Positions 1-64,000 of a DNA stretch of 64,000 nucleotides are shown here, one piece after another. Under the pieces are notes generated by a model. That model had not been told where the DNA came from and made no database searches. It saw only the letters and a program-made list of their open reading frames with translations. The first letter of the stretch is position 1; each line of letters opens with the position of its first letter. This DNA comes from a virus, in IMG/VR virus record IMGVR_UViG_3300002835_000111, positions 1-64,000 of that record; one strand, 5' to 3'. The position numbers and the translations under genes were made by a program.

Positions 1-48
1 CCTCTATTACGTCCATTGCATATGACAATGTGTCCACAGTTATTTCCA

Positions 49-57
49 TGTGGATAA
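49..57 (-). promoter_or_regulatory. DnaA-box-like 9-mer
   Basis: Exact reverse complement of TTATCCACA, the bacterial DnaA-box consensus. Together with a second box in the opposite orientation at 117-125 it supports an origin-like role for the region, but two 9-mers alone are weak evidence in AT-rich DNA. Confidence 0.4.
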
Positions 58-116
58 ATATATTCACATTGTGAACAAAGTGAACAGATTAGGGTTACGG
101 AACACATAAAATAAAC

Positions 117-125
117 TTATCCACA
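117..125 (+). promoter_or_regulatory. DnaA-box-like 9-mer
   Basis: Exact TTATCCACA. It faces the box at 49-57. A further one-mismatch copy lies near 314-322 in the reverse orientation. Confidence 0.4.
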
Positions 126-236
126 AATATACTTTTCCACATGACACTATGACAGGGGGATAAAAAGTTTGGGGATGTGGGTAACTTTAGGGGTAAAAAT
201 TTGGATTTGTCAAAATGTCAGGGGACGCGTTAGCAT

Positions 237-249
237 GGGGATAATCCCC
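237..249. repeat. Short palindrome inside a larger inverted repeat
   Basis: GGGGAT and ATCCCC arms separated by one base. It lies next to and partly within the TCAGGGGA/TCCCCTGA pair at 218-252, so two alternative hairpins compete for the same bases. This could be a protein-binding site or structured RNA. Confidence 0.5.
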
Positions 250-882
250 TGACCCCCTTTTGTGGTATTCCTGTCACTACACTATCCCCCACTTTTTACC
301 ACCGATATGGTTATGTGGATAGTATAATGACCACTTTTTTCCCCCTGACGATAGTGTGAGGACCATATTTTTACTATATACGTTTTCCAGATAAAAAAGG
401 AGTGTCTAGTGTAATGGGCGGTGAAACGAACGTAGTGAGTGTTACAGAGGGATTTTATCCCCCTTCAACGAGTGTCGAAGACCGACTATAGGAGTGAACC
501 GATAGGTTATTTAACCCCATACGTGGTGGATATTATATGTCCCTTCATAGTGGAGACAAGTCATGTGGTGATAAGTGGGAGACTAATGGACTCACATAAA
601 CATAGACCGTAGGTCTTATCTTACGAGTCCATCTCATTCCCCACACTATATGGTTAGGTCGTAGATAGTATGTTATCTATTATCCGTAGGATATTGTCTT
701 TTTATACTATATATTATCTAACCACTACATCACATGTCATATGTCTTGTCGTTTGGTGGGGACAAGTTATAAGGTGGGGGAATGTGAAAGGAATGAACGA
801 AGGGAATGGTGTCACGAAGTAGACACCCATGGAGTGAGTGAATTAGTTTCACATTAACCACATACTCTTATATTTATTTCAT

Positions 883-1323
883 ATGAAAGTAACCATCACA
901 GAATCTAAACTTACTAAAGTCATTCACAACTACATTAATATGTCATTTGAAGGATTTGATGATTCTTATTATGATTGGGCTGAATTTAACTGTGGTATGG
1001 GTGTTTGTTGTGACCCTTATGCTGTAGGGTTTGTTCTACCTGATAGTGAATATAACGATTATCTATTTAAATTGGTTAATAGTAAGTACTACGATGATGA
1101 TGGTGATTACCCTTCCGAACTTAAAGGTGATTTACCTGAACCTTGTTATAATCCCCCTAATATAAATAACAAAGAGTTTGATACCATTATATTATCTGAT
1201 GAGATGTATGAAAGGCTTGAGAGTTTGTTTGGAAGTGTGGATGTTTGGAGTGTACCTTTATTGACTATTATAAATGGAGTATTCAATACGAACGCATTGT
1301 CTTATACACATAGTTTTAGATAA
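883..1323 (+). CDS. Unknown tagged phage protein
   Basis: 146 residues, function not recognised. It begins MKVTITESKLTKVI, one of the N-terminal tags (K-x-x-ITES) shared by many proteins in this window and possibly a capsid-targeting peptide. The rest is acidic with many Tyr and Asp and a CGMGVCCDPYAVGF segment near residues 38-51. A TATTTAT motif lies 5 bases before the start (871-877). Its stop directly abuts the stop of the convergent gene that follows, with no terminator between them. Confidence 0.8.
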   Translation: MKVTITESKLTKVIHNYINMSFEGFDDSYYDWAEFNCGMGVCCDPYAVGFVLPDSEYNDYLFKLVNSKYYDDDGDYPSELKGDLPEPCYNPPNINNKEFDTIILSDEMYERLESLFGSVDVWSVPLLTIINGVFNTNALSYTHSFR

Positions 1324-1545
1324 TTAATAACCCATCTCCTTTTGTAAATCAAACTCTTCTTTATCCGCTTCTGAATATATGTTAGTGTTTAACCAACGAG
1401 TAATCCCTGTATAAAAGTCAGGACCAATGTTATTCAAATAAGTCCAAACTAAATTAGTAGAATTCTCTTTGTCGTATGCATCTACAATTTCATACTGTTC
1501 TTGAGTTAAAATCTCCACGTTTTCGATTAGTTCTAAAGCTGTCAT
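1324..1545 (-). CDS. Small acidic protein of unknown function
   Basis: 73 residues, no recognised family, rich in Glu, Asp and aromatic residues. It is well supported as a gene by a perfect Bacteroidota-type promoter upstream (1575-1605), which would give a leader of roughly 25 bases. It is a single-gene unit converging on the tagged gene at 883-1323. Confidence 0.75.
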   Translation of the reverse strand: MTALELIENVEILTQEQYEIVDAYDKENSTNLVWTYLNNIGPDFYTGITRWLNTNIYSEADKEEFDLQKEMGY

Positions 1546-1574
1546 AGTTTTAAGTTGTCTTTATTTGTGAGATA

Positions 1575-1605
1575 CAAAGATACCACAATTATTAATAACC
1601 CCAAA
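1575..1605 (-). promoter_or_regulatory. Bacteroidota-type promoter for the 73-residue gene
   Basis: Minus strand reads TTTG, 19 bases, TATCTTTG. This matches the known Bacteroidota -33 (TTTG) and -7 (TAnnTTTG) elements exactly and implies use of the host sigma-AB type polymerase or the phage sigma factor at 51598-52395. Confidence 0.8.
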
Positions 1606-1620
1606 CTTTTTTATAATAGA

Positions 1621-2214
1621 CTACAATTTGAATAAATCATTTCTTGTTAGGTCAGGATAATCCTCTATTGTATCTTCATTATCCTTTGGCATTGACGACA
1701 TTAACCACAATCCTTCTGCGGCATCAGGTGGTGTCATATACATATTCCATCCCATAAACTTTATATTATCTTGGGTATATGGTATTTCATCTCTACCTTC
1801 GTGTCTTGCTTTCTTAAACCATTTGTATGCTTCTTCATTATCAGTTAGAATCATTCCACCCTTTCTCATTTTTAGTGTCTTCTTGGGATGAAACGATAAA
1901 CACATGAATGTATTTGGTATATACATATTTGAAGTGAATCTTCTTGCTGAATCATAAATTGGGTATGGTTTTAATTGATACAACCCTTTCCACTCCACAT
2001 CATCAAAAGATAGTTTTCCCCCTGATGCCATTACAGCCTGTGGAACCGATAAGTAAGTCTTCTTAGGTATTGTAACATGTTCCACATTCAAGTATGTACA
2101 ACATAAAAATAATGCATCAGTGCAATTATCTAATGCCACTGCGTATGGAGCTCCCGTATATTCGGCAATCTCCTCCTCAAACATTTGTACTATCTTATAT
2201 GGATTGTGTTTCAT
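1621..2214 (-). CDS. Short DegT/DnrJ/EryC1-type PLP aminotransferase
   Basis: 197 residues, about half the usual length (roughly 370) of nucleotide-sugar aminotransferases. Visible family features: an N-terminal E-x-x-x-A-x-Y-x-G-A-P-Y-A-V-A-L substrate and cofactor segment, a D-S-A-R-R-F stretch where the family has a PLP-binding Asp, and SFHPKKTLKMRKGGMILTDN, where the Lys of SFHPxK is the expected PLP Schiff-base residue. The C-terminal small domain is missing. Last gene of a four-gene overlapping run (1621-4597) that looks like sugar modification. It may be a trimmed but active enzyme or a decayed one. Confidence 0.75.
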   Translation of the reverse strand: MKHNPYKIVQMFEEEIAEYTGAPYAVALDNCTDALFLCCTYLNVEHVTIPKKTYLSVPQAVMASGGKLSFDDVEWKGLYQLKPYPIYDSARRFTSNMYIPNTFMCLSFHPKKTLKMRKGGMILTDNEEAYKWFKKARHEGRDEIPYTQDNIKFMGWNMYMTPPDAAEGLWLMSSMPKDNEDTIEDYPDLTRNDLFKL

Positions 2215-2848
2215 TGTCTCTAATTATTTTACATGGATTACCGTAAGCAATTACATTATCGGGAATGTCTTTTGTTACAACTGAACCTGCACCTATTATG
2301 GAATTCTTTCCTATCTTTATCCCGTCAATTATATTTGCACCTATTCCTATTGTTGTTCCTTCTCCTATGGTTACGTTTCCCGCAATGTTAACTCCTGGGT
2401 TGATAGAACAATAGTCACCGACGTTTGTATGATGACCTATGGAAACATGTCTGTTGATTGATACAAAGTCTCCTATGGTCGTGTGTGCGGCAATTGATAC
2501 CTTTGAATTGATTAGAAGTCCACGACCAAGTTTACTCGTGTAAGAGATATCCAAACCATCATGAATTATATTCATGAATTTGTTCTTATCAGGATTTAAT
2601 GTCTCCACGATTTTTATCTTATGTGATGGTTGATATACACCAAGAGCCATCAAGTCGTAGTCATCCATATTGACCGTGTTAAACATTTCAATATTAAATC
2701 TATCATGTTCAAATGTGTTTAGGATTGGTAGATTCAAATTATTGTATACGTGAATATCAGGTTGTCTTGTATTATGTGAATACAAGTTATCCAATATCAT
2801 CGTAATGTTATTATCCCCCTTACCTAATATTAATAATTTTGTTGCCAT
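2195..2848 (-). CDS. Left-handed beta-helix acyltransferase (NeuD/PglD type)
   Basis: 217 residues. An N-terminal alpha/beta segment with LLILGKGDNN resembles the nucleotide-sugar binding half of PglD and NeuD. From about residue 105 there are hexapeptide repeats ([I/V]-G-x-x) typical of acetyl-CoA-dependent sugar O- or N-acetyltransferases, with a likely catalytic His in SIGHHTNVGDYC. The C-terminal IGAGSVVTKDIPDNVIAYGN is the classic end of the family. It overlaps both neighbours by about 20-30 bases, so it is co-translated with them. Confidence 0.85.
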   Translation of the reverse strand: MATKLLILGKGDNNITMILDNLYSHNTRQPDIHVYNNLNLPILNTFEHDRFNIEMFNTVNMDDYDLMALGVYQPSHKIKIVETLNPDKNKFMNIIHDGLDISYTSKLGRGLLINSKVSIAAHTTIGDFVSINRHVSIGHHTNVGDYCSINPGVNIAGNVTIGEGTTIGIGANIIDGIKIGKNSIIGAGSVVTKDIPDNVIAYGNPCKIIRDNETQSI

Positions 2849-3647
2849 ATCCTTTTTCTCTTAATTCTTTTGATGTATAGTGTTTCATGTCCAACTCATT
2901 CATTATCCTATGGGCACGTTTTAATAACTCCATATTTGTTGTCTTTACCTTATCTTTGTAATATAGATTATCTTCCAACCCGATTCTAATTCCATCAAAA
3001 TCTAATAACCCGTATGTTGTACTCTTTAGTTGTTGTGAACCTATTCCACCCAAACAGGTAAATGAGTTTGATGGTAGATTGTTTTTGATTGTTGATAAGG
3101 TACCCAAATCACATTGACCATTGTACATGTTTCCTAATATGATATTGATGTGATATGGTGGCTGTAATATGTTCTTTGAAATAATGTAATTTGTATAGTT
3201 TAACATCCCTGTATCAAAACATTCTATCTCAGGTTGAACCCCATACTTATCCATCTCATTGATTAAAGATAATATCATCTCAGGTTGATTGATTGATGTC
3301 CCTGATGGAAAGTTTAATGATGACATTGTTAGTGAACCCATGTCAGGATATAATTGTAATACCTCCGACCTTTTTTCTAACTCAGGAAAGTTTCTTCCCG
3401 TTAATGATACACAAATTAATAGTTCAGGACAATATATTTTTATCCCCTCTATTATCCTTTGATATACTTCTTTCTTGTAGGTATTCTCTAATGTAACCTC
3501 ATCTCTTGCATGTAAATGAACAATAGATATTCCAATCTCGTTTGCCTCATAAACTGAATCAATTATTTCATTTGGTGTTAATGGTGCAAATGAATTACTC
3601 CTTGTGGTTTGAGTTCCTGTTGGTGTGAAATTTATTATTTTTTTCAT
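2820..3647 (-). CDS. BKACE-family (DUF849) beta-keto acid cleavage enzyme
   Basis: 275 residues, a full-length TIM-barrel. VHLHARD at residues 43-49 is the signature metal-binding HxH, and GIRIGLEDN near residue 222 carries the conserved C-terminal Glu. Family members use Zn and acetyl-CoA to split beta-keto acids into a CoA ester and acetoacetate. Its presence in a phage glycan cassette is unusual: it may make an acyl or amino precursor for the acetyltransferase and aminotransferase downstream. The start overlaps the stop of the upstream glycosyltransferase-like gene by 4 bases (ATGA type). Confidence 0.85.
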   Translation of the reverse strand: MKKIINFTPTGTQTTRSNSFAPLTPNEIIDSVYEANEIGISIVHLHARDEVTLENTYKKEVYQRIIEGIKIYCPELLICVSLTGRNFPELEKRSEVLQLYPDMGSLTMSSLNFPSGTSINQPEMILSLINEMDKYGVQPEIECFDTGMLNYTNYIISKNILQPPYHINIILGNMYNGQCDLGTLSTIKNNLPSNSFTCLGGIGSQQLKSTTYGLLDFDGIRIGLEDNLYYKDKVKTTNMELLKRAHRIMNELDMKHYTSKELREKGYGNKIINIR

Positions 3648-4597
3648 TCAATATCCATTATGTATGCCTTTATTTTAAAAACCTCTCTAAACTTATCATC
3701 AAATGTTTTTTCATATATAACTTTTTTTAAATTGTCTATTCTTACATGATTTATATTGTCAAAAACTCCCAAACTTCTTATATGCCAATGATTTGGTTTA
3801 ACCGAAATATTAATTACTTTTTCTTTATTAACAATAACAACTATATTTTCTTCATTGTCATTTATTGAATTATAAAAAATGTTTAAGGTTAAATCAATTG
3901 GGTTGTAATATAATGTGTAATGTAAATTTCTATTGTAAAATGCCTTACCTCTTTTGAATTTATCCTCAGATGGTTCATTTTGAAATAATACCTTTCCGTT
4001 ATTCATGAAAAGATTTTTTGTAAAGAATTCTAATTGTTTTGGCTCAAGTACTTTCATTTCATTTTCAATGAAATCTCTATTATAGTTTTTAAAATGTTCA
4101 GGTAATGAACTTACTTTAAAAGACTTAAAGGAACCAAAAAGAAATCCATCTTTTTTACCATTATCTGTACATATAACAGAATCGTATTCTTTAAGATAAT
4201 CACTATTTTTATCAATCAAAGTTTTATCTAATAACTCACAATCATATTCAATATGATGAATATTGTCGTATCCAAAATTTATGGCAATTTGACTTACCAT
4301 TGAAAACATTCTATAAATTGCAAATCCATAAAATGTTTTACTAAAAAATCTTGATTGTATTTTTTGATTATTAAAACTGAAATGATTATGCCCTAATAAA
4401 TTATAATCATCGGACGTATCATTTAGATGGTCATAAAGATAATATTGACATTTTTTTTGAATATGTATTGGTATATGTGAATGAGATATTAATGCAATAT
4501 CTTTACCACATTGTAAAACCGAATCAACACATTTTTCCAAAACTCTTTCTTGTTCTTCTGTTGGACAAAAAGCTGTAATAAAAATTAAATCTTTCAT
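3644..4597 (-). CDS. Glycosyltransferase-like protein
   Basis: 317 residues, first gene of the glycan cassette. The N-terminus KDLIFITAFCPTEEQ and the segment NIHHIEYDCELLD near residue 117 resemble GT-A-fold enzymes, in which an acidic D-x-D or E-x-D motif binds the nucleotide sugar. The last third is beta-rich and may be an accessory domain. Assignment rests on fold-like features and context; donor and acceptor are unknown. Confidence 0.55.
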   Translation of the reverse strand: MKDLIFITAFCPTEEQERVLEKCVDSVLQCGKDIALISHSHIPIHIQKKCQYYLYDHLNDTSDDYNLLGHNHFSFNNQKIQSRFFSKTFYGFAIYRMFSMVSQIAINFGYDNIHHIEYDCELLDKTLIDKNSDYLKEYDSVICTDNGKKDGFLFGSFKSFKVSSLPEHFKNYNRDFIENEMKVLEPKQLEFFTKNLFMNNGKVLFQNEPSEDKFKRGKAFYNRNLHYTLYYNPIDLTLNIFYNSINDNEENIVVIVNKEKVINISVKPNHWHIRSLGVFDNINHVRIDNLKKVIYEKTFDDKFREVFKIKAYIMDIE

Positions 4598-4652
4598 ACA
4601 TTTTCAAAAATAGAATAAAGATTGTGTTAGTCAAATATATCTTCACGATTTA

Positions 4653-4693
4653 ATTATCGTAATGTAGATTATTGTAATATCCGTTACGATAAT
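4653..4693. repeat. 10-bp inverted repeat
   Basis: ATTATCGTAA (4653-4662) and TTACGATAAT (4684-4693) form a perfect 10-bp inverted repeat 21 bases apart in the intergenic region between the divergent genes 3644-4597 and 4800-5063. It may be a cruciform, an operator or an RNA hairpin. A smaller hairpin (GTGAGG/CCTCAC, 4726-4749) follows. Confidence 0.55.
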
Positions 4694-4799
4694 GGATAAT
4701 CAGAGAATGAACGTATGTGCGGTGTGTGAGGGTTTATCCCGAACCTCACCCACAGAAGTGAATGAACTGAATATCTATTATCCCCACATATTTATTATT

Positions 4800-5063
4800 A
4801 TGACAAACAACGAAACCCTTAAAAGAATTATTCTCAGAATGATTGATGGTGAATACCCCATGATTAACGATATTAAGGTTGTGTCTTATGATAATGAAGG
4901 GAAATACTATTATACTATATTCTTGGGAATTAAACCTGATGTTCTCATTGATTTGGATACAACAGAAATAAAACAAAAGGTTAAAGAATTATTTAAATAC
5001 GTTTATCCCCACGATACATTACAAAGTATTAGTTTCTACAACCCCGAACCAAGTTATTATTAA
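4800..5063 (+). CDS. Unknown protein, 87 residues
   Basis: Function not recognised. Mixed alpha/beta composition. The frame is open upstream to an ATG at 4692, but that ATG lies inside a perfect inverted repeat, and the stretch before 4800 has the GTGAG-rich, hairpin-rich character of the window's first 880 bases. The ATG at 4800 has the TATTTATT motif 3 bases upstream (4789-4796), as in many genes here, so 4800 is preferred. Confidence 0.65.
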   Translation: MTNNETLKRIILRMIDGEYPMINDIKVVSYDNEGKYYYTIFLGIKPDVLIDLDTTEIKQKVKELFKYVYPHDTLQSISFYNPEPSYY

Positions 5064-5086
5064 TTTCTGTCGTTGTGTGGCTGGCG

Positions 5087-5611
5087 TTAATTATTTTTTA
5101 GATAATTGTCTATTTGCTGTTGTACTTCAGGGTCATTCCCCGTGTAAATAATATCAATAAGATAACGATGTAATGGGTATATTTCATTTGTCATCACACG
5201 TTCTTCCAATTCATCGTTCTTCTTGTGATGTTCGTAATCAGGTTCAATTCCTTGGTAATTGAATGGTTCGACCCTATACTTTGTTTTTAATTTATTTCTA
5301 TCGACAACAAAGGTCATATTTGAATCTTCCAAAGGTGATTCCAATCCTATTCCTATCGTATAACCTGGTACCCAATTTTTATCTCTTGTAAAGGATATTG
5401 CGTTTTGATGTTTTGTTCTGGCTAATCGTTTGTCGTATGATAAGTAATCTCCTGATGGTAATGAACCCGCTCTTAATGCGTCACTATTGATTATATCTAA
5501 TCCTCTGTTTGTTGAAGTCTTATGATATAACGGAACCCCTTTGATGTCATCAAACACTTCGTTTAACCCCATCACTTCCTTAATCCTATTTATATTCTCT
5601 TGTAGTTTCAT
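5087..5611 (-). CDS. Putative head-packaged ADP-ribosyltransferase-like protein
   Basis: 174 residues. The tag MKLQENINRIKEVMGLNE (1-18) is nearly the same as that of the upstream gene. After it come LYHKTS (28-33), a G-L-D-I-I-x-x-x-x-L-R-A-G segment, ISFTRD (72-77) and a DELEERV segment near residue 132. This order (H-x-T, helix with L-x-x-G, S-x-T-R-D, late Glu) resembles the NAD-binding core of DarT/PARP-like ADP-ribosyltransferases. T4 packages its ADP-ribosyltransferase Alt in the head, which would fit the tag. The start overlaps the upstream stop by 4 bases. Family assignment is tentative. Confidence 0.5.
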   Translation of the reverse strand: MKLQENINRIKEVMGLNEVFDDIKGVPLYHKTSTNRGLDIINSDALRAGSLPSGDYLSYDKRLARTKHQNAISFTRDKNWVPGYTIGIGLESPLEDSNMTFVVDRNKLKTKYRVEPFNYQGIEPDYEHHKKNDELEERVMTNEIYPLHRYLIDIIYTGNDPEVQQQIDNYLKNN

Positions 5612-6438
5612 TTCTTTATCTTTACACAGTTTGGGTATCTCTTACCAAACATTGTCTTCATACCCTTTTGAGTATATCCTTTCCAACACCTCTCGGTTAG
5701 TTCGCCCTCGGTTTGTTCTTCTTTCTCTCCACCCAAAACTTTTTTAAAGTTTTTAGGTAGTTCACTGAATTTAATTAACTTTACATTGACCATTTTGATA
5801 TCATACTTGTTCGCCTTCTGTATTCTATGGTGACCATCAAGAATATATTTGATTAAACCCTTATCACTAACCAAAACAAGGACAGGATATTTTAAACTTG
5901 TCTTGTCAACCTTTTTCATCTCCTCAGGATTATCCCCGTGAAGAGCATGTTTCATAAGTTTTTTAGTTGACATTTTGGTTACAGGAATATCTTTGGTAAT
6001 CTTCAACAATTGTTTTAATGTAACCGTATCTTCTCCGTGTGTCCATTTATCATCCAAACCTTCTTTCTGTAATCTAATTGTCTTTTCCTTTGACTTTTCT
6101 TTTACATTTTCAATATAATCATAAGCCCTTTTTAACCTTTGTTTTGTTTCAGGGTCTTTGGCGTTCTGATAAGCCGCTCTTACTCTTTGATGAATAAGAT
6201 TTATTATTTGAGATTGTCTATTATGTGGTTTTGATTTAAAACTATCTTTATTTAATGTGTCAATAATGTCTTCTTTTGTTCTGAACTTTACTGATACAGT
6301 ATCACTTGGATTTTCATCTGTATATAATCTTCTGTCAGAACCTTCAGGTTTTTTACCTGTTCCTGTTTTCGGGTCTTTACCTTCAGTAATAACCCCCATC
6401 ATTTCTTTGATTCTATTTATATTCTCTTGTAAGTTCAT
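5608..6438 (-). CDS. Tagged ParB/sulfiredoxin-fold protein with Cys C-terminal motif
   Basis: 276 residues. The tag MNLQENINRIKEMMGVITE ends in an I-x-E site like those cut by T4-type prohead proteases. The middle is Lys-rich. Around residues 175-225, YPVLVLVSDKGLIKYILDGH then HRIQKA matches the DGHHR motif of ParB/Srx-fold domains, which in some families bind nucleotides. The C-terminus CWKGYTQKGMKTMFGKRYPN-CVK resembles the tail of the 58-residue protein at 42184-42360. It forms an operon with the ADP-ribosyltransferase-like gene. A TATAAATA/TATTTATA motif lies at 6443-6450. Confidence 0.7.
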   Translation of the reverse strand: MNLQENINRIKEMMGVITEGKDPKTGTGKKPEGSDRRLYTDENPSDTVSVKFRTKEDIIDTLNKDSFKSKPHNRQSQIINLIHQRVRAAYQNAKDPETKQRLKRAYDYIENVKEKSKEKTIRLQKEGLDDKWTHGEDTVTLKQLLKITKDIPVTKMSTKKLMKHALHGDNPEEMKKVDKTSLKYPVLVLVSDKGLIKYILDGHHRIQKANKYDIKMVNVKLIKFSELPKNFKKVLGGEKEEQTEGELTERCWKGYTQKGMKTMFGKRYPNCVKIKK

Positions 6439-6497
6439 TATTTATAAATACCTTTGTCTTTATTAAATAATTTGATTATACTTATTAAAATAGAAAT

Positions 6498-6815
6498 ATG
6501 AATTGTAATTTAGATTTAGTTGAGAAATACCTTAAGAAGGAATTTCCATATGTTGTTAAAATAAAAAGTTTGGTTGAGTCTTCTCCTGTAGTATCGTTTT
6601 CAGGTACAACTCATAATGTCGCGCCAAATTTTGATATGAAGATTTTTATTAAAGATAGTTTCTTTTCTCAACTTGAAAATAACGGGCCTCTTAGTAATAC
6701 TATACTAACTTCATTCACCAAAGAATGTGCACAAATAGTAAAAAGTATTTGTCCCGAAGTTAATATCTCATCAGAATTGTTAATAGTAACATTTATTTCA
6801 GATACCGAGATTTAA
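6498..6815 (+). CDS. Unknown protein, 105 residues
   Basis: No recognised family. Alpha/beta composition with a VVSFSGTTHNVAPNFDMKIF strand-rich stretch. It diverges from the tagged ParB-like gene. No typical promoter is seen; an A-rich leader precedes the ATG. Confidence 0.7.
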   Translation: MNCNLDLVEKYLKKEFPYVVKIKSLVESSPVVSFSGTTHNVAPNFDMKIFIKDSFFSQLENNGPLSNTILTSFTKECAQIVKSICPEVNISSELLIVTFISDTEI

Positions 6816-6838
6816 AATCTTTTTCGTATATTTGTGGT

Positions 6839-7111
6839 ATGGAAAAATTACTTCTACTCTTAACTATTCGCGCATTTGTTCGTAATACAGACGAATCAAT
6901 TAAAATTTATAATGCATTGTTTTCTGATCAAAAACCTGTCAAACCATCTATCACAGGCACCACAAATAAACCAATAGTTGAGGTTAAAAAACCATCCAAA
7001 CGAGATGAACTATTGGAATCTCTAACTTACTTAAAAAGTAAAAAGGTTAAAACCAAACAAGATAAAGATTCTATTGGTGTTCTTGAATCTGTTCTAAAGA
7101 ATATGGCGTAG
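6839..7111 (+). CDS. Small basic helical protein, unknown
   Basis: 90 residues with a hydrophobic N-terminal helix (MEKLLLLLTIRAFV), then a Thr/Pro/Lys linker and a charged C-terminal helix (KKVKTKQDKDSIGVLESVLK). A TATATTTG -7-like box ends four bases before the ATG, so the message would be leaderless or nearly so. Its 3' end overlaps the convergent gene 7071-7277 by 41 bases. Confidence 0.65.
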   Translation: MEKLLLLLTIRAFVRNTDESIKIYNALFSDQKPVKPSITGTTNKPIVEVKKPSKRDELLESLTYLKSKKVKTKQDKDSIGVLESVLKNMA

Positions 7112-7277
7112 TGATTAAATCTTTAATTACGTCTAACTTTACGTTCATTTTATAACCCCCATTAAATAATTCAACATATATGTCAGGATTTGTTGGGACA
7201 TAATAAAAATCATTTATTACCCATGTCTTATCCATATAGTCAATTTGTTTACCTATAACTTTAAATGCATCTCTCAT
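7071..7277 (-). CDS. Small unknown protein, 68 residues
   Basis: Not recognised. MRDAFKVIGKQIDYMDKTWV and the Tyr-rich beta-like segment DFYYVPTNPDIYVELFNGGY suggest a small folded domain. The 41-base tail-to-tail overlap with 6839-7111 means antisense pairing of the two transcripts is possible. Both frames look protein-like, so both are kept. Confidence 0.6.
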   Translation of the reverse strand: MRDAFKVIGKQIDYMDKTWVINDFYYVPTNPDIYVELFNGGYKMNVKLDVIKDLITTPYSLEQIQEHQ

Positions 7278-7308
7278 AATAATATATATATATTTAAATG
7301 ATTATATA

Positions 7309-7316
7309 TATTTATA
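7309..7316 (+). promoter_or_regulatory. TATTTATA start-proximal motif (example)
   Basis: TATTTATA four bases before the ATG of the tagged gene at 7321. The same motif, or TATTTATT, precedes about 15 genes in this window within 3-25 bases of the start, mostly those with the N-terminal tag. It is a candidate late-promoter element; the T4 late promoter is the reverse complement, TATAAATA. Confidence 0.5.
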
Positions 7317-7320
7317 AAAT

Positions 7321-7656
7321 ATGAAATATATTATCACAGAATCTCAGTATAATAAAATTCTTAGTTTAAAAAGAAGGTTAATAGATATTATGAGTGAAGC
7401 ATCACAAATAATTGATGCTGCGGATGACTTTTATGGAGATATTGATTTTTGTGATTATTACCCCACATTAGAAAAATATATAGACAGCTTGGTTATGGAT
7501 ATTATCCAACAATATGAACCTGATAATTTTGAGATTGATGATAAAGAAAATTTTATCATCGATCATATTGGTTATGAAACCTTTGTTAATCAGCTAATGG
7601 ATATGTATGGTGAGAAGATTGAAAACTTCTATAATAAGAACACTCAAGATTGTTAA
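7321..7656 (+). CDS. Tagged unknown protein (MKYIITESQ)
   Basis: 111 residues. It begins MKYIITESQYNKILSLKRR, the strongest form of the shared tag, with an I-x-E site at residues 5-7. The remainder is acidic and helical (many Asp, Glu and Tyr) with no known domain. First of three consecutive plus-strand tagged genes (7321, 7760, 8249). Confidence 0.75.
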   Translation: MKYIITESQYNKILSLKRRLIDIMSEASQIIDAADDFYGDIDFCDYYPTLEKYIDSLVMDIIQQYEPDNFEIDDKENFIIDHIGYETFVNQLMDMYGEKIENFYNKNTQDC

Positions 7657-7759
7657 TGTCAAAAAAAAATATTAAGTTGAAGATAGATTCAATTTGAAGG
7701 TTATAAACACCGAAAATGAAATTGCAGCTTATTTAACTTTTGTTAAGGATATATAAAAT

Positions 7760-8245
7760 ATGAAATACATCATAACCGAGAGACAATATAAGTTAATATC
7801 CGAACAGGAAGAAGAAGAAATCCTAACAATTCCTTATGCTCATTTTAATGAATGGAAGATGTTACAATCATTTTTGAAAAAAAGAAATAATCCTCCTTAT
7901 AGAATAAGCGGTGATTTGTATTTGGCAAAATCTTCGATTGAATCTCTCGGAAACCTTGAATCGGTCGAAGGTAATTTGACTTTGGTCGCATCACAAATTA
8001 AATCTCTTGGAAACCTTAAATCGGTTGGAGGTTATCTTGATTTGGATAATTCTTCAATTGAATCTCTTGGAGATCTTGAGTCGGTTGGAAGTAAGTTGTA
8101 TTTAGAGGGAACTCCGATTAAATCTCTTGGAAACCTTAAATCAGTTGGTCTTGATTTGTGGTTGAGAGAAACTCCAATCTCCAAAAAATACACCGAAGAA
8201 GAAATTAGATCGATGGTTAATATTGGAGCTGAGGTATATTTATAA
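7760..8245 (+). CDS. Tagged leucine-rich-repeat protein
   Basis: 161 residues. Tag MKYIITERQYKLISEQEEEE, then four copies of an about 20-residue repeat of the type IESLGNLESVEGNLTLVASQ, an LRR-like solenoid. A capping helix (KKYTEEEIRSMVNIGAEVYL) ends it. The repeats are also near-identical at DNA level (about 60-base period, 7920-8160), which favours expansion or contraction by recombination. LRR folds usually bind proteins. The tag suggests the protein is packaged. Confidence 0.75.
   Translation: MKYIITERQYKLISEQEEEEILTIPYAHFNEWKMLQSFLKKRNNPPYRISGDLYLAKSSIESLGNLESVEGNLTLVASQIKSLGNLKSVGGYLDLDNSSIESLGDLESVGSKLYLEGTPIKSLGNLKSVGLDLWLRETPISKKYTEEEIRSMVNIGAEVYL
7920..8160 (+). repeat. About 60-base direct repeats encoding LRR units
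   Basis: Four tandem units share words such as ATTGAATCTCTTGGA and TCGGTTGGAGGT. High DNA identity between units shows recent duplication inside the LRR gene. Confidence 0.7.
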
Positions 8246-8248
8246 ACT

Positions 8249-8566
8249 ATGAAATACATTATAACCGAATCTCAATTTAATAGAATAATAACAGAACAAA
8301 CATCGTCTGATTTATATTCAGCCGTGTTAGGTTATTTGGATTTATATGGTAGTGAAATTATGAATACCGCAAAAGACAAACTGAAAATGCTTTCAGCAAA
8401 AAAAGAAGTTATGAAATTTTGCGAAAATAAAAGAGATGGAAAATCACCGTCAAAATTCACATTACCAGAAAGTACCGCATTATTCAACAGCATATTAAAG
8501 TTAATTAAAAAAAGTTCAAACATTAAATCACTAGTTGATAGAGGTAAAACTATTAAACACACATAA
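8249..8566 (+). CDS. Tagged unknown protein (MKYIITESQF)
   Basis: 105 residues. Tag MKYIITESQFNRIITEQ holds two ITE sites. The rest is Lys-rich and helical with no recognised domain. The TATTTATA motif (8237-8244) overlaps the stop codon of the LRR gene, so the two are closely spaced but could be transcribed separately. Confidence 0.75.
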   Translation: MKYIITESQFNRIITEQTSSDLYSAVLGYLDLYGSEIMNTAKDKLKMLSAKKEVMKFCENKRDGKSPSKFTLPESTALFNSILKLIKKSSNIKSLVDRGKTIKHT

Positions 8567-8571
8567 TATGT

Positions 8572-8976
8572 TTATGTAAGTTTAACACCATCTTGAATAG
8601 CATCGTCAAATCCTCTTTTAAAAAAATTATTGATTTCTAATACCCCTCTGATCCCTTCTAAATTTATTTCTTCAGCTAATAATACAACTTTACCAAGATC
8701 ATTACAATCATTAATCTCGTAAGAATCTTTAATTTTATTTTTAATCATGGATTCAACCCATTTAACAATATATTTTTTACTTACAACGGGATCCATAGAC
8801 ACATATTTAAATAGTTCTACAAAAAATTCATAATTAAAAAATAACATTCTATGTTGATTTAATTCAATAACCCATTCGTTTCTGTCAGAAAACATTACCC
8901 AAATTGAACCTTTATAGTAATATAAACTAGTCCCTATAAGAGATTCATTAATAAAACTTTTCATTAATTTTTCCAT
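8572..8976 (-). CDS. NGVK-family protein, single-repeat paralog
   Basis: 134 residues. The N-terminal domain (MEKLMKSFINESLIGTSLYY, then WVIEL, NYEFF, VSMD, YIVKWVE) matches the N-terminal domain of the protein at 9344-10282. It ends in FDDAIQDGVKLT, one copy of the repeat found many times in that protein. So this is a paralog with a single terminal repeat. Function unknown. Confidence 0.75.
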   Translation of the reverse strand: MEKLMKSFINESLIGTSLYYYKGSIWVMFSDRNEWVIELNQHRMLFFNYEFFVELFKYVSMDPVVSKKYIVKWVESMIKNKIKDSYEINDCNDLGKVVLLAEEINLEGIRGVLEINNFFKRGFDDAIQDGVKLT

Positions 8977-9057
8977 AAAGATGTTATTTAATTATTTGTC
9001 TTACAAATATATTAAAAATTATCAATAATAAAAAATAAAATTTTGGGAATTACCTTT

Positions 9058-9354
9058 CTAACAATCTTGTGAGTCCTGAATTATACCTTCTTCAAGTATT
9101 CTTTCTACCACAGGTTGAATTGATGGTATCTGAGCACAGGTTTGTTTAATCCCATTTTTAATTACACCATCAACCCTACTTTTATGGTGATAAGTATCGT
9201 CATAAGTTTCTTTAATTCCATCTCTTATAGTTCGGACAACTTCTCGTCTTCTATGATGAGTTTTATCAAAAGTTTCTTTCACGCCGTGTTGTAAAGTATC
9301 TTTAACACCATAAACAAACGGTGCACTTGAACAAATAGTGTGTTTAACCCCCAT
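9058..9354 (-). CDS. C-terminal part of NGVK-repeat protein, split by frameshift
   Basis: 98 residues, starting GVKHTICSS and continuing the same repeat pattern (GVKDTLQHGVKETF, IRDGIKETY, IKNGIKQT, ILEEGI). It overlaps the end of the upstream repeat gene by 11 bases. At the junction a run of five Cs (9348-9352, plus strand) replaces the four seen in the other repeat copies; with four the two frames join exactly as ENGVKHT. It is probably the tail of one ~405-residue protein, cut off by a one-base insertion, phase variation or a sequencing error. Confidence 0.7.
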   Translation of the reverse strand: MGVKHTICSSAPFVYGVKDTLQHGVKETFDKTHHRRREVVRTIRDGIKETYDDTYHHKSRVDGVIKNGIKQTCAQIPSIQPVVERILEEGIIQDSQDC

Positions 9355-10282
9355 TTTCTATAACATATTCAACTTCCTCATTTTGTTTTGGAGATTCAAG
9401 TTGGTGAACTATTTTACCTTTCATTTCTATAGAACCTAAGTAACCACCAGCTTCAGTGTGTTTAACACCATTTTGAATGGCGTCTTCAATAAAATAATCA
9501 CGATTATCAGGCGCACCAATTTTTGTTTCTTTAACCCCATTTTGAATGGTGTCTTCAACTTTTTTCCCAACCCACTTTGGATTACCTATTCCGCCAACAT
9601 ATTTTACCCCATTTTGTAATGTGTCTTCAACGTGAGCACCAAAACCAATAGAAGTAAATGTTCCTTCTTCCACACTTAGGGTTTTTTTAACCCCATTTTG
9701 AATGATATCATCAAATCTCTCATCACCATCTAACCAATCACCATATTCGGTATGTTTTACCCCATTTTGAATGGTATCTTCAACGCTTTTAATGAAGTCG
9801 AAATTTTCGACTTCGGTGTCTTTCACCCCATTTTGAATGATGTGTTCAACTGCAAACGTATTTTGATAAGTTGAAACTCGGATGTCTTTCACCCCATTTT
9901 GAATTGTGTGTTCAACTATTTCTTTATCAGCGCTAAAAATACCAATACCATAATTGGAATAGGTGTCTTTCACCCCATTTTGAATGGTGTGTTCAACAAA
10001 TTCAATATTTTCGGAGTAGTCCTCATTAATACGTTTCACCCCAGTTATAACATTATCTTCAACCCATTTGGTAATATAGTGTTGATTTTCAATAACATCC
10101 ATTGAAAGGTATACCAATATTCCTTGAAAAAAATTATAATTATACCATAGAGTACCTCCCTTTGTGAGTTCGATTACCCATCTTTTACTTTCCGTAAATA
10201 TAAGCCATGTCGAGTCTTTGGTTTTATATGTATCGACTCCTTGGGTTGCATCATTAATTAATCGGTTAATTACTTTATTCAT
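9344..10282 (-). CDS. NGVK-repeat protein, N-terminal part
   Basis: 312 residues. An N-terminal domain of ~95 residues (MNKVINRLINDATQG, WVIEL, NYNFF, YLSMD, YITKWVE) is followed by about nine repeats of 21-39 residues whose core is (V/I)-E-(D/H)-T-I-Q-N-G-V-K-(D/H/E)-T, separated by variable linkers. It stops at VEYVIENGG where the next repeat would continue in another frame (see 9058-9354). The repeats are not a family I recognise. A TATATTTG box ends just before the start. It may be a modular binding or structural protein. Confidence 0.75.
   Translation of the reverse strand: MNKVINRLINDATQGVDTYKTKDSTWLIFTESKRWVIELTKGGTLWYNYNFFQGILVYLSMDVIENQHYITKWVEDNVITGVKRINEDYSENIEFVEHTIQNGVKDTYSNYGIGIFSADKEIVEHTIQNGVKDIRVSTYQNTFAVEHIIQNGVKDTEVENFDFIKSVEDTIQNGVKHTEYGDWLDGDERFDDIIQNGVKKTLSVEEGTFTSIGFGAHVEDTLQNGVKYVGGIGNPKWVGKKVEDTIQNGVKETKIGAPDNRDYFIEDAIQNGVKHTEAGGYLGSIEMKGKIVHQLESPKQNEEVEYVIENGG
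9348..9352 (-). other. Homopolymer frameshift site between two repeat ORFs
   Basis: Five Cs on the plus strand (GGGGG in the message). All intact repeats encode AATGGGGT(T/G)AAA with four Gs. The extra base puts TAA right after the run. A +1 shift or removal of one base restores the repeat frame. Confidence 0.7.
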
Positions 10283-10324
10283 ATTGCAAATATAATAATT
10301 AAGGATTTAACAAACAATACATAA

Positions 10325-10438
10325 TTATTTTTTACCTTTGGAAATAACTCTGAACGCAGGGAGTCTTTTACCATTAACAGTTGGCATTCCGTATTCATTT
10401 TTTACCAATACTTTTGACTGTTGTTTTTTTGGTCTCAT
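10325..10438 (-). CDS. Short basic protein, 37 residues
   Basis: MRPKKQQSKVLVKNEYGMPT followed by VNGKRLPAFRVISKGKK. Strongly basic with a central VNGKRLPAFRV core. It fits a free-standing small gene in the space between the repeat gene and 10531-10839. Function unknown; nucleic-acid binding is possible from charge alone. Confidence 0.6.
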   Translation of the reverse strand: MRPKKQQSKVLVKNEYGMPTVNGKRLPAFRVISKGKK

Positions 10439-10530
10439 CTACAGATGACATATGTAGATAACAATTTATAAAAATGGTTTAGACTGTAAGGATAGTAGAA
10501 ATCTTTAAATAAAAAAATAATTTGAATAAA

Positions 10531-10839
10531 TTATTTATCCATCTTATCACAATCTCGTGATTGGGTAATTATAACATTTGTACTAATCCCAATATAATTT
10601 TCAATATTACGTGCGATTTTAGTAGTGGTCTCCTCACCATAATAATCGGGTGTTAAGATTAAAACAATATAATCATCTAAATCAGGTATGAATATAGCAA
10701 CCACATCACAAATAGTCCTTTGAAAATAACTTAAAACAAGTTTTTCAATAATATGACCTAATTTACCTCTATCAACATCATCTTTTTTGAATTTTTTAAC
10801 AACATTAGTTAATTGTTCTTCACTAATAATGTATTTCAT
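10531..10839 (-). CDS. Tagged unknown protein (MKYIISEEQ)
   Basis: 102 residues. Tag variant MKYIISEEQLTNVVKKF, then a hydrophobic beta-rich core (DVVAIFIPDLDDYIVLILTP) and NYIGISTNVIITQSRDCDK. No known family. The upstream gene 10841-11437 ends two bases before this start, so they are an operon. Confidence 0.75.
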   Translation of the reverse strand: MKYIISEEQLTNVVKKFKKDDVDRGKLGHIIEKLVLSYFQRTICDVVAIFIPDLDDYIVLILTPDYYGEETTTKIARNIENYIGISTNVIITQSRDCDKMDK

Positions 10840-10840
10840 A

Positions 10841-11437
10841 TTAAAATCCCGTTATTTTTTTACGATTAATAACATCAACAACATCTAAATAAAAATCTTC
10901 AAGATCTCTTTCACCAGATTCTATTTTTTGTAATACCTCAGGTTTAGAATATAAAGTATTTTTAACAATAAAGTCAATCATTTCATCATCTGTAATACCT
11001 TCAGGTTTTTCAGGTTCAGGAACACAATCATCTACACTTTCAGATGTATCTATTTTATCAACATATAATCCAGATTCTCCAACCATTTGTTCAAACTTTG
11101 GAATCATTACATCTTGGTACCATTCTTCAATAACATGGAAAACATATGTTGGTTTAACACTAAATAATTTAGATATAGTTTTTACAAGTTCTCTATCAAG
11201 GTATAAATAACCATCTTTAAAATTACCGTCAACATCAAAATTATAATAAACACTTATTGTATTTTTTCCATCAATACACCAATCTTCACTAAGATTACCA
11301 TAATTACGAGATTTTTTACCAATCTTTCTAGTACCACCTTCTATGTATTGATTCAAATACTTATTAATCCCATTCTGTAATGCAGGACTACTTCTATTGA
11401 ATCTGCTGAATTGTTCTTCTGTGATTATGATTTTCAT
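10841..11437 (-). CDS. Tagged unknown protein (MKIIITEEQ)
   Basis: 198 residues. MKIIITEEQFSRFNRSSP at the start, then a folded segment with SVYYNFDVDGNFKDGYLYLD and a long helix, and an acidic Pro-rich linker (PEPEKPEGITDDEMIDF). A TTG codon 15 bases upstream is in frame, but ATG 11437 is preceded by the TATTTATT motif (11443-11450) and gives the standard tag, so it is chosen. Function unknown. Confidence 0.75.
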   Translation of the reverse strand: MKIIITEEQFSRFNRSSPALQNGINKYLNQYIEGGTRKIGKKSRNYGNLSEDWCIDGKNTISVYYNFDVDGNFKDGYLYLDRELVKTISKLFSVKPTYVFHVIEEWYQDVMIPKFEQMVGESGLYVDKIDTSESVDDCVPEPEKPEGITDDEMIDFIVKNTLYSKPEVLQKIESGERDLEDFYLDVVDVINRKKITGF

Positions 11438-11512
11438 TAATAATAAATACAATTATAAATAAAAAACCAAAATTAAATTGGAAAATAAAAAATAATTTAA
11501 TAAATTTGTCCC

Positions 11513-11662
11513 ATGTTTAAAATGTATGAAGTCTATAAAATGATGAAGCATGATACACTAAAAACATTGGACTTATTTGAAAAAATTAAATATACTAATC
11601 CAAAGATATTAGAAATAATGTTTGGAAAAGGATTATGGCTTAAACCAACAACAGAATTATGA
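11513..11662 (+). CDS. Short helical protein, 49 residues
   Basis: MFKMYEVYKMMKHDTLKTLD then LFEKIKYTNPKILEIMFGKG. It overlaps the next gene by ATGA (11659-11662), the mark of translational coupling. A TAAATTTG box ends four bases before the ATG with TTGG about 20 bases further up, so the transcript may start at or near the start codon. Function unknown. Confidence 0.65.
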   Translation: MFKMYEVYKMMKHDTLKTLDLFEKIKYTNPKILEIMFGKGLWLKPTTEL

Positions 11663-12270
11663 TTAACAATTTAGAAATAATTAAACCGCTTTTGAACTTT
11701 GATAAGGAAGGTGACTTCTACATGCTTTATGTGTTCAAAAGAAAGAAAGACCAACCTGAAGGTGAAAAGGACAACCATCAATCGGTAAGGACCATTAAGA
11801 CCTATTGTATTGAAAGTATTGATCACCTTGAACGTAGATATGACGAGATTAAACAACTTTGTGAGATGTTTAAGGCTCGTGCATATATTCATGTTCAAAA
11901 ACAAAATCACTTTGATGTTTCATTAAATATGATGGTTAACTTGGCGCAACGTATCCAAAACGGACAACACAATCAAAAAGGTTTATTTGATTCAGTTGTG
12001 GGTCAAATTAAAACCCAAGAAAAAAGATGGATTGTTGATGTTGATATGAAGAGTGAAGAAGCCTTGTTGAAGATTATGAAACTTGTTAATTCATGCAGAC
12101 CTGAAGGAAATAAAATCTATGCCGCCATCCCAACCAAAAGTGGTTACCACCTAATCACTGGTAGATTTGATGTCATGGAGTTCAACAAGATTATGGCTTT
12201 ACAAGGTGATGTACCTGATATCCAAAAGAAGAACCCAACTTTACTTTATTTACCTGACTCATTAAACTAA
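11659..12270 (+). CDS. Archaeo-eukaryotic-primase-like small protein
   Basis: 203 residues. RWIVDVD near residue 118 fits the AEP motif I (hhDhD, metal-binding acidic pair), and PTKSGYHLITGRFD near residue 153 fits motif II (SxH, nucleotide binding). No clear motif III acid or zinc site is seen, and the protein is shorter than replicative primases. It could be a minimal AEP domain involved in priming or repair, or an inactive relative. It heads a plus-strand operon with 12278 and 12540. Confidence 0.5.
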   Translation: MINNLEIIKPLLNFDKEGDFYMLYVFKRKKDQPEGEKDNHQSVRTIKTYCIESIDHLERRYDEIKQLCEMFKARAYIHVQKQNHFDVSLNMMVNLAQRIQNGQHNQKGLFDSVVGQIKTQEKRWIVDVDMKSEEALLKIMKLVNSCRPEGNKIYAAIPTKSGYHLITGRFDVMEFNKIMALQGDVPDIQKKNPTLLYLPDSLN

Positions 12271-12277
12271 TACAACA

Positions 12278-12535
12278 ATGGAAGTATCAATGGACGGATT
12301 GAGGAGACAGTTGTTAAGGAACTACAACTCCCTCGCAGAAAAATTAAATAAGAATATCAAGGACAAATCTTGGGATTCTCATGTCTCAATTGACGTAGAT
12401 TCAATCCAAAAAGAAATGGATGGTCTTCGTGATTGTATCGTGACTTTAGCATTCACTTACCAAGATGGTGAAGGTGGATGGAAAGAAATGGATGAAAACA
12501 CGCATTTTGAATTATTTAACCCTGAAGAAGATTAA
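12278..12535 (+). CDS. Unknown protein, 85 residues
   Basis: Helical N-terminal half (MDGLRRQLLRNYNSLAEKLN) and an acidic C-terminus ending in NPEED. It lies seven bases after the AEP-like gene. A second ATG at residue 5 is an alternative start. Function unknown. Confidence 0.75.
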   Translation: MEVSMDGLRRQLLRNYNSLAEKLNKNIKDKSWDSHVSIDVDSIQKEMDGLRDCIVTLAFTYQDGEGGWKEMDENTHFELFNPEED

Positions 12536-12539
12536 AATT

Positions 12540-12845
12540 ATGAAAATAGACGAATTTAACGAAAAGTACAAAGATTATCTTGAAGATGGTCATTACGGTT
12601 TGGATATTGGTTATCCATCTGTTATTGAATATTTGGATGAAGTATTTCAGGACTTAATCAAAATTCCTGGTTTTAAATACAGTCAAATAAAACTGAAGTT
12701 TAACTCAGCAAGATTTTATACTAATCTTTATGAAATTATGCCAAGATTTGGTAGATTAATTGATAGTAAGATTGAAAAAGAAATTGATTTTTTAGTTAGA
12801 GTTGAGGATGAGGTTTACAAACGTTTAAATAAAAAAGAAGAATAA
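12540..12845 (+). CDS. Unknown protein, 101 residues
   Basis: MKIDEFNEKYKDYLEDGHYG and a central YPSVIEYLDEVFQDLIKIPG suggest an all-helical protein. The frame is open upstream into the previous gene, but the ATG at 12540, five bases after the upstream stop, is the natural start. It is third in the 11513-12845 operon. Confidence 0.75.
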   Translation: MKIDEFNEKYKDYLEDGHYGLDIGYPSVIEYLDEVFQDLIKIPGFKYSQIKLKFNSARFYTNLYEIMPRFGRLIDSKIEKEIDFLVRVEDEVYKRLNKKEE

Positions 12846-12887
12846 TATTAAAAAAACAATTATCTTTGTAATCTAAATAATAAAAAT

Positions 12888-13388
12888 ATGATAACATTAT
12901 TAATTTTAACAGGTGGTTTATTCGGAGCAGTTTTAATTGGATTTTTATATCACACCATACAATTGAAATCACGAAAATCAGAATTTAAAGATTGGATTGT
13001 TGGTGATAAAATAATTCTAAAAACAGATAGTGAAGAATATTACGCAATACAAAAGTTGAATCAAAGTTTGGTAAAGGTTGTTGGTTGGAATGAATACAAC
13101 ATTTATCTTGAAATTGGTGATACCACATACAAATGCGAGTGGTCTTGTTTTAACACAAACAAGTCTGCGTTATGGAGACGTAACTATGATGAGTGTAAAA
13201 AATCTATGGGAGTAGAACCAGGATTCAAATCAGAACTTGGTGAATCAAAATCAGGTGGAAAGATTGATGGAAAACCGATTGAATTATTAAATGAAATTGA
13301 GTGCGAAGTATATCTTAAAGCTGCAATCGATGATCAAGATTATGAAACCGCAGAATTAATTAGAAAAAGAATGGAGAAATTCAGATAA
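12888..13388 (+). CDS. Membrane-anchored protein with UVR-like C-terminal helix pair
   Basis: 166 residues. One N-terminal membrane helix (residues 2-25, LLILTGGLFGAVLIGFLYHT). The middle is a beta-rich domain. The last 40 residues, with EVYLKAAIDDQDYETAELI then RKRMEKF, look like the UVR motif of UvrB/UvrC and Clp adaptors, a helical protein-binding hairpin. A TATCTTTG box lies about 20 bases upstream. Ends at a bidirectional terminator. Confidence 0.65.
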   Translation: MITLLILTGGLFGAVLIGFLYHTIQLKSRKSEFKDWIVGDKIILKTDSEEYYAIQKLNQSLVKVVGWNEYNIYLEIGDTTYKCEWSCFNTNKSALWRRNYDECKKSMGVEPGFKSELGESKSGGKIDGKPIELLNEIECEVYLKAAIDDQDYETAELIRKRMEKFR

Positions 13389-13409
13389 TCAATTACTATA
13401 AGATAATCA

Positions 13410-13444
13410 ATTACTATAAGATAATTAATTTATCTTATAGTAAT
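13410..13444. terminator. Bidirectional terminator, 15-bp stem
   Basis: A perfect 15-bp inverted repeat (ATTACTATAAGATAA with loop TTAAT) between converging genes 12888-13388 and 13446-13853. The left arm also occurs as a direct copy just upstream (13389-13409). It is AT-only except two G-C pairs but long, with A/T flanks on both sides. Confidence 0.75.
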
Positions 13445-13445
13445 T

Positions 13446-13853
13446 TTATTTATTCTCCCCATACAATACATTTGAATATTTTGGAAATTCTTTGTCGAAT
13501 TTTTTTATAAAAATACCTGATAAAATATTACACATATTTTCTTCAGGTCCTCCGATGTTTTGAATTTTAGCATTGTCTTTTAATCCCATTTTTTGGTGTT
13601 GGAATTCGTGAACCCATTCATGACTTAATGTTCTAAGAATATCAATCAATAATCTATTGCCACTTAACACAAATATTTCACCTTTAGGAAATCTAACACC
13701 TGTGGTCATTTTTACACTCCTATCAGGTAAAAAATTAATGTAAACATCCTTCTTCAATGGTAAATGAGTCTGAACAAATTTAACAAACTCTTTAATAACA
13801 TTGATTTGTTTTGATGTTATTGAATTATCAATATTTTTGAAACATACCTTCAT
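13446..13853 (-). CDS. Zinc metalloprotease-like protein (HEWVHEFQH)
   Basis: 135 residues. LSHEWVHEFQHQKMGL near residue 86 is the HExxH zinc motif, with one more His two residues on. IGGPEENMCN about 20 residues later supplies a likely third ligand Glu. The N-terminal half is beta-rich (VYINFLPDRSVKMTTGVRF). It is a short zincin of the kind some phages carry. A TATTTATT-type motif lies upstream (13858-13865). Substrate unknown; it may act on host or virion proteins. Confidence 0.7.
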   Translation of the reverse strand: MKVCFKNIDNSITSKQINVIKEFVKFVQTHLPLKKDVYINFLPDRSVKMTTGVRFPKGEIFVLSGNRLLIDILRTLSHEWVHEFQHQKMGLKDNAKIQNIGGPEENMCNILSGIFIKKFDKEFPKYSNVLYGENK

Positions 13854-13968
13854 TGTTAATAAATATATTAAAGTTCAGATATCTTCACCAATGTGCGGAA
13901 AGGGTTGATTTCCCTAATATTGAGTTGATAATTGTTTTGATAAATCTAAATTAATCATTTTCACATAT

Positions 13969-14295
13969 TTAAAAAGTATCCCATTCTGTTAAGACAAACT
14001 CAAGTTTAATGTCGCATATTTGACCATATCTATTCTTCCAAACATATACACACAAACCACCACTTGAAGACATATATGGTTGGTGATAAGACCATTTTTT
14101 ACTACCTTTCAAACCTTCAATAGCACTTTCAATTCTATCTCTTGCAGATTCTTTCAATTGTTGAATACTTGGGACTTGGTTAATATATCCCCAAGTCCAA
14201 TTCAAATGGTCCATTACCACTTTGCACTTTTCAAAGTTGAATTCTTTTAAGATTTCGTCAATAAGTTCTTGTTCAGTTTTATGTAATTGTATCAT
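13969..14295 (-). CDS. Unknown protein, 108 residues
   Basis: MIQLHKTEQELIDEILKEFN is helical, followed by a Trp-rich stretch (HLNWTWGYINQVPSIQQLKE) and a beta C-terminal half. A GTG three codons upstream is in frame but ATG 14295 is preferred. It overlaps the 3' end of the next gene by 17 bases. Function unknown. Confidence 0.75.
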   Translation of the reverse strand: MIQLHKTEQELIDEILKEFNFEKCKVVMDHLNWTWGYINQVPSIQQLKESARDRIESAIEGLKGSKKWSYHQPYMSSSGGLCVYVWKNRYGQICDIKLEFVLTEWDTF

Positions 14296-14485
14296 GGTGT
14301 TCACCTATTTTTTTAATTCTATACTTGTAACCTGAATCTGAATTAATCTCAAAACGGCTTCTCATATCTTCCGCTTGTTCTATTGTATCAAATTCTAATA
14401 CTTCTCCTTCACCATCTAAGATGATTACTGGTAATTCGGTTGACCTAACCAAATTTTTGACCATTTTTATAATTATATAACTCAT
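14279..14485 (-). CDS. Small unknown protein, 68 residues
   Basis: Starts MSYIIIKMVKNLVRSTELPV. An alternative ATG lies seven residues later. The frame extends further upstream, but that part crosses the terminator at 14504-14531, so the start must be after it. It contains a short beta-alpha-beta pattern (VIILDGEGEVLEFDTIEQAE). Function unknown. Confidence 0.65.
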   Translation of the reverse strand: MSYIIIKMVKNLVRSTELPVIILDGEGEVLEFDTIEQAEDMRSRFEINSDSGYKYRIKKIGEHHDTIT

Positions 14486-14503
14486 GGTACAATAATAAGA
14501 AAA

Positions 14504-14531
14504 AATCCCCAGCTTTTCAAGGTTGAGGATT
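14504..14531 (-). terminator. Terminator after the zinc-motif gene
   Basis: Minus-strand imperfect hairpin AATCCTCAAC/GCTGGGGATT followed by a T run. It lies just past the stop of 14539-15120. Confidence 0.7.
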
Positions 14532-14538
14532 CTTTTTT

Positions 14539-15120
14539 TTAAATTGTTTTCACGATAGATTCTGTCATTCCTTCCCACTTTCTGATTTGGCGTTTTGGGA
14601 TTGTAAATTCAAATTCACCAATCTCATCAACACGATTCAAGTAATCTTGACGGAAACGTTCAACCTCAGACCTGTCTTTGATGTATTCCATCTTCATGTG
14701 TCTTGCACATGTCTTACCCATTTTGGTTAACATTGAGAACTCATCGGTCAATTCACGTCCACAACACACACAAAGGTTACCACGTTTAACGGTCATCTTA
14801 CCTGAGAACTTGATTGCCTTTGGACTAACAGACAATAAACGGGTGATGTCAATCAATACAGGATTAAATTCCAATCCGTAGGTTTCTTTCAAGTCTTGAC
14901 CAACATTACGACCGATAATCAAAGTCTCACCTGGAGTTGGCCAATTCATCTGAACGGTTCTTTCGTTCTCTTCTCTTTGGAAGATGTTAACAACCGCTTC
15001 TTCTTGTCTTGGAGTTAATTTACCATACTTATTGATGGTATCTTTCATTTTCGCAATGAAAGAATTTTTTCCTGTGTAGTTTTGAACTTTTTCGATTGTG
15101 GTGGTATCTGTATTTGTCAT
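14539..15120 (-). CDS. Zinc-binding DUF6011-like protein
   Basis: 193 residues from ATG 15120. CVCCGRELTD followed about 15 residues later by GKTCARHMK gives a C-x2-C...C-x2-H zinc site like that of DUF6011 proteins. The N-terminal part has KYGKLTPRQEEAVVNIF. A TTG 24 bases upstream is in frame but lies inside the promoter -7 box (15142-15149), so it cannot be the start. Its leader and promoter are a near-exact copy of those of 16093-16572. Confidence 0.7.
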   Translation of the reverse strand: MTNTDTTTIEKVQNYTGKNSFIAKMKDTINKYGKLTPRQEEAVVNIFQREENERTVQMNWPTPGETLIIGRNVGQDLKETYGLEFNPVLIDITRLLSVSPKAIKFSGKMTVKRGNLCVCCGRELTDEFSMLTKMGKTCARHMKMEYIKDRSEVERFRQDYLNRVDEIGEFEFTIPKRQIRKWEGMTESIVKTI

Positions 15121-15172
15121 ATCTTTATCGTTTTGTGAATACAAAGATACAACTTAAATCGGAACTACCAAA
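15116..15172 (-). repeat. 57-base duplicated promoter and leader, copy 1
   Basis: One mismatch with 16568-16624. It includes the start codon, the leader and a full TTTG-19-TATCTTTG promoter (15142-15172). The two genes downstream are otherwise unrelated, so the regulatory unit was duplicated or both genes are kept under one control. Confidence 0.85.
15142..15172 (-). promoter_or_regulatory. Bacteroidota-type promoter
   Basis: Minus strand TTTG, 19 bases, TATCTTTG, 22 bases before ATG 15120. Exact consensus match. Confidence 0.8.
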
Positions 15173-15178
15173 CAATTT

Positions 15179-15724
15179 TTAATATTCCACCCAATTTTTT
15201 TTATAATCTTTGTTGGTTACACAAAATCTAGCATATTCATTAATCTGAGGGTATCCAGTATTATAATATCCACATATTAACCCCCAATCATTATATTGTT
15301 TACGTAGTTTATGTAACAGTTTCATTGATAGTTGAACATTCAGGTCAATGTTATGTAATAGTTCCTTTTGAGTAATGTTCCTACCACTGATGTAATTTGC
15401 TGTTTTTGGCATAATCTGCATTGGCCCTTTAGCTCCAGCAAATGATGTTAACTTCCCATGGTAATCCCAATCAAATGGTCCTTGATACCTTGTTTCAAGG
15501 AAGGCAATATTGTATGCAATATATTTTGGGATTTTATATTCATTAGAATATTTCTCAATTGAAGTATAAACCTGAAGACTGTATGGTGAGTTTGGGTTAC
15601 CTCCAATGTTTTCAAGTTTATAACCTTCGTTTGGTCTTGTTAATCCCACCAAATTAAAAGCTGCAAGGATTACCATAACGGCAAACAACAAATAGAAATA
15701 TTTTAGTCCATTCTTTACCATCAA
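15179..15724 (-). CDS. Lytic transglycosylase (SLT fold), membrane-anchored
   Basis: 181 residues. An N-terminal membrane helix or signal (residues 9-28) is followed by an SLT/goose-lysozyme-like domain: AFLETRY with the catalytic Glu near residue 78, GAKGPMQIMPKTA near 99, NIDLNVQLSMKLLHKL and a C-terminal GYYNTG. It cleaves peptidoglycan glycan strands in the periplasm. It could be an endolysin exported by its own signal or a virion entry enzyme. It overlaps the stop of 15721-16044 by 4 bases, so that membrane protein is the likely partner. Confidence 0.85.
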   Translation of the reverse strand: MMVKNGLKYFYLLFAVMVILAAFNLVGLTRPNEGYKLENIGGNPNSPYSLQVYTSIEKYSNEYKIPKYIAYNIAFLETRYQGPFDWDYHGKLTSFAGAKGPMQIMPKTANYISGRNITQKELLHNIDLNVQLSMKLLHKLRKQYNDWGLICGYYNTGYPQINEYARFCVTNKDYKKNWVEY

Positions 15725-16044
15725 TTAGAAGGTGTTTTAGGTGATGATGCTTGACCCCAAATGTTTTTTGCGTACAAATTAAAAATCATGTACCCAACAG
15801 AATCTTGATAAATGGTATATGAACCATCTTTCTTTCTGATAACCAATAGATTATTGTTTTCATCAATTGCAAGTTTAACCTCATCTTTTTTAACAGAAAC
15901 AACTGGTGTTTGTTTTGTGTAGTTTACTTTAATGTAATTGTAGTAGTATCCGATTGACCCTCCCGCCACAAAACTAAGAGAGATTACGGTATAAAACGAT
16001 AATTGTTTTAGTGCGGTTTTTAATTTTTCTTTAATATTTTCCAT
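15721..16044 (-). CDS. Single-pass membrane protein paired with the transglycosylase
   Basis: 107 residues. A basic N-terminus, one membrane helix (FYTVISLSFVAGGSIGYYYN) and an outside beta-rich domain with LLVIRKKDGSYTIYQDSVGY. Start overlap with the transglycosylase suggests they work together in lysis or envelope crossing. Not a typical holin size or topology. Confidence 0.7.
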   Translation of the reverse strand: MENIKEKLKTALKQLSFYTVISLSFVAGGSIGYYYNYIKVNYTKQTPVVSVKKDEVKLAIDENNNLLVIRKKDGSYTIYQDSVGYMIFNLYAKNIWGQASSPKTPSN

Positions 16045-16059
16045 ATGTTAATTATAAGA

Positions 16060-16087
16060 AATCCCCCTTGACCAATCAAGGGGGATT
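16060..16087. terminator. Strong terminator, 12-bp perfect stem
   Basis: AATCCCCCTTGA with a four-base loop and perfect complement, T-rich on the minus-strand exit. It separates 16093-16572 from the membrane protein and transglycosylase pair. Confidence 0.85.
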
Positions 16088-16092
16088 TTATT

Positions 16093-16572
16093 TTAGTTTT
16101 GAGTGAAGGCTTTGTCCGCCCATGTTTTGGCTCCCATTTTTTCCCATATCTTTGAATCGCACATATCAGGGAATGACTTTCTCATGTTTCCAACCGTCAA
16201 AACATCCAAGAATGATTTATCGATTGAATACCATTTGTTTCCTTTGGTTGTTAAAACATTGTGCCAAAGTTCAACACCATTTTTATAAACACATTTAACC
16301 TGAATATTCACCAAAGAGTTTTTCTTATATGCTGTGATTACACTACGAGGAGTTCCTTTGATGTCATGAATATTTATAAAACCAGCATTACATTTTCCAG
16401 CAATACGGAATTCATATTCCTGATTTAAGTCTTTAATATTATTAGAGACCATTACAGATATTTTCTTATCATCGATATTCGTTTCAAAAGATCCATAAAA
16501 TACGTCTCCCGCCAAAATACCTTCAGTTAATTTGATGATGTTTTTTTCTGTTGCTGTGTTTGTAGTTGTCAT
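16093..16572 (-). CDS. Unknown protein, 159 residues
   Basis: ATG 16572 follows the duplicated leader. The body is beta-rich (DVFYGSFETNIDDKKISVMV) with a C-terminal helical part around KSFPDMCDSKIWEKMGAKTW. NIIKLTEG near the N-terminus resembles the KLTEGD tag of 29029-29394 but is internal. Single gene between its own promoter and terminator. Function unknown. Confidence 0.75.
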   Translation of the reverse strand: MTTTNTATEKNIIKLTEGILAGDVFYGSFETNIDDKKISVMVSNNIKDLNQEYEFRIAGKCNAGFINIHDIKGTPRSVITAYKKNSLVNIQVKCVYKNGVELWHNVLTTKGNKWYSIDKSFLDVLTVGNMRKSFPDMCDSKIWEKMGAKTWADKAFTQN

Positions 16573-16624
16573 ATCTTTATCGTTTTGTGAATACAAAGAT
16601 ACAATTTAAATCGGAACTACCAAA
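16568..16624 (-). repeat. 57-base duplicated promoter and leader, copy 2
   Basis: Near-identical to 15116-15172 (one mismatch). Confidence 0.85.
16594..16624 (-). promoter_or_regulatory. Bacteroidota-type promoter
   Basis: TTTG, 19 bases, TATCTTTG on the minus strand, 22 bases before ATG 16572. Confidence 0.8.
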
Positions 16625-16858
16625 TTATTTTTTACAAATATTTTCTTGGAAACAAAATTGTCCAACACCTTCAATATATCCATACCTCATATCAATATGT
16701 GTGTCCTCTGTGTAGGGTGATTCAAGACCGCACTGAATACATTTATCATACTTTAAGTTAGAATATTCATGATATTTTTTTCTAATGTAATTACCCAACT
16801 CATAATTATTCGGATGATTCTTGATATCTTCTTCAGTTATTGTTATTTTAAAGTCCAT
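16625..16858 (-). CDS. Small zinc-ribbon-like protein with tag-like start
   Basis: 77 residues. Begins MDFKITITEEDIKNHPNN, similar to the ITE tags. CIQCG near residue 40 and a later FCFQENICKK give a possible Cys4 zinc site. An AATAAATA motif (TATTTATT on the sense strand, 16877-16884) lies upstream. Function unknown. Confidence 0.7.
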   Translation of the reverse strand: MDFKITITEEDIKNHPNNYELGNYIRKKYHEYSNLKYDKCIQCGLESPYTEDTHIDMRYGYIEGVGQFCFQENICKK

Positions 16859-16923
16859 AATTGTTTTAACTTACATAATAAATATATATAATCATTTTTA
16901 CAAATCAAATCTATTTATTACAT

Positions 16924-17331
16924 ATGAGTTTAGATTTTAAAAAAGAATCAGTCCTTGCTGAAAAATTGAAGTACCTTTATAAAGCGGAACTACAACAAAA
17001 GAAATGCATTGTAAAAGAAATGGATGTAGAATTTGAAACCATGGAAAATACTGATGGCGTTAGAATAATAGAACGAGTGAATATTGACATGGATTTTGAA
17101 TATGAAGGTGCACTTGATGGATATGAACCACATATTTTTACCTCAGACCTTAATAGATTGTTTGAAACTGTTAGAGGTGTTATTACACAATATACCCCAA
17201 CTCAAGAAGGAAAGTTAAAATCAGGTGATGATAATGTTTATGTATCAGATGTAATGATATTTAAAATAAATTACGAACTTGAAAATGTTCACACATTCTC
17301 AGTATCTCTTAGCATAACATACCCTAGTTAA
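16924..17331 (+). CDS. Unknown protein, 135 residues
   Basis: MSLDFKKESVLAEKLKYLYK then a beta-sandwich-like sequence with acidic loops. First gene of a tight three-gene plus-strand unit (16924, 17333, 18190). A TATTTATT motif lies five bases before the start (16912-16919). Function unknown. Confidence 0.75.
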   Translation: MSLDFKKESVLAEKLKYLYKAELQQKKCIVKEMDVEFETMENTDGVRIIERVNIDMDFEYEGALDGYEPHIFTSDLNRLFETVRGVITQYTPTQEGKLKSGDDNVYVSDVMIFKINYELENVHTFSVSLSITYPS

Positions 17332-17332
17332 T

Positions 17333-18190
17333 ATGAACGAGAAATTACAAAGGCTATCAACCAAAATGGTTGGACTATTTTCTGAGGACTTTAAAAACGC
17401 TCAAGATTGTTATATCCGTTTTAATAATGTATATAAACAACAATTTGAGTATTTCCAAAACTTTGACCCTTCAAACATACTTAAATTAGTTTTATACATA
17501 TATTCACTTAAAAACACAGGTAACTTTAAATTGGCTGAAAATATATTAAATAAATCAGGTTTTGCTTCCTTATTTATTATGGAGCCAGATTATTATCAAG
17601 CAAAATGCGATGAGTGCGGCGGCGATAGTTCACTTCGTTGTGGTTATTGTGGCGGAGAAGGAAGTATTGAATGCAATAAATGTATTGGTAATGGAACGGT
17701 TAATTGTGAAACCTGTAATGGAGATGGGAGAATTGAAGTGGATGGTGAGGATAATGAATACGTAGACTGTGATTATTGTTATGGTAGTGGTGAAATTGGT
17801 TGTGACGAATGTGGTGGTAGCGGTAATGAATATTGTGAAAACTGTGATGGACGTGGGACTGAAGACTGTTCAACTTGTGACGGTGACGGACAGGTAGAAA
17901 CAAATGAACATGAATACAAATATTATTTTATAATTACTTGGAATAGTTTTATTAAGGACAAATGCGAACTTGAATCAGGTACAATGACACCAGCACTTTC
18001 AGAATACGATTTTGACCGTCTAAGTGATGAATATATTGTATTAGGTTATGATGAAAAACATTCTGAGTTTCGTTCTGCAGTCCTACCTAATGACGTTTAT
18101 TGCGCAAACTATGAAGATGAGCCAAAACTATATAAAAGTTATTATCGTATTTGGATGGATAACGATGGATTAGAAAAATACACACTATAA
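17333..18190 (+). CDS. Multi-CxxCxGxG zinc-binding protein (DnaJ-zinc-finger-like, no J domain)
   Basis: 285 residues. Residues ~88-185 hold eight CxxC motifs of the type CGYCGGEG, CETCNGDG, CDECGGSG, CENCDGRG and CSTCDGDG, the pattern of the DnaJ cysteine-rich domain, which has four such motifs and binds two zinc ions. Here there is about twice the number and no J domain. The C-terminal ~100 residues are a separate domain with aromatic residues. It may be a zinc-bound protein-protein platform. Stop and start overlap (TAATG) with 18190. Confidence 0.75.
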   Translation: MNEKLQRLSTKMVGLFSEDFKNAQDCYIRFNNVYKQQFEYFQNFDPSNILKLVLYIYSLKNTGNFKLAENILNKSGFASLFIMEPDYYQAKCDECGGDSSLRCGYCGGEGSIECNKCIGNGTVNCETCNGDGRIEVDGEDNEYVDCDYCYGSGEIGCDECGGSGNEYCENCDGRGTEDCSTCDGDGQVETNEHEYKYYFIITWNSFIKDKCELESGTMTPALSEYDFDRLSDEYIVLGYDEKHSEFRSAVLPNDVYCANYEDEPKLYKSYYRIWMDNDGLEKYTL

Positions 18191-18693
18191 TGTCAGATTT
18201 AAAAACATTTCTTAAAGTAGCACAAAAGTTGGGTTATCCTAATCCATCACCCAATTCATTGGTAATTGCCAACTCAATTAACTATAACCTTAATAATTTT
18301 ATAGAAGATTTAATATTAGAAGTAGGTCAAGAAAGAGCAAATGAATTTGTTAACAAGACTTTTTCATCGTTAGGTGCCACTTATTCACCTGGAATTAAAA
18401 TAGATTTAAGTGACAGGGTTGGTGAGACTGGTTCATATATCTATCTAATCATCAACGGATTTGATTTTGTTGAGGGTGATGAAGAATATAAAGAAGTATG
18501 GATACATTATACTTGGGGTGATTCCATGTTAATTCATGATGGTGAAGAAAAAACTTTAGACGACATATATGATGAAGTTGACTTAGGTACAATGGGTGAA
18601 TATGGTGAATTTATGGACGATATTCAATACGAATGTATATCTCAAATATTCAAAAAAACAGGATTAATAATCCACTTTGATTCTCAGATATAA
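18190..18693 (+). CDS. Unknown acidic protein, 167 residues
   Basis: Helical N-terminus (FLKVAQKLGYPNPSPNSLVI), then an acidic domain with ETGSYIYLIINGFDFVEGDE. Last gene of the three-gene unit, ending in a terminator. No family recognised. Confidence 0.75.
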   Translation: MSDLKTFLKVAQKLGYPNPSPNSLVIANSINYNLNNFIEDLILEVGQERANEFVNKTFSSLGATYSPGIKIDLSDRVGETGSYIYLIINGFDFVEGDEEYKEVWIHYTWGDSMLIHDGEEKTLDDIYDEVDLGTMGEYGEFMDDIQYECISQIFKKTGLIIHFDSQI

Positions 18694-18695
18694 AA

Positions 18696-18719
18696 AAAGA
18701 GAGACCGAAGCCTCTCTTT
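18696..18719. terminator. Terminator between converging genes
   Basis: AAAGAGAG/CTCTCTTT stem with loop ACCGAAGC; on the minus strand it is followed by TTTTTTT. It serves 18776-19099 and probably 18190-18693. Confidence 0.8.
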
Positions 18720-18775
18720 CAGGGACTGACTGGAATTGTCAGGCGTCCACCACCAAGTTTTAATAAACTTGTAAA

Positions 18776-19099
18776 CTATCTTTCAACACTCAATCTCTCT
18801 CTTTTAATTACAGAATTTACTAACTCTTCAACTTTGTTTGCATCCATGTATGGAATTACATCGTCGGTTGCTTCAGGATAAAAAAATCTTGTGACAAAAT
18901 CATTTGACTTTCTATCAAATATTGCAACTTCAAAAGTTTTTTCAAAATCACCATACAAACCTCGGTCTCCACCAACAATAGAAAATTCAATTTCTTTGTT
19001 TCCAAAACGAGACATTCTACCTTTACCACCACCAATACCTAAATACTCTGACATTGGGTGTGGTTTAGACCATTTCTTTACATCTTCAATCGTTATCAT
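18776..19099 (-). CDS. Unknown protein, 107 residues
   Basis: Contains GIGGGKGRMSRFGNKEIEFS and a beta-rich middle (FEVAIFDRKSNDFVTRFFYP). No family recognised. The start overlaps the stop of the upstream gene by 4 bases, so the two are an operon behind the promoter at 19398-19429. Confidence 0.75.
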   Translation of the reverse strand: MITIEDVKKWSKPHPMSEYLGIGGGKGRMSRFGNKEIEFSIVGGDRGLYGDFEKTFEVAIFDRKSNDFVTRFFYPEATDDVIPYMDANKVEELVNSVIKRERLSVER

Positions 19100-19377
19100 T
19101 TTGTTTCTAATGCCTCCATTTTAGATTTGGCAACCAAATGCTCTGCTAACGTATATATATCTATTTTTGTTGTGATAATTGAACTAACCAAATGTTTGTA
19201 AGGAATGTGAATAAGAAAATCATAACCATTAAAGAAAGTTAAATCATTCTTTAACTCAATACAACCTTGTATCATTTTTAAGAACAACTTAAATTGGGTG
19301 GCATTTACAAATGTTTCATCTAATAATACACCAAATGTTTCATGCTGAATTTTAATGTTATGTGATATTGTGTTCAT
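19096..19377 (-). CDS. Unknown protein, 93 residues
   Basis: Start set at ATG 19377 (MNTISHNIKIQHETFGVLLD). The frame is open 17 codons upstream, but that part contains the promoter -7 box, so it is untranslated. A short alpha/beta protein. Function unknown. Confidence 0.75.
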   Translation of the reverse strand: MNTISHNIKIQHETFGVLLDETFVNATQFKLFLKMIQGCIELKNDLTFFNGYDFLIHIPYKHLVSSIITTKIDIYTLAEHLVAKSKMEALETK

Positions 19378-19397
19378 ATTCTTTCTTATTAACAATA

Positions 19398-19429
19398 CAA
19401 AGATATTGAAATTATTATAACAAACCAAA
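19398..19429 (-). promoter_or_regulatory. Bacteroidota-type promoter
   Basis: TTTG, 20 bases, TATCTTTG on the minus strand, 20 bases before ATG 19377. It lies just beyond the terminator of the large RNA, giving a clean transcription unit boundary. Confidence 0.8.
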
Positions 19430-19441
19430 TTATTTTTAAAT

Positions 19442-19472
19442 AAAAAAACCCCACCTGAATTAACAGATGAGG
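19442..19472 (-). terminator. Rho-independent terminator of the large RNA
   Basis: Minus-strand stem CCTCATCTG/CAGGTGGGG (two G-U pairs), six-base loop, then seven Ts. Confidence 0.85.
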
Positions 19473-20437
19473 TTTAGTGGCTAAAAAGGTTGAGATTACA
19501 CCTATTATTGAGAATCTTTAAAAGGATTATTAGTTCCCTTTATATCCACATCCTTTTGGGATGTAATCCTCATCGCCGATTGGTTAGACCAATCACTCCT
19601 AAAGGTTTTAACTACTCTTTCATTACTCAACTCTCTTTAACCTTGCGAGCTAACTCAGGGTTCGACCCCTTAGAGGTTTTTGGTAAAAATACACATCAAC
19701 TTGCAGTCTCAGTGTGCCATGGACAACCCATGACTATGTAGGCGACTTTCATCAAAACCTGATGGACACTTGTGCTTGATATTTTAATTAATTATTACAT
19801 TAACATATGTATATTAAGGTTTGTGTCGTGGATGATAGAAGTAGTGGTCCACCGTAAGCTCCGTTATCTTTTGAACAACAGAATACTAAACTACTCCCTG
19901 AGATGTCCCCACCTCCATATGTCAAGTTTACTTCAAACTAAGAACCTTGGTAGATTCAAAGTAGGGATAGTAACAGCACCACCTGTACTCTATCATACCT
20001 TTCGGTTTTAAGTCCACTTTCGTATTGGAATTCGCAATGATGAGATTGGAGGTCTCACTTTTTACAATATCCCTACGAGTTATTCTTATTGATGTTCCCA
20101 TCTCAACCAAACGACCCACATCGCTTGGTCATCTCAACTCTTCATCTACAGTGTTACCCTCGATTACTAAAGCAAAGATGATATCTCGCCTGTATACTCG
20201 AGCTCCGTTACCGAAGCCGCAATCCTGTTAACACAACAGGTTCACTTTATCCCACTTTCATGGTTTATTTAACGACCATATACGGCCGATTACCTTTATC
20301 AGATTAAATGTCTCATAATCAACCCGAAGGTCTCATAATAAACTACTGAACGGATAAATATTTTATATTCAAAGAACGAATTTCAATTTTAGAAAAGGAA
20401 ACCATAGTTTTACAACAACGTCAACCTTTTCGTGATT
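19442..20437 (-). ncRNA. Large structured non-coding RNA (about 1 kb), GOLLD/ROOL-like in context
   Basis: No convincing protein frame, more GC-rich than its flanks, with a strong promoter immediately upstream (20444-20475) and a terminator at its end. Many helices are visible: 20225-20241 (6 bp), 20106-20129 (9 bp with one G-U), a long-range 9-bp pairing of 20069-20077 with 19962-19970 enclosing a 5-bp hairpin and a GAAA-capped hairpin, 19750-19764 (5 bp), 19718-19732 (5 bp), a nested AACCT/AGGTT and GGG/CCC arm around 19658-19668, 19578-19594 (7 bp) and 19548-19564 (6 bp). Giant phage RNAs GOLLD and ROOL also sit beside tRNA genes. I do not recognise its sequence as either. Confidence 0.75.
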
Positions 20438-20443
20438 GTTTCA

Positions 20444-20475
20444 CAAAGGTAAGATAAACTTTTCAATTTATCAAA
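20444..20475 (-). promoter_or_regulatory. Promoter P2 for the large RNA
   Basis: TTTG, 20 bases, TACCTTTG on the minus strand, in a ~60-base block repeated at 20559-20590. Expected RNA start is a few bases below 20444. Confidence 0.85.
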
Positions 20476-20558
20476 CTTTTTGTGAAAGTTTTTTTAACAA
20501 CCTAACTCTATTAATTACCGATAGTGAGATTTGAATTCGGTGATTGTTAAATGTTTCA

Positions 20559-20590
20559 CAAAGGTAAGATAAACTTTTTAATTTGTCAAA
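20559..20590 (-). promoter_or_regulatory. Promoter P1, just downstream of the tRNA
   Basis: TTTG, 20 bases, TACCTTTG on the minus strand, nearly the same sequence as P2. A ~100-base transcript lead would run from here into P2 and the large RNA. The stretch between (20476-20558) contains an ACCGA/TCGGT pair and may be part of a longer RNA form. Confidence 0.85.
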
Positions 20591-20612
20591 CTTTTTGTGA
20601 AGTTTTTTTTTG

Positions 20613-20685
<73 letters not shown>

Positions 20686-20723
20686 ATATATCTTAAGTAA
20701 AAGAACTTTCAATTTAAGTCCCA

Positions 20724-20755
20724 CAAAGTTAAAACTATTTTTTCAAATAATCAAA
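20724..20755 (-). promoter_or_regulatory. Promoter P4, upstream of the tRNA
   Basis: TTTG, 20 bases, TAACTTTG on the minus strand. Expected start about 35 bases before the tRNA 5' end. Confidence 0.85.
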
Positions 20756-20799
20756 CATATGTGGGACTTTTTTGTGAGACTCTCATCTCATTTGTTTCA

Positions 20800-20831
20800 C
20801 AAAATTAAAACAAAATTCTCATTTTGTCAAA
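20800..20831 (-). promoter_or_regulatory. Promoter P3, second promoter upstream of the tRNA
   Basis: TTTG, 20 bases, TAATTTTG on the minus strand. A palindromic TGAGA/TCTCA element lies between P3 and P4. Confidence 0.8.
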
Positions 20832-20917
20832 TTTTATTTTACGAAACTATATTTGTGGGGATGTTTGTCCTTTCGGACTTGAGATTATAAATATAGTCTA
20901 CAATATCCAAAAGTCAA

Positions 20918-21337
20918 CTATTTTGAAATAAATTCGAACAATTTATATAAAAAAGTATTAATTTTCATATTTTTCATGTCGTTTAGGGTAAAATAACCCC
21001 AAGCCGTGTGTTCATGACCATCAATAGCCCTTTCCAAATCAGGGGTTAATTGTTTCTCCACATTAATAATATAAGTGTACATCAATCCCTTCATTTTGCC
21101 ACCATCTCTAGTATATCTTGGTATTATCCCCGCAAATTCTAATTCAAAGTTATTTATGTTTATGGCGGTCTCTTCAAAAAACTCCCTTTTTGCGGATTCC
21201 TCAATTTTTTCACTCCCTTCAATTTTACCTGCAGGTATTGACCATTCACCTTGTCCTAATGATTCATCATTCCTTTTACAGATTAAAAATTTGTCACCGC
21301 ATTTAACGATAACCCCAACGTATCTTTTAGCATTCAT
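20918..21337 (-). CDS. NUDIX hydrolase
   Basis: 139 residues, full length for a single-domain NUDIX. The box G-x5-E-x7-REUxEExGU is present: GKIEGSEKIEESAKREFFEE then TAIN (about residues 37-60). N-terminal RYVGVIVKCGDKFLICKRND fits the family. It likely hydrolyses a nucleoside diphosphate linked to another group; phage members act on modified nucleotides, (p)ppGpp-like signals or RNA caps. Divergent from the DUF192 gene. Confidence 0.9.
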   Translation of the reverse strand: MNAKRYVGVIVKCGDKFLICKRNDESLGQGEWSIPAGKIEGSEKIEESAKREFFEETAININNFELEFAGIIPRYTRDGGKMKGLMYTYIINVEKQLTPDLERAIDGHEHTAWGYFTLNDMKNMKINTFLYKLFEFISK

Positions 21338-21350
21338 TGTATTTATAGTT

Positions 21351-21698
21351 ATGAGAGTTAAAGTTAATCAAAATATTTTTAATATCAAAACCTTAATTGA
21401 TGAAAAATCAAAATATATCGGCATGATGGGTAAAAAGTTTGACGAAACTTTTGATGGTCTACTATTTTTGATGGGTGGTGATAAACAGTGTTTTTGGATG
21501 AAAAATTGTATTATTCCTTTAGATATTATTATAATCAAAAATAACGTAATAGTTAATATACACCACAACTGTCCTCCATGTGAAGGTGATGATTGCCCAA
21601 GTTACTGTGGTAATGGTAATATTGTGTTAGAAATTGACGGTGGTTCTTGTGAAAGATTAAGTATTGAGCCAGGTAATACTGTTGAGTATCTGTTATAA
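21351..21698 (+). CDS. DUF192 family protein
   Basis: 115 residues. FWMKNCIIPLDIIIIKNNVI is the DUF192 signature. GMMGKKFDETFDGLLFLMGG precedes it. A Cys-rich loop (CPPCEGDDCPSYCG) is an unusual insert for the family. A TATTTATA motif is at 21340-21347. Family function is unknown; members are often small secreted proteins, but no signal peptide is seen here. Confidence 0.85.
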   Translation: MRVKVNQNIFNIKTLIDEKSKYIGMMGKKFDETFDGLLFLMGGDKQCFWMKNCIIPLDIIIIKNNVIVNIHHNCPPCEGDDCPSYCGNGNIVLEIDGGSCERLSIEPGNTVEYLL

Positions 21699-21704
21699 AT
21701 GTAT

Positions 21705-21959
21705 TTAAAAATCATGAAGATTTTGATTTTGATCTTTTTTAAAATACTCATTTATTTGGTCATCCCAAGGTTTATTGATTGCTTTAAGTTTAGTACCAAT
21801 CTCAAGTAGAATATAATCTGACCAAACACCACCTTCATTAAGTCCATTAGGTGCGAAATAATAATATCCATCAACATCCAATATAAAATGTCCTATCACA
21901 TTATTATTTGATTCTACTTTAACTTCGTATAGGCTATCTTTTTGTATTACTTTTAACAT
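21705..21959 (-). CDS. Unknown protein, 84 residues
   Basis: Beta-rich (NNVIGHFILDVDGYYYFAPN) with a C-terminal helix and KPWDDQINEYFKKD. Looks like a small conserved phage protein; family not recognised. It lies just downstream of the LpxH-like gene on the same strand. Confidence 0.75.
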   Translation of the reverse strand: MLKVIQKDSLYEVKVESNNNVIGHFILDVDGYYYFAPNGLNEGGVWSDYILLEIGTKLKAINKPWDDQINEYFKKDQNQNLHDF

Positions 21960-21962
21960 ATT

Positions 21963-22664
21963 TTAATAATAATATAATTTAAATTCGTTATTGTCAAAAA
22001 TAATATAACTATTATTTTCAATCCAATCACCGCAATTAAGATAATGTATTTTTTCAATATATTTGTTTTCAGGTTTGTGAATGTGTCCACATATTACTCC
22101 CTTACAATTTCTTTTATCCGCTTGATCTGCCAATTGATTTTCAAAATCAGTAATAAACTTAACAGCGTTCTTGACTTTGTCTTTAGCCCATTTACTTAAA
22201 GAACGCTTATATCCAAATCGTTTCATAGTACGATCTATTTGTATTGCCAACTCATAACCAATTGACCCTAAATGAGCCAACCATTTCAACTTAACAACAC
22301 CATCATATAGATCTCCATGAGTAATGTAATATTTTTTCCAAATATACTCATCACATATTGTTATGTTTTCACCGAACTCACTTGGTGAATAGTGTCTTAA
22401 AAATTCATCGTGATTACCTATAATATAAATTACCTTGGTTCCTTTTTTAGAATAAGATAAAACCTTACGAATAACATTAGTAAAGTTTTGAGTCCAATGA
22501 TGACGTTTTTTTAATAACCAACCATCAATAAAATCGCCAACAATAAATAAATATTTTGGTTCGTACTGTTTTAACATATTCAGTAATTGTTCTGCGTTTG
22601 ATCCTTTACTACCCAAATGAACATCAGATATGAAAATAGCCTCAACTTGTTTTGTTTTAGTCAT
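21963..22664 (-). CDS. LpxH-like metallophosphoesterase
   Basis: 233 residues. Calcineurin-type motifs in order: SDVHLGS, GDFIDGW, GNHDEF, ITHGDLYD and CGHIHKPE, all intact. Length and the LKWLAHLGSIGYELAI region resemble Bacteroidota UDP-2,3-diacylglucosamine diphosphatase and its relatives, which act in lipid A synthesis. It may alter host lipid A; a different phosphate ester substrate cannot be excluded. It lies next to the giant surface protein. Confidence 0.8.
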   Translation of the reverse strand: MTKTKQVEAIFISDVHLGSKGSNAEQLLNMLKQYEPKYLFIVGDFIDGWLLKKRHHWTQNFTNVIRKVLSYSKKGTKVIYIIGNHDEFLRHYSPSEFGENITICDEYIWKKYYITHGDLYDGVVKLKWLAHLGSIGYELAIQIDRTMKRFGYKRSLSKWAKDKVKNAVKFITDFENQLADQADKRNCKGVICGHIHKPENKYIEKIHYLNCGDWIENNSYIIFDNNEFKLYYY

Positions 22665-22674
22665 AAATAAATTA

Positions 22675-25600
22675 TTATCTTAATAATGTAACCGAACCGC
22701 TGTATGTGTATTTTTTACCGTTAAAACTGGTTGCATTTACTTGGTAAATATATGCATCTTGTTGACAATCCTGTCCTTTATTAAAGTCTCTTCCATTCCA
22801 CCCTTCCTCAGGATTGTACGTTTTATCTGTCATGTATGATTCATAAACCTTTTGACCCCAACGATTAAATACAAATATTTCTAATGTTTCAAATCCTGTA
22901 GCACTTACTTTGAAAGTCCTATTACATCCAAATCCACATTCTATCGTACTTCCCCCTTTTCCATCAACGTTAATCGGACGGAATACATTTGGAATAAACA
23001 CCGTGATATCTGGCTCAATACGAACACATTCTAGTGTAGAATCATAACAACCGTTAGGACTAATCGCAGTTAGTTTTATACACTGTAAACCAGTATCTGC
23101 CATAAACTGAACTTGGGTTGGTTCAAAAGTATAATCTACTCTTGGTATACCAGGAGTTAGTGGTGGAAAATACCAAATATATTTTAAGTTTGAATTGTCG
23201 GATATATTTGATTGATTAAAGAAATCAAAATTTGGTTTAGCAATTGTTGTACTTTTTGGATCCGTGGTAAATGACGCAACTGGTGTTGGCCAAGCAGTTA
23301 ATGTAGCGTCAGTAGTATCTTTACAACCATCAGCCTCAACAAACAAATATATCCTGTGATTTCCTGATTTAGTAAATGTTTGTGATAAAACAGTTTGATT
23401 AAATGGATTTGAGTTAAGTGGTGTACTATTAAAATCAGTAACATCCATATACCACTTATAAGTACTACCCACAATACTTGGAACCGCAGTATAAGTTGAA
23501 TTTAACACCAACCCATATCTCTCATCAACACAACCTCTATCAGGTGATATAGTAAAATCAGCAACTGGTTTTGGTTTAATCGTATAAGTTATAGAATCAC
23601 TTACAGAACCACAAATATCGGGATCGGTAGTTAAATCTATAGTTGTAACTTTAAAAGTAACTTTTCCACGAATAATGTCGAATGGTGTTGCGGTATAGTT
23701 AATTCCATTTATACCATTATCAATAATATTCCCGTTACCATCAGGTGTTACCCAATTCCAAGTATATGGCGAACTTGGTATTGTTTTAAACCCCACATTA
23801 AAAATGGCATCATAAGAACAAACCGATCCATCATCTACAATATCTACCTGAGGTGGACTTTGTATTCTAATATTTATTGAATCTTTGTTATCACATCCCG
23901 TTCCAGGATCCTTATAATAATATTTAATATTATAAACCCCATCAGGAACATTATTGATTGTAAATTTACCATTAGTTACATCAAATGCTGTGGTCGGTAA
24001 AGTTGGAAAACTTTTCATCTCACCATCAACACTTGAAATGTTATTTGGATTCATAAAGAAGAATACACTACCACGAGTTTTACAAATTGAACTATCACTA
24101 ACAATATTATAATCGATATCCACAACAGGATTCTCATTAACTTGAATTGTAGTTGTATCCGCAACCCTACAAGTTGTTGATGTGTCAGCATATACTAATC
24201 TGTACTGTCTGGTGAAATTTTCTAATATAGGACTTGATGGGTTGAAATTTCTACCATTAGTTATTGAAGTCCTATACATCTGATCAGGTGATCCAATATA
24301 CCAATAACTACTTAGTGGGTTAATAGATGTTGTACTTCTACCTAACATATGTTGATCTATATCGACAATAGTACCTGACCTACATAAAGATGGTGCAATA
24401 CCTGTTTCTAACTTCGGAGTTTTTATTACTGAAAATACCAAAGTATCGGTAGCTAAACAACCTCCTATTGGTGATGGTGCGAAAAAACCACTAACCGCAG
24501 GTGTAAATAACACACTATTATTTAATGGGAATGTAGCAGTAAATTTATAAGTTATAATATTTGTGTCAGGTAAAGTTAATACGTCAACACCTTGTGGATT
24601 AAATGCATAATAATTAATCGCGGGATTTGGTTTATTAATACCACGACCAAACCACTCTTCATTAGTTGCTAACGCACCTCCATTTGGAGAATATAGTTGG
24701 GAACCTGGGTTAATGTTAAACACACTAGCAAAATCACAAAAGTTTCTACTTGATCCTGCGTTAATTAATGGTACAGGAAAGACAGAGATTACGATTGAAT
24801 CACTTATTCTACATCCATCAACATCGTTTACGTTAAGACGAATAATATTTCCTCTTACAGGTGTTGGTGGTACTGGTGGTAAATTAATTAAATTAGATAT
24901 TATAACTTGATTACCATTAATCGCATTTGGGTTTGATGGATAATTCCATACCGATGTTATCAATCCAGGTTTGTTTGTAGAAGTAATATTTGGTAGTAAT
25001 ACTATGTTAGTATTTCTACACAAAGACATATTATCAGGTCTATTAATTATTGGTAATGGTTTAACTATTACATCCATAGTATCAACATAAGAACATCCAA
25101 CACCACCATAAGTTAAAAATCCTCTCACTTGATAACTGGTTGTAATCAATGGTGATACATTTAGAATTGATGTTCTACTTAAAACAACATCAGGGTTTGA
25201 TATTGGAATCGATCTCCATTGAAAACTATCTATGGCTGCGGTCGTACCAACACCAACTATATTTATTGGTGCGTCTTTCTCACAAATAGTTCGATTAGGA
25301 CCAGCACTAACAGGTACTCTTTCATTAATATAAACCATAATAGTATCCAACTGAGAACACCCATTTAAATCCGTTTTTCTTACAATATATTGACCACTAT
25401 CTCTTGGTGTAATTTTTTGTGATACAGTATCAGTCAATACTGGTGATACAGGAATTTTATTCCAACGCCAAATATTAACACTACCATTACTATTACCACC
25501 ATCTATGGTGTCAGTTGCACCAAAACAATAACGAACAGAATTTGGTAACTCTTTAATCGGTAAATTACGAGTAAACACATTTAATAAAGTTGAGTCTTTA

Positions 25601-27522
25601 CAACCATTCAAATCCTGAATAACAACTTTGTAAGAGCTACTAACACCAGGGTTTGTTGGGTTTATTACAAAATTGGAATCAATACCAAAAGTTCTAATAA
25701 TGTTGTTTGAACCCATACCACCACCATATAGAGTATACCGATAAGTACTACCAAAAGGCGTACCATCTCGTCCATTTGCCCTAACTATAACTGAAGTTCC
25801 AAAACAATTAAAAGTATCCCTAATATTTACATCAACAGGAGGTACCACCAAAACAGAGTCCCAAATATTATCGTTAGGACAACCATTGGGTGATGGTGGT
25901 GCAGTTGTTGTTAACTGTAACCTAATTTTATGCCAACCACCTTGTAAAAATCTATGATTGATCACATTAGGTCCAACAAAAGTTTGGTAAGTATTAGAAT
26001 TAGGGCTTGTTTCAATTAAGAATTTAGTATACGAAGGGTTAATAGGAACGACATTTGTTTGAGTATATGAAAAATCATAGAAGCCACAATTTTTGTTGGT
26101 TTTAATGATATTTGCTATAGGAATCCTTCTAACTAAAATACTAAATGATCTTGTAGTACGAGCCGGAATAGGACACGCCCTATCTTTGGCGGTAACAACA
26201 AAATAATAAGGTAAATTACTCGCCATTTCAGGACCAGGTGTCCAACAAAAACGAACACTATCATATTTTGGTCCAATCATAGTTCTTTGAATAGGATTAT
26301 ATGCTTTAACAAATGTAGCACCTTTACTAACTAATAATGTTGGCGCGTTCCAAGTAATGTCTGTAGTATCGGTAACTGCGGTATTATCCCAAGCAGAAAT
26401 CATAAAACATAATTGTTGTCCAGCACAAACAGAATAACTAAAGTTTGGTTGTGGTGAGGTTAAAACTCCATCATTGGTCCATGTTCGTAAAACAGGTGGG
26501 TTATTTTCAGGACAAATCCTACTATAAAACTGAATGTCCCTTCGAGTTACACCCATTAAGGTAGGTACTCCTCCTACCATTTTCCATTGTCGAACCTCTA
26601 TAATTAAATTAGCAACAAAGGTTCCCATCGGTCTAAACCGTAGATCTCCAGTTACAGGATCTATGCTGATACCAATAGGAGGAACCGCAGGTGGTGTTTG
26701 AATTGGCGCACCTAAATAAGGTAGTGGTACATTGGCACTGTATGGTGAAAGATATGGCGCCGTAACACCAGGTCCTGTAAGTGATTGCCCAAAAGAATAA
26801 CTTAAAGAATCACCATCAGGGTCAATAGCTCCTAAATTGTAAGTAAAATCTTGTCCCGCACAAGTAACCGCAACAGGGTCATTTGTAAATGTTGGAGAAG
26901 AATTACAAGGTGTTACACACCTATTAATTGTACCTTGAGTATAAAAATTTAAAGCGCCAGGATTTACTAAAGTAGTTATAGCATCATTTCTACAACAGAT
27001 ACTATAACCTATATTGATTAAACAACAACTAGCCGGAATAGATGCTAAACTAATATTCCCTTCAAATGTATACACCTCAATACCAGGAACAAAAGTACCA
27101 GGTGTTCTAGTCCCACAATTAGTACAAATGGATTTTTCTCCTGAACATAGTTGTACAACATCAAAACCACTAACACCTGTAACCACATTTATATTTTGGG
27201 TTCCAAAATTAATTCCAGCACAAGGGCTTGTTGGTAAACCTGAACCTGTAGGTGCAGATCCACCTGTCAATATAATTGGAATATTACAAGAAGGACTTAA
27301 ACTTGTGGGACAATTGGCACAGAGTTGAACACCCTGACAATCTCTATATATCTTAAACTGAACACGATAAACACCTGGTGTGGTTGTACAGACATAAGAT
27401 ATGTCGGAACCAACAACGTGAGAAGCATTTACTTCTTTTTGGGTTACGCCGATTAATGATAATATTAATACAGATAATAAAAAAATCTTTTTTATAATCT
27501 TACCTAAAACTATTTTTTCCAT
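22675..27522 (-). CDS. Giant secreted surface protein with type IX secretion C-terminal domain
   Basis: 1615 residues. An N-terminal signal helix (IIKKIFLLSVLILSLIGVTQ) is followed by SHVVGSDISYVC and YRVQFKIYRDC, the start typical of Bacteroidota surface proteins. Then come many PKD/Ig-like beta domains with Cys pairs and Pro/Asn/Thr-rich linkers. The last ~90 residues (LEIFVFNRWGQKVYES, GWNGRDFNKGQ, YIYQVNA, GSVTLLR) match the gliding-motility-associated C-terminal domain (CHU_C), a type IX secretion signal. It would be exported by the host's T9SS to the outer surface. Looks host-derived and rare in phages. Not a known tail-fibre type. Confidence 0.85.
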   Translation of the reverse strand: MEKIVLGKIIKKIFLLSVLILSLIGVTQKEVNASHVVGSDISYVCTTTPGVYRVQFKIYRDCQGVQLCANCPTSLSPSCNIPIILTGGSAPTGSGLPTSPCAGINFGTQNINVVTGVSGFDVVQLCSGEKSICTNCGTRTPGTFVPGIEVYTFEGNISLASIPASCCLINIGYSICCRNDAITTLVNPGALNFYTQGTINRCVTPCNSSPTFTNDPVAVTCAGQDFTYNLGAIDPDGDSLSYSFGQSLTGPGVTAPYLSPYSANVPLPYLGAPIQTPPAVPPIGISIDPVTGDLRFRPMGTFVANLIIEVRQWKMVGGVPTLMGVTRRDIQFYSRICPENNPPVLRTWTNDGVLTSPQPNFSYSVCAGQQLCFMISAWDNTAVTDTTDITWNAPTLLVSKGATFVKAYNPIQRTMIGPKYDSVRFCWTPGPEMASNLPYYFVVTAKDRACPIPARTTRSFSILVRRIPIANIIKTNKNCGFYDFSYTQTNVVPINPSYTKFLIETSPNSNTYQTFVGPNVINHRFLQGGWHKIRLQLTTTAPPSPNGCPNDNIWDSVLVVPPVDVNIRDTFNCFGTSVIVRANGRDGTPFGSTYRYTLYGGGMGSNNIIRTFGIDSNFVINPTNPGVSSSYKVVIQDLNGCKDSTLLNVFTRNLPIKELPNSVRYCFGATDTIDGGNSNGSVNIWRWNKIPVSPVLTDTVSQKITPRDSGQYIVRKTDLNGCSQLDTIMVYINERVPVSAGPNRTICEKDAPINIVGVGTTAAIDSFQWRSIPISNPDVVLSRTSILNVSPLITTSYQVRGFLTYGGVGCSYVDTMDVIVKPLPIINRPDNMSLCRNTNIVLLPNITSTNKPGLITSVWNYPSNPNAINGNQVIISNLINLPPVPPTPVRGNIIRLNVNDVDGCRISDSIVISVFPVPLINAGSSRNFCDFASVFNINPGSQLYSPNGGALATNEEWFGRGINKPNPAINYYAFNPQGVDVLTLPDTNIITYKFTATFPLNNSVLFTPAVSGFFAPSPIGGCLATDTLVFSVIKTPKLETGIAPSLCRSGTIVDIDQHMLGRSTTSINPLSSYWYIGSPDQMYRTSITNGRNFNPSSPILENFTRQYRLVYADTSTTCRVADTTTIQVNENPVVDIDYNIVSDSSICKTRGSVFFFMNPNNISSVDGEMKSFPTLPTTAFDVTNGKFTINNVPDGVYNIKYYYKDPGTGCDNKDSINIRIQSPPQVDIVDDGSVCSYDAIFNVGFKTIPSSPYTWNWVTPDGNGNIIDNGINGINYTATPFDIIRGKVTFKVTTIDLTTDPDICGSVSDSITYTIKPKPVADFTISPDRGCVDERYGLVLNSTYTAVPSIVGSTYKWYMDVTDFNSTPLNSNPFNQTVLSQTFTKSGNHRIYLFVEADGCKDTTDATLTAWPTPVASFTTDPKSTTIAKPNFDFFNQSNISDNSNLKYIWYFPPLTPGIPRVDYTFEPTQVQFMADTGLQCIKLTAISPNGCYDSTLECVRIEPDITVFIPNVFRPINVDGKGGSTIECGFGCNRTFKVSATGFETLEIFVFNRWGQKVYESYMTDKTYNPEEGWNGRDFNKGQDCQQDAYIYQVNATSFNGKKYTYSGSVTLLR

Positions 27523-27627
27523 ACGCTATTTTTTTGTTCAAATATAAACTAATACTTTAATAAAATATTAGTTTATTAATAAAAAAATAGTGTAATAATT
27601 ATTTTTAATAAAAAATAAAGTTTTTTA

Positions 27628-29025
27628 TTACTTAGACTCTTTAATCTTTTCTTTTAATTTTCTCTCAAACTCGTGAGCAATCATCTTTGTGAACTTAACT
27701 GAAGGCGAATCGTCTTTTTCAGAGTCATATCTATATTGCCCTTGTGGTGGTCTTTTACTTCTACCTAAGTAATTTAATCCAGATATATTTGTAATACATT
27801 TGTGTCCACCTGAGTTGGCCTGAATTAAATCCCAAGTATTAATACCAATCTTGTCTAACATTTCCCTATGCTCTTCAGTTAATTCGGTGAATGGAGTTTC
27901 CATCATATCATTAATATGATCTAAAACCCCTTCTCCCCCTTCCATGGTTGTAAACTTATCACCATATAAAGCTTCAAAATCTTTAAATGTAAAACCAACA
28001 CTCTCAGGAACTGCAGATGTTTCACTAACCCATTTGATTGTAGATAATGGAATTGTTCTTTGTTTTAATTGGTCTTCCCATTTAGATAAAACTTCTTGAG
28101 CGATTTCACCTAAATTAACACCTTTAAGTTCTCTTTCTTTTTTGAAAGGATTACAAGATGCTTGTACTAACCCCATTGGCCAAGCCATAATTAAAAAGTC
28201 AGCTTCAGGATTGTTCCTAAATGGTGTATACCTATCATAAGAACCTGGCTTAATCATAGAACCTCCACCATATTGAAATATAATATTATCCTCAACTTTA
28301 GGATAACCTTTCATAGTTTCTTTATATGCCTCGGCATTCTTTTGTAGTTCTTTGGGGTTTGCGGCATTAGTTTTTTTCATCCAATCTTTAATGTTTGTTA
28401 ATATAGACAATAAAGATGGTTCTGAATTTTGTACTAAACCTTCTAAGAAACCTTTTTTGTTTTTAAATGCCAATAATAACTTGTTAATAACAAGACCCAT
28501 TAACATTTTATTTTTTTGTAATGACTTATCTTTATCTAATTTAAAAATATAATTCACAACTTCATCAGGTGATATATCATATTTTGCATAATCTGCCGAG
28601 TCAACAGTACTGATTAATAATATATCTGAAGATGGGAATAATTCTTTTGGTGAAACTACTTGAGATATTGTTTCAACATTTGAACGAGATTGTCTAAATG
28701 ATGTGGACTTGGTACCTTCCGCACCTGCTTGTCTGTCGTGGTGGTCAGTATGAATAACGAACATTGGTTTACCGTGAGCAAAGTCAACCAATACTGGCAT
28801 AACATCACCAGTTGCGTCAAGTTTTTTAACCGCAAATTCTTTATCACCGTATTGGATAACATGTGAATTGATAACGTCAATACCATTATCTTCAAGGTAT
28901 TTCTTCATTGCAATCGCAGTGGTTACACCATCTAAATCTTGGTGAAAATATATTTCTGCTTTAGGATATCTTTTTCTTAAGGCTGAAATATCACGTATTC
29001 CTGATTCCGTTATTCTTCCTTTCAT
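27628..29025 (-). CDS. DHH-family phosphoesterase with tag-like start
   Basis: 465 residues. FHQDLDG near residue 29 (HxDxDG) and HTDHHDRQ near 93 are the DHH-domain metal sites. GGHKCITNISGLNYLG near 410 is the GGH motif of the DHHA1 half. Relatives include RecJ, nanoRNases and cyclic-di-nucleotide phosphodiesterases. Starts MKGRITESGIRDI, like the tag family, so it may be packaged. It could destroy cyclic signals or short RNAs; substrate not determinable here. Confidence 0.75.
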   Translation of the reverse strand: MKGRITESGIRDISALRKRYPKAEIYFHQDLDGVTTAIAMKKYLEDNGIDVINSHVIQYGDKEFAVKKLDATGDVMPVLVDFAHGKPMFVIHTDHHDRQAGAEGTKSTSFRQSRSNVETISQVVSPKELFPSSDILLISTVDSADYAKYDISPDEVVNYIFKLDKDKSLQKNKMLMGLVINKLLLAFKNKKGFLEGLVQNSEPSLLSILTNIKDWMKKTNAANPKELQKNAEAYKETMKGYPKVEDNIIFQYGGGSMIKPGSYDRYTPFRNNPEADFLIMAWPMGLVQASCNPFKKERELKGVNLGEIAQEVLSKWEDQLKQRTIPLSTIKWVSETSAVPESVGFTFKDFEALYGDKFTTMEGGEGVLDHINDMMETPFTELTEEHREMLDKIGINTWDLIQANSGGHKCITNISGLNYLGRSKRPPQGQYRYDSEKDDSPSVKFTKMIAHEFERKLKEKIKESK

Positions 29026-29028
29026 TAA

Positions 29029-29394
29029 TTAGTCAATTCCAAGTAAATGCATTCCTTTATCAATTATGTCTCCGTGGTCAGAAATACACTGTTTGTATAT
29101 CATTTTATCTTTTGGTGTCATCTTAGTATTAGTCTCGTAACCCCATACTCCATCATTATCAACACCAATACTTGATTGATATTTTGCAATTGCTTGAGCA
29201 CTTTTAGAGTTAGGTAAATTACCGATACTACCATCTAATTTTAATGATTGTCCTGCATCATCTTTAATTCCTTTTTTATTTAAGAAACATTGGATTGCGA
29301 TATTAATTTTGTAATTTTCATCCTGTTCTTGGATGACTCTTTTAACGATATTCATTAAATCACCTTCAGTTAATTTTATAATTTTCTTTGCCAT
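29029..29394 (-). CDS. Tagged peptidoglycan-binding-like protein
   Basis: 121 residues from ATG 29394. Tag MAKKIIKLTEGDLMNIVKRV with L-x-E, then QEQ. LDGSIGNLPNSKSAQAIAKY followed by QSSIGVDNDGVWGYET resembles the PG_binding_1 repeat (the DGxxG...A...FQ...G...DG..G pattern). The frame is open upstream into the preceding gene, but MAKK is the natural start. It may bind cell wall as part of the virion. Confidence 0.65.
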   Translation of the reverse strand: MAKKIIKLTEGDLMNIVKRVIQEQDENYKINIAIQCFLNKKGIKDDAGQSLKLDGSIGNLPNSKSAQAIAKYQSSIGVDNDGVWGYETNTKMTPKDKMIYKQCISDHGDIIDKGMHLLGID

Positions 29395-29416
29395 ATTTTT
29401 ACTATTATACTTAGTT

Positions 29417-30448
29417 TTATGATACTTGTGGAGAACCCCCAAACATTGTAGTAAAAATATTTGAGAATCCGTCTTTATTATTTAAATTAATACTTCCCAT
29501 ATTAAACAATGAACTTGCAGAGTTACCTGAGTTCCTATTTTTAATGTATTGGTCAATTTCTTCTTTAGATGGTGTAGTTTCAGGGGTTTGTTGTTTTGTC
29601 ACCATATCTCCTTTTTCAAAGTTTTGTGCGATATAATCACTTGTTTTTGGGTCTTCTGCAACTTTTTTTCTAAATTCGGCATCATCTGATAATTTTCTTT
29701 CAAAAGTAGATAATGATGGTATTCCAAAGTAAGCTAATAAATTATTTGCCACAATAAATTGTCTAAAAGCATTTCTTCTATCTTGTCTTGCTCCAACATT
29801 CAACCACCATCTTTTAATGCCTGTTTCAGGTAGAACACCACGTTTTTCAAAATACTTAGATAATCTTTGTCCTTGGAAATAATCTTTTAATCCTGTTTTG
29901 AAACTTCCGCCTGCGATAACCTCTTTACCACCTGCCTTAATTCCACTTAAAGCTTTATTACCAGTAATCATATCTAAACCACTTCTTAATTTTGACGCTA
30001 ACCCCGGACTAACTTTTTCAATTCCTTTAACTGTATTTTGAACTGCAGGTTCTTTAACGTATTTACCTAAACTACTAAACTTTTTAGCTATTTGAGGGTT
30101 TTTTGCCAAATATTCTGTTAATGTTTTACCTCCTGCTTTCATGGCCGCAGCTCCTCCTCCACTCCCTTTGAATAATTTAATAATCGGTTTAGCAATAAAA
30201 TCACCAACGGTTGGGATTAACGCTATTAACATTAACGCTGCGTATAATTTTTCACCTTTATAGAGGTAGTAACATATTAAAGCAATATCAGCAATTTCTC
30301 CAACAACAGGAACAAACCCTGCAGCCATTAAAATATTTTCAAAACTAAATAAAGATTCATTAATGGTTCCTTTTTTGGATTTTTGTTCACTTAAAACTTT
30401 ATTGGTGATAAGTCCCAATTGTTTTTCAGTTATTATAATTTGACTCAT
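29417..30448 (-). CDS. Tagged protein with hydrophobic membrane hairpin
   Basis: 343 residues. Tag MSQIIITEKQLGLITNKVLS plus EQ. Residues ~35-95 hold two hydrophobic helices (ILMAAGFVPVVGEIADIALI and YAALMLIALIPTVGDFIAKP) with the FVPVVGE...IPTVGDF pattern seen in pore-forming or pre-toxin regions. The remaining part is basic and helical. With the tag this could be an ejected head protein that inserts in the membrane. TATAAATA lies at 30463-30470. Confidence 0.65.
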   Translation of the reverse strand: MSQIIITEKQLGLITNKVLSEQKSKKGTINESLFSFENILMAAGFVPVVGEIADIALICYYLYKGEKLYAALMLIALIPTVGDFIAKPIIKLFKGSGGGAAAMKAGGKTLTEYLAKNPQIAKKFSSLGKYVKEPAVQNTVKGIEKVSPGLASKLRSGLDMITGNKALSGIKAGGKEVIAGGSFKTGLKDYFQGQRLSKYFEKRGVLPETGIKRWWLNVGARQDRRNAFRQFIVANNLLAYFGIPSLSTFERKLSDDAEFRKKVAEDPKTSDYIAQNFEKGDMVTKQQTPETTPSKEEIDQYIKNRNSGNSASSLFNMGSINLNNKDGFSNIFTTMFGGSPQVS

Positions 30449-30480
30449 TTTTTTGTTTTAATTATAAATATCCATAAAAC

Positions 30481-30504
30481 AAAAAAAAGGGTCGTTAAAC
30501 CCTT
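30481..30504 (-). terminator. Terminator after the DNA methyltransferase
   Basis: AAGGGT/ACCCTT stem, six-base loop, T run on the minus strand, directly at the stop of 30505-31368. Confidence 0.75.
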
Positions 30505-31368
30505 TTACTTAAACTCTATTTTAGTTTGTTTATTTAAATCAATAAAATGTTGTACCCTTTCTTGTCCAACTTTGGTATAGTTTTCACTCAGTTCGATTCC
30601 AATCCATCTACGACCCAAGGTTTCCGCAGCAACCAAACTAGTTCCGCTGCCAGCGAATGGGTCGAGAACAATATCATTTTTATAAGTAAGAATCTTAATG
30701 GCCTTTATTGGAACATCCATTGAAAATGTGGCTTTGGTTTGTTGTTTTGTGTCCGCAAAATATTCCCACTGACCATAAACCAAAGACATAAATTCTTTCT
30801 TGTCTTCTTCTTGATAAACCGCTTTAGTTTTTACAGTACCATCTTCTTGTTCCATATCAACCATTTCAGCTTTCCATTGTGGTTCACCTTTAACTTTTTT
30901 AATACGGTCTTTCTTATAGGCTAATATTACACATTCTTTTGGGTTATAAATGTATGGGCTACTTGGTGACATCCATGAACCCCAAGCTGTAGTCTTACTT
31001 CTGTGTGGTGAGTTCTCATCAAGGTCAACTAACCCATAGAATTGGAACCCGACAGATTTCATCACTGACCAAAACTCAGCCATAAATAAAACCCTACCTC
31101 CTCTATCTTGAACATTAACTTCGTAGGGAATGTTTATAGCAACCCTACCATCATCCTTTAAAAGTCGGAAAGATTCAGTTAACCATTCTTTTGTCCATTC
31201 CCAATAATCAGACATTGGCATCCTATCATCACAACTATCATAATCAATACCCACATTATATTTTGGGCTTGTAACTATCAAATCAATTGTCGATTCGGGA
31301 ATTTCTTTCATAACTTGTACGGAATCCCCATTGATTATGGTGTTAATAATATTTTCTAATTCTCTCAT
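30505..31368 (-). CDS. Beta-class N4/N6 DNA methyltransferase
   Basis: 287 residues. Motif IV is TSPKYNVGIDYDS (SPxY in place of DPPY) near residue 32, and motif I is VLDPFAGSGTSLVAAETLGR near residue 240; the order IV then I marks the beta class. It binds AdoMet and methylates cytosine-N4 or adenine-N6 in a short site. No restriction partner is adjacent, so self-protection is likely. Overlaps the stop of 31365-31595 by 4 bases. Confidence 0.9.
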   Translation of the reverse strand: MRELENIINTIINGDSVQVMKEIPESTIDLIVTSPKYNVGIDYDSCDDRMPMSDYWEWTKEWLTESFRLLKDDGRVAINIPYEVNVQDRGGRVLFMAEFWSVMKSVGFQFYGLVDLDENSPHRSKTTAWGSWMSPSSPYIYNPKECVILAYKKDRIKKVKGEPQWKAEMVDMEQEDGTVKTKAVYQEEDKKEFMSLVYGQWEYFADTKQQTKATFSMDVPIKAIKILTYKNDIVLDPFAGSGTSLVAAETLGRRWIGIELSENYTKVGQERVQHFIDLNKQTKIEFK

Positions 31369-31595
31369 ATTTTATTTTTTTCTAAATTTTGTATTTTTCT
31401 TTCAAGGTACCATAATGCTTTTTTTAGATCTTGAAGTTCTTTATCTGTACCTTTCTTTCCCGCTCTTGAAATATACTTTACAGTATTACCAAGGTGAAAG
31501 TCAAGGTTCCAAACCTCAATAACTTTAATTACCTCATATGGGTTACTTTCTCCCCCATAATGACTTGGGTGATTAACCATTTCTTTTTCTTCCAT
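31365..31595 (-). CDS. DUF3310 (SaV-like) protein
   Basis: 76 residues. NHPSHYGG and GNTVKYISRAGKKG and the C-terminal helix DLKKALWYLERKIQNLE are the signature of DUF3310, a common phage nucleotide kinase-like small protein. Head of the methyltransferase unit. Confidence 0.9.
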   Translation of the reverse strand: MEEKEMVNHPSHYGGESNPYEVIKVIEVWNLDFHLGNTVKYISRAGKKGTDKELQDLKKALWYLERKIQNLEKNKI

Positions 31596-31603
31596 ATTAT
31601 TTT

Positions 31604-31792
31604 TTATATACTTTTAACCACATAATAATTCTTCGCGTATTTTGATTCTTCTATAATATTTTCTTCAACCAATTTATTAATTAAATTTATGGTATCATCC
31701 ATTGATTGATTAAGGATGTATTTCGATATGTAATCGATATGTATGGGTTGCCTGAGTTTACCCAATAAGTTTTTGATAATTTTTTGTTCCAT
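31604..31792 (-). CDS. Small winged-helix-like protein
   Basis: 62 residues. Three helices then a two-strand end (NIIEESKYAKNYYVVKSI) fit a small winged helix-turn-helix. It could be a transcription regulator; the fold is inferred from pattern only. Confidence 0.5.
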   Translation of the reverse strand: MEQKIIKNLLGKLRQPIHIDYISKYILNQSMDDTINLINKLVEENIIEESKYAKNYYVVKSI

Positions 31793-31793
31793 A

Positions 31794-31979
31794 TTATTTT
31801 TGAATAATTTTTAATATTTCTTTCTCTGTTTTACCTTCAACAAATAAGTCATAAATCTTTTCGCTTTCATAATCTTGGAAAATAAATGCATCAGTTTTTC
31901 CATAATACTCCTTTAATCTGTTGGATTGAAGAGCAATTAAGGTATTTTGGTGGTTTATATATCTCTTATTAAATCCCAT
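31794..31979 (-). CDS. Unknown small protein, 61 residues
   Basis: MGFNKRYINHQNTLIALQSN, then a helix-rich end (YDLFVEGKTEKEILKIIQK). ATG 31979 is preferred over one three codons up. One base separates it from the next gene, so they are co-translated. Confidence 0.65.
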   Translation of the reverse strand: MGFNKRYINHQNTLIALQSNRLKEYYGKTDAFIFQDYESEKIYDLFVEGKTEKEILKIIQK

Positions 31980-32002
31980 GATAACCAATTATAAAAAAAA
32001 TA

Positions 32003-32779
32003 TTACTCAGAGTCAAAATTTTTTATTTTACTAATATTAAGAATTTGAAAAATGTATGCTATAACTTTTCTTTTCATTATTGGAACTATTGTCTGTTCCA
32101 TTGGAAAGTCTTGATTACACTGCATTTCAAATACAGGGAATGTCTTATAATTTTTAGATTTAACAAATGATGAATTGGTTTCAATTATTGAAGATAATGT
32201 TATGTCTTCAGGTGAATTCCCATATATTAAATTAAGAGTTGTTTTATTACTATTTGGTTGTTTTCGGTCTCTTTTTATTTGATACTCCCAAACAAATACT
32301 TTGTTTTCTTTTTTTCTGTAATAGAACACATAACCAATTCCTGAGGATAAAAAACCTTTGTTCTTTTTTAAAGAAATTTCAACACTATCAAACGCTAAGT
32401 TCCATATTGATTTGGCAAAATTAAAGGTGTCGTATAATTTGTTATTTGAATATTGAATTGTTTTGGTTAACTCATTTTCTTCTTCTTCGGAAAGTTGGCG
32501 AGGTTTTTTTGGGTATAAGTCTTTCAACATGATTTCATCATCACATGACTCGAACTTCTTGTTCGTTAATAATAAGGTATGTTCTTTTGTTAACGATTGC
32601 ATGTTTGCCAAGTGTAATGACAATTCAATAAAATCAGGATATATTTCAAACCTATCAAGGCTTTTTTCGCATTTCTGTATATAGTCCAACAAGGTGTACT
32701 TGTTGTATTCAAAATCCAATGGTTCTTTTAACATCCACTCAGGATTCAATTTAAATGACATTTTCTTTTTTCTCGCCAT
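32003..32779 (-). CDS. Unknown phage protein, 258 residues
   Basis: Starts MARKKKMSFKLNPEWMLKEP. Helical middle and a beta segment with IGYVFYYRKKENKVFVWEYQ. No family recognised. Same-strand neighbour of the winged-helix-like gene. Confidence 0.8.
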   Translation of the reverse strand: MARKKKMSFKLNPEWMLKEPLDFEYNKYTLLDYIQKCEKSLDRFEIYPDFIELSLHLANMQSLTKEHTLLLTNKKFESCDDEIMLKDLYPKKPRQLSEEEENELTKTIQYSNNKLYDTFNFAKSIWNLAFDSVEISLKKNKGFLSSGIGYVFYYRKKENKVFVWEYQIKRDRKQPNSNKTTLNLIYGNSPEDITLSSIIETNSSFVKSKNYKTFPVFEMQCNQDFPMEQTIVPIMKRKVIAYIFQILNISKIKNFDSE

Positions 32780-32809
32780 ACAGGAATAATAATTGAAATT
32801 TTATACTAA

Positions 32810-34567
32810 TCAATCAATTCTCATAACATAAAACAATTGGTCTTGAACTCTCACATCATCAACACTTCCATCATAACGATTTAAAGTAACACCATAACCA
32901 TCCTCATCAATTACACCATCAATAAATTCCCTCCTATTAATATAATCTTCCCAATTCAATCCATATTCTTCCATAAACCCTGTTACATCACGTTTGATAT
33001 CATAAAGTCTGTTTTTAATTGCATTTTCAATTTCGTCTTCAGGAAAGTCTCCTTCAGGGTCTGATTCAATATCTGTAATCTCATCATTCATTTCTTCAAT
33101 TACCTCATTCATCTCATCAATTCTTTCCTGTAAATCATCATCATTCTCACCATCCATTTCAGATTCAAATCGGTTAATCATAGATTCAGCTTTAGATATT
33201 CTAAATCTCAATTGTTTAATACTATCTTCTTGGTCATCCGATAACATCCTCATATCTTCATTAATATATGAATCAGGGTTTTCTCTAACATCGTCCTCAA
33301 ACAAATCCTCAGCATAACGAATAACCTCAGCTTCATCAATATAATATTTTGCAAAATTTTCGTTGAATCCTTTATAACCAATATCGTCAATTAATTCCTC
33401 AACAGATTCATATGCACTTGATTGCATTTCATCTTCATCACCCACCGCGTATCTATTATTTTCAAGATTTGGTTCGTCAATTACTTCAAAAACAGTTGTA
33501 TCATAATAATCATCAGTTGGGACAATATTATAAACATCAATTTTTGTCTTTAGTTCTTCCAAAGTATCTTCCAATTCACTTATCTCATCCAATAGATCTT
33601 GTCTAACATTTTCATCATTATCATATTCTGTCTGTAGTCTTTGAATTTCATTTTCAATTCTGGCAATTTCACCACGATCTTCATTGGTGATAATCTCAAC
33701 ATCGTCATTTGAAGCTAACGAATTGAGTAATGCATGTGCCCTCAAACCTACGTCAGGGCAGTCAGGACCTAACTCCCACTCACCTTCCAATCTTCTTTCT
33801 TGCGCTTCTTCTCTTCTATCTTGAAGAACTCTTTGTATTCTCAATCTATCAAGTCTTTCTCTTTCTTTTTTAGCGGCTTCTTTGTCTGAGAATATTTTTA
33901 TTTGTTGGGCATATTCAGCATTAAGATACTCGTCAATTGATGTTAAAATTTCATTTAATTTATTTGTATTTAATATCCACCCATTTTTAATGGTTTCATT
34001 TTTACTATCATAATAGGTTTTATCCCCATCGAACTTTTTAAGAAGTGCTACCTTATAAAAAGGATCATTGGTTGGGAGGGTTTTATCTATTATGTAAAAT
34101 AATTTACCGTCTTCATTATATCTTTTAAAATGTGTATCCGTTTCAGCGGTAGTACACCATTTGGTTCCCCGACCATAATAACAAGATGACTCGTGAGTTA
34201 GTGGATTAACAACAAAAAACCTATCATCATCATAAACAACATTACCACCCTCAACCTTCTTAACATTTCTTCTTTGTCTACCATCATATTCACTTAACGC
34301 CCCCAATAACTGACCAACACTTTTGTATTGACTTAAATCAGTTATAGGTAAATTACTTGAAATCTTTTCAAACTTATTTAATGCCTCGGTAGTTTTACCG
34401 AACGTTTCGTCAAAGTTTACAACATCTAAGTTCTTACCAACCCAATCCAAATATTTTTGTGGAACTGACGCAATAATCTTATTTACATTGTCCCCACCAA
34501 ATTTCTGAGAATACTTGACTTTAAAGTCATCAACTCTTCCTTCTTGTATTAATTTTAAAAAATCCAT
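32810..34567 (-). CDS. Large coiled-coil protein with WCT module
   Basis: 585 residues. Residues ~127-175 hold SSCYYGRGTKWCTTAETDTH and FKRYNEDGKLFYIID, a Y-G-x-x-T-x-W-C-T...F-x-x-Y...G-x-L-F-x-I module also present at 39935-41251. From ~235 on it is a long acidic helical region with coiled coil (EIQRLQTEYDNDENVRQDLL, RISKAESMINRFESEM). MDFLKLIQEGRVDDFK at the start is tag-like. The second ATG (34567) is taken. TATCTTTG at 34613-34620 and GATAAATA at 34581-34588 lie upstream. Likely a virion or packaged protein; function unknown. Confidence 0.75.
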   Translation of the reverse strand: MDFLKLIQEGRVDDFKVKYSQKFGGDNVNKIIASVPQKYLDWVGKNLDVVNFDETFGKTTEALNKFEKISSNLPITDLSQYKSVGQLLGALSEYDGRQRRNVKKVEGGNVVYDDDRFFVVNPLTHESSCYYGRGTKWCTTAETDTHFKRYNEDGKLFYIIDKTLPTNDPFYKVALLKKFDGDKTYYDSKNETIKNGWILNTNKLNEILTSIDEYLNAEYAQQIKIFSDKEAAKKERERLDRLRIQRVLQDRREEAQERRLEGEWELGPDCPDVGLRAHALLNSLASNDDVEIITNEDRGEIARIENEIQRLQTEYDNDENVRQDLLDEISELEDTLEELKTKIDVYNIVPTDDYYDTTVFEVIDEPNLENNRYAVGDEDEMQSSAYESVEELIDDIGYKGFNENFAKYYIDEAEVIRYAEDLFEDDVRENPDSYINEDMRMLSDDQEDSIKQLRFRISKAESMINRFESEMDGENDDDLQERIDEMNEVIEEMNDEITDIESDPEGDFPEDEIENAIKNRLYDIKRDVTGFMEEYGLNWEDYINRREFIDGVIDEDGYGVTLNRYDGSVDDVRVQDQLFYVMRID

Positions 34568-34653
34568 CACACTTTTATTTGATAAATATTCTTTTGTATC
34601 TATATTTCATCAAAGATAGTATTTATTATTAAGAAAGAACAATTTCAATTTTT

Positions 34654-35241
34654 ATGAATTCTGGTATCTACAAAATAACTAACACCATTAATAACAAGGT
34701 TTACATTGGTAGTAGTGTTAATATTTCAAACCGAGAATATAAACATTTTTGGATGTTGGATAAAGGTATTCACGATAATGAATATTTACAAAAATCATAT
34801 AACAAATATGGTAAAGGTGTTTTTATATTTGAAATTGTTGAATATTGTGACCCTAGTGAGTTAATTGAAACTGAAAATAAATTTATTACACTATATGAAT
34901 CTAATAATCTTAAAAATGGTTATAATTTAGCATCGGTAAACGAATTTAGACGAAACACATTTAATGATGAAGTGAAAATTAAATTATCAAAATATAATTT
35001 AAATAAGAATGGGAATATAAATAAATTTTCATTAACAAATCTTGAAACTAATGAAGAATTTATATTTGAAACTTTGGTTGATGGTGCAAATTATTTAATA
35101 GAAACTGGATTTGCAAAAGGTAATCCATCTTATGTTAGAGTTAAATTATCATCGGCATTAAGAGGGGTAAAAGTAAACAATGGTTATAATGGTTCCATAA
35201 GAAAAACTATTTATAAACATAACTTTAAACTAATAAACTAA
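34654..35241 (+). CDS. GIY-YIG homing endonuclease
   Basis: 195 residues. GIYKITNTINNKVYIGSSVN (GIY then YIG), followed by the family's SNREYKHFWML and the Glu-containing GKGVFIFEIVEYCDPSELIE. More AT-rich than its neighbours, free-standing and opposite in strand to the gene before it. It probably spreads by cutting a nearby allele. The C-terminal part may be DNA-binding. Confidence 0.9.
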   Translation: MNSGIYKITNTINNKVYIGSSVNISNREYKHFWMLDKGIHDNEYLQKSYNKYGKGVFIFEIVEYCDPSELIETENKFITLYESNNLKNGYNLASVNEFRRNTFNDEVKIKLSKYNLNKNGNINKFSLTNLETNEEFIFETLVDGANYLIETGFAKGNPSYVRVKLSSALRGVKVNNGYNGSIRKTIYKHNFKLIN

Positions 35242-35259
35242 AATTAAAAAATAAAAATT

Positions 35260-35424
35260 ATGTCAGGATGCGGATGCAAAAATAAAGGAAACGAATCACA
35301 ACAGCCTACTGTTCAACAAGTACAAGCAGCACAAGCACAGAAACAACAAACAACAGAAAGTGTTAAAAGTGCAATCAAAAAGACTATTGAAAAGTACTAC
35401 AATGTGAACAAGACAAGTAACTAA
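35260..35424 (+). CDS. Short Gln/Lys-rich protein with CGCK motif
   Basis: 54 residues. MSGCGCKNKGNESQQPTVQQ, then a Gln/Ala-rich stretch and helix (SVKSAIKKTIEKYYNV). The Cys-Gly-Cys-Lys start may bind metal. Ends before a strong terminator. Function unknown. Confidence 0.75.
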   Translation: MSGCGCKNKGNESQQPTVQQVQAAQAQKQQTTESVKSAIKKTIEKYYNVNKTSN

Positions 35425-35450
35425 TTGTCTTACATTTAACAAAATTATGA

Positions 35451-35472
35451 AAGGGGTAAAATTTTACCCCTT
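35451..35472 (+). terminator. Terminator, 11-bp perfect palindrome
   Basis: AAGGGGTAAAA/TTTTACCCCTT with essentially no loop, then a T run. Confidence 0.8.
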
Positions 35473-35490
35473 TTTTTGTATTTATATATT

Positions 35491-36492
35491 ATGAATATTA
35501 ATGAGTTAATTGAAATGTTTAATGAAGGTGATACTGATTTTATCAAGTATATCAACGACATTGAAACATTCCTTAAGATTGTCAATAAGAGAGGGTTATT
35601 AGATGAATTAGACCCTGAAGGAAGATTTGCGGAAGAATACCAAAATGAGTTATTATTATTTTATTATGAAACCAATAATGAGAAGTTTTTGAAATATGTC
35701 TTAAAGTATTTAGGTGATGTTGAATTAGTTAATGGTGAAGTATATTTGGTTATTGACAATCAGGGAGACCTTGCCGAATTATTTTGTAGTGGAAATAGAA
35801 ACGACCTTTCAAAAGATACGGTTGAGTCACTATTAAGTGGTGAGTATGATAGTCATTCCTATGGTTGGGGTTCTTATGATTTAACTGACAATCTTTATCG
35901 TGACGTAATTGAAGAACTAACTAAAGAAAACTTATTACGCCTAAAAGAATATATTATTAAATCGTTAGAAGGTAAACAAATTGGAGTACATACCGATTTA
36001 CTTGAAGATTACGCCCAACAACAGGGTCATCCTGAATATGTTATTATTGACCAATCAAATATAGACCAAGTGGTTGATAATTCAGAGACCATGAATGAAC
36101 TAATGGATAACGAACTTGATGAATTAAAAGGTGAGTTATATAGTATCTATGGTTCGGCTTACAATAACGCATATGAAGAAGAATTATATGAAGATGTTTG
36201 GAGCGAACTTTTAACTTACTTTGGAAAAGGTGAATGGGTAACAAGACCACATATATACAAAAAAGATACTGAAGTTCAAAAATTTAGAACACCAATACAT
36301 AACTTTGAAAGTTATATTACCGATTATTTAGGTGATAATAAAGGGTATAATCGTGGTACATTGGAATATTGGGGTTCTTATTTGAGTTTATTAAAAGATG
36401 GTATGGATTGTTTATCTGTTTACCCTCCTGATTATCCCGATTCAAGAAAAGTTGATAAAAACATCAACATGTACTTCAGAGATTATATTTAA
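35491..36492 (+). CDS. Unknown acidic phage protein, 333 residues
   Basis: MNINELIEMFNEGDTDFIKY, then a long acidic helical protein. YLGDNKGYNRGTLEYWGSYL near the C-terminus is a distinctive motif. TATTTATA lies at 35479-35486, four bases before the start. A co-directional metalloprotease gene follows. Function unknown. Confidence 0.8.
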   Translation: MNINELIEMFNEGDTDFIKYINDIETFLKIVNKRGLLDELDPEGRFAEEYQNELLLFYYETNNEKFLKYVLKYLGDVELVNGEVYLVIDNQGDLAELFCSGNRNDLSKDTVESLLSGEYDSHSYGWGSYDLTDNLYRDVIEELTKENLLRLKEYIIKSLEGKQIGVHTDLLEDYAQQQGHPEYVIIDQSNIDQVVDNSETMNELMDNELDELKGELYSIYGSAYNNAYEEELYEDVWSELLTYFGKGEWVTRPHIYKKDTEVQKFRTPIHNFESYITDYLGDNKGYNRGTLEYWGSYLSLLKDGMDCLSVYPPDYPDSRKVDKNINMYFRDYI

Positions 36493-36498
36493 CATAGA

Positions 36499-37341
36499 AT
36501 GATTAAGTTTATAAACATACTATCAAACGTTATATCTGAACAAAAAAGATATAAATTGTCACCTGAAGACTATACCAAACTATTGGAGTTAACTGATAGA
36601 TTATGGACTTTACGTAGTAAAGAAATCCCAAGAAAGATTGAGGTAGACCAAATGGAATTCATAACCGCAGATGGTAGTGAAGGTAAAGTTAGAATATTTT
36701 TAAATCCAAGATATAAAAATTACGGTCAAATGGATTTAAACCCAAAAACAACAAGAAACCCTCAAAAGTTTGTAATGCAACTTAATCCAAAACTATTTGG
36801 TTCAAAAAAGAATTTATTTTTAACCCTATACCATGAATTAATGCATGCAACCGACCCAAACTTTACTACAAGGTCTAATGACAAATATTGGAAAGATTAT
36901 GACCCTACAGTTGATGAGAAATATTGGGGTCATCCTGTTGAATTTAGATCCGTCACAAATGAATTTTTAGAAGGTTTAGTTAATGAGTTTAGAAGAAGAA
37001 ATGATGGGGTAATTAAAGTTGAAAACAGGCAATTACTTTTAAAATCACTAAACAATATCCTTAACTATTTCGCTAAAAGTGAACCTTTATCAAGATTATC
37101 TTTAGATGTTATTAATAGAATAAGTGATGAAGGTTTAGAAGATACAAGAATTGCAAACTTATTAGCAAATATTTCAACTGAATATCCTGAAACAAGTGAA
37201 TTTATGAATAATAAAGAACCATATTATTTAATCTTAATCAATACAATTAAGAAATTTAATCCTGATATGTGGCCAAGATTTCTAAAAATGTTATACGATT
37301 CCGTAGATGAGATAAAAGATATAATAAATAAAGGGACTTAA
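36499..37341 (+). CDS. Tagged zinc metalloprotease-like protein (HELMH)
   Basis: 280 residues. MIKFINILSNVISEQKRY is tag-like. LTLYHELMHATDPNF near residue 112 is HExxH; HPVEFRSVTNEF near 149 gives a third ligand. Long C-terminal helical region. Zincins of this type include toxins and phage head proteins, and with the tag a packaged protease is plausible. Six bases after the upstream gene. Confidence 0.75.
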   Translation: MIKFINILSNVISEQKRYKLSPEDYTKLLELTDRLWTLRSKEIPRKIEVDQMEFITADGSEGKVRIFLNPRYKNYGQMDLNPKTTRNPQKFVMQLNPKLFGSKKNLFLTLYHELMHATDPNFTTRSNDKYWKDYDPTVDEKYWGHPVEFRSVTNEFLEGLVNEFRRRNDGVIKVENRQLLLKSLNNILNYFAKSEPLSRLSLDVINRISDEGLEDTRIANLLANISTEYPETSEFMNNKEPYYLILINTIKKFNPDMWPRFLKMLYDSVDEIKDIINKGT

Positions 37342-37353
37342 ATTAGTCCCTTT
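37330..37353 (+). terminator. Terminator overlapping the stop codon of the metalloprotease gene
   Basis: AAAGGGACT/AGTCCCTTT 9-bp stem, six-base loop and T-rich exit. Confidence 0.8.
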
Positions 37354-37471
37354 TCTTTTATAATTTCTTCAAGTAAACACCCAATAGTTCCTTTATCTTA
37401 AAAAACTTATTTGTTTTTACAATTAAATTTATTATAATTAGTAAAACAATAAATATTAAAAACTAAAACTA

Positions 37472-38230
37472 ATGATATTAAAGTCACCTGTTAGTAGATT
37501 ATCCCTTGTAAATTTGTTCGCAGATTTCATTTTAAACCAAATACCTAAAGAAGAAGAGAGTATAATTCAAGTTGTTGATTGTTTTAACTTTTACGTTATT
37601 AAAGGTAAAACAACATATAACGAACCGTTAAACATCGGTAAACTTAAAGATGAATTTATCATAAAATTTGAAGATTTAATTGGTGAGGTAAAACTTACAC
37701 ATATAATAGATTTAATTGAGTATGATTCAAAGTTAAAACCATCAGAATCATTAACCTTTGCATATCATAATACTAACAATTGTTCTTATCACAACTCACA
37801 AATAAAATCATTTGAAGAAGATTCTACAGTTTCATATGATTACCGACATTTTCTAAAACCTATAACTGAAAGCAACAATTTAATTTTTTGTTCTGAATTT
37901 CCCCATGGATATTCATTGAATCAAGGTAGATTATTATATTATTATGGTAAACACATATTCTACAATATACCATCATTATACCCTGTATCCACATTGGTAT
38001 TTGAAATGTCAACCAAAAAAGACGAGTCTGGTGACCAATTATTTTTAGTTAAAACTAAATTGAATGATGTTGATATGGTATTAACTTCAGCAATTCTTGA
38101 TGTATTTGACTTCGATATGTCTTGGTTAGAACAGGACATAAAAAAAGTGGATTGGTCTATTGAAATAACCAACCCACTTCAGGATTATGATTTTCTTAAA
38201 AAAAGAATAAAAGATTTTATAATTTTTTAA
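37472..38230 (+). CDS. Unknown protein, 252 residues
   Basis: MILKSPVSRLSLVNLFADFI at the start, then FPHGYSLNQGRLLYYYGKHI near residue 148. Some features suggest an enzyme (H and acidic clusters) but no family is clear. It ends overlapping the convergent glutaredoxin gene by 4 bases. Confidence 0.75.
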   Translation: MILKSPVSRLSLVNLFADFILNQIPKEEESIIQVVDCFNFYVIKGKTTYNEPLNIGKLKDEFIIKFEDLIGEVKLTHIIDLIEYDSKLKPSESLTFAYHNTNNCSYHNSQIKSFEEDSTVSYDYRHFLKPITESNNLIFCSEFPHGYSLNQGRLLYYYGKHIFYNIPSLYPVSTLVFEMSTKKDESGDQLFLVKTKLNDVDMVLTSAILDVFDFDMSWLEQDIKKVDWSIEITNPLQDYDFLKKRIKDFIIF

Positions 38231-38526
38231 ATTATACCAACATTCTTTCTGTGACCTTTGATAATATCAAGAGCCTCAGTTAACTCATTGTAGTTTCTTT
38301 CAGGTGCATATAAAAATGATTCGTGAGAATTTTCATCACCTTCAATAATTAATAACGAAGGAATCATATCATTATTGGTTATTTCAACAAATAAATCATA
38401 TTCTTCTTTATATTCATCAATATCTCTATCAAAGAACTCAATGTTTTCTTTGACTAACATTTCTTTAAAGTCTGTACAAAAAGGACACCCTTTCATTGTG
38501 TAAACTACAACACTTAAATCTTTCAT
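38227..38526 (-). CDS. Glutaredoxin-like protein
   Basis: 99 residues. VVVYTMKGCPFCTDFKEMLV holds the CxxC active site (CPFC) after a beta strand; IPSLLII fits the family's cis-Pro loop. The C-terminus is longer than usual. Coupled by a 4-base overlap to the thioredoxin gene; together they would supply reducing power, for example to a ribonucleotide reductase (not in this window). Confidence 0.9.
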   Translation of the reverse strand: MKDLSVVVYTMKGCPFCTDFKEMLVKENIEFFDRDIDEYKEEYDLFVEITNNDMIPSLLIIEGDENSHESFLYAPERNYNELTEALDIIKGHRKNVGII

Positions 38527-38846
38527 ATTTTGTTTAAATTATTAACCATTTCTAAAATGGCGTTTGTTTGTTTAAGTCCAATCTCTGAAAAAACCTCTTT
38601 TCCATTTGAAAATCCTTTAATTGTTGGGACACTTCTTAACCCTAATTCGGTAATAAACTCTCTGTCATTCTCTATGTTAAACGTAAATAACTCTACAGGT
38701 AACCTATTTTCTATAGTCATTTGACTTACTTCTTCAAACATAGGTTTCATCACCTTACAAGGTCCGCAAAATGTACCATAGAAATCAATAATAACTTTAT
38801 TACCATTTTTAATTTTTTCTTTTAATTCTTTTGATGTAATTTCCAT
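38523..38846 (-). CDS. Thioredoxin
   Basis: 107 residues. IDFYGTFCGPCKVMKPMFEE with active site CGPC, then RSVPTI with the conserved cis-Pro. Length is normal for thioredoxin. Confidence 0.95.
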   Translation of the reverse strand: MEITSKELKEKIKNGNKVIIDFYGTFCGPCKVMKPMFEEVSQMTIENRLPVELFTFNIENDREFITELGLRSVPTIKGFSNGKEVFSEIGLKQTNAILEMVNNLNKI

Positions 38847-38851
38847 ATTTT

Positions 38852-39181
38852 TTATTTTGAATAATTTTTAAATTGTTTTAATAGTTGTGTTACAAATATA
38901 GTTAATTCACTTAACTGTTGTTGTTTATAATATATTGTCATATTAGTACTACCATCGTCATCAAACAATAAGTTTAAATAAAACGATTGTTGTGTTTTAT
39001 AAATTTTAGACTCAAATGATATTTTACCAGTTTCGAAATCAGAGGTTGATTCACTATAAACAAGACTCATTTTTTTATCTTTAAGATATTCGTCAAATCC
39101 TTTTTTAGGTATTAAGATTTGATTTCTAGCCAAAAAACCTTCTCTTTGTTCATAATCTTTTATTATATATGGTGTTTCCAT
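38852..39181 (-). CDS. Unknown protein, 109 residues
   Basis: Beta-rich with SFYLNLLFDDDGSTNMTIYY and a C-terminal amphipathic helix. Lies five bases upstream of the thioredoxin gene on the same strand. Function unknown. Confidence 0.75.
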   Translation of the reverse strand: METPYIIKDYEQREGFLARNQILIPKKGFDEYLKDKKMSLVYSESTSDFETGKISFESKIYKTQQSFYLNLLFDDDGSTNMTIYYKQQQLSELTIFVTQLLKQFKNYSK

Positions 39182-39220
39182 AATTAAAAATTGTTTTAAT
39201 AAAGTATATGATATTATACC

Positions 39221-39607
39221 TTATTTTTTTTTCATAAAAAATTTACTAAAAAACATTTCAAATGTAAAACCAAATACTATCCAATAAATAAAAATATCAA
39301 TATTCTTATTCACTAAAGGAGTATAAAATGTAATTGCCATTGAAAGTAGAAACAACATTGTTGTCTTAGCCAAATGCCAAGCGTCTGTTGTCCACACTAA
39401 AAAAGTACTTGATCCAAAAAACTTTTCACCTTGATTTGGATCCCCATTTTTCCATTTATTCTTCCAAGAAACTGTTGAGTCAAAAAATGTCTCCCATTTC
39501 TTGGGTAACATCATAAACACACTTTTATTATATCGTATCGCTGATACAATAATATCCATTGCGGCATTTAAAATTCCCGCTAAAATTACTAAAATTAATG
39601 ATATCAT
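39221..39607 (-). CDS. Multi-pass membrane protein
   Basis: 128 residues. Three membrane helices: MISLILVILAGILNAAMDII, TTMLFLLSMAITFYTP and IFIYWIVFGFTFEMFF. The middle loop has FFDSTVSWKNKWKNGDPNQG. Could be a transporter fragment or holin; unresolved. Confidence 0.75.
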   Translation of the reverse strand: MISLILVILAGILNAAMDIIVSAIRYNKSVFMMLPKKWETFFDSTVSWKNKWKNGDPNQGEKFFGSSTFLVWTTDAWHLAKTTMLFLLSMAITFYTPLVNKNIDIFIYWIVFGFTFEMFFSKFFMKKK

Positions 39608-39619
39608 ATTTTTTTTTTA

Positions 39620-39913
39620 TTAGTTTAAAAACATAGGTCCAAATTTTGTCCCCATAATATAACTCTCAAGTTTTTCCTCAACAACTTTATCTTCTTTTGG
39701 TGTTTTACCGTTAAGCACGACACATATGTCAATCATTTGTTTTTGAGTTAATGGAGCATCCTTTCCCTTGTCTGAGTTTTCAATTGCAACTTCTCTTATC
39801 TTACCATAAAAATCTTCTTCTCTTTCTTTTGGAACGAGATTTAAAAGGTCTTTAGGGTTTGACTTAAAAAATTTGACAATATTATTTATGTATATTTCAA
39901 CATCAACATTCAT
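39620..39913 (-). CDS. Unknown protein, 97 residues
   Basis: IYINNIVKFFKSNPKDLLNL at the N-terminus and PLTQKQMIDICVVLNGKTPK near the C-terminus. Helical, no family recognised. Same operon as the membrane protein. Confidence 0.8.
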   Translation of the reverse strand: MNVDVEIYINNIVKFFKSNPKDLLNLVPKEREEDFYGKIREVAIENSDKGKDAPLTQKQMIDICVVLNGKTPKEDKVVEEKLESYIMGTKFGPMFLN

Positions 39914-39934
39914 TTTGTTAGATTTAAAAGGTTA

Positions 39935-41251
39935 TTAGTCTTGTAGGTCCCACATTCCACCACCCATGTCAGTTCCTCTTGCTTGTACACTTTCAGGTAC
40001 TCTAACATTTGGACTTCCTTTAAGGTTTAAGAAAAATAGGTTTGGTAATTCAGAAACACACTCAGGTATTTCAGTAAGTTTTTTGTTGTTAATTAACGCT
40101 AAAAATCTTAATTTAGGTAAATTACAGATTGAATCAGGAATACTCTCAACACAATTGTCAAACAAAACCATATTCAAATCTTTAAATCTACCAATAGATT
40201 CAGGGATGGTAATTATAACATCATTCTTATCTCTGTTTTGAATTTGGAACTCTTTCAACGTTGATGGTAGATTATCAATTAAATCATCTAAACCGTAAAG
40301 TCCGATAAATTTACCAACAGCCCCGTGACTAAAACTATCAATAACTAGTTTTTCACCACCAACGGTTAATCCTTGTGCAAACTCAGGTTTAAAGAAATCT
40401 TTTAACTCAGACATTGGTCCGTTTAAATAGTTAACCAAATCAATTTGACGGTCATCCTTATCCATGAATTGATTACTTGGGAAATGGAATTGGTATCTTT
40501 CTTTTGGTAAACCTGTATCAGAGGTAACGTCTGTATCACCTGATTTATATATTACATACAAAGGTCCGTCTTTAATGTATCTCTCAAAATATGATAGGCC
40601 TGGTGCTGATGTACACCATCTAGTTTCTTTTTGATTACCACCATAGAAACAAGCTGCCTCTTTACCAACCGCTCCCTTATCTTTAATCTCAATAACTCTC
40701 CATGTTGGACCGTCAAATAATAATTTAGAACCAGGATGAACAGGTGCCGATTTTCTTTCAGATTTAGTTGTTGTCGCTAAAGTTAAATCAAAGTCTTTAA
40801 CCGCATCATATAATAATGATGGAGTTAGTTTATTAATGTCCCTCATATCTTGAGGTAATCTGTTCTTGAATCTTTCAAACTTTGTAAGGTCATCAGTAAC
40901 CTTATATAAGTCCTCCATGAAAGTTTCTTTAACTTGTTTTACTTCTTTTTCATAACCATTATCGCCAGGTTGTCTTTCAGTTTTTGGTAATAAATAATTC
41001 TTAATTAACCATTGAACATACTTACCAGCCTTAACTTTAGCAAGTTCTTTAGAATCCGCAGTTAACATGTTAACATTATTAGTTCTAGTAGTAGGGTCAG
41101 CATTAACTAATAAGATAAACTCATCTTTATTTAACTTTGGCTTAACCTTATTTCCTTCTTTATCTTTTGACGGTTTAGTTAACGCATCAAATAATAATTC
41201 GAATCTTGATTGTTCAAGAATAACTGTTTTTAATAACGACGTAAATTTCAT
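39935..41251 (-). CDS. Tagged protein with WCT module and leucine-rich repeats
   Basis: 438 residues from ATG 41251 (MKFTSLLKTVILEQSRFELL, tag-like). A helical N-terminal half is followed by ACFYGGNQKETRWCTSA, then FERYIKDGPLYVIYKSGD, the module also found in 32810-34567. The C-terminal ~110 residues are leucine-rich repeats (IPESIGRFKDLNMVLFDNC, IPDSICNLPKLRFLALINN). TATAAATA lies at 41269-41276. Likely a packaged or virion protein that binds a host protein. Confidence 0.75.
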   Translation of the reverse strand: MKFTSLLKTVILEQSRFELLFDALTKPSKDKEGNKVKPKLNKDEFILLVNADPTTRTNNVNMLTADSKELAKVKAGKYVQWLIKNYLLPKTERQPGDNGYEKEVKQVKETFMEDLYKVTDDLTKFERFKNRLPQDMRDINKLTPSLLYDAVKDFDLTLATTTKSERKSAPVHPGSKLLFDGPTWRVIEIKDKGAVGKEAACFYGGNQKETRWCTSAPGLSYFERYIKDGPLYVIYKSGDTDVTSDTGLPKERYQFHFPSNQFMDKDDRQIDLVNYLNGPMSELKDFFKPEFAQGLTVGGEKLVIDSFSHGAVGKFIGLYGLDDLIDNLPSTLKEFQIQNRDKNDVIITIPESIGRFKDLNMVLFDNCVESIPDSICNLPKLRFLALINNKKLTEIPECVSELPNLFFLNLKGSPNVRVPESVQARGTDMGGGMWDLQD

Positions 41252-41297
41252 CTGCGGTATTTTTATACTATAAATATATTGAAGACACAAAAGTAAC

Positions 41298-42137
41298 TTA
41301 ATAATTTAATATTAACAACTCTTCTCCCATATTTTGTTTTGTACCTTTCTTTGCTGCGGCTGCTTTAGCAAACTCTTTTTTCTCCCATCTATATTTGTCC
41401 TCAGGAAACCATTCATGTAATAAATCAAAATCATAATAAGATAAACTGAACTTACCTTGTATGTTTTTTAAACAATCTGCTAATCTCTCATGGTCTTTTC
41501 TTCCAAAATCATGATTAGAATAATAATTTTCAGTTCGATAATAGGGTGGGTCTAAATAAATGTATGTGGTTGGTGAATCATACTTTTTAATAACGTCAGC
41601 AAAATCCATATTCTCAACATCTGTTATCCTTAAGAAATGTTCAACCCATTCAGGTTTTAATAACTTATCCCTGAATGTAAGATATTTTGATTTATACTTA
41701 CCTTTCAAGTCAATGAATGAACTTGTCTCAGGTTTACTACCGCTAAACACAGATGTTAAAATATAAACATACTTTGATGCCACCACATAGTCAGGGTAGT
41801 TAATTGTAAATCCACTCTCAAACAACTCTGATTGAAAGTTATTGAATTGTTCTTTATAGATAGTCGGCGTAATTTCTTCCCCAAATTGTTGACAAGGAAT
41901 AGAATTAATCGCCTCCAACAATAGTGTCGGATTTTTAATACACTGAAATAAATTATAATTCAGTGGATTGAAGTCGTTATAAACGACCTTCTTAAGATTA
42001 GGGTACTTTGATAAGTCCATGTTAAAGAAACACCAAAACATTCCTCCGAAAGTTTCAAGATATGTTTCCATATCTTCAGGATAGAACGGAACTATCCATT
42101 TTCCTATTTTTGATTTTCCACCGATGTATGAGATCAT
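41298..42137 (-). CDS. DNA adenine methyltransferase (D12 class)
   Basis: 279 residues. MISYIGGKSKIGKWIVPFYP is the Dam-type motif I start, ETFGGMFWCFFNMDLSKYP follows and YIYLDPPYYRTE holds the catalytic DPPY. Full length for the alpha class. It would methylate adenine-N6 in phage DNA. Second DNA methyltransferase in the window. Confidence 0.9.
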   Translation of the reverse strand: MISYIGGKSKIGKWIVPFYPEDMETYLETFGGMFWCFFNMDLSKYPNLKKVVYNDFNPLNYNLFQCIKNPTLLLEAINSIPCQQFGEEITPTIYKEQFNNFQSELFESGFTINYPDYVVASKYVYILTSVFSGSKPETSSFIDLKGKYKSKYLTFRDKLLKPEWVEHFLRITDVENMDFADVIKKYDSPTTYIYLDPPYYRTENYYSNHDFGRKDHERLADCLKNIQGKFSLSYYDFDLLHEWFPEDKYRWEKKEFAKAAAAKKGTKQNMGEELLILNY

Positions 42138-42183
42138 ATAATTACTTTTCTACAAGTATACGAAAAAAACTTCAAAAAGCAAA

Positions 42184-42360
42184 TTATTTATAACAATTTT
42201 TGTATGGACGGCAGGACGCCTTTTGAGTGAATCCCATTTTACGACATGGAGTCTTCTCACAATATGATTGACTATATTTGCGAGGTTTCTTATATTTGTG
42301 TTGTTCTTTTTCATCAAGATATTGATATAGAACTCTTTTAATAATCTGCTCAAGTAACAT
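42184..42360 (-). CDS. Short Cys-rich basic protein, 58 residues
   Basis: MLLEQIIKRVLYQYLDEKEQ is helical; the C-terminus has CEKTPCRKMGFTQKASCRP and NCYK. A TATAAATA/TATTTATA motif lies four bases from the start (42364-42371). The G-F-T-Q-K and N-C-Y-K words echo the C-terminus of 5608-6438. A 67-codon frame overlapping on the same strand looks non-coding by comparison. Confidence 0.7.
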   Translation of the reverse strand: MLLEQIIKRVLYQYLDEKEQHKYKKPRKYSQSYCEKTPCRKMGFTQKASCRPYKNCYK

Positions 42361-42373
42361 AATTATAAATATA

Positions 42374-42535
42374 ATGGAAAACTACGAACAACAAAAATCC
42401 GAATGTAAAACATGTAAACAAAAAGGACCAGGAACATTCCAAATTGGAACTATACTTTTAGGTTTTTATATTTTATTCATATCAATTTACGGAACAATTG
42501 AATTATTTAAACATATTGTTTCTTGGTTTAAATAG
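42374..42535 (+). CDS. Small membrane protein with CxxC
   Basis: 53 residues. [20 protein letters not shown], then one membrane helix ([20 protein letters not shown]) and a basic end. Divergent from the 58-residue gene, 13 bases apart. Overlaps the 3' end of dnaJ. Function unknown. Confidence 0.7.
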
Positions 42536-43469
42536 TCCTATCAAACTTAACATTTAGTTTTACAAACATATCTCCACCTGAATATCCTTTATTTCTCAAT
42601 CTTAAAGGTTTTGAGGTGTCGAATGTTTTTAACGCGTTCATAATTAAATTTCCATCAGGATGTGGTATTGTAAATGTATCTTGTTTAACTTCCTCTAAAT
42701 TTAAAAATAAATTGTAAACCAAGTCATTATTTATTTTTTCAAATCCATCTTTAGTTACCACTTCTATTTGAATAACCAAATCACCATATTCACCATTTTT
42801 AAAGTCACCTAAATCCGCCAACTTTAAATATTGACCATTATCAACACCAACAGGTAATTTAACATTTATTTCCCGAGCATTGGATTTAACTCCATTACCA
42901 CCACAATTATAACATCTGTGTACTAAAGTATATCCTCTACCCCCACAAGAACCACACGCAGTTCTAATTTGTTGAGTCATAAAACCAGTTCCAAAAGCTT
43001 TAACTTGGAATCCAGCACCTCTGCAAGTATTACACACTTGTTGGTCTCCTCCACTCCCATTACATATGTCACATTTATCATCCTTAATATAATTAATAGT
43101 TTTATCAGAACCTCGGTAAGACTCTATTGGACTAACTTGAACTTTAATTATTTTATCAGGAGCTGACTTTCGTCTTTGGGTATTGTTAAATGGGTTGTTT
43201 TGTTGATTACCAAACATTTGATTAATAAAATCTTCATATGACATCTGATTACCGCCACCAGCAAAAGGATTACTCAAACGATTATCATAATCCTTTCTTT
43301 TATTCTCATCACCAACGATATCATACGCTTGAGCAATTTCTTTAAATTTATCAGCGCCATCAGGGTTTTTATCTGGATGGTATTGTATTGCGAGTTTTCT
43401 GTACGCTTTTTTGATGTCATCTTGAGTAGCGTCTTTACTTACTCCTAATATTTCGTAATAATTATTCAT
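42528..43469 (-). CDS. dnaJ: DnaJ co-chaperone
   Basis: 313 residues from ATG 43469. J domain 1-65 with YHPDKNPD; a Gly/Asn/Gln linker; a zinc domain with [24 protein letters not shown] and CYNCGGNG (four motifs); C-terminal beta domains with [18 protein letters not shown]. Shorter than host DnaJ (~370-380). It recruits host DnaK, for phage protein folding. Starts two bases from the divergent gene 43472. Confidence 0.93.
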
Positions 43470-43471
43470 AT

Positions 43472-44119
43472 ATGGCAAACTATTTGGTAGTCTTATTTAA
43501 GAATAAAACAAGAAAAAAAATTATAAAGAAGTTTATAACTTTATCTCGTGCTAAAAATTATTTTAAACAGTTAATTAAAGAGTCTAATGATGTAATTTTT
43601 GAGGTTTTAGTTGAGAATGGTAAAGAGTGTAGATTTGAATTAGGATTAATTGAAATGTCCGTAAATCAATCTGCACCTGTATATATGACCGATGAGTTTG
43701 GTAGAAGTGTTAAGGTTAAGTTAGAAGATGGAGGTATGTCTATATTATCAATAAACCATTACAAAGAAGAAGATTTAATTTATGATGTTAGAAATAAGAT
43801 AAAGATTACCGCCCAGGAATTTATTAAAAAACACTTAAAAGGTGATGGGTTAAAAATGGTATCAGTACTTAACAACAAAGTTATCCTACAAAAAGACGAA
43901 GAAATTGATTTATTTTCACTAAAAAATGAATCAGAGTGTACTAGATTTGTTGAGTCTTTATCTTCATATTTCTTTAAAAGAAAAAGGGGAGACTGTCTTT
44001 TTATTAAAGATTGTTCCTCCCCTCAACGAAAATATTTGTATAGTTTGTTAGAATCTAACGGATTTGATAAAAAAGTTTTATATCGTAAGTTTACGACTTA
44101 TCCTGTTCGTCCAAAATAA
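43472..44119 (+). CDS. Unknown protein, 215 residues
   Basis: Basic, alpha/beta start ([20 protein letters not shown]), then a longer folded part. No family recognised. The start codon is two bases from the divergent dnaJ start, so both genes' promoters must lie within each other's coding DNA. Overlaps the convergent gene 44091-44324 by 29 bases. Confidence 0.8.
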
Positions 44120-44324
44120 AATGGAACTCGGTTCCTGATATATCAATAGAAAACTGTTTGTGGTATCTATCAACCTCTCTAAAGTGATTAATGACATTGG
44201 TGTACTCACCTTTAGGTAATTCAAAGATAATGGTACCTTTACCACTAAAAAGGGTTTGGACTGATTCTGCAATCAACGCCAATTTTTCTATTTCCCCAAA
44301 AGTATTATTTTTATTCTCTTCCAT
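44091..44324 (-). CDS. Unknown protein, 77 residues
   Basis: Helix, then IIFELPKGEYTNVINHFREV, then [17 protein letters not shown]. Overlaps the gene upstream (44288-44482) by 37 bases in another frame and converges on 43472-44119. Function unknown. Confidence 0.7.
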   Translation of the reverse strand: MEENKNNTFGEIEKLALIAESVQTLFSGKGTIIFELPKGEYTNVINHFREVDRYHKQFSIDISGTEFHFILDEQDKS

Positions 44325-44482
44325 AAACTTAATTTAACGGGCTTAGGAAAAAGCTCGTCTTTTTTTAACCCCTTTATTTCTCTAACAATTTTTTCTTTTT
44401 GTCTATCCAACTCTCTTTTGTCTTTTAGTGTTTCACTATTGAACCAATTCAGTAATTGTTGACTCCTGTCTGTCTTGCTCAT
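44288..44482 (-). CDS. Small basic coiled-coil protein
   Basis: 64 residues, highly charged (SETLKDKRELDRQKEKIVRE) with a C-terminal KLSLWKRIKIILLGK that could touch a membrane. Overlaps both neighbours. Function unknown. Confidence 0.65.
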   Translation of the reverse strand: MSKTDRSQQLLNWFNSETLKDKRELDRQKEKIVREIKGLKKDELFPKPVKLSLWKRIKIILLGK

Positions 44483-44897
44483 TGTCTAATTCATTCTCTA
44501 ATTCTGTATCTAACTCTGTATCAAGGTCTCCCTCATCAAAATCAAAGTATAGATTCTGTAATTTATCTAAATCAGTTTTTTCAAAAGTTTGTTTTAGTTG
44601 TTCTACTGTTTGCTTAAACAATCTTTCTTTTAACTCTCTTTCTTTATTTAATTTAATTACCTTACCAATCTTAACTAAAGTGATTGACATATCTTTTTCG
44701 GCAATTGGACAAATAAATGTTATTCCTTTTGAGTTTTGATCATCAACCTCAAACCCAATAACCTGTCCTTCATCTACTATACTCTTAGGTATAGACCATT
44801 TAGTTGGGAACTTCATATCAAAACTTAGATATGTCTCCAACTTTCTAATTGAATGGATATATTCAACGAATGGTAATATTTCTTTATAAAAACTCAT
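44436..44897 (-). CDS. Unknown protein with acidic C-terminus, 153 residues
   Basis: The N-terminal two thirds is folded (MSFYKEILPFVEYIHSIRKL and GFEVDDQNSKGITFICPIAE), with helices. The end (DLDTELDTELENELDNEQDR) is repeated and strongly acidic. It overlaps the gene downstream by 47 bases. Function unknown. Confidence 0.75.
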   Translation of the reverse strand: MSFYKEILPFVEYIHSIRKLETYLSFDMKFPTKWSIPKSIVDEGQVIGFEVDDQNSKGITFICPIAEKDMSITLVKIGKVIKLNKERELKERLFKQTVEQLKQTFEKTDLDKLQNLYFDFDEGDLDTELDTELENELDNEQDRQESTITELVQ

Positions 44898-45082
44898 TTT
44901 TGTAATAGATATGTTATAATATAACTAATTGATACTCCTAAGAGGATAAGTTCCCTGTTACTATAGACCAATGGTTTTGGTTCTTTTTGTAACAGGGCAC
45001 CTAAAAAATTTGTGACATTTTTTAATGACACCAATATTGTGAAAACAAATATAAAAAGATATATTGTATCAATATTATGCAT
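44894..45082 (-). CDS. Small membrane protein, two helices
   Basis: 62 residues with TIYLFIFVFTILVSLKNVTN at the start and ELILLGVSISYIITYLLQK at the end. 4-base overlap with the next gene. Topology like a small holin but not identifiable. Confidence 0.65.
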   Translation of the reverse strand: MHNIDTIYLFIFVFTILVSLKNVTNFLGALLQKEPKPLVYSNRELILLGVSISYIITYLLQK

Positions 45083-45257
45083 TTTTTTCTGTCTTGTTGT
45101 GTTCTAAAATTTCACCTCTTAATTGTTGAAGTAATGCCTTCAACTCTTGAGCAGATTTTCTAGCTCTTGTTCCTGCGCTTTTGTTACCGCCAAAAAACTT
45201 TGTAGTATCTACTGAAAGTAATTCAGTCAACACTTTAATTTGTTCTAATGTTTCCAT
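45075..45257 (-). CDS. Histone H1-like (Hc1 family) protein
   Basis: 60 residues. TKFFGGNKSAGTRARKSAQE then LKALLQQLRGEI fits the Bacteroidota histone H1-like proteins (short DNA-binding helical hairpin with G-N-K-x-A-G-T-R-x-R-K). It lacks the long Lys/Ala-rich tail of chlamydial Hc1. Likely binds phage or host DNA, possibly in nucleoid takeover or head packing. Confidence 0.75.
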   Translation of the reverse strand: METLEQIKVLTELLSVDTTKFFGGNKSAGTRARKSAQELKALLQQLRGEILEHNKTEKNA

Positions 45258-45335
45258 TTCTTTAAAAATTGTAATTGTTTATTTTAATAATTAAAAAGTA
45301 AGTTTTTTCCTTCTGGTGTAAATAGAATCAACGAT

Positions 45336-45794
45336 TTATTCCATATTTTTTTCCATTAATTTATATAATTCTGTTAATAAATCTAAATCTGATTTAGAAA
45401 ATGTTACCTCAGTGTCAAATATTTCATTTAAAAATTTATCGATTGAATGTTTTATACTAGTTTTAGATTGATTATAGAATGTGTCCATAAAAAAAGATTG
45501 GAAATATTCTTTGTGATCACCATTTAATTTAATAATAATATTTTCTTTTTTAAAGTCATTAATCATTTTTTTCCAACACCATTCAAAATGAGACGCATTA
45601 TCTTCATCAGATAGCGTTATTTTGGTCTCAGATATGTTTTCTCCGAGATACGTATCCATAATAATTTTGGTTAATGACTTAGAGATATCACCATACAATT
45701 CAATTTTTTCATAATTCATATTATGAATATTGAACCATATTATAACTTCTTCTTGAGGCATTGGCTTAGTCATCCAATTAAAAAAATTCTCCAT
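45336..45794 (-). CDS. Unknown acidic protein, 152 residues
   Basis: MENFFNWMTKPMPQEEVIIW then an acidic, aromatic protein ending in helices. The start codon 45794 lies inside a perfect 12-bp hairpin (45787-45816), so translation from it may be blocked by RNA folding; a second ATG seven codons later (45773) is the alternative. Function unknown. Confidence 0.7.
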   Translation of the reverse strand: MENFFNWMTKPMPQEEVIIWFNIHNMNYEKIELYGDISKSLTKIIMDTYLGENISETKITLSDEDNASHFEWCWKKMINDFKKENIIIKLNGDHKEYFQSFFMDTFYNQSKTSIKHSIDKFLNEIFDTEVTFSKSDLDLLTELYKLMEKNME

Positions 45795-45816
45795 AGAATG
45801 TTGTTTCTATGGAGAA
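45787..45816 (-). terminator. Hairpin with T run at the start of 45336-45794
   Basis: TTCTCCATAGAA/TTCTATGGAGAA, six-base loop, followed on the minus strand by TTTTTTT inside the coding region. It works as a terminator for 45847-47538 or as a start-sequestering element. Confidence 0.7.
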
Positions 45817-45846
45817 TTATAGTCTAATTTTATTAAATGTGAATTT

Positions 45847-47538
45847 TTATTGAGTTTTTCTATTATAAGATATCAAATTTTTCATTTTCTGTAAATCTTC
45901 GTTGATAATCTTAGTTGCTTTAGCTTCTGTAGACTCCAATTGACTCATGATTTTGTTTGCTTTACCTGTTGAGCCTCCTTTAATACTTTTTAAAGAACCT
46001 GGTTGTTTTTTACCCCCAGCAATATCAACAGGTGCGATTGTTTTTTTATAAGTACCATTCATTTGTTCTGCACCATATAAATTTTCATCAAAGTTCTTTT
46101 TAAATCTTTCTCCAACCTTCTCACTTCTTTTTGAAACGTTACCTAACGCTTTACCATCTTTTCCACTTACAGCATTACCGTTTTTAGAATCACCTTTAAT
46201 TTGTCTTGAAATCATTTCATCGTCTGGTTTAATTTCATCATAAACAAGATTTGTCATACCAGGATAAGAAAAAGCTTCAATGTATTCCTCAACCGCATCT
46301 GATGGGTGGTACTTCATCTCATTATGTTCTTTCTCCATGTCGTAATTACTTTGAGGGAAATCGTCAGGATTTTCATCATAACTTCCTCCACCCATATACA
46401 TGTCTTTCATGTAATCTTTCATTTTCTTAACGACTTCTTTAGCATACTTGTCATTTTCTTTTTGACTTTCACCTTGAGCTTTTTCAGTTTTCTTTAAACC
46501 TTGAGGTTTATTAACACCAAAATTATTTTTTTCTGATGAGTCTTTAACTGTTTGTTCTTTAACAATATTTTCAATCATATCAATTAACTCATTCTCTGTT
46601 AACGATAAAGTATTTTTACTCTCATTAATATTTCCTAATGTTAATGCCATGTTAACTTGTTTTAACAACTTAGAATCCGCATCAGATAATTTTTTATCAC
46701 CTTTAGCTTTAGACATTAAATCTTTCTTAATTGAGTTTAATTTAGTTTTAGATATTTTTTGACTTTCAGGAATCCCTAACGCTTTATGTAACGCACCTTT
46801 TTTCATGTTAGTTTTTTGAATCCATTTGTCTTCAGATTCATTAACATTATATTCTTTACCATCAACTTCAAAACTATCATCACCAGATTTTTTAGCCTTA
46901 GCTAAAGCTCCTGTAAACGCATTACCTTCTTCAGTCTCAGCTTCTTCTTCCAACCCTTTAGCAATTCTAACTCTAAACGGTTTTCCACCGAACTTATCTT
47001 TATATTGATTAAAGAATTTTTCCCCATCATTTGGTGCAAACCATCTTTGATTTTTACCGTGTTTATCCATTAATGATGGAAAGTCTTCAAACTCCTCTTC
47101 ATCGTAATCAAAATCAAATTCACCTGTATGTTCTCTGTCAGATTGGTCAAACCAACCATGTCCATCATCAAATGAACCAAACATTTTGTTTCTAATTTTG
47201 TTTTTAATTTTATTATCAGCTAAACCTTTACCAACATATGTTGGTTCATTTTGAGATAATTTTTCAACTTCTTCCTCTTCAGAATCATAACCAGTGTAAA
47301 TTTCTTCAACTTCTTTTTTATGTGCTTTAGCGTCTCTTAGTTTTTTAAAATCTGCGGCAGTTATCTTACCTTTAGGTTCGGCAACATCAATTTTGGACTG
47401 TTTACCACTAAGTTCCTCATCCATTTTAATTTCTTCCCATTGACCTTTTGTCTCTGTGATATGTTTAACTTTAGTCTCAATTTCTTCATTTAAAATCTTT
47501 GAGACTAATTTATCAATATTTTCTTGAAAGTTTTTCAT
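45847..47538 (-). CDS. Large tagged structural or scaffold-type protein
   Basis: 563 residues, very charged. Tag MKNFQENIDKLVSKILNEEI (L-x-E). A second tag-like segment is internal near residue 307 (LSLTENELIDMIENIVKEQ). A middle stretch has KKGALHKALGIPESQKIS and DADSKLLKQVNMALTLGNIN, a motif seen in phage capsid-associated proteins. It looks like a head core or scaffold protein. TATAAATA lies at 47553-47560. Confidence 0.7.
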   Translation of the reverse strand: MKNFQENIDKLVSKILNEEIETKVKHITETKGQWEEIKMDEELSGKQSKIDVAEPKGKITAADFKKLRDAKAHKKEVEEIYTGYDSEEEEVEKLSQNEPTYVGKGLADNKIKNKIRNKMFGSFDDGHGWFDQSDREHTGEFDFDYDEEEFEDFPSLMDKHGKNQRWFAPNDGEKFFNQYKDKFGGKPFRVRIAKGLEEEAETEEGNAFTGALAKAKKSGDDSFEVDGKEYNVNESEDKWIQKTNMKKGALHKALGIPESQKISKTKLNSIKKDLMSKAKGDKKLSDADSKLLKQVNMALTLGNINESKNTLSLTENELIDMIENIVKEQTVKDSSEKNNFGVNKPQGLKKTEKAQGESQKENDKYAKEVVKKMKDYMKDMYMGGGSYDENPDDFPQSNYDMEKEHNEMKYHPSDAVEEYIEAFSYPGMTNLVYDEIKPDDEMISRQIKGDSKNGNAVSGKDGKALGNVSKRSEKVGERFKKNFDENLYGAEQMNGTYKKTIAPVDIAGGKKQPGSLKSIKGGSTGKANKIMSQLESTEAKATKIINEDLQKMKNLISYNRKTQ

Positions 47539-47563
47539 CTTGTATTTTTTATTATAAATATCT

Positions 47564-48439
47564 TTATTTTATTCTTTTACCTACGTTTTCATACTCATGT
47601 TCTAAAATAGTCATGATAACGTCTTTACTAACCCCAAGTTTTTTAGCCACGTTTTCAATAGCTTCTTTAACTGATTCGTTTTTACTAATTTTAAGGTTAT
47701 TAATATCACCCTGATTACAATATGGAAATTTGGTACATTTCTTCTTAATTTTTACAAATCCTCCTCCAGGTATTTGAGTCTTTCTACTTGGACCCCAATC
47801 TTTTTTACTTGTTGATTTAGCCCACATAGATGGTGATTCATAACCACCAACGGATCCAGATGTTGTTGCCTCTTTAGCTTCAACTTTATCAACTTCACTT
47901 TCTTTTAATTTTGGGTTTTCAGATCTACTTCTTTCCCAAAACTGATTATCTCCACCAAAAACAGGTCCTGAATACGCACCTGATGAACCTGATCCTGTAG
48001 CTTCTTTTGTTTCTATTTTTTTTAATTTAGAATAGTAAGTTGGGTTTTCCCAAAGATGGTCCATGGCGATTTCTTTTGCTTTGGTTTTATCTTTAGTGTG
48101 TTCCATTTCAACTTTAATACCCATACTTAATTCTTTTTTCAAAGAAGAAACCATATTTTTGATATCATAATAACCTTTTTTGTCGTGTTTTTTTGCGATA
48201 TCTTCAATAGTTTTATTATCAGATAAACCACCTTTTAATTTTTCCTCATCAATTTTTTTGGTATTCATCTTTTTATTTAAAAAAGTTTCATACTTATTAC
48301 CATCATCATCAAACTCTTCAGTAAATGATGATTTATATTTTAAAGCATCACCAATTGTTGTGGTATTTAATTTAACATTTGGTTGAGTAGTATATGCTTT
48401 ATCAATCGCATTTTTAAATTCAGTTGTAGAATTATTCAT
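47564..48439 (-). CDS. Structural-type protein with DUF5661-like segment
   Basis: 291 residues. MGIKVEMEHTKDKTKAKEIA then MDHLWENPTYYSKLKK resembles DUF5661, a phage-associated domain. Two copies of an EATGSGSSGAYSGP / EATTSGSVGGYESP element flank it. A C-terminal helix (KKLGVSKDVIMTILEHEYEN). Probably virion-associated. Confidence 0.7.
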   Translation of the reverse strand: MNNSTTEFKNAIDKAYTTQPNVKLNTTTIGDALKYKSSFTEEFDDDGNKYETFLNKKMNTKKIDEEKLKGGLSDNKTIEDIAKKHDKKGYYDIKNMVSSLKKELSMGIKVEMEHTKDKTKAKEIAMDHLWENPTYYSKLKKIETKEATGSGSSGAYSGPVFGGDNQFWERSRSENPKLKESEVDKVEAKEATTSGSVGGYESPSMWAKSTSKKDWGPSRKTQIPGGGFVKIKKKCTKFPYCNQGDINNLKISKNESVKEAIENVAKKLGVSKDVIMTILEHEYENVGKRIK

Positions 48440-48441
48440 AG

Positions 48442-48687
48442 TTAAGCATTTTTAAGTCTTGGTTCCCAATAACCACGGTTCATCCACATAAATTGGTAGA
48501 ATTCACGGAACATTCTTAGGGTTATATCTTTAACATCACCTTCAAGTTTACCTCGCTTGATTTCTTTGGAGATTCTGTCTAATAATTTGTCTTCAAATTG
48601 TTTAATTGTGTTATTGTCCATAAAGTTTCTAATCTCTTTACGAATCATCACTTCAATTTCGTTTTTTTCGGTTGATGTAAGTGCCAT
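48442..48687 (-). CDS. Unknown helical protein, 81 residues
   Basis: TEKNEIEVMIRKEIRNFMDN and a C-terminal MFREFYQFMWMNRGYWEPRL. All-helical. Overlaps the stop of the next gene by 1 base and precedes 47564-48439 by two. Function unknown; probably structural from context. Confidence 0.75.
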   Translation of the reverse strand: MALTSTEKNEIEVMIRKEIRNFMDNNTIKQFEDKLLDRISKEIKRGKLEGDVKDITLRMFREFYQFMWMNRGYWEPRLKNA

Positions 48688-49100
48688 TAGTTTGTTATTA
48701 ATAAAAAGGTTAATGTTAAAATGGCAATGCCGGCCAAACCAGATGTAAATTTATTTTTGATTTTTTCTTTTTTTAAATTTAACTCCACTTTCTTTGTGTG
48801 GTCCTCTAAGATTGAATATTTTTGGTCTTGAGCGCCAATGATTGTTTGATAGTTATTTTCTTTAACCCTTAATAAACTTATAACACTATCTTTCATAACA
48901 ACTTTGTTTTCTGTTTCTAACAATTGTTGTTCTGTTAATTTTAACTGAGCTTTAGCAGAATCACCGCTAATTAAATCTTTAGTGATTTGCTTAACAACTG
49001 GTATAGGAAAACATTTAGTTGGTTGATTATTTGTACCTGTTTGAGAAAAAGCCGTCAAGCTCAGGCTCAGAATACTTATCAACACGATTAATTTCTTCAT
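48687..49100 (-). CDS. Secreted coiled-coil protein with C-terminal membrane helix (spanin-like)
   Basis: 137 residues. Signal peptide 1-20 (MKKLIVLISILSLSLTAFSQ), a long coiled coil and a C-terminal helix (GLAGIAILTLTFLLITN). N-terminal export plus C-terminal anchor resembles a unimolecular spanin, but no lipobox Cys is seen. Nested 74 bases into the upstream gene, as Rz1 is in Rz. Confidence 0.55.
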   Translation of the reverse strand: MKKLIVLISILSLSLTAFSQTGTNNQPTKCFPIPVVKQITKDLISGDSAKAQLKLTEQQLLETENKVVMKDSVISLLRVKENNYQTIIGAQDQKYSILEDHTKKVELNLKKEKIKNKFTSGLAGIAILTLTFLLITN

Positions 49101-49383
49101 GATATTTTTTTCCTGTTTTTGTTTTATTTGTTTTTATCTTTGAAATGTTATCATCAATCTTTTCAACTTCTTCGTCAATAAGTTCAATTTTATCTTCTAA
49201 GATATCTTGTTCTTTGTTAAGTTCATTAACAACGTTTGTTAATGAATCAAGTTTAGCTTTATCAATAGCGCTCATTGTACTTGTGTTTGACATAGTCATA
49301 GCCCAATACAATATAAACAATATTATCAGTGCCGATAAGATTGTATCATAATTTTTAATTACAAAATTTTTAATTGTTTCCAT
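49027..49383 (-). CDS. Membrane coiled-coil protein (inner-spanin-like)
   Basis: 118 residues. One N-terminal membrane helix (TILSALIILFILYWAMTM), then a coiled coil (LTNVVNELNKEQDILEDKIE) and a polar end. Its 3' end overlaps 48687-49100. Topology and overlap recall the inner spanin of Rz/Rz1 pairs. Function inferred only. Confidence 0.55.
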   Translation of the reverse strand: METIKNFVIKNYDTILSALIILFILYWAMTMSNTSTMSAIDKAKLDSLTNVVNELNKEQDILEDKIELIDEEVEKIDDNISKIKTNKTKTGKKYHEEINRVDKYSEPELDGFFSNRYK

Positions 49384-49955
49384 TATTTTGGTGATTCTTT
49401 AGTTTTCTTTCTATTTGCCAAAACTTTACCCCATTTAGATTTAAATTTTTGGTAAAATTGTTGAAGTTTATTTATCATATCTAAGAAATCTTCATCAACC
49501 TTCATCATTTCACCGTTAATATAGATTCCACTGTTTTCACCAATTGTGAATGTGAACTCAATATCTTGGTCAATGATTTTACCCGACCAATCAACATTAT
49601 TTGTATAAACATTTAATGTATTAAAGTCGGCCAAGTCAGAAACTTCCTCTACGAATTCATCCATGGTTTCTTGGAATGCAACTTTTTCGTCAGTTGTAAT
49701 ATCCAAATCATTTCTGCCTTTACCATGTAAGGCCAAAATACCACCTGATATTCTATATTTTTGTGATTTATCCTTAGGTGTTTGAGTTTCACCTTCTTCC
49801 TTGTCATCTACCGCGGTCTCGTATTCAGTATCTTGTTCTATTCTACTTTCAATACTTGCCGCCATGTTATCTTGAGTATCTTGCTCAAATAACATTTTTG
49901 ATTTTTTAATCAACGATTTTATTTCGTCGTACCTGTCGTTATGTAAATTACCCAT
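49383..49955 (-). CDS. Unknown structural-type protein, 190 residues
   Basis: MGNLHNDRYDEIKSLIKKSK is helical; an acidic linker and a beta part (DIEFTFTIGENSGIYINGEM) follow, and a basic end. Abuts the membrane coiled-coil gene by one base. It overlaps the amidase gene by 8 bases. Perhaps virion-associated. Confidence 0.75.
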   Translation of the reverse strand: MGNLHNDRYDEIKSLIKKSKMLFEQDTQDNMAASIESRIEQDTEYETAVDDKEEGETQTPKDKSQKYRISGGILALHGKGRNDLDITTDEKVAFQETMDEFVEEVSDLADFNTLNVYTNNVDWSGKIIDQDIEFTFTIGENSGIYINGEMMKVDEDFLDMINKLQQFYQKFKSKWGKVLANRKKTKESPK

Positions 49956-50544
49956 TTTCTATTAGTTTTGTAAAGTTTTCAAAGTTAAATGATGGATTTA
50001 AATCTGTGTATTTTTCGTTAAAATTGCTTCTTGAAACAATTCCTTCAAAATTCTCAACACCGTCAATCTTAGTGTTATGACTTACACAATTTTTTTTAAT
50101 TTGGAATTCATTTATCAGGTAACCACATAACTCAGCAGTTTTTTCAATCTGATTGGTTGTGTATGGTTCCCAAAAGAAGAAGTCCCTCCATTTTTTCTCG
50201 TAAACCTGTTGATTATAAATACTTCCTTTCCAGTTAATATGATAGGTTGTTAGCGGTTTCTTTTCTAACCACCCTAAATTCTCTAAACAAACCACAATTG
50301 AGTTTTTGTTTATGTTGTCTTCAGTAAAAAAATTGGTATATCCGTTGTTGGGTAACAGTTGTAAAACTGTTCCATTTTTGGTTATGACGTAGTTTGGGAT
50401 TTTATCGTACGTAGAATTGTATCTATATTTAAGGGAGGCTAAGTATTCCTCAACCTCCCTTGAAGTATGACACAAGATGATTTGTTTTTTCTTTTTTTGT
50501 TTGCCAGTAGTTTTGAAGTTTCCGTATTTTTCAATATTAAGCAT
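49948..50544 (-). CDS. N-acetylmuramoyl-L-alanine amidase-like endolysin
   Basis: 198 residues. KQIILCHTS (zinc His), NYVITKNGTVLQLLPNN, IVVCLENLGWL (catalytic region) and a C-terminal CVSHNTKID followed by YTDLNPSFNFE follow the order of Amidase_2/PGRP enzymes. It cleaves the lactyl-amide link of peptidoglycan. No signal peptide, so it needs a holin. Overlaps by 8 bases both neighbours in a tight lysis block. Confidence 0.8.
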   Translation of the reverse strand: MLNIEKYGNFKTTGKQKKKKQIILCHTSREVEEYLASLKYRYNSTYDKIPNYVITKNGTVLQLLPNNGYTNFFTEDNINKNSIVVCLENLGWLEKKPLTTYHINWKGSIYNQQVYEKKWRDFFFWEPYTTNQIEKTAELCGYLINEFQIKKNCVSHNTKIDGVENFEGIVSRSNFNEKYTDLNPSFNFENFTKLIENG

Positions 50545-51247
50545 CTCTTCTTATGTAACTTAATCTTTTAATCTCCGGATCTTCAATCGGTTCTGTTTGG
50601 ATTTGTTCAACTAAACTTCCAAACTTTTGTTCGTTAACCCTAATTAGTTCCTTCTCAAGTCTTTCTAAATCTTCTTGAGTTGGTGTATATTTTTCTTTTT
50701 CAATTTCAGCTTCTCTTTTACCTGCTTCAATACTCAATTCATCTATACCAACAACAGGTTGTGATAAATTATTACCACCTTTCTTTTCTTCTTCTTCAAA
50801 TTTAACTAACATATGAAGAAAAGACAATGATATAATTGGTAACATACCACCAGCAAATAATGCCAAGAATCTTTTATGACCAACAGGGTCGCCTGATTCA
50901 ACACCAAGATAAGAAACAATTGGGTCAACCAAATCAATCCAATCTTTAAATGCTTGTGAATTTACATCAATGTATTGATAAGCAAAAAAGATATTACCAA
51001 TAAACTGAATAAGGGTTACAATCCCGAATGGGAAATATACTTTTTTACCCATCTGAGCTGATATTGCAGCAAGTGCTGACAAGGCAGCAATCTCAATACC
51101 TACAGACAAATAAATTGCCCAACTAAATGGATTGGATAAACCATACCAAGAAGTTACGTGGGATATTGACACACCAGCCACCGTTAAAATCGGCACCAAG
51201 AACGCAACATAAATTATTTTTTTAAAATTTCTTTGAATCCAATTCAT
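50537..51247 (-). CDS. Multi-pass membrane protein with cytosolic tail
   Basis: 236 residues. Four membrane helices (KIIYVAFLVPILTVAGVSIS, SWAIYLSVGIEIAALSALAA, GIVTLIQFIGNIFFAYQYI, FLALFAGGMLPIISLSFLHM). The C-terminal third is a charged coiled coil. Upstream of the amidase with 8 bases overlap. A holin role is possible from place but the size is large. Confidence 0.7.
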   Translation of the reverse strand: MNWIQRNFKKIIYVAFLVPILTVAGVSISHVTSWYGLSNPFSWAIYLSVGIEIAALSALAAISAQMGKKVYFPFGIVTLIQFIGNIFFAYQYIDVNSQAFKDWIDLVDPIVSYLGVESGDPVGHKRFLALFAGGMLPIISLSFLHMLVKFEEEEKKGGNNLSQPVVGIDELSIEAGKREAEIEKEKYTPTQEDLERLEKELIRVNEQKFGSLVEQIQTEPIEDPEIKRLSYIRRDA

Positions 51248-51248
51248 A

Positions 51249-51530
51249 TTACTTTGAAGTTAGTTTTTTAATTTCCTCTTCAATTTGAGTTTGTCTTTGA
51301 ACGTCCAATAATTTTCTATCAGTCGCTTGAATCATTCTTTTTTCTGATTCCAATCCCATAATTTTCAATTCTTTATCTAATTCTTTTTTAGTGTAAGTCG
51401 AATCTTTAATCGCTTCAATTTCTTTTCTTATTTTAGCTAACTCTCTTCCGTCTCCACAACTTTTGAAGAAACTAAGTAATGCAATTACCAGTACAATAAC
51501 TGTAAAGTTTTTTTGTATAAAATTTTTCAT
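51249..51530 (-). CDS. Small membrane coiled-coil protein
   Basis: 93 residues from ATG 51530. Membrane helix 7-23 (KNFTVIVLVIALLSFFKSCG) with a Cys at its end (possible lipoprotein site), then a Lys/Glu-rich coiled coil. Open frame upstream is not needed. Adjacent to the multi-pass membrane protein. Confidence 0.7.
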   Translation of the reverse strand: MKNFIQKNFTVIVLVIALLSFFKSCGDGRELAKIRKEIEAIKDSTYTKKELDKELKIMGLESEKRMIQATDRKLLDVQRQTQIEEEIKKLTSK

Positions 51531-51561
51531 AGTTTTTATTTTTAAATTTACCCTAAATATA

Positions 51562-51588
51562 AAGGGTGTACTTAATAAATACACCCTT
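51562..51588 (-). terminator. Terminator after the sigma factor gene
   Basis: AAGGGTGTA/TACACCCTT 9-bp stem with a nine-base loop, AT-rich exit. Confidence 0.65.
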
Positions 51589-51597
51589 AAATTAGTT

Positions 51598-52395
51598 TTA
51601 CAAATAATCGAATAAACTACCAGTCTCGTTTCGTAGTTTTCGTAAAGCCTTTTCCTTGATTTGTCTTACCCTTTCTTTAGTTAAAGAAAAGTCACCGCCA
51701 ATATCTTCTAATGTTCTAGTATTACCTGATAGACCAAAATAATCTTCAATGATAATACGTTCACGGTTATCCAAAACATTCAACATTTCCAATAACTTTT
51801 CCTTTAATGTTTCTTCACTTGATAAATTAGCATCCGCAAGTTCGGCATTTGGATTATTCAAAACATCCAACAATGTATCACCGTCTTCATTAAGTGGGTT
51901 GTCGTAGTTAATGGTATATGGTAATGTTGAAAACTTTTCAGGGAGTTCAACACCAACAGCATCCATTTCTTTTTTGGCTCTATGCAGTTCTTGAACCACA
52001 TTAACAGGTAGACGAATGGTCCTTGCATTTTCGTTTAGTGACTGCAAGATTGATTGACGAACCCACCAAACAGCATAAGATATGAATCGCAACCTCTTCG
52101 TCCAATCAAAATTTTCAATTGCCTTCATCAAACCATAATTACCTTCAGCAATAAGGTCAGATAAATCTAATCCTTGATTCTGATATTGTTTACTAACAGT
52201 GATGACAAAACGTAGATTACCCTCCAACAACTCTTGATAAATTTGTTTTTTCTCAGTTTCAGTTGTGGTACCCGATAACATTCTTTCCGCAAGTTCTCTC
52301 TCACGTTCAGGTGTCATTACTCGTAGTTTGCGGATGTCTTTAAGATATCCCGTAATTTCTTCTTGGTTAATTGGTATTGTTGATTTTTCTTTCAT
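51598..52395 (-). CDS. RNA polymerase sigma-70 factor (RpoD type)
   Basis: 265 residues. Region 1.2/2.1 (ITGYLKDIRKLRVMTPERER), region 2.2-2.4 (LDLSDLIAEGNYGLMKAIEN and RLRFISYAVWWVRQSILQSL), shortened region 3 and region 4 (TLEDIGGDFSLTKERVRQIK). It has no region 1.1 and matches Bacteroidota primary sigma in its ISYAVWWVRQ core. Likely redirects host polymerase to phage promoters; it may see the same TTTG/TAnnTTTG sites. Confidence 0.95.
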   Translation of the reverse strand: MKEKSTIPINQEEITGYLKDIRKLRVMTPERERELAERMLSGTTTETEKKQIYQELLEGNLRFVITVSKQYQNQGLDLSDLIAEGNYGLMKAIENFDWTKRLRFISYAVWWVRQSILQSLNENARTIRLPVNVVQELHRAKKEMDAVGVELPEKFSTLPYTINYDNPLNEDGDTLLDVLNNPNAELADANLSSEETLKEKLLEMLNVLDNRERIIIEDYFGLSGNTRTLEDIGGDFSLTKERVRQIKEKALRKLRNETGSLFDYL

Positions 52396-52398
52396 ATA

Positions 52399-52914
52399 TT
52401 AATTTTTACTGTAGTTATCTAAGGTTCCTTTTTCAAATGGTGTTAGATTACCAACTCCTTCATTTTTAATTTTTTCAAGTAATTGATCTAAAGTTGGGGT
52501 CTTTATGTGATTCTTAACTTCATTCAAAAGAAGTGCCACGAACTCATCATCTTCATCCTCATCCATATACTGAATACCATTCTTAGGTGTTAATACCAAT
52601 TCAATACCATTATTAGTATCATTTTTATCCAAATTAAACAAATGTTTCTTGTTTTCCTCTGTCATAAAAACTGACACTTTGTCAGTATACTCTGACAAAA
52701 TGAATGACTCATATAAATCATAAGATGTCATTTCCAAGTACTCATGTATATCACTCATGTCCATTTCAGAAGCAAAGTGAAAAATTAAAACACCTTTCGT
52801 AAATTGAAACTTAAGGTTTGGTGAATCAACCACTGGTGTTAAGGCAATTGCAATTTCTTTACAAATTTCATCGGATTTAAATTCTCCGAATATTGTTAAT
52901 AGGTATTTTTTCAT
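52399..52914 (-). CDS. Unknown protein with DUF6576-like end
   Basis: 171 residues. MKKYLLTIFGEFKSDEICKE; the end PTLDQLLEKIKNEGVGNLTP and FEKGTLDNYSK matches the DUF6576 motif (L-D-x-I-L-x-K-I...G...L-T-x-x-E-K-x-x-L). Immediately upstream of the sigma factor. A TATCTTTG box lies ~15 bases before the start. Confidence 0.7.
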   Translation of the reverse strand: MKKYLLTIFGEFKSDEICKEIAIALTPVVDSPNLKFQFTKGVLIFHFASEMDMSDIHEYLEMTSYDLYESFILSEYTDKVSVFMTEENKKHLFNLDKNDTNNGIELVLTPKNGIQYMDEDEDDEFVALLLNEVKNHIKTPTLDQLLEKIKNEGVGNLTPFEKGTLDNYSKN

Positions 52915-52970
52915 TCTAATTGTTTTGACAAAGATACAATAATTTATTTAAACTTTCTTAGAATAACCAA

Positions 52971-53438
52971 TTATTTTAAAATAATATCCGATAACCCATC
53001 AACTTTAATTCCACAAGCCAAATAAGTTTCATAATTTAAATAAGTAGGATTCTTCTTAGCGAAAGATGTAACTTTTACATGCTCTTCTTTAGATAGTTTT
53101 ACTGTTGAGGAATACTTCTTAACAATGTTAATAAACATTTCCAAACTCATATTTGGGTCTTTTTCAAGTTCCGCAAATACAAACTTAAGTCCCTTACTTC
53201 TTTGAATGTAGTGGTCGTCTACCAAATCTTTCTTGTCTAACTTTTTAGCCTCTTTAGACAATAACCCTGTCTTATAAAATTTACATCCTGTCAAATCCCA
53301 AAGTGGATTTCTATTTCTAACAAAAAAAGCCCTTAATTTATTTTCATCATTTTTAACTTGTTGATATCTTATAAGTAAAACTTTAAAGTCTTCTAAAGTT
53401 TCCTGAGCATTAAATAATTGGTTTTGGTTTAAGATCAT
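52971..53438 (-). CDS. Unknown phage protein, 155 residues
   Basis: Helical; VRNRNPLWDLTGCKFYKTGL, DLVDDHYIQRSKGLKFVFAE and a C-terminal AKKNPTYLNYETYLACGIKV. Looks like a conserved recombination-block protein but I do not recognise it. TTATCTTTG lies upstream. Confidence 0.75.
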   Translation of the reverse strand: MILNQNQLFNAQETLEDFKVLLIRYQQVKNDENKLRAFFVRNRNPLWDLTGCKFYKTGLLSKEAKKLDKKDLVDDHYIQRSKGLKFVFAELEKDPNMSLEMFINIVKKYSSTVKLSKEEHVKVTSFAKKNPTYLNYETYLACGIKVDGLSDIILK

Positions 53439-53484
53439 GGTTTATTATTTAGACTACAAAGATAATAAAAATTTTTTAAACAAA

Positions 53485-53508
53485 AAAGTCCCACTATTGT
53501 GAGACTTT
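53485..53508 (-). terminator. Terminator at the end of the SbcC-like gene
   Basis: AAAGTCTCAC/GTGGGACTTT 10-bp stem (one G-U), tetraloop, T run on the minus strand. Overlaps the stop codon. Confidence 0.85.
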
Positions 53509-55872
53509 TGAAATGTTATCTGTTTTGTTAATTCTAACCACATTATCCGCCCAATTTGATATGAGTGGGTTATGCGATATTACGAAGATTTTCTCAAAAT
53601 AATCCTTTAACTTCATAAAGAAGTCTCCAACCATTTCCAAGTTTTCGTTAGACACCTTCCCCCAAGTCTCATCGTAAACTGATATGTTTGGTTTTGGAAG
53701 TGAGCACACTTTGGAAAGTACTGCCCTAATTGCCAACGCTCCAATTGTCTTTTCATATCCTGAACCAGCGGTCATTGGTTTTTCAATTCCTGTTCCGTTA
53801 TCAACCATAATAAAGTCAACCTCGTTCTTGTCGTTAATACGAATCTCCAAGTTAAAGAAACAAGAGTCCTGAAGGAGTCTTTGAAGTTCGGAGTTAATCA
53901 ACGGCATCATGGTTTTCATAATCATCTTGGTGATACCGTTCTTTCCAAACACATCAACGTAGATTTTGTAAATCTTTTCACGTTCAAACTCTTCGGCAAT
54001 TTTCAAGATAATACCATTGTTTTTTTCAATACGAGCATGAAGGTTTTCAATTTGATTTTGGTTTGTCGCTTGGACTCTTTCATATCCACGTTTCTCGTTA
54101 ATCAATTCATCAATTCTCAATCCAGCTTTAACAAGTTGAGCATCAACCTCGTTGTTCTTCTTAATCTTGTCTTGAACCTCTTCGTATCGTTTAAGTTTGT
54201 CTTTGGCTTGACCCAATTTCAACTCATTTGATTCCAATGATAACTCATACTTCTCTTTGATAAGTTTGTTTCTTTCGTACTCATCAAAGTCTTTCTTGAG
54301 TTGCGTAAATGATTGTTCTTTCTTTTCATAATCACTTATTTCTTTTTTGAAATCCTTAACAAGTTTTTTGTATCCATCAAGTTGGTCAATTTTCTTCTTG
54401 GTTAATTCGGCCTCCATGAGTTTGATACCACAATGTTCGCATTGAATACCATCACCGTATTTTCCAACAAGGTCTTCAATCTCTTCAACTTTGTTTTCAC
54501 TGGTAACAAGTTCAGCAAACCTTGATTTGATAACCTCTTTAACCGCATCGTGTTTATCTTCATGATAAAACTCTTTTGGTTCCACAATCTTAACCTCGTT
54601 GATTTGACCTTTGATTCTTTCACTTGAGTTCTCAAGGTCTGTGATATCCCCCTGTAATTTAATTGGGTTCAATACAATTAACTCTTGGTCAATGTCGGTG
54701 TACTTTGACTTCAACAAGTTGTCTTTGTAGTCCTGACCTTTTTGTAATCTCAAATCAACATCCGTGATTTTGGTGTTGGCATCTGTAATCTCGTTCTTAA
54801 GACGTTGGATTTCTTCGGTTGATGTCTCATTGTCTTGTTTCAATGATTCTGTGTTATACACATTTGACATCATACCTTTTGAAAACTCTGAGTAAATTTC
54901 TTTACCAGTTTCTTCCTTCTTTTTTAAGAATTCAAGACCCAAGAATCTGCTCAACACCTGACCACGAGCGGTCGGCTTTGCTTCCAACAAATCCTCAAGA
55001 TTAGACGCTGTGGTGACGATAGTCATTAAGAAGTCATCCATACTACCAATAGATGTTTTCATGAAGTTCTCGGTCTCCCTACGTTGTTCTCCCGTGAAGT
55101 TTTGAAGTTGACCATCAGCAAGTTTCTTGAAAAACTCTAACTCAGTTTTAACATTCCATTCACCTGCTTTGGATTTCTTTCTTTCAATCTGACGAGCAAT
55201 GATATACTCCTCACCATCAATTACGATGTCACCCTTAACACTAACCTTATTGATATCTGTAAATCTATTAAAGATTTCTTCTGCCTTCTGTGTTTTTGTC
55301 GTTGTGTTAAAGAATAGGAATAATAATAAATCTACCGTCAAAACAGTTTTACCTCCAAAGTTTGGTGGGTCGGATTCAACAACCGTAATACCATTACATT
55401 TATCAAAATCAATAACTTGGTTCTCACCATAAGATAAGAAGTTACTGAATTCAATCTTCTTAATGTACCACCTTTTAAATGGTGTTACTTCAACTTCGTT
55501 AGCCAACATTCTATTCTCCACTGCAGAATCAATGTTCATCACTTGGTCATAATATTGGTCTTGACCTTTGGATTCCAACAATGATTTGATAAGTTCTTTT
55601 TGGTAGTTCTTATCCATGATATTAACTGAAACATCAATTGTTTGTTGCGTCTCTTCTGTTGTCTTAACTTTTGTTATGACGTTGATGTTGGTTGAGTCAT
55701 ATTTCTTTTGGAAATATTGCTTAACCGACTTGATTCGTTCTTGTGTGAAGTTTTCTGGAGTATCTTCCCAAATGACTTGGATATAAGGATTCTCCAAAGT
55801 TGTAATATCTAACTTTGTTTCCATGTGTTTATAGTTGTACGTTGGTATTGGATTGAATAAATCCCATTTCAT
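53494..55872 (-). CDS. SbcC/Rad50-like recombination ATPase (T4 gp46 type)
   Basis: 792 residues. Head with KIEFSNFLSYGENQVIDF and a P-loop DPPNFGGKTVL (atypical: PPNFGGKT for GxNGxGKS). Coiled coil arms, zinc hook QCEHCG near residue 480, and a C-terminal Walker B ISVYDETWGKV then IFVISHNP. An N-terminal extension of ~150 residues precedes the head, unlike T4 gp46. It forms a nuclease complex with the SbcD-like protein (57374-58153) for end processing and recombination-driven replication. Confidence 0.9.
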   Translation of the reverse strand: MKWDLFNPIPTYNYKHMETKLDITTLENPYIQVIWEDTPENFTQERIKSVKQYFQKKYDSTNINVITKVKTTEETQQTIDVSVNIMDKNYQKELIKSLLESKGQDQYYDQVMNIDSAVENRMLANEVEVTPFKRWYIKKIEFSNFLSYGENQVIDFDKCNGITVVESDPPNFGGKTVLTVDLLLFLFFNTTTKTQKAEEIFNRFTDINKVSVKGDIVIDGEEYIIARQIERKKSKAGEWNVKTELEFFKKLADGQLQNFTGEQRRETENFMKTSIGSMDDFLMTIVTTASNLEDLLEAKPTARGQVLSRFLGLEFLKKKEETGKEIYSEFSKGMMSNVYNTESLKQDNETSTEEIQRLKNEITDANTKITDVDLRLQKGQDYKDNLLKSKYTDIDQELIVLNPIKLQGDITDLENSSERIKGQINEVKIVEPKEFYHEDKHDAVKEVIKSRFAELVTSENKVEEIEDLVGKYGDGIQCEHCGIKLMEAELTKKKIDQLDGYKKLVKDFKKEISDYEKKEQSFTQLKKDFDEYERNKLIKEKYELSLESNELKLGQAKDKLKRYEEVQDKIKKNNEVDAQLVKAGLRIDELINEKRGYERVQATNQNQIENLHARIEKNNGIILKIAEEFEREKIYKIYVDVFGKNGITKMIMKTMMPLINSELQRLLQDSCFFNLEIRINDKNEVDFIMVDNGTGIEKPMTAGSGYEKTIGALAIRAVLSKVCSLPKPNISVYDETWGKVSNENLEMVGDFFMKLKDYFEKIFVISHNPLISNWADNVVRINKTDNISKVSQ

Positions 55873-56060
55873 TATAATTTTATTTGAGTGTCACCAGACA
55901 TTTCAACTTCACGTTGTTTTTTTAATTCTTCAAGTTGAGTCTTCATCGACTCGTTAAATAATTTTTGTATTGCGTTTTGTCGACCTATATTTTCTTGGTT
56001 TCTCGCGGCAATCCTTTTTCTGTGTGCGGTCTCACCGCCCCTTTTTTTTGATTTTCCCAT
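55872..56060 (-). CDS. Small basic protein, 62 residues
   Basis: MGKSKKRGGETAHRKRIAAR followed by a helix with KLFNESMKTQLEELKKQREV. Very basic N-terminus; may bind nucleic acid. Overlaps the SbcC-like start by one base. Function unknown. Confidence 0.75.
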   Translation of the reverse strand: MGKSKKRGGETAHRKRIAARNQENIGRQNAIQKLFNESMKTQLEELKKQREVEMSGDTQIKL

Positions 56061-56071
56061 TTTGTCTGTTT

Positions 56072-56422
56072 TTAATTTTGTTTAGGTCTATTTTCTTCAA
56101 ACCACTCAACGATTGCGTTGATTGCCCATACTGACCCTGAAGCCAACATACCGTCAAAGAACCATGAAACCATATCGGTTACTCCGAGTAATTCGTGTAC
56201 AGGTGAATATAAGAAAATTCCGTAAAAAAATCCAACCCAAACTGAACAACACATCATACATGCCAACATTTTTGATAAGAACTCTCCAAATCCTTGGAAT
56301 GGTGCGGTTGGGTTAGAACCCCACTTGTTAATGAAATTTCTTGGTCCGTTAAAGATTGAACCATAAACTAAGATGTTGCTTATCCCATAAGCCATAATCA
56401 TCCATACTAATAATTGTACCAT
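56072..56422 (-). CDS. Membrane protein, 116 residues
   Basis: MVQLLVWMIMAYGISNILVY and ACMMCCSVWVGFFYGIFLYS; two to three helices. The mid loop has NKWGSNPTAPFQGFGEFLSK. It resembles DUF1360-like phage membrane proteins in CMMC but not surely. Function unknown. Confidence 0.7.
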   Translation of the reverse strand: MVQLLVWMIMAYGISNILVYGSIFNGPRNFINKWGSNPTAPFQGFGEFLSKMLACMMCCSVWVGFFYGIFLYSPVHELLGVTDMVSWFFDGMLASGSVWAINAIVEWFEENRPKQN

Positions 56423-56425
56423 ATC

Positions 56426-56596
56426 TTATTCGAAAATTATTCCCTCATTTTCAATGTACTGTTTAAAAGCACCCTCAGCAACTTCCTTTGTTGGGTAAAA
56501 ACCAATTGCTCCATCTTGTTCTGTTGGGTCTATTACAATAAATGAACCCGCTGGTGTTTCATAGACAAATGTGTCTAAAATTTCTTGTGTTATCAT
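56426..56596 (-). CDS. Small protein, 56 residues
   Basis: MITQEILDTFVYETPAGSFI, then a beta-alpha end (IGFYPTKEVAEGAFKQYIEN). A compact folded small protein between two larger genes. Function unknown. Confidence 0.75.
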   Translation of the reverse strand: MITQEILDTFVYETPAGSFIVIDPTEQDGAIGFYPTKEVAEGAFKQYIENEGIIFE

Positions 56597-56604
56597 ATTT
56601 TTTT

Positions 56605-57372
56605 TTATTTATATAGTTTATCGTCAAGGTTTGACCCTTTTAAATAGACGGCTTGTTTATTGTCTTGGAACTTTTGAATCTCTTGAATTGTCTGTTCCAA
56701 TTCTCTTATTTTTTTGTCTTTCTCCAACGTTTCCTGTCTAACTTTAGCTAAAGTTGTTTGTAACGCGTCTAACTTCGGTTTCAAAGAATTGTTGGTTGAT
56801 TCCTTCTCTACGACCACTTCCACTATCTTTTCAACAGGTGGTCTATCTAGTTGTTTGTCTAGTTCTTGTCTAAGTTCATCTAGTTCTTGCTCCTTTTTAG
56901 ACATTTTATCTTGGAAGATATTTTCCATTTCTGTCGTTTTAGTGGAAAATTCTCGCCCTTCCGATTCCAACTGTTGTATTTTTAACAACAGTTCATTCTC
57001 TTGTGTGTTGTCACAAATATATTCTATTTTTGTGACAACGACTTCAACAGGAATCTCTTTGACCACCTCTTTTTCAACAGGAACCTCCACAAATACTTCT
57101 TTAATTACCTCAACAGGAACCTCCACGTACTCAATCTTAACTACCTCTTTGATAACCTCAACAGGTATTTCCACCCGTTTTTCTCGGATTACCTCAATTT
57201 CCACCCGTTTTTCTTGTTCTCCACCCGTTTTACTCAACAAACCATACTTTTCAATCGTAAACCCCTCCAAATACGATTTCTTAACAATATCTTCTGGTAC
57301 GAACTTATTCAGTTCGCAGTATCTTGTTAGGTCTTTGTATTGTTTTGAATCAAGTTCAAGGGTGATGTTCAT
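56605..57372 (-). CDS. Coiled-coil protein with VEVPVEV repeats
   Basis: 255 residues from ATG 57372, one base after the SbcD-like stop. An N-terminal helical domain (MNITLELDSKQYKDLTRYCE) is followed by five or six V-E-V/I-P-V-E-V-I/V-K-E-V repeats (residues 65-125) and a long coiled coil to the end. The repeats could be a stiff beta rod. Function unknown; a role with SbcCD is possible from place only. Confidence 0.75.
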   Translation of the reverse strand: MNITLELDSKQYKDLTRYCELNKFVPEDIVKKSYLEGFTIEKYGLLSKTGGEQEKRVEIEVIREKRVEIPVEVIKEVVKIEYVEVPVEVIKEVFVEVPVEKEVVKEIPVEVVVTKIEYICDNTQENELLLKIQQLESEGREFSTKTTEMENIFQDKMSKKEQELDELRQELDKQLDRPPVEKIVEVVVEKESTNNSLKPKLDALQTTLAKVRQETLEKDKKIRELEQTIQEIQKFQDNKQAVYLKGSNLDDKLYK

Positions 57373-57373
57373 C

Positions 57374-58153
57374 TTAGTAGTTAACAAGTTTTTCAGTTCC
57401 TTCAACCAAGTTATCTATTGAGTTGATGTAGAATGATAAAAACGGTTTAGGGTTTGGTAAGTCAATAAAGTCATATTGATCTGATTCAAGGTCGTATACA
57501 CCATATCCATGTTTGGTAATCTTCTCACCAAAATTTTGTTGAATGGTTGAACCAATCATATATGCTTTCTTTTTACCAGGGATATCAAACACTTGTCGTT
57601 TGTGAATGTCTCCACATAATACTAAGTCGCACCCACTGAATTTATCTACATCAAATCCATCTTCAAACTTATACCCAATATCAGTGTATAGTCCTTGGAT
57701 AGGTCCATGGAATAATCCAATGTTTTTCTTATCTGATTTTTGAATGTCAGGTGGAATGTTATGTTCCATTAAAGAGTAGACACACCAATTTACATTATCA
57801 TCTTCGTAAACTCCACGATTCTTTAAATAAGTAATGTTATCATTCTTCAAAGAATCAATTATAGGAGTGAGCGCATCCAACCTTGTATTGTTGTTCTCCA
57901 AGAAATCATGGTTCCCAATAATAACAACAGTTTTGGCAATTTTAGCACATTCAGATAACACCCAAGCAACGAATTCAACCAGTTCTGGCGTCATCTGATT
58001 TTTTGAATGTACCAAGTCTCCCGTGAACACAATACGGTCAGGTCGGATGGATGCCCACTCCTTTAATGCAGTTTCCAATATCCCACGATATAAATCATGG
58101 TCTTTAAACAGTCTGATATGTAAATCAGAAAAATGTACTAATCTCTTAATCAT
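57374..58153 (-). CDS. SbcD/Mre11-like nuclease (T4 gp47 type)
   Basis: 259 residues. Five calcineurin-type motifs: HFSDLHIRLF, FTGDLVHSKNQ, IIGNHDFLEN, GLFHGPIQG and CGDIHKRQVF. Length and order match T4 gp47. Partner of the SbcC-like protein. It cuts DNA ends and hairpins with Mn2+. Overlaps 58146-58388 by 8 bases. Confidence 0.92.
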   Translation of the reverse strand: MIKRLVHFSDLHIRLFKDHDLYRGILETALKEWASIRPDRIVFTGDLVHSKNQMTPELVEFVAWVLSECAKIAKTVVIIGNHDFLENNNTRLDALTPIIDSLKNDNITYLKNRGVYEDDNVNWCVYSLMEHNIPPDIQKSDKKNIGLFHGPIQGLYTDIGYKFEDGFDVDKFSGCDLVLCGDIHKRQVFDIPGKKKAYMIGSTIQQNFGEKITKHGYGVYDLESDQYDFIDLPNPKPFLSFYINSIDNLVEGTEKLVNY

Positions 58154-58388
58154 TTAATGTTAGTTTTGTTTCCTCTTCATCCTCAAAAGGATTAAATCCT
58201 TTGTTAATGTGACCACACTCATCACATTTGTAAATTGGGAATGGTACTGTTGTGTCCTCGGCGGAACCTGTCAATAATTTTGACACTTTTTTGATGTAAA
58301 TTACTTCTCTAAAGTAGATACTATTACAAGCATCACATTTGGTTGTCTCACATTCTCTTAAGTTAACTTTTGGTTTAATTGTTTCCAT
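58146..58388 (-). CDS. Zinc-ribbon protein, 80 residues
   Basis: CDACNSIYF and YKCDECGHINKG form a Cys4 zinc ribbon. Ends with a negatively charged tail. Between the nuclease and the small membrane gene; may bind DNA or polymerase. Function unknown. Confidence 0.75.
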   Translation of the reverse strand: METIKPKVNLRECETTKCDACNSIYFREVIYIKKVSKLLTGSAEDTTVPFPIYKCDECGHINKGFNPFEDEEETKLTLND

Positions 58389-58575
58389 TTAATTCGTCTA
58401 TTTGTTTTTGTAGTTTAATACATTGTAATTCCATCATAAACGCAACCCCAACCCAACATAAAGTCCCTGTCGCCATTATAACAGTGTTATACTCGGATGT
58501 GATTAAATTGGTTGTAATTGTAATTAATGATACTGCTAACATAATAGCATAAGTAAATTTTGATAGTTTAGTCAT
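58375..58575 (-). CDS. Small membrane protein, 66 residues
   Basis: Two helices (FTYAIMLAVSLITITTNLI, VIMATGTLCWVGVAFMMEL) and a polar end. Overlaps the zinc-ribbon gene by 14 bases. Function unknown. Confidence 0.7.
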   Translation of the reverse strand: MTKLSKFTYAIMLAVSLITITTNLITSEYNTVIMATGTLCWVGVAFMMELQCIKLQKQIDELNGNN

Positions 58576-58602
58576 AATATAATTTTTGATAAGTTTAATT
58601 CT

Positions 58603-59466
58603 TTATTTCTGATTTGTCAAATATTGTTTGACATCTATACCCATAATGATATTCACAATGTCTTGAGGAACTTTGTATTCATCATATAAACTATCATCTT
58701 TTAGATGAGATATTACACAACCATATAGTTTAATGTTCTCATACTTTGTGCCTTCCAACATTTTTAATAACAACTTACCATAAAGTGGTAATTGAACATA
58801 GTAGTGACCAAGTGCGGTATCGTCATATTTCTCAAATGGTTTTAACATTTTCTTTGTATAGTTTGTGGAGGCAAAGTTCTTTTTTTTGTTTGTTTTCCAA
58901 TCGGTAATGACAATTCCATATTCACTTTTGTCACGATTCATCATCAACCAAACTTTGTCGGGCTGACCCGTGTACCCTAATTCAGGGTGACCCAAGACCA
59001 TCTCAGTATCGAGTAGTATCGCCCCCCTTTCTTCCATCAAGTCAAGATATTTTTTGCCAGCAACAATCATATTGTCCCCCTTCATAATCTGACTCAAGTC
59101 ACATTTGAATTCAGGTTGTCTTACTTGTTTGTAGTTTCCGTTACGTTTGATAACATCACTCTCCAATACAAAGTGAACACGACTTCCCATATTGGTTGAG
59201 TATGTTCCTGCCGCAGCCCATTCTTCAATAAGTTCTTGTTGACGTTGTGGGTCACCACCCGCAACTTTTAAAGCGATTTCTTCGGTCGCAAACTCTGTAT
59301 AGAATTTCTTTAATACCTTAGATACTGACGGGTAGTCTGTCCTACCATTCATGGTATAGATGTGGTTTTCTTCCTCAAACGATAAACCGAGCTCGGTTTG
59401 TTTTTGAGAAATAATCTCCCTTATCTCTTTCGCAATATCATTTAATTTCATAGTAGTATTCATCAA
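58603..59466 (-). CDS. PD-(D/E)XK nuclease (RecB/Cas4-like fold)
   Basis: 287 residues. MNGRTDYPSVSKVLKKFY, GSRVHFVLE with the early His, GHPELGYTGQPDKVWLMMNR with the catalytic Asp, and IVITDWKTNKKK with the D-x-K pair. This order is that of phage exonucleases in the PD-(D/E)XK superfamily. Overlaps the primase stop by 29 bases; an ATG five codons later is also possible. A role in recombination or end trimming is likely. Confidence 0.85.
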   Translation of the reverse strand: MMNTTMKLNDIAKEIREIISQKQTELGLSFEEENHIYTMNGRTDYPSVSKVLKKFYTEFATEEIALKVAGGDPQRQQELIEEWAAAGTYSTNMGSRVHFVLESDVIKRNGNYKQVRQPEFKCDLSQIMKGDNMIVAGKKYLDLMEERGAILLDTEMVLGHPELGYTGQPDKVWLMMNRDKSEYGIVITDWKTNKKKNFASTNYTKKMLKPFEKYDDTALGHYYVQLPLYGKLLLKMLEGTKYENIKLYGCVISHLKDDSLYDEYKVPQDIVNIIMGIDVKQYLTNQK

Positions 59467-60352
59467 TTTGTCCTCTTATATCACAGATGTCTTTATCAAT
59501 CGGCAATTTTATTATTTTTATTTTGTTATATAACACTCCGCCATTTAATTCGTGGTATAGTTTTAATCCGTCTTTCCAAGCGTCGCCATCAGGACATATA
59601 ATCACGTTACCCTTGGCGTTCAAGTATAGAGTTTCAAACAATAACTTGCTCATCTTCTTACCCAACATCACAATAGAGTTATCCAAAAAGAATCCGTCAA
59701 ATGCCCCCTCCACCAAATATACATCTTTATTCCAATCAATCATACCTTCGTTGAATATTATTTCATCTTTCGCCGCGGTTGGATTCTTATATTTTATCCT
59801 ACCTTTTACCCACGACCTTGCAACAAAATAATTCAACGTACCCTCTTTATTAAATGAAGGAACGATGATTCTGTAGGCAAAATCACCAGTAGCGGTATAA
59901 CCTATCTTATATTTTTTGATTATCTCATCTGTAATACCTCTTGATTGTAGGTATCGGTAAGCCTCAATATGTGGAATAAATCTTGGGTTGGAGTCCTCAA
60001 AGGTCGTATATCCCTCAGGCAATTTTAATTTTGGTTTCTTGGCATCTTGTTGTTTTAACTCCTCAGGTTTGATTAGGTTATAAACTTTCTTTTGGGCTTT
60101 GGTGGCATGTTTATCAAATAATTTACCTAATGGTCCTTGAGTTCCGTATGTCTCACCACATGACCAACATTTATATACGTGTTTAGAATAGTTAATCTCA
60201 AGGTTTCCTTTACCATCACCATTGTCCAATCCTTTTTCAGCTGCACAGACAGGGCAGTCAAATGATATTTGACCCTTAGATTCATAGTGTTGTTTTTCGT
60301 TACCTAAAACATCCCTAAGTAATTCTACTAAAACCTCTACCTCTTCTGTCAT
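59438..60352 (-). CDS. TOPRIM DNA primase (DnaG type)
   Basis: 304 residues. Zinc finger CPVCAAEKG and CWSCGETYG (Cys4), an RNAP-like basic segment (ITDEIIKKYKIGYTATGDFA and NYFVARSWVKG), and TOPRIM motifs VEGAFDGFFL and ICPDGDAWKDG. No helicase domain. Primes lagging-strand synthesis; the helicase is outside this window. Confidence 0.92.
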   Translation of the reverse strand: MTEEVEVLVELLRDVLGNEKQHYESKGQISFDCPVCAAEKGLDNGDGKGNLEINYSKHVYKCWSCGETYGTQGPLGKLFDKHATKAQKKVYNLIKPEELKQQDAKKPKLKLPEGYTTFEDSNPRFIPHIEAYRYLQSRGITDEIIKKYKIGYTATGDFAYRIIVPSFNKEGTLNYFVARSWVKGRIKYKNPTAAKDEIIFNEGMIDWNKDVYLVEGAFDGFFLDNSIVMLGKKMSKLLFETLYLNAKGNVIICPDGDAWKDGLKLYHELNGGVLYNKIKIIKLPIDKDICDIRGQIDEYYYEIK

Positions 60353-60383
60353 GTCTCAAATATAGTAAAAATTTACGACAAAT

Positions 60384-60557
60384 CTATTCTTCAGGATCAT
60401 TTCCTATAATATACTTCCTCCACCATTTTTTAAGTGGGGTTTCCTCAGATAACTCATATTCAACCATAAAAATAATCATAAAGATTATTGCCAAAATGAT
60501 TAAATGAGTAATAAATAATTTTATTAAAATTTTTTTAAAAAGAACCATATTAAACAT
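60384..60557 (-). CDS. Small membrane protein, 57 residues
   Basis: Basic N-terminus, one helix (FITHLIILAIIFMIIFMV), then a cytosolic LSEETPLKKWWRKYIIGNDP. Lies between the primase and 60565-60939, on the same strand. Function unknown. Confidence 0.7.
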   Translation of the reverse strand: MFNMVLFKKILIKLFITHLIILAIIFMIIFMVEYELSEETPLKKWWRKYIIGNDPEE

Positions 60558-60564
60558 AATTATC

Positions 60565-60939
60565 TTATGTCCAATTAATTTTTTTTATTTCCTCAACATA
60601 TCTTAATTTAATTCCAAAATAAGCCGCTTGGTCTTTAACCTCATTAAAAATTGCACTTTTAATTAGTTTAGTAACTTTGATTTTAGAAACTCCAGATTTA
60701 TTATATATGTCAGATTTAAACCAACTATGCTCTTCGAATGAATTATATCTAGCACGTATTTCCCCATTGAACTCAATATCAACTTCGTTAATAAAATCGT
60801 ATTTTCTAAAACCAACAATATAGAATGACCCTCTTAACCTATCGTTAAAAGGTGTAATTTCTTTTTTAGAAAACTTTTTGAGTAATTTCTTAATTACCTT
60901 TGAATCATCATCACGAATACATTTACCATTTACTCCCAT
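60565..60939 (-). CDS. Unknown protein, 124 residues
   Basis: MGVNGKCIRDDDSKVIKKLL, then beta-rich (FYIVGFRKYDFINEVDIEFN) and helical C-terminal parts. Its promoter (60944-60974) ends five bases from the ATG, so the message is leaderless or nearly so. Function unknown. Confidence 0.75.
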   Translation of the reverse strand: MGVNGKCIRDDDSKVIKKLLKKFSKKEITPFNDRLRGSFYIVGFRKYDFINEVDIEFNGEIRARYNSFEEHSWFKSDIYNKSGVSKIKVTKLIKSAIFNEVKDQAAYFGIKLRYVEEIKKINWT

Positions 60940-60943
60940 TTAG

Positions 60944-60974
60944 CAAAGATAGGCAAAAATTTGGAATTACCAAA
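60944..60974 (-). promoter_or_regulatory. Bacteroidota-type promoter, leaderless gene
   Basis: TTTG, 19 bases, TATCTTTG on the minus strand, four bases before ATG 60939. The RNA start should be at or near the A of the ATG. Confidence 0.8.
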
Positions 60975-61599
60975 TTTCTTTCATTTTCATTAAACCGAGT
61001 GCGGCACAATAAGCATCAGTAGAATCAAAATTTTCTTTTTTGAGGGTATTGTTTTTGGTGTATTGCCACAAGATTTGTGGTTCGCGTTTTGCTACTAATT
61101 CCCATATCACGACTTTCTTGTCTATGTCTTTTGGAAGACCACCAAATAAAACGAATTTTCCTTTATCGTTTTGTTGTACAAGGTGGGGGAAGGCAAATTT
61201 TCTTGAATTATAAGTTGAGATGAATTCAGGTACGATTCCAAGAACATCGTAGACTTCTTTACATACCAAGGTATTGAACCTCATTAAGGTTCCAACGGTA
61301 TATACGTTATTAGAATTTAAAAGTGGTTCCTCAATCACAACATTTGTGATTCCCATTCCAACATAATCTTCAAGTTTTTTTCTAAAGATGTGTCCTTTAA
61401 GAATAAGTTCTTCAATTTTATTTTCAACCTTTGGTTTAGGTACAGGAGAAATGTGTGTTAATTCTAAAAGTTCTTTTGTTTGGATGTCAAATAATGCAAC
61501 ACCAATTGTACGAGTTGACACATCTAACCCTAATACCTTGGGGGATTGATTAAGTTTATTTTTATTCATTTTTGTTCTAATATCTTTTTTATTTTTCAT
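60967..61599 (-). CDS. RuvC-like Holliday junction resolvase
   Basis: 210 residues from ATG 61599. LGLDVSTRTIGVALFD (first Asp), VVIEEPLL (Glu pair) and FDSTDAYCAALGLM (late Asp) give the RuvC/RNase H-like acidic set. Slightly longer than RuvC. It resolves branched DNA before packaging. Its 5' end overlaps the stop of the homing endonuclease. Confidence 0.88.
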   Translation of the reverse strand: MKNKKDIRTKMNKNKLNQSPKVLGLDVSTRTIGVALFDIQTKELLELTHISPVPKPKVENKIEELILKGHIFRKKLEDYVGMGITNVVIEEPLLNSNNVYTVGTLMRFNTLVCKEVYDVLGIVPEFISTYNSRKFAFPHLVQQNDKGKFVLFGGLPKDIDKKVVIWELVAKREPQILWQYTKNNTLKKENFDSTDAYCAALGLMKMKEIW

Positions 61600-62266
61600 A
61601 TTCCCATCTAAACCCTCCTGAGGTTTTATGATTACGAACATTTCTACAAACTTCGGAAATATGTCTAATTTGTAAAGAGTTTTGTGCTAATGCGATTGAT
61701 TCCCAAACTTTAATTAAATTACCATTCAAATCTAATTGTCTAACTTTTATTTTAACTGTTGATGCGTTAGATAATCTTTTTTTGAATTTTTCAGTATATG
61801 TTTTTCCTTTATTTGGTGATTTTCTACCTTTACACGATTTGGATAAATTTTTTTTATGTGTTTCAGTTCTTTCAAGACCATTATTAAGCCAAGGAATTGG
61901 TTTACCTTTCTTAGTTTCAGACATTTTTAACTTTGATTCTGAAGTATGTTTCCTTCCTTTTGTTGATGGTGGTTCATCACCACCAATAGTCCCGTTGGTT
62001 AATTCACATCCAATATACTTGAAATACGAAATATAAAATTTTTCCCAATAACCCCAATCAGATTTATCTACAACATCAATAACCTCAATTTGTGGTAAAA
62101 AATTATTATCAATTAATTTTCTTATCCACCTATCTTTATAACTATCATGTAAAACCCTTTCACTAATATGCCTCCTCAATCTACGATTAATATCTGTTGT
62201 TTTTCCAACATATCGGAGTTGTTTTGATTGTGGGTCAATTAAAATATAAATAAAAACTTTTGTCAT
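61589..62266 (-). CDS. GIY-YIG homing endonuclease with NUMOD repeats
   Basis: 225 residues from ATG 62266. FIYILIDPQSKQLRYVGKTT is a GIY-YIG variant; KWEKFYI-like YWEKFYISYF follows. NUMOD3-like repeats (GRKHTSESKLKMSETKKGKP, THKKNLSKSCKGRKSPNKGK) and a C-terminal NUMOD1-like KVWESIALAQNSLQIRHISE then GGFRWEYE. Overlaps the resolvase start by 11 bases. TATAAATA lies at 62270-62277. Confidence 0.9.
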   Translation of the reverse strand: MTKVFIYILIDPQSKQLRYVGKTTDINRRLRRHISERVLHDSYKDRWIRKLIDNNFLPQIEVIDVVDKSDWGYWEKFYISYFKYIGCELTNGTIGGDEPPSTKGRKHTSESKLKMSETKKGKPIPWLNNGLERTETHKKNLSKSCKGRKSPNKGKTYTEKFKKRLSNASTVKIKVRQLDLNGNLIKVWESIALAQNSLQIRHISEVCRNVRNHKTSGGFRWEYEK

Positions 62267-62317
62267 AATTATAAATATCATAATTACGACAAAAGTAGTT
62301 AGTACTGAAGTGTAACC

Positions 62318-64000
62318 CTAAAAATCAAGTTTTACCACATACTGTTGAATACCTTGCCTTAACTCAGGTGATTGTAGCTTAGATATAACTATAAGGTCTT
62401 TATTTGCATCGTAAAGACCAATTTCAGTAACATATGAAGTTGTTCCTGAAGTCCATGTAGGATTTGATGTATTAGTAAACTGATTTCTTCCAAGATTTAT
62501 AAGATATCTCATCTCATAAATGGTTGCAGTTATATCACTTTCTAAGTTCCCATAAAAATAATATTCGTCACCAAAATTCAATATATCAGTTTGTCCGTTT
62601 GTTGGTATATCAATGTAATCCGACAAATCATAAAGACTAGCATTATTATACAAGTCACTTGTAATTTGGAACGTATTACCTGTAATACCACTTACGGTTA
62701 AATAACCATTGATTGTTGAACCACTAATTTCATTAGTAACATCAATCTCTTTCCAATTTGTTGGACTTGGTTGAGCATCTCCTATTACAATTTGACAAAT
62801 TAATTTTAAAGAATTTGCAGAAAACCCTGTGAGTGTTCCATCACCAAAACTTCCGTCAGATAAGAAAGGGAATTCACTTCCAAATCTAACCGCTACGTTT
62901 TGCGAATCAGTTGTACAACCTGTTGTAGGTCCTGTAATCATTGAATAATAATTACAATGTAATGAATTCGTAAATCCTGTAGAATCTAATCTGTATGTAA
63001 CCCACATTTTTTGAGTATCGTTCGATAATAAACCTGTAGCACTTTGTCCGTTTGAAAAACAAGTGTTTGGAGTTAATAAAGATAACTTTGGTGCAGGTAT
63101 TGTCCAATTTCTATTTGCCTTGTAGGACATTGCTGCAATTACTTCTTCATCGTCAATAACAACAATTTGTGAATCAGGGAAAACTTTTCCAATTCTATTT
63201 AGATTTCCGTTACTATCAGGATTTGTATCCCATAAATGATAATACCTAATACCAGGGTCATTCATGTCAATGTTTTTAGTAGACTTAATATAGAACGGTA
63301 CACATAAATTATCGTAACCTGGAGGGTCTATATAGAATGTTTCACCAATAGTACCACCTGTAGATTTGTGCCACATTAATGTAGGTAATGTTATCTTAAA
63401 ATGTCTTGCTAAACCAGTACTATCTGTTGGATTTTGTGGGTCAAAAGGTGTAGTTGAAAATTTTTCACCATAAACATTATCGATTGATTGATTAGTATAG
63501 TGTATAATACCAATAGCCTTTTGTTGTGCTGGAGGTACTATTATTCTTTCGTCAAATGAATTATAATAAAAAACTAAACTAGTGTCTGTTTGTCCACTTG
63601 GCTCTTGATATCCCAAATATTCTTTTGTACCAATATAAGAAACTGAACCGTACTGAGTATAATCTTCATATTGGTTACTAAAAACACCCGCAGGGCTTAC
63701 AGACCATGGAATATTCATATTCCAAACTAACGTATTTTCACGATTTGTCACATCACAAGGAGACTCAAAATTAAGTGTGTCTGTTTGCCAATAAGGTGCT
63801 GGAGTTATAGAATCATATAGTTGAGTCATACCAGATGGATAAATTAACACCCTTGCAATACTTCCTGAAGGTGCAACTACACTGTAATCAGGAACACTTC
63901 TATCTAAAGTTAAAGTATAACCTGTTGTACCTGTAGTCCCTGTTGATGGACTCATATCTTGAATTCTGTAAGTTAAAATTGGATATGTTCCAAAATCACC
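62318..64000 (-). CDS. Large virion structural protein, truncated by the window edge
   Basis: At least 560 residues; the frame is open through position 64000, so the true start is outside. Ser/Thr/Gly/Asn-rich beta protein with SPSTGTTGTTGYTLTLDRSV near the visible start and a C-terminal GLYDANKDLIVISKLQSPEL. This fits a tail, baseplate or fibre protein. No specific family recognised. Confidence 0.75.
   Translation of the reverse strand, partial: GDFGTYPILTYRIQDMSPSTGTTGTTGYTLTLDRSVPDYSVVAPSGSIARVLIYPSGMTQLYDSITPAPYWQTDTLNFESPCDVTNRENTLVWNMNIPWSVSPAGVFSNQYEDYTQYGSVSYIGTKEYLGYQEPSGQTDTSLVFYYNSFDERIIVPPAQQKAIGIIHYTNQSIDNVYGEKFSTTPFDPQNPTDSTGLARHFKITLPTLMWHKSTGGTIGETFYIDPPGYDNLCVPFYIKSTKNIDMNDPGIRYYHLWDTNPDSNGNLNRIGKVFPDSQIVVIDDEEVIAAMSYKANRNWTIPAPKLSLLTPNTCFSNGQSATGLLSNDTQKMWVTYRLDSTGFTNSLHCNYYSMITGPTTGCTTDSQNVAVRFGSEFPFLSDGSFGDGTLTGFSANSLKLICQIVIGDAQPSPTNWKEIDVTNEISGSTINGYLTVSGITGNTFQITSDLYNNASLYDLSDYIDIPTNGQTDILNFGDEYYFYGNLESDITATIYEMRYLINLGRNQFTNTSNPTWTSGTTSYVTEIGLYDANKDLIVISKLQSPELRQGIQQYVVKLDF

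Follow-up and report, generated by a model that had tools for sequence, protein, structure and literature searches.

Introduction

Among natural RNAs, GOLLD is very large, and its structure has been solved. The published GOLLD, described for the env-38 RNA, is a 14-mer RNA cage in which L11a is a GAAA loop and, according to section 7 of the paper, L20 forms a kissing contact with J13/15 between chains (PMC12286853). ROOL is likewise a giant phage RNA encoded near tRNAs and forming an RNA cage (PMC12286853), and tRNAs in some linkers and ribosome pull-downs are mentioned in the same source. The prophage GOLLD of Lactobacillus brevis accumulates in lytic infection and is dispensable, since phage production proceeds without it (PMC7567579). 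A further RNA of similar size is the noncoding RNA of phage ICP1 (about 800 nt). It is more abundant than any other transcript of ICP1, is set beside GOLLD and ROOL by length only, and comes from a phage without tRNAs (PMC7567579). Outside phages, the rRNA (rrn) operons of bacteria begin with a leader in which a promoter and a hairpin precede boxA and a long untranslated RNA; in E. coli the order is boxB-boxA-boxC, boxA being necessary and sufficient for the recruitment of antitermination factors (PMC10250234), and the gamma-proteobacterial boxA consensus is GYTCTTTAANA (PMC5725501).

We analyzed a stretch of 64,000 nucleotides (hereafter the window) of the virus record IMGVR_UViG_3300002835_000111, in which an interval of about 1 kb had been marked as a structured RNA. 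Taken as a whole, this interval is quite probably a GOLLD gene of a Bacteroidota phage, with a two-domain structure, a leader composed of promoter, hairpin and GTTCTTTGA, transcription by rrn-type antitermination and a product that assembles into a cage.

Identity and setting of the RNA

The minus strand of the window matched the Rfam GOLLD model RF02032 at 19487-19898 with 321.2 bits (E 3.5e-91; threshold 150), model positions 1-416 being complete, and from this sequence match the interval is almost certainly a GOLLD RNA. The earlier note had suspected a giant phage RNA of the GOLLD or ROOL kind near a tRNA, either a new member or a new class, and had proposed an Rfam covariance search for both families. 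The match bears out the kind and the membership, and it rules out a new class. No ROOL match was found in the window at the Rfam threshold, which only GOLLD and tRNA reached, and ROOL identity was excluded on this ground. The following elements define the gene and its surroundings:

19446-20437, minus strand: predicted GOLLD transcript of about 990 nt, delimited by promoter, terminator and homology over both halves, with putative ends
19487-19898, minus strand: 3' domain, equivalent to RF02032 positions 1-416 (Rfam match; 35 significant covarying pairs within the predicted structure)
19899-20288, minus strand: 5' domain, outside the Rfam model (RNAalifold helices; 27 significant covarying pairs within the predicted structure)
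20475-20444, minus strand: promoter TTTG-N20-TACCTTTG of Bacteroidota-type pattern, with an A-tract before it and lying within an inverted repeat
19475-19446, minus strand: intrinsic terminator, a 12-bp stem followed by a T run
20612-20685, minus strand: initiator-like tRNA-Met, lying 175 nt before the putative GOLLD start

The Rfam model is limited to the 3' domain, so that the 5' domain and the leader of the interval lie beyond it; the RNA is an additional member of the known GOLLD class, and its leader is the part that appears new. The 79,459-base virus record containing the window has one GOLLD, and its location in a virus record with tRNA-Met upstream corresponds to the phage and tRNA setting typical of GOLLD.

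The promoter places the RNA start near 20437, the same boundary as in the earlier note, and the terminator fold (-16.3 kcal/mol, z -5.1) was equaled by none of 200 shuffles. In the tRNA-Met, C1 and A72 are mismatched and the anticodon stem ends in three G:C pairs (GGG:CCC), both of which are hallmarks of initiator tRNAs. Thus, the Bacteroidota promoter at the head, the rho-independent terminator at the end and the neighboring initiator tRNA that had been described were all recovered. The same holds for base composition, reported as richer in G+C than the flanks: values were 0.37-0.41 in 300-base windows within 19450-20349 versus 0.23-0.35 in those of the adjoining 1 kb or so to the left and right, while single 300-base windows farther from the interval reached up to 0.37.

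Four tandem minus-strand promoter matches were observed (20440-20490, 20554-20610, 20720-20770 and 20790-20840), all of them within inverted repeats; the repeat arms, compared by eye, vary among copies (TTTCACAAA/TTTGTGAAA, AGTCCCACA/TGTGGGACT). The repeat at the first of them (20440-20490) folds with z -4.7, and the dyads inside related promoters vary together modestly, kinship being ignored.

The type IX secretion signal domain CHU_C is a hallmark of Bacteroidota and odd on a phage gene. In the window, a phage protein of 1615 aa (22675-27522, minus strand) carries this domain at its C-terminus (PF13585, 32.1 bits, cut-off 27). From the promoter type and this domain, the host would be a member of Bacteroidota.

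Relatives and conserved structure

A blastn search among phages returned nine records, comprising LR756502 (3'-half match), LR745206 (5'-half match) and seven Acinetobacter phages; the four examined with Rfam were all above the GOLLD threshold. Plasmids gave no match. Viral scans yielded at least 120 stretches with a 5' motif and 41 with a 3' motif, and at least 137 loci had the 3' core. Among 128 loci listed with the 5' motif, 111 had the 3' core and the other 17 end at most 316 bases from the motif, short of the expected start of the core; in loci long enough to judge, the core therefore lay downstream in 111 of 111. Of the two 3' motifs used in the first viral scans, one gave no match and the other gave two loci (L002 and L003), both without an Rfam GOLLD, and a 5' motif with a variable gap had no match. 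A scan of a genome collection with the 5' motif gave two matches, neither being GOLLD at the Rfam threshold, so that no host genome was obtained by that scan.

After removal of partial cores, of loci whose upstream part fell short of 450 bases and of L001, which duplicates the window, at least 126 full-length relatives were available, and 60 were nonredundant once sequences at least 90% alike over 600 bases had been removed. L006 and L007 are not part of the covariation set (58) nor, lacking the 5' landmark, of the leader set (58). Over 1030 bases, L015 and L079 do not differ from the window.

At least one tRNA was present in 29 of the 60 nonredundant loci, on stretches of unequal length. In the locus of a 634-kb phage (L005), two tRNA-Glu-like copies (2650-2755 and 3848-3945) flank tRNA-Met and GOLLD, both carrying about 20 extra nt in the D-loop region, as seen by eye (ARAGORN gave no call). 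In phage DSS3_MAL1 (L190), a tRNA-Arg within the GOLLD match is followed by a tmRNA gene (2070-2533 and 2617-3025), and tmRNA genes were also predicted in two contigs found by the GOLLD 5' motif (L028, 3187-3579; L037, 1791-2187). Another GOLLD-bearing phage contig (L040, 1081-1153) has a tRNA with anticodon CTA, of amber suppressor type.

For the 60 sequences, RNAalifold predicted 42 helix segments across both domains. Standard pairs make up 90% or more in 36 of these, and in 39 one or more pairs have changes on both sides. Covariation was assessed by a custom script modeled on, but distinct from, R-scape, on 58 sequences and 907 columns, against a null of 20 simulated alignments in which substitutions were randomly re-placed on the tree (E cut-off 0.05). 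As the earlier note had anticipated for a structured RNA, covariation was abundant: 75 column pairs were significant, with at least 80% standard pairs in 67 of them, and 62 fell within the predicted structure. Among the 13 outside it, standard pairing is almost constant in eight but not in the other five, which reflect changes of loop type at 19588-19583 and 19665-19647. The neighboring hairpin loops 19670-19658 and 19654-19637 swap type jointly, the group of the window having mostly GTCGA with CGCAA and the remaining relatives CGCAA with GGCA.

Two helices had been singled out previously. The hairpin at 20129-20106 is kept in relatives (94.6% standard pairs, both-side changes at 7 of 10 pairs). 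The 9-bp long-range pairing fared differently: it is absent at 20069-20077/19962-19970, a one-base shift (20076-20068/19969-19961) pairs 9/9 in the window, and among the 60 nonredundant sequences all nine pairs occur in one and at least seven in 15. Moreover, its bases covary significantly elsewhere (20188/20076, 20187/20077, 19993/19967, 19992/19968, 19990/19970, 19962/19937 and 19961/19938). The scarcity of pairing in relatives and these other partners rule it out as a conserved element.

Correspondence with the solved cage

In solved GOLLD, the 5' domains are the caps and the 3' domains the rings of the 14-mer cage, with the variable linker inside, an arrangement that the RNA studied here would share. 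The candidate counterparts are:

20280-20283, minus strand: end of a hairpin stem and its loop, 4 bp possible with 20192-20195 (pseudoknot or loop-strand contact)
20192-20195, minus strand: partner strand of 20280-20283 (covariation and complementarity)
19774-19775, minus strand: strand pairing with loop 19703-19704, candidate for bridge B7 (J13/15 with L20)
19703-19704, minus strand: hairpin loop partner of 19774-19775 (complementarity across relatives)
20000-20003, minus strand: GAAA hairpin loop, candidate L11a (GAAA in 51 of 60 rows)
19781-19829 (approximate), minus strand: variable A/T-rich linker in the 3' domain (unpaired, poorly filled alignment columns)

Positions 20283-20280 and 20195-20192 are complementary in 60 of 60 sequences, by six pair combinations. 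Similarly, 19775-19774 and 19704-19703 are complementary in 58 of 60 by five combinations, with significant covariation of 19774/19704, and this contact is a plausible counterpart of bridge B7 of solved GOLLD. The GAAA loop likewise appears to correspond to L11a, and the linker described in section 7 of PMC12286853 occupies the position of 19781-19829 here. A TCGA palindrome at 19665-19662 is found in the window and in 19 of 58 sequences overall, GCAA standing there in 36, with uncertain loop assignment; the candidate self-kissing bridge B8 consequently does not appear to be general, and cage contacts may differ among relatives.

Compared with env-38 (PMC12286853), by its published description and not by sequence alignment, the RNA of the window shares the whole matched 3' model, separate 5' and 3' domains, the variable linker, the GAAA loop, a covarying candidate for B7 and a tRNA-Met directly upstream; its 5' domain matches the cage cap by position. 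It differs by its presumed Bacteroidota host, by a leader with a hairpin and a boxA-like word, and by the patchy occurrence of the B8 palindrome among relatives. These conserved features fit a 14-mer cage, which the RNA very likely forms.

A boxA-like word in the leader

Upstream of the two domains, the leader carries a short conserved word with a hairpin ahead of it, and varies over much of its remaining length:

20369-20377, minus strand: boxA-like element GTTCTTTGA (leader conservation; same word before Bacteroidota 16S)
20392-20431, minus strand: leader hairpin in boxB-like position, upstream of the box (fold -11.8 kcal/mol, z -2.06, shuffles as good in 6 of 200)
20698-20706, minus strand: boxA-like GTTCTTTTA, placed after a promoter and before tRNA-Met (single case, inexact match)

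The exact form TTCTTTGA was present in 47 of 58 leaders (first-order Markov null: mean 0.76, maximum 4) and the relaxed form TTCTT[TA][GA]A in 57 (null: mean 4.1, maximum 10), kinship being ignored in both comparisons; the single leader lacking the box belongs to a 642-kb phage (L004). Together, GTTCTTTG and TTCTTTGA were the joint commonest 8-mers in the leaders. The promoter pattern had a match in 45 of the 58 nonredundant leaders, always upstream of the box, and none in the other 13; the distance of the box from the putative start had its mode at 22 nt. Of 38 distinct leaders, 33 formed a hairpin with 4 bp or more in the stretch from start to box, versus 14.6 expected from shuffles. This hairpin is variable in sequence, and in 32 of the 38 it reached p<0.05 against mononucleotide shuffles, the window's own value being p = 0.065.

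As a control, TTCTTTGA occurred just downstream of 10 of 253 other promoter-like sites in the same loci (28 for the relaxed form) versus 37 of 64 in GOLLD leaders, kinship again being ignored. Outside the leaders, 499 kb of the same loci contained GTTCTTTGA only 27 times on both strands; of the 20 sense copies, eight precede a tRNA by 17-31 nt, fitting stable-RNA operons.

For comparison with hosts, we sampled 80 genomes from the phylum to which a Bacteroidales MAG belongs; 16S genes were present in 29, 25 of the 30 16S loci were examined and 20 had at least 250 bases upstream. The Bacteroidota boxA was here taken from its position before 16S. In these 20 stretches, TTCTTTGA was found in 10 (null 0.6, maximum 3) and the relaxed box in 14 (null 2.4, maximum 9), the latter being absent from six, and GTTCTTTG was the commonest 8-mer (12 of 20). 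A hairpin before the box was irregular in the host rrn leaders (-5 kcal/mol or lower in 5 of 12). Because the leader word is the commonest word before 16S in the sampled Bacteroidota, it is most likely the host boxA, and judging by this sequence correspondence GTTCTTTGA likely works as an rRNA antitermination signal. The order of elements is that of a bacterial rrn leader (PMC10250234, PMC5725501), and TTCTTTGA/GTTCTTTG, besides matching the word before Bacteroidota 16S, are close to the gamma-proteobacterial GYTCTTTAANA (PMC5725501), with the difference that here the leader drives a phage RNA and its hairpin is boxB-like by position.

Simple searches in five loci of other hosts (two of Acinetobacter, Mycobacterium, Streptococcus and DSS3_MAL1) found no box close to GOLLD, two upstream matches being 1.6 and 2.4 kb away. 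The boxA link is therefore seen here for Bacteroidota-phage GOLLD rather than for GOLLD at large; in other hosts, where tRNA arrays are long, the leader may be situated at a greater distance from GOLLD. Among the matches listed in a literature search, outside which most subscription papers lay, none tied boxA to GOLLD or ROOL; 'boxa' and 'golld' together brought up, among the matches listed, two papers on CAM plants as judged by title only. PMC12286853 makes no mention of 'leader', 'antitermin' or 'Nus'.

Alternative readings

The word could instead be structural, with the RNA still being GOLLD: GTTCTTTGA would then pair with a CTCAAGGAG-like stretch at 19596-19602 in the 3' domain and supply the 5' side of a closing helix. 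RNAalifold does propose such a helix, of 7 bp with 91.9% standard pairs, and six or seven of the seven pairs are possible in 54 of 57 box-bearing sequences. However, no significant covariation involves the box, both sides change at only one of the seven pairs, L004 retains CTTAAGGAG without having the box, and the same word stands before 16S rRNA and tRNAs, where such a partner is not expected, which makes this reading rather unlikely.

It is also improbable that the conserved word is the binding site of a phage regulator, or an RNase site that splits the leader from the mature RNA, again within GOLLD. A position between the variable hairpin and the RNA proper would suit processing, but the identical word precedes host 16S genes and some phage tRNAs.

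A new giant RNA class unrelated to GOLLD, for which there is nothing beyond the failure of the earlier note to match the RNA by eye, has next to no probability against 321 bits across the complete RF02032 model. Equally negligible is the reading as protein-coding or plain intergenic DNA. Although both strands contain ORFs (four in all, of 63-83 aa), these are open in any frame in only 1/59, 5/58, 11/59 and 11/59 relatives, which excludes protein coding and agrees with the previous impression of no convincing protein gene, and strong covariation argues against both.

Significance

At the level of comparative sequence, the GOLLD identity, the conserved two-domain structure and the leader formed by promoter, short hairpin and GTTCTTTGA are established. 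As a mechanism, we propose that GTTCTTTGA, on emerging from RNA polymerase, would bind host NusB-NusE(S10), and that this would lead to an rrn-type antitermination complex with which the long untranslated RNA would be completed without Rho termination; the complex may also aid folding. In this context, we lean towards considering the GOLLD genes of Bacteroidota phages as miniature rRNA operons, arranged as a strong promoter, a boxB-like hairpin, a host boxA and a giant untranslated RNA, and sometimes situated beside tRNAs with their own boxA, which would borrow host antitermination and folding machinery for bulk production of the cage. As to the role of the cage, storage or handling of tRNA, ribosomes or other parts of translation in the lytic phase is a tentative and rather doubtful guess, drawn from the lytic accumulation reported in PMC7567579 and from the ribosome pull-downs and linker tRNAs mentioned in PMC12286853.

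In brief, the large set of Bacteroidota-phage GOLLD sequences is of value as it stands, because covariation backs a 5' domain that the Rfam model, restricted to the 3' half, does not include. If the boxA reading is true, it would explain how a phage RNA of about 1 kb is made untranslated without being stopped by Rho, would link GOLLD-type RNAs with the machinery of rRNA production, and would offer, in one 9-nt element, a simple handle on the role of GOLLD.
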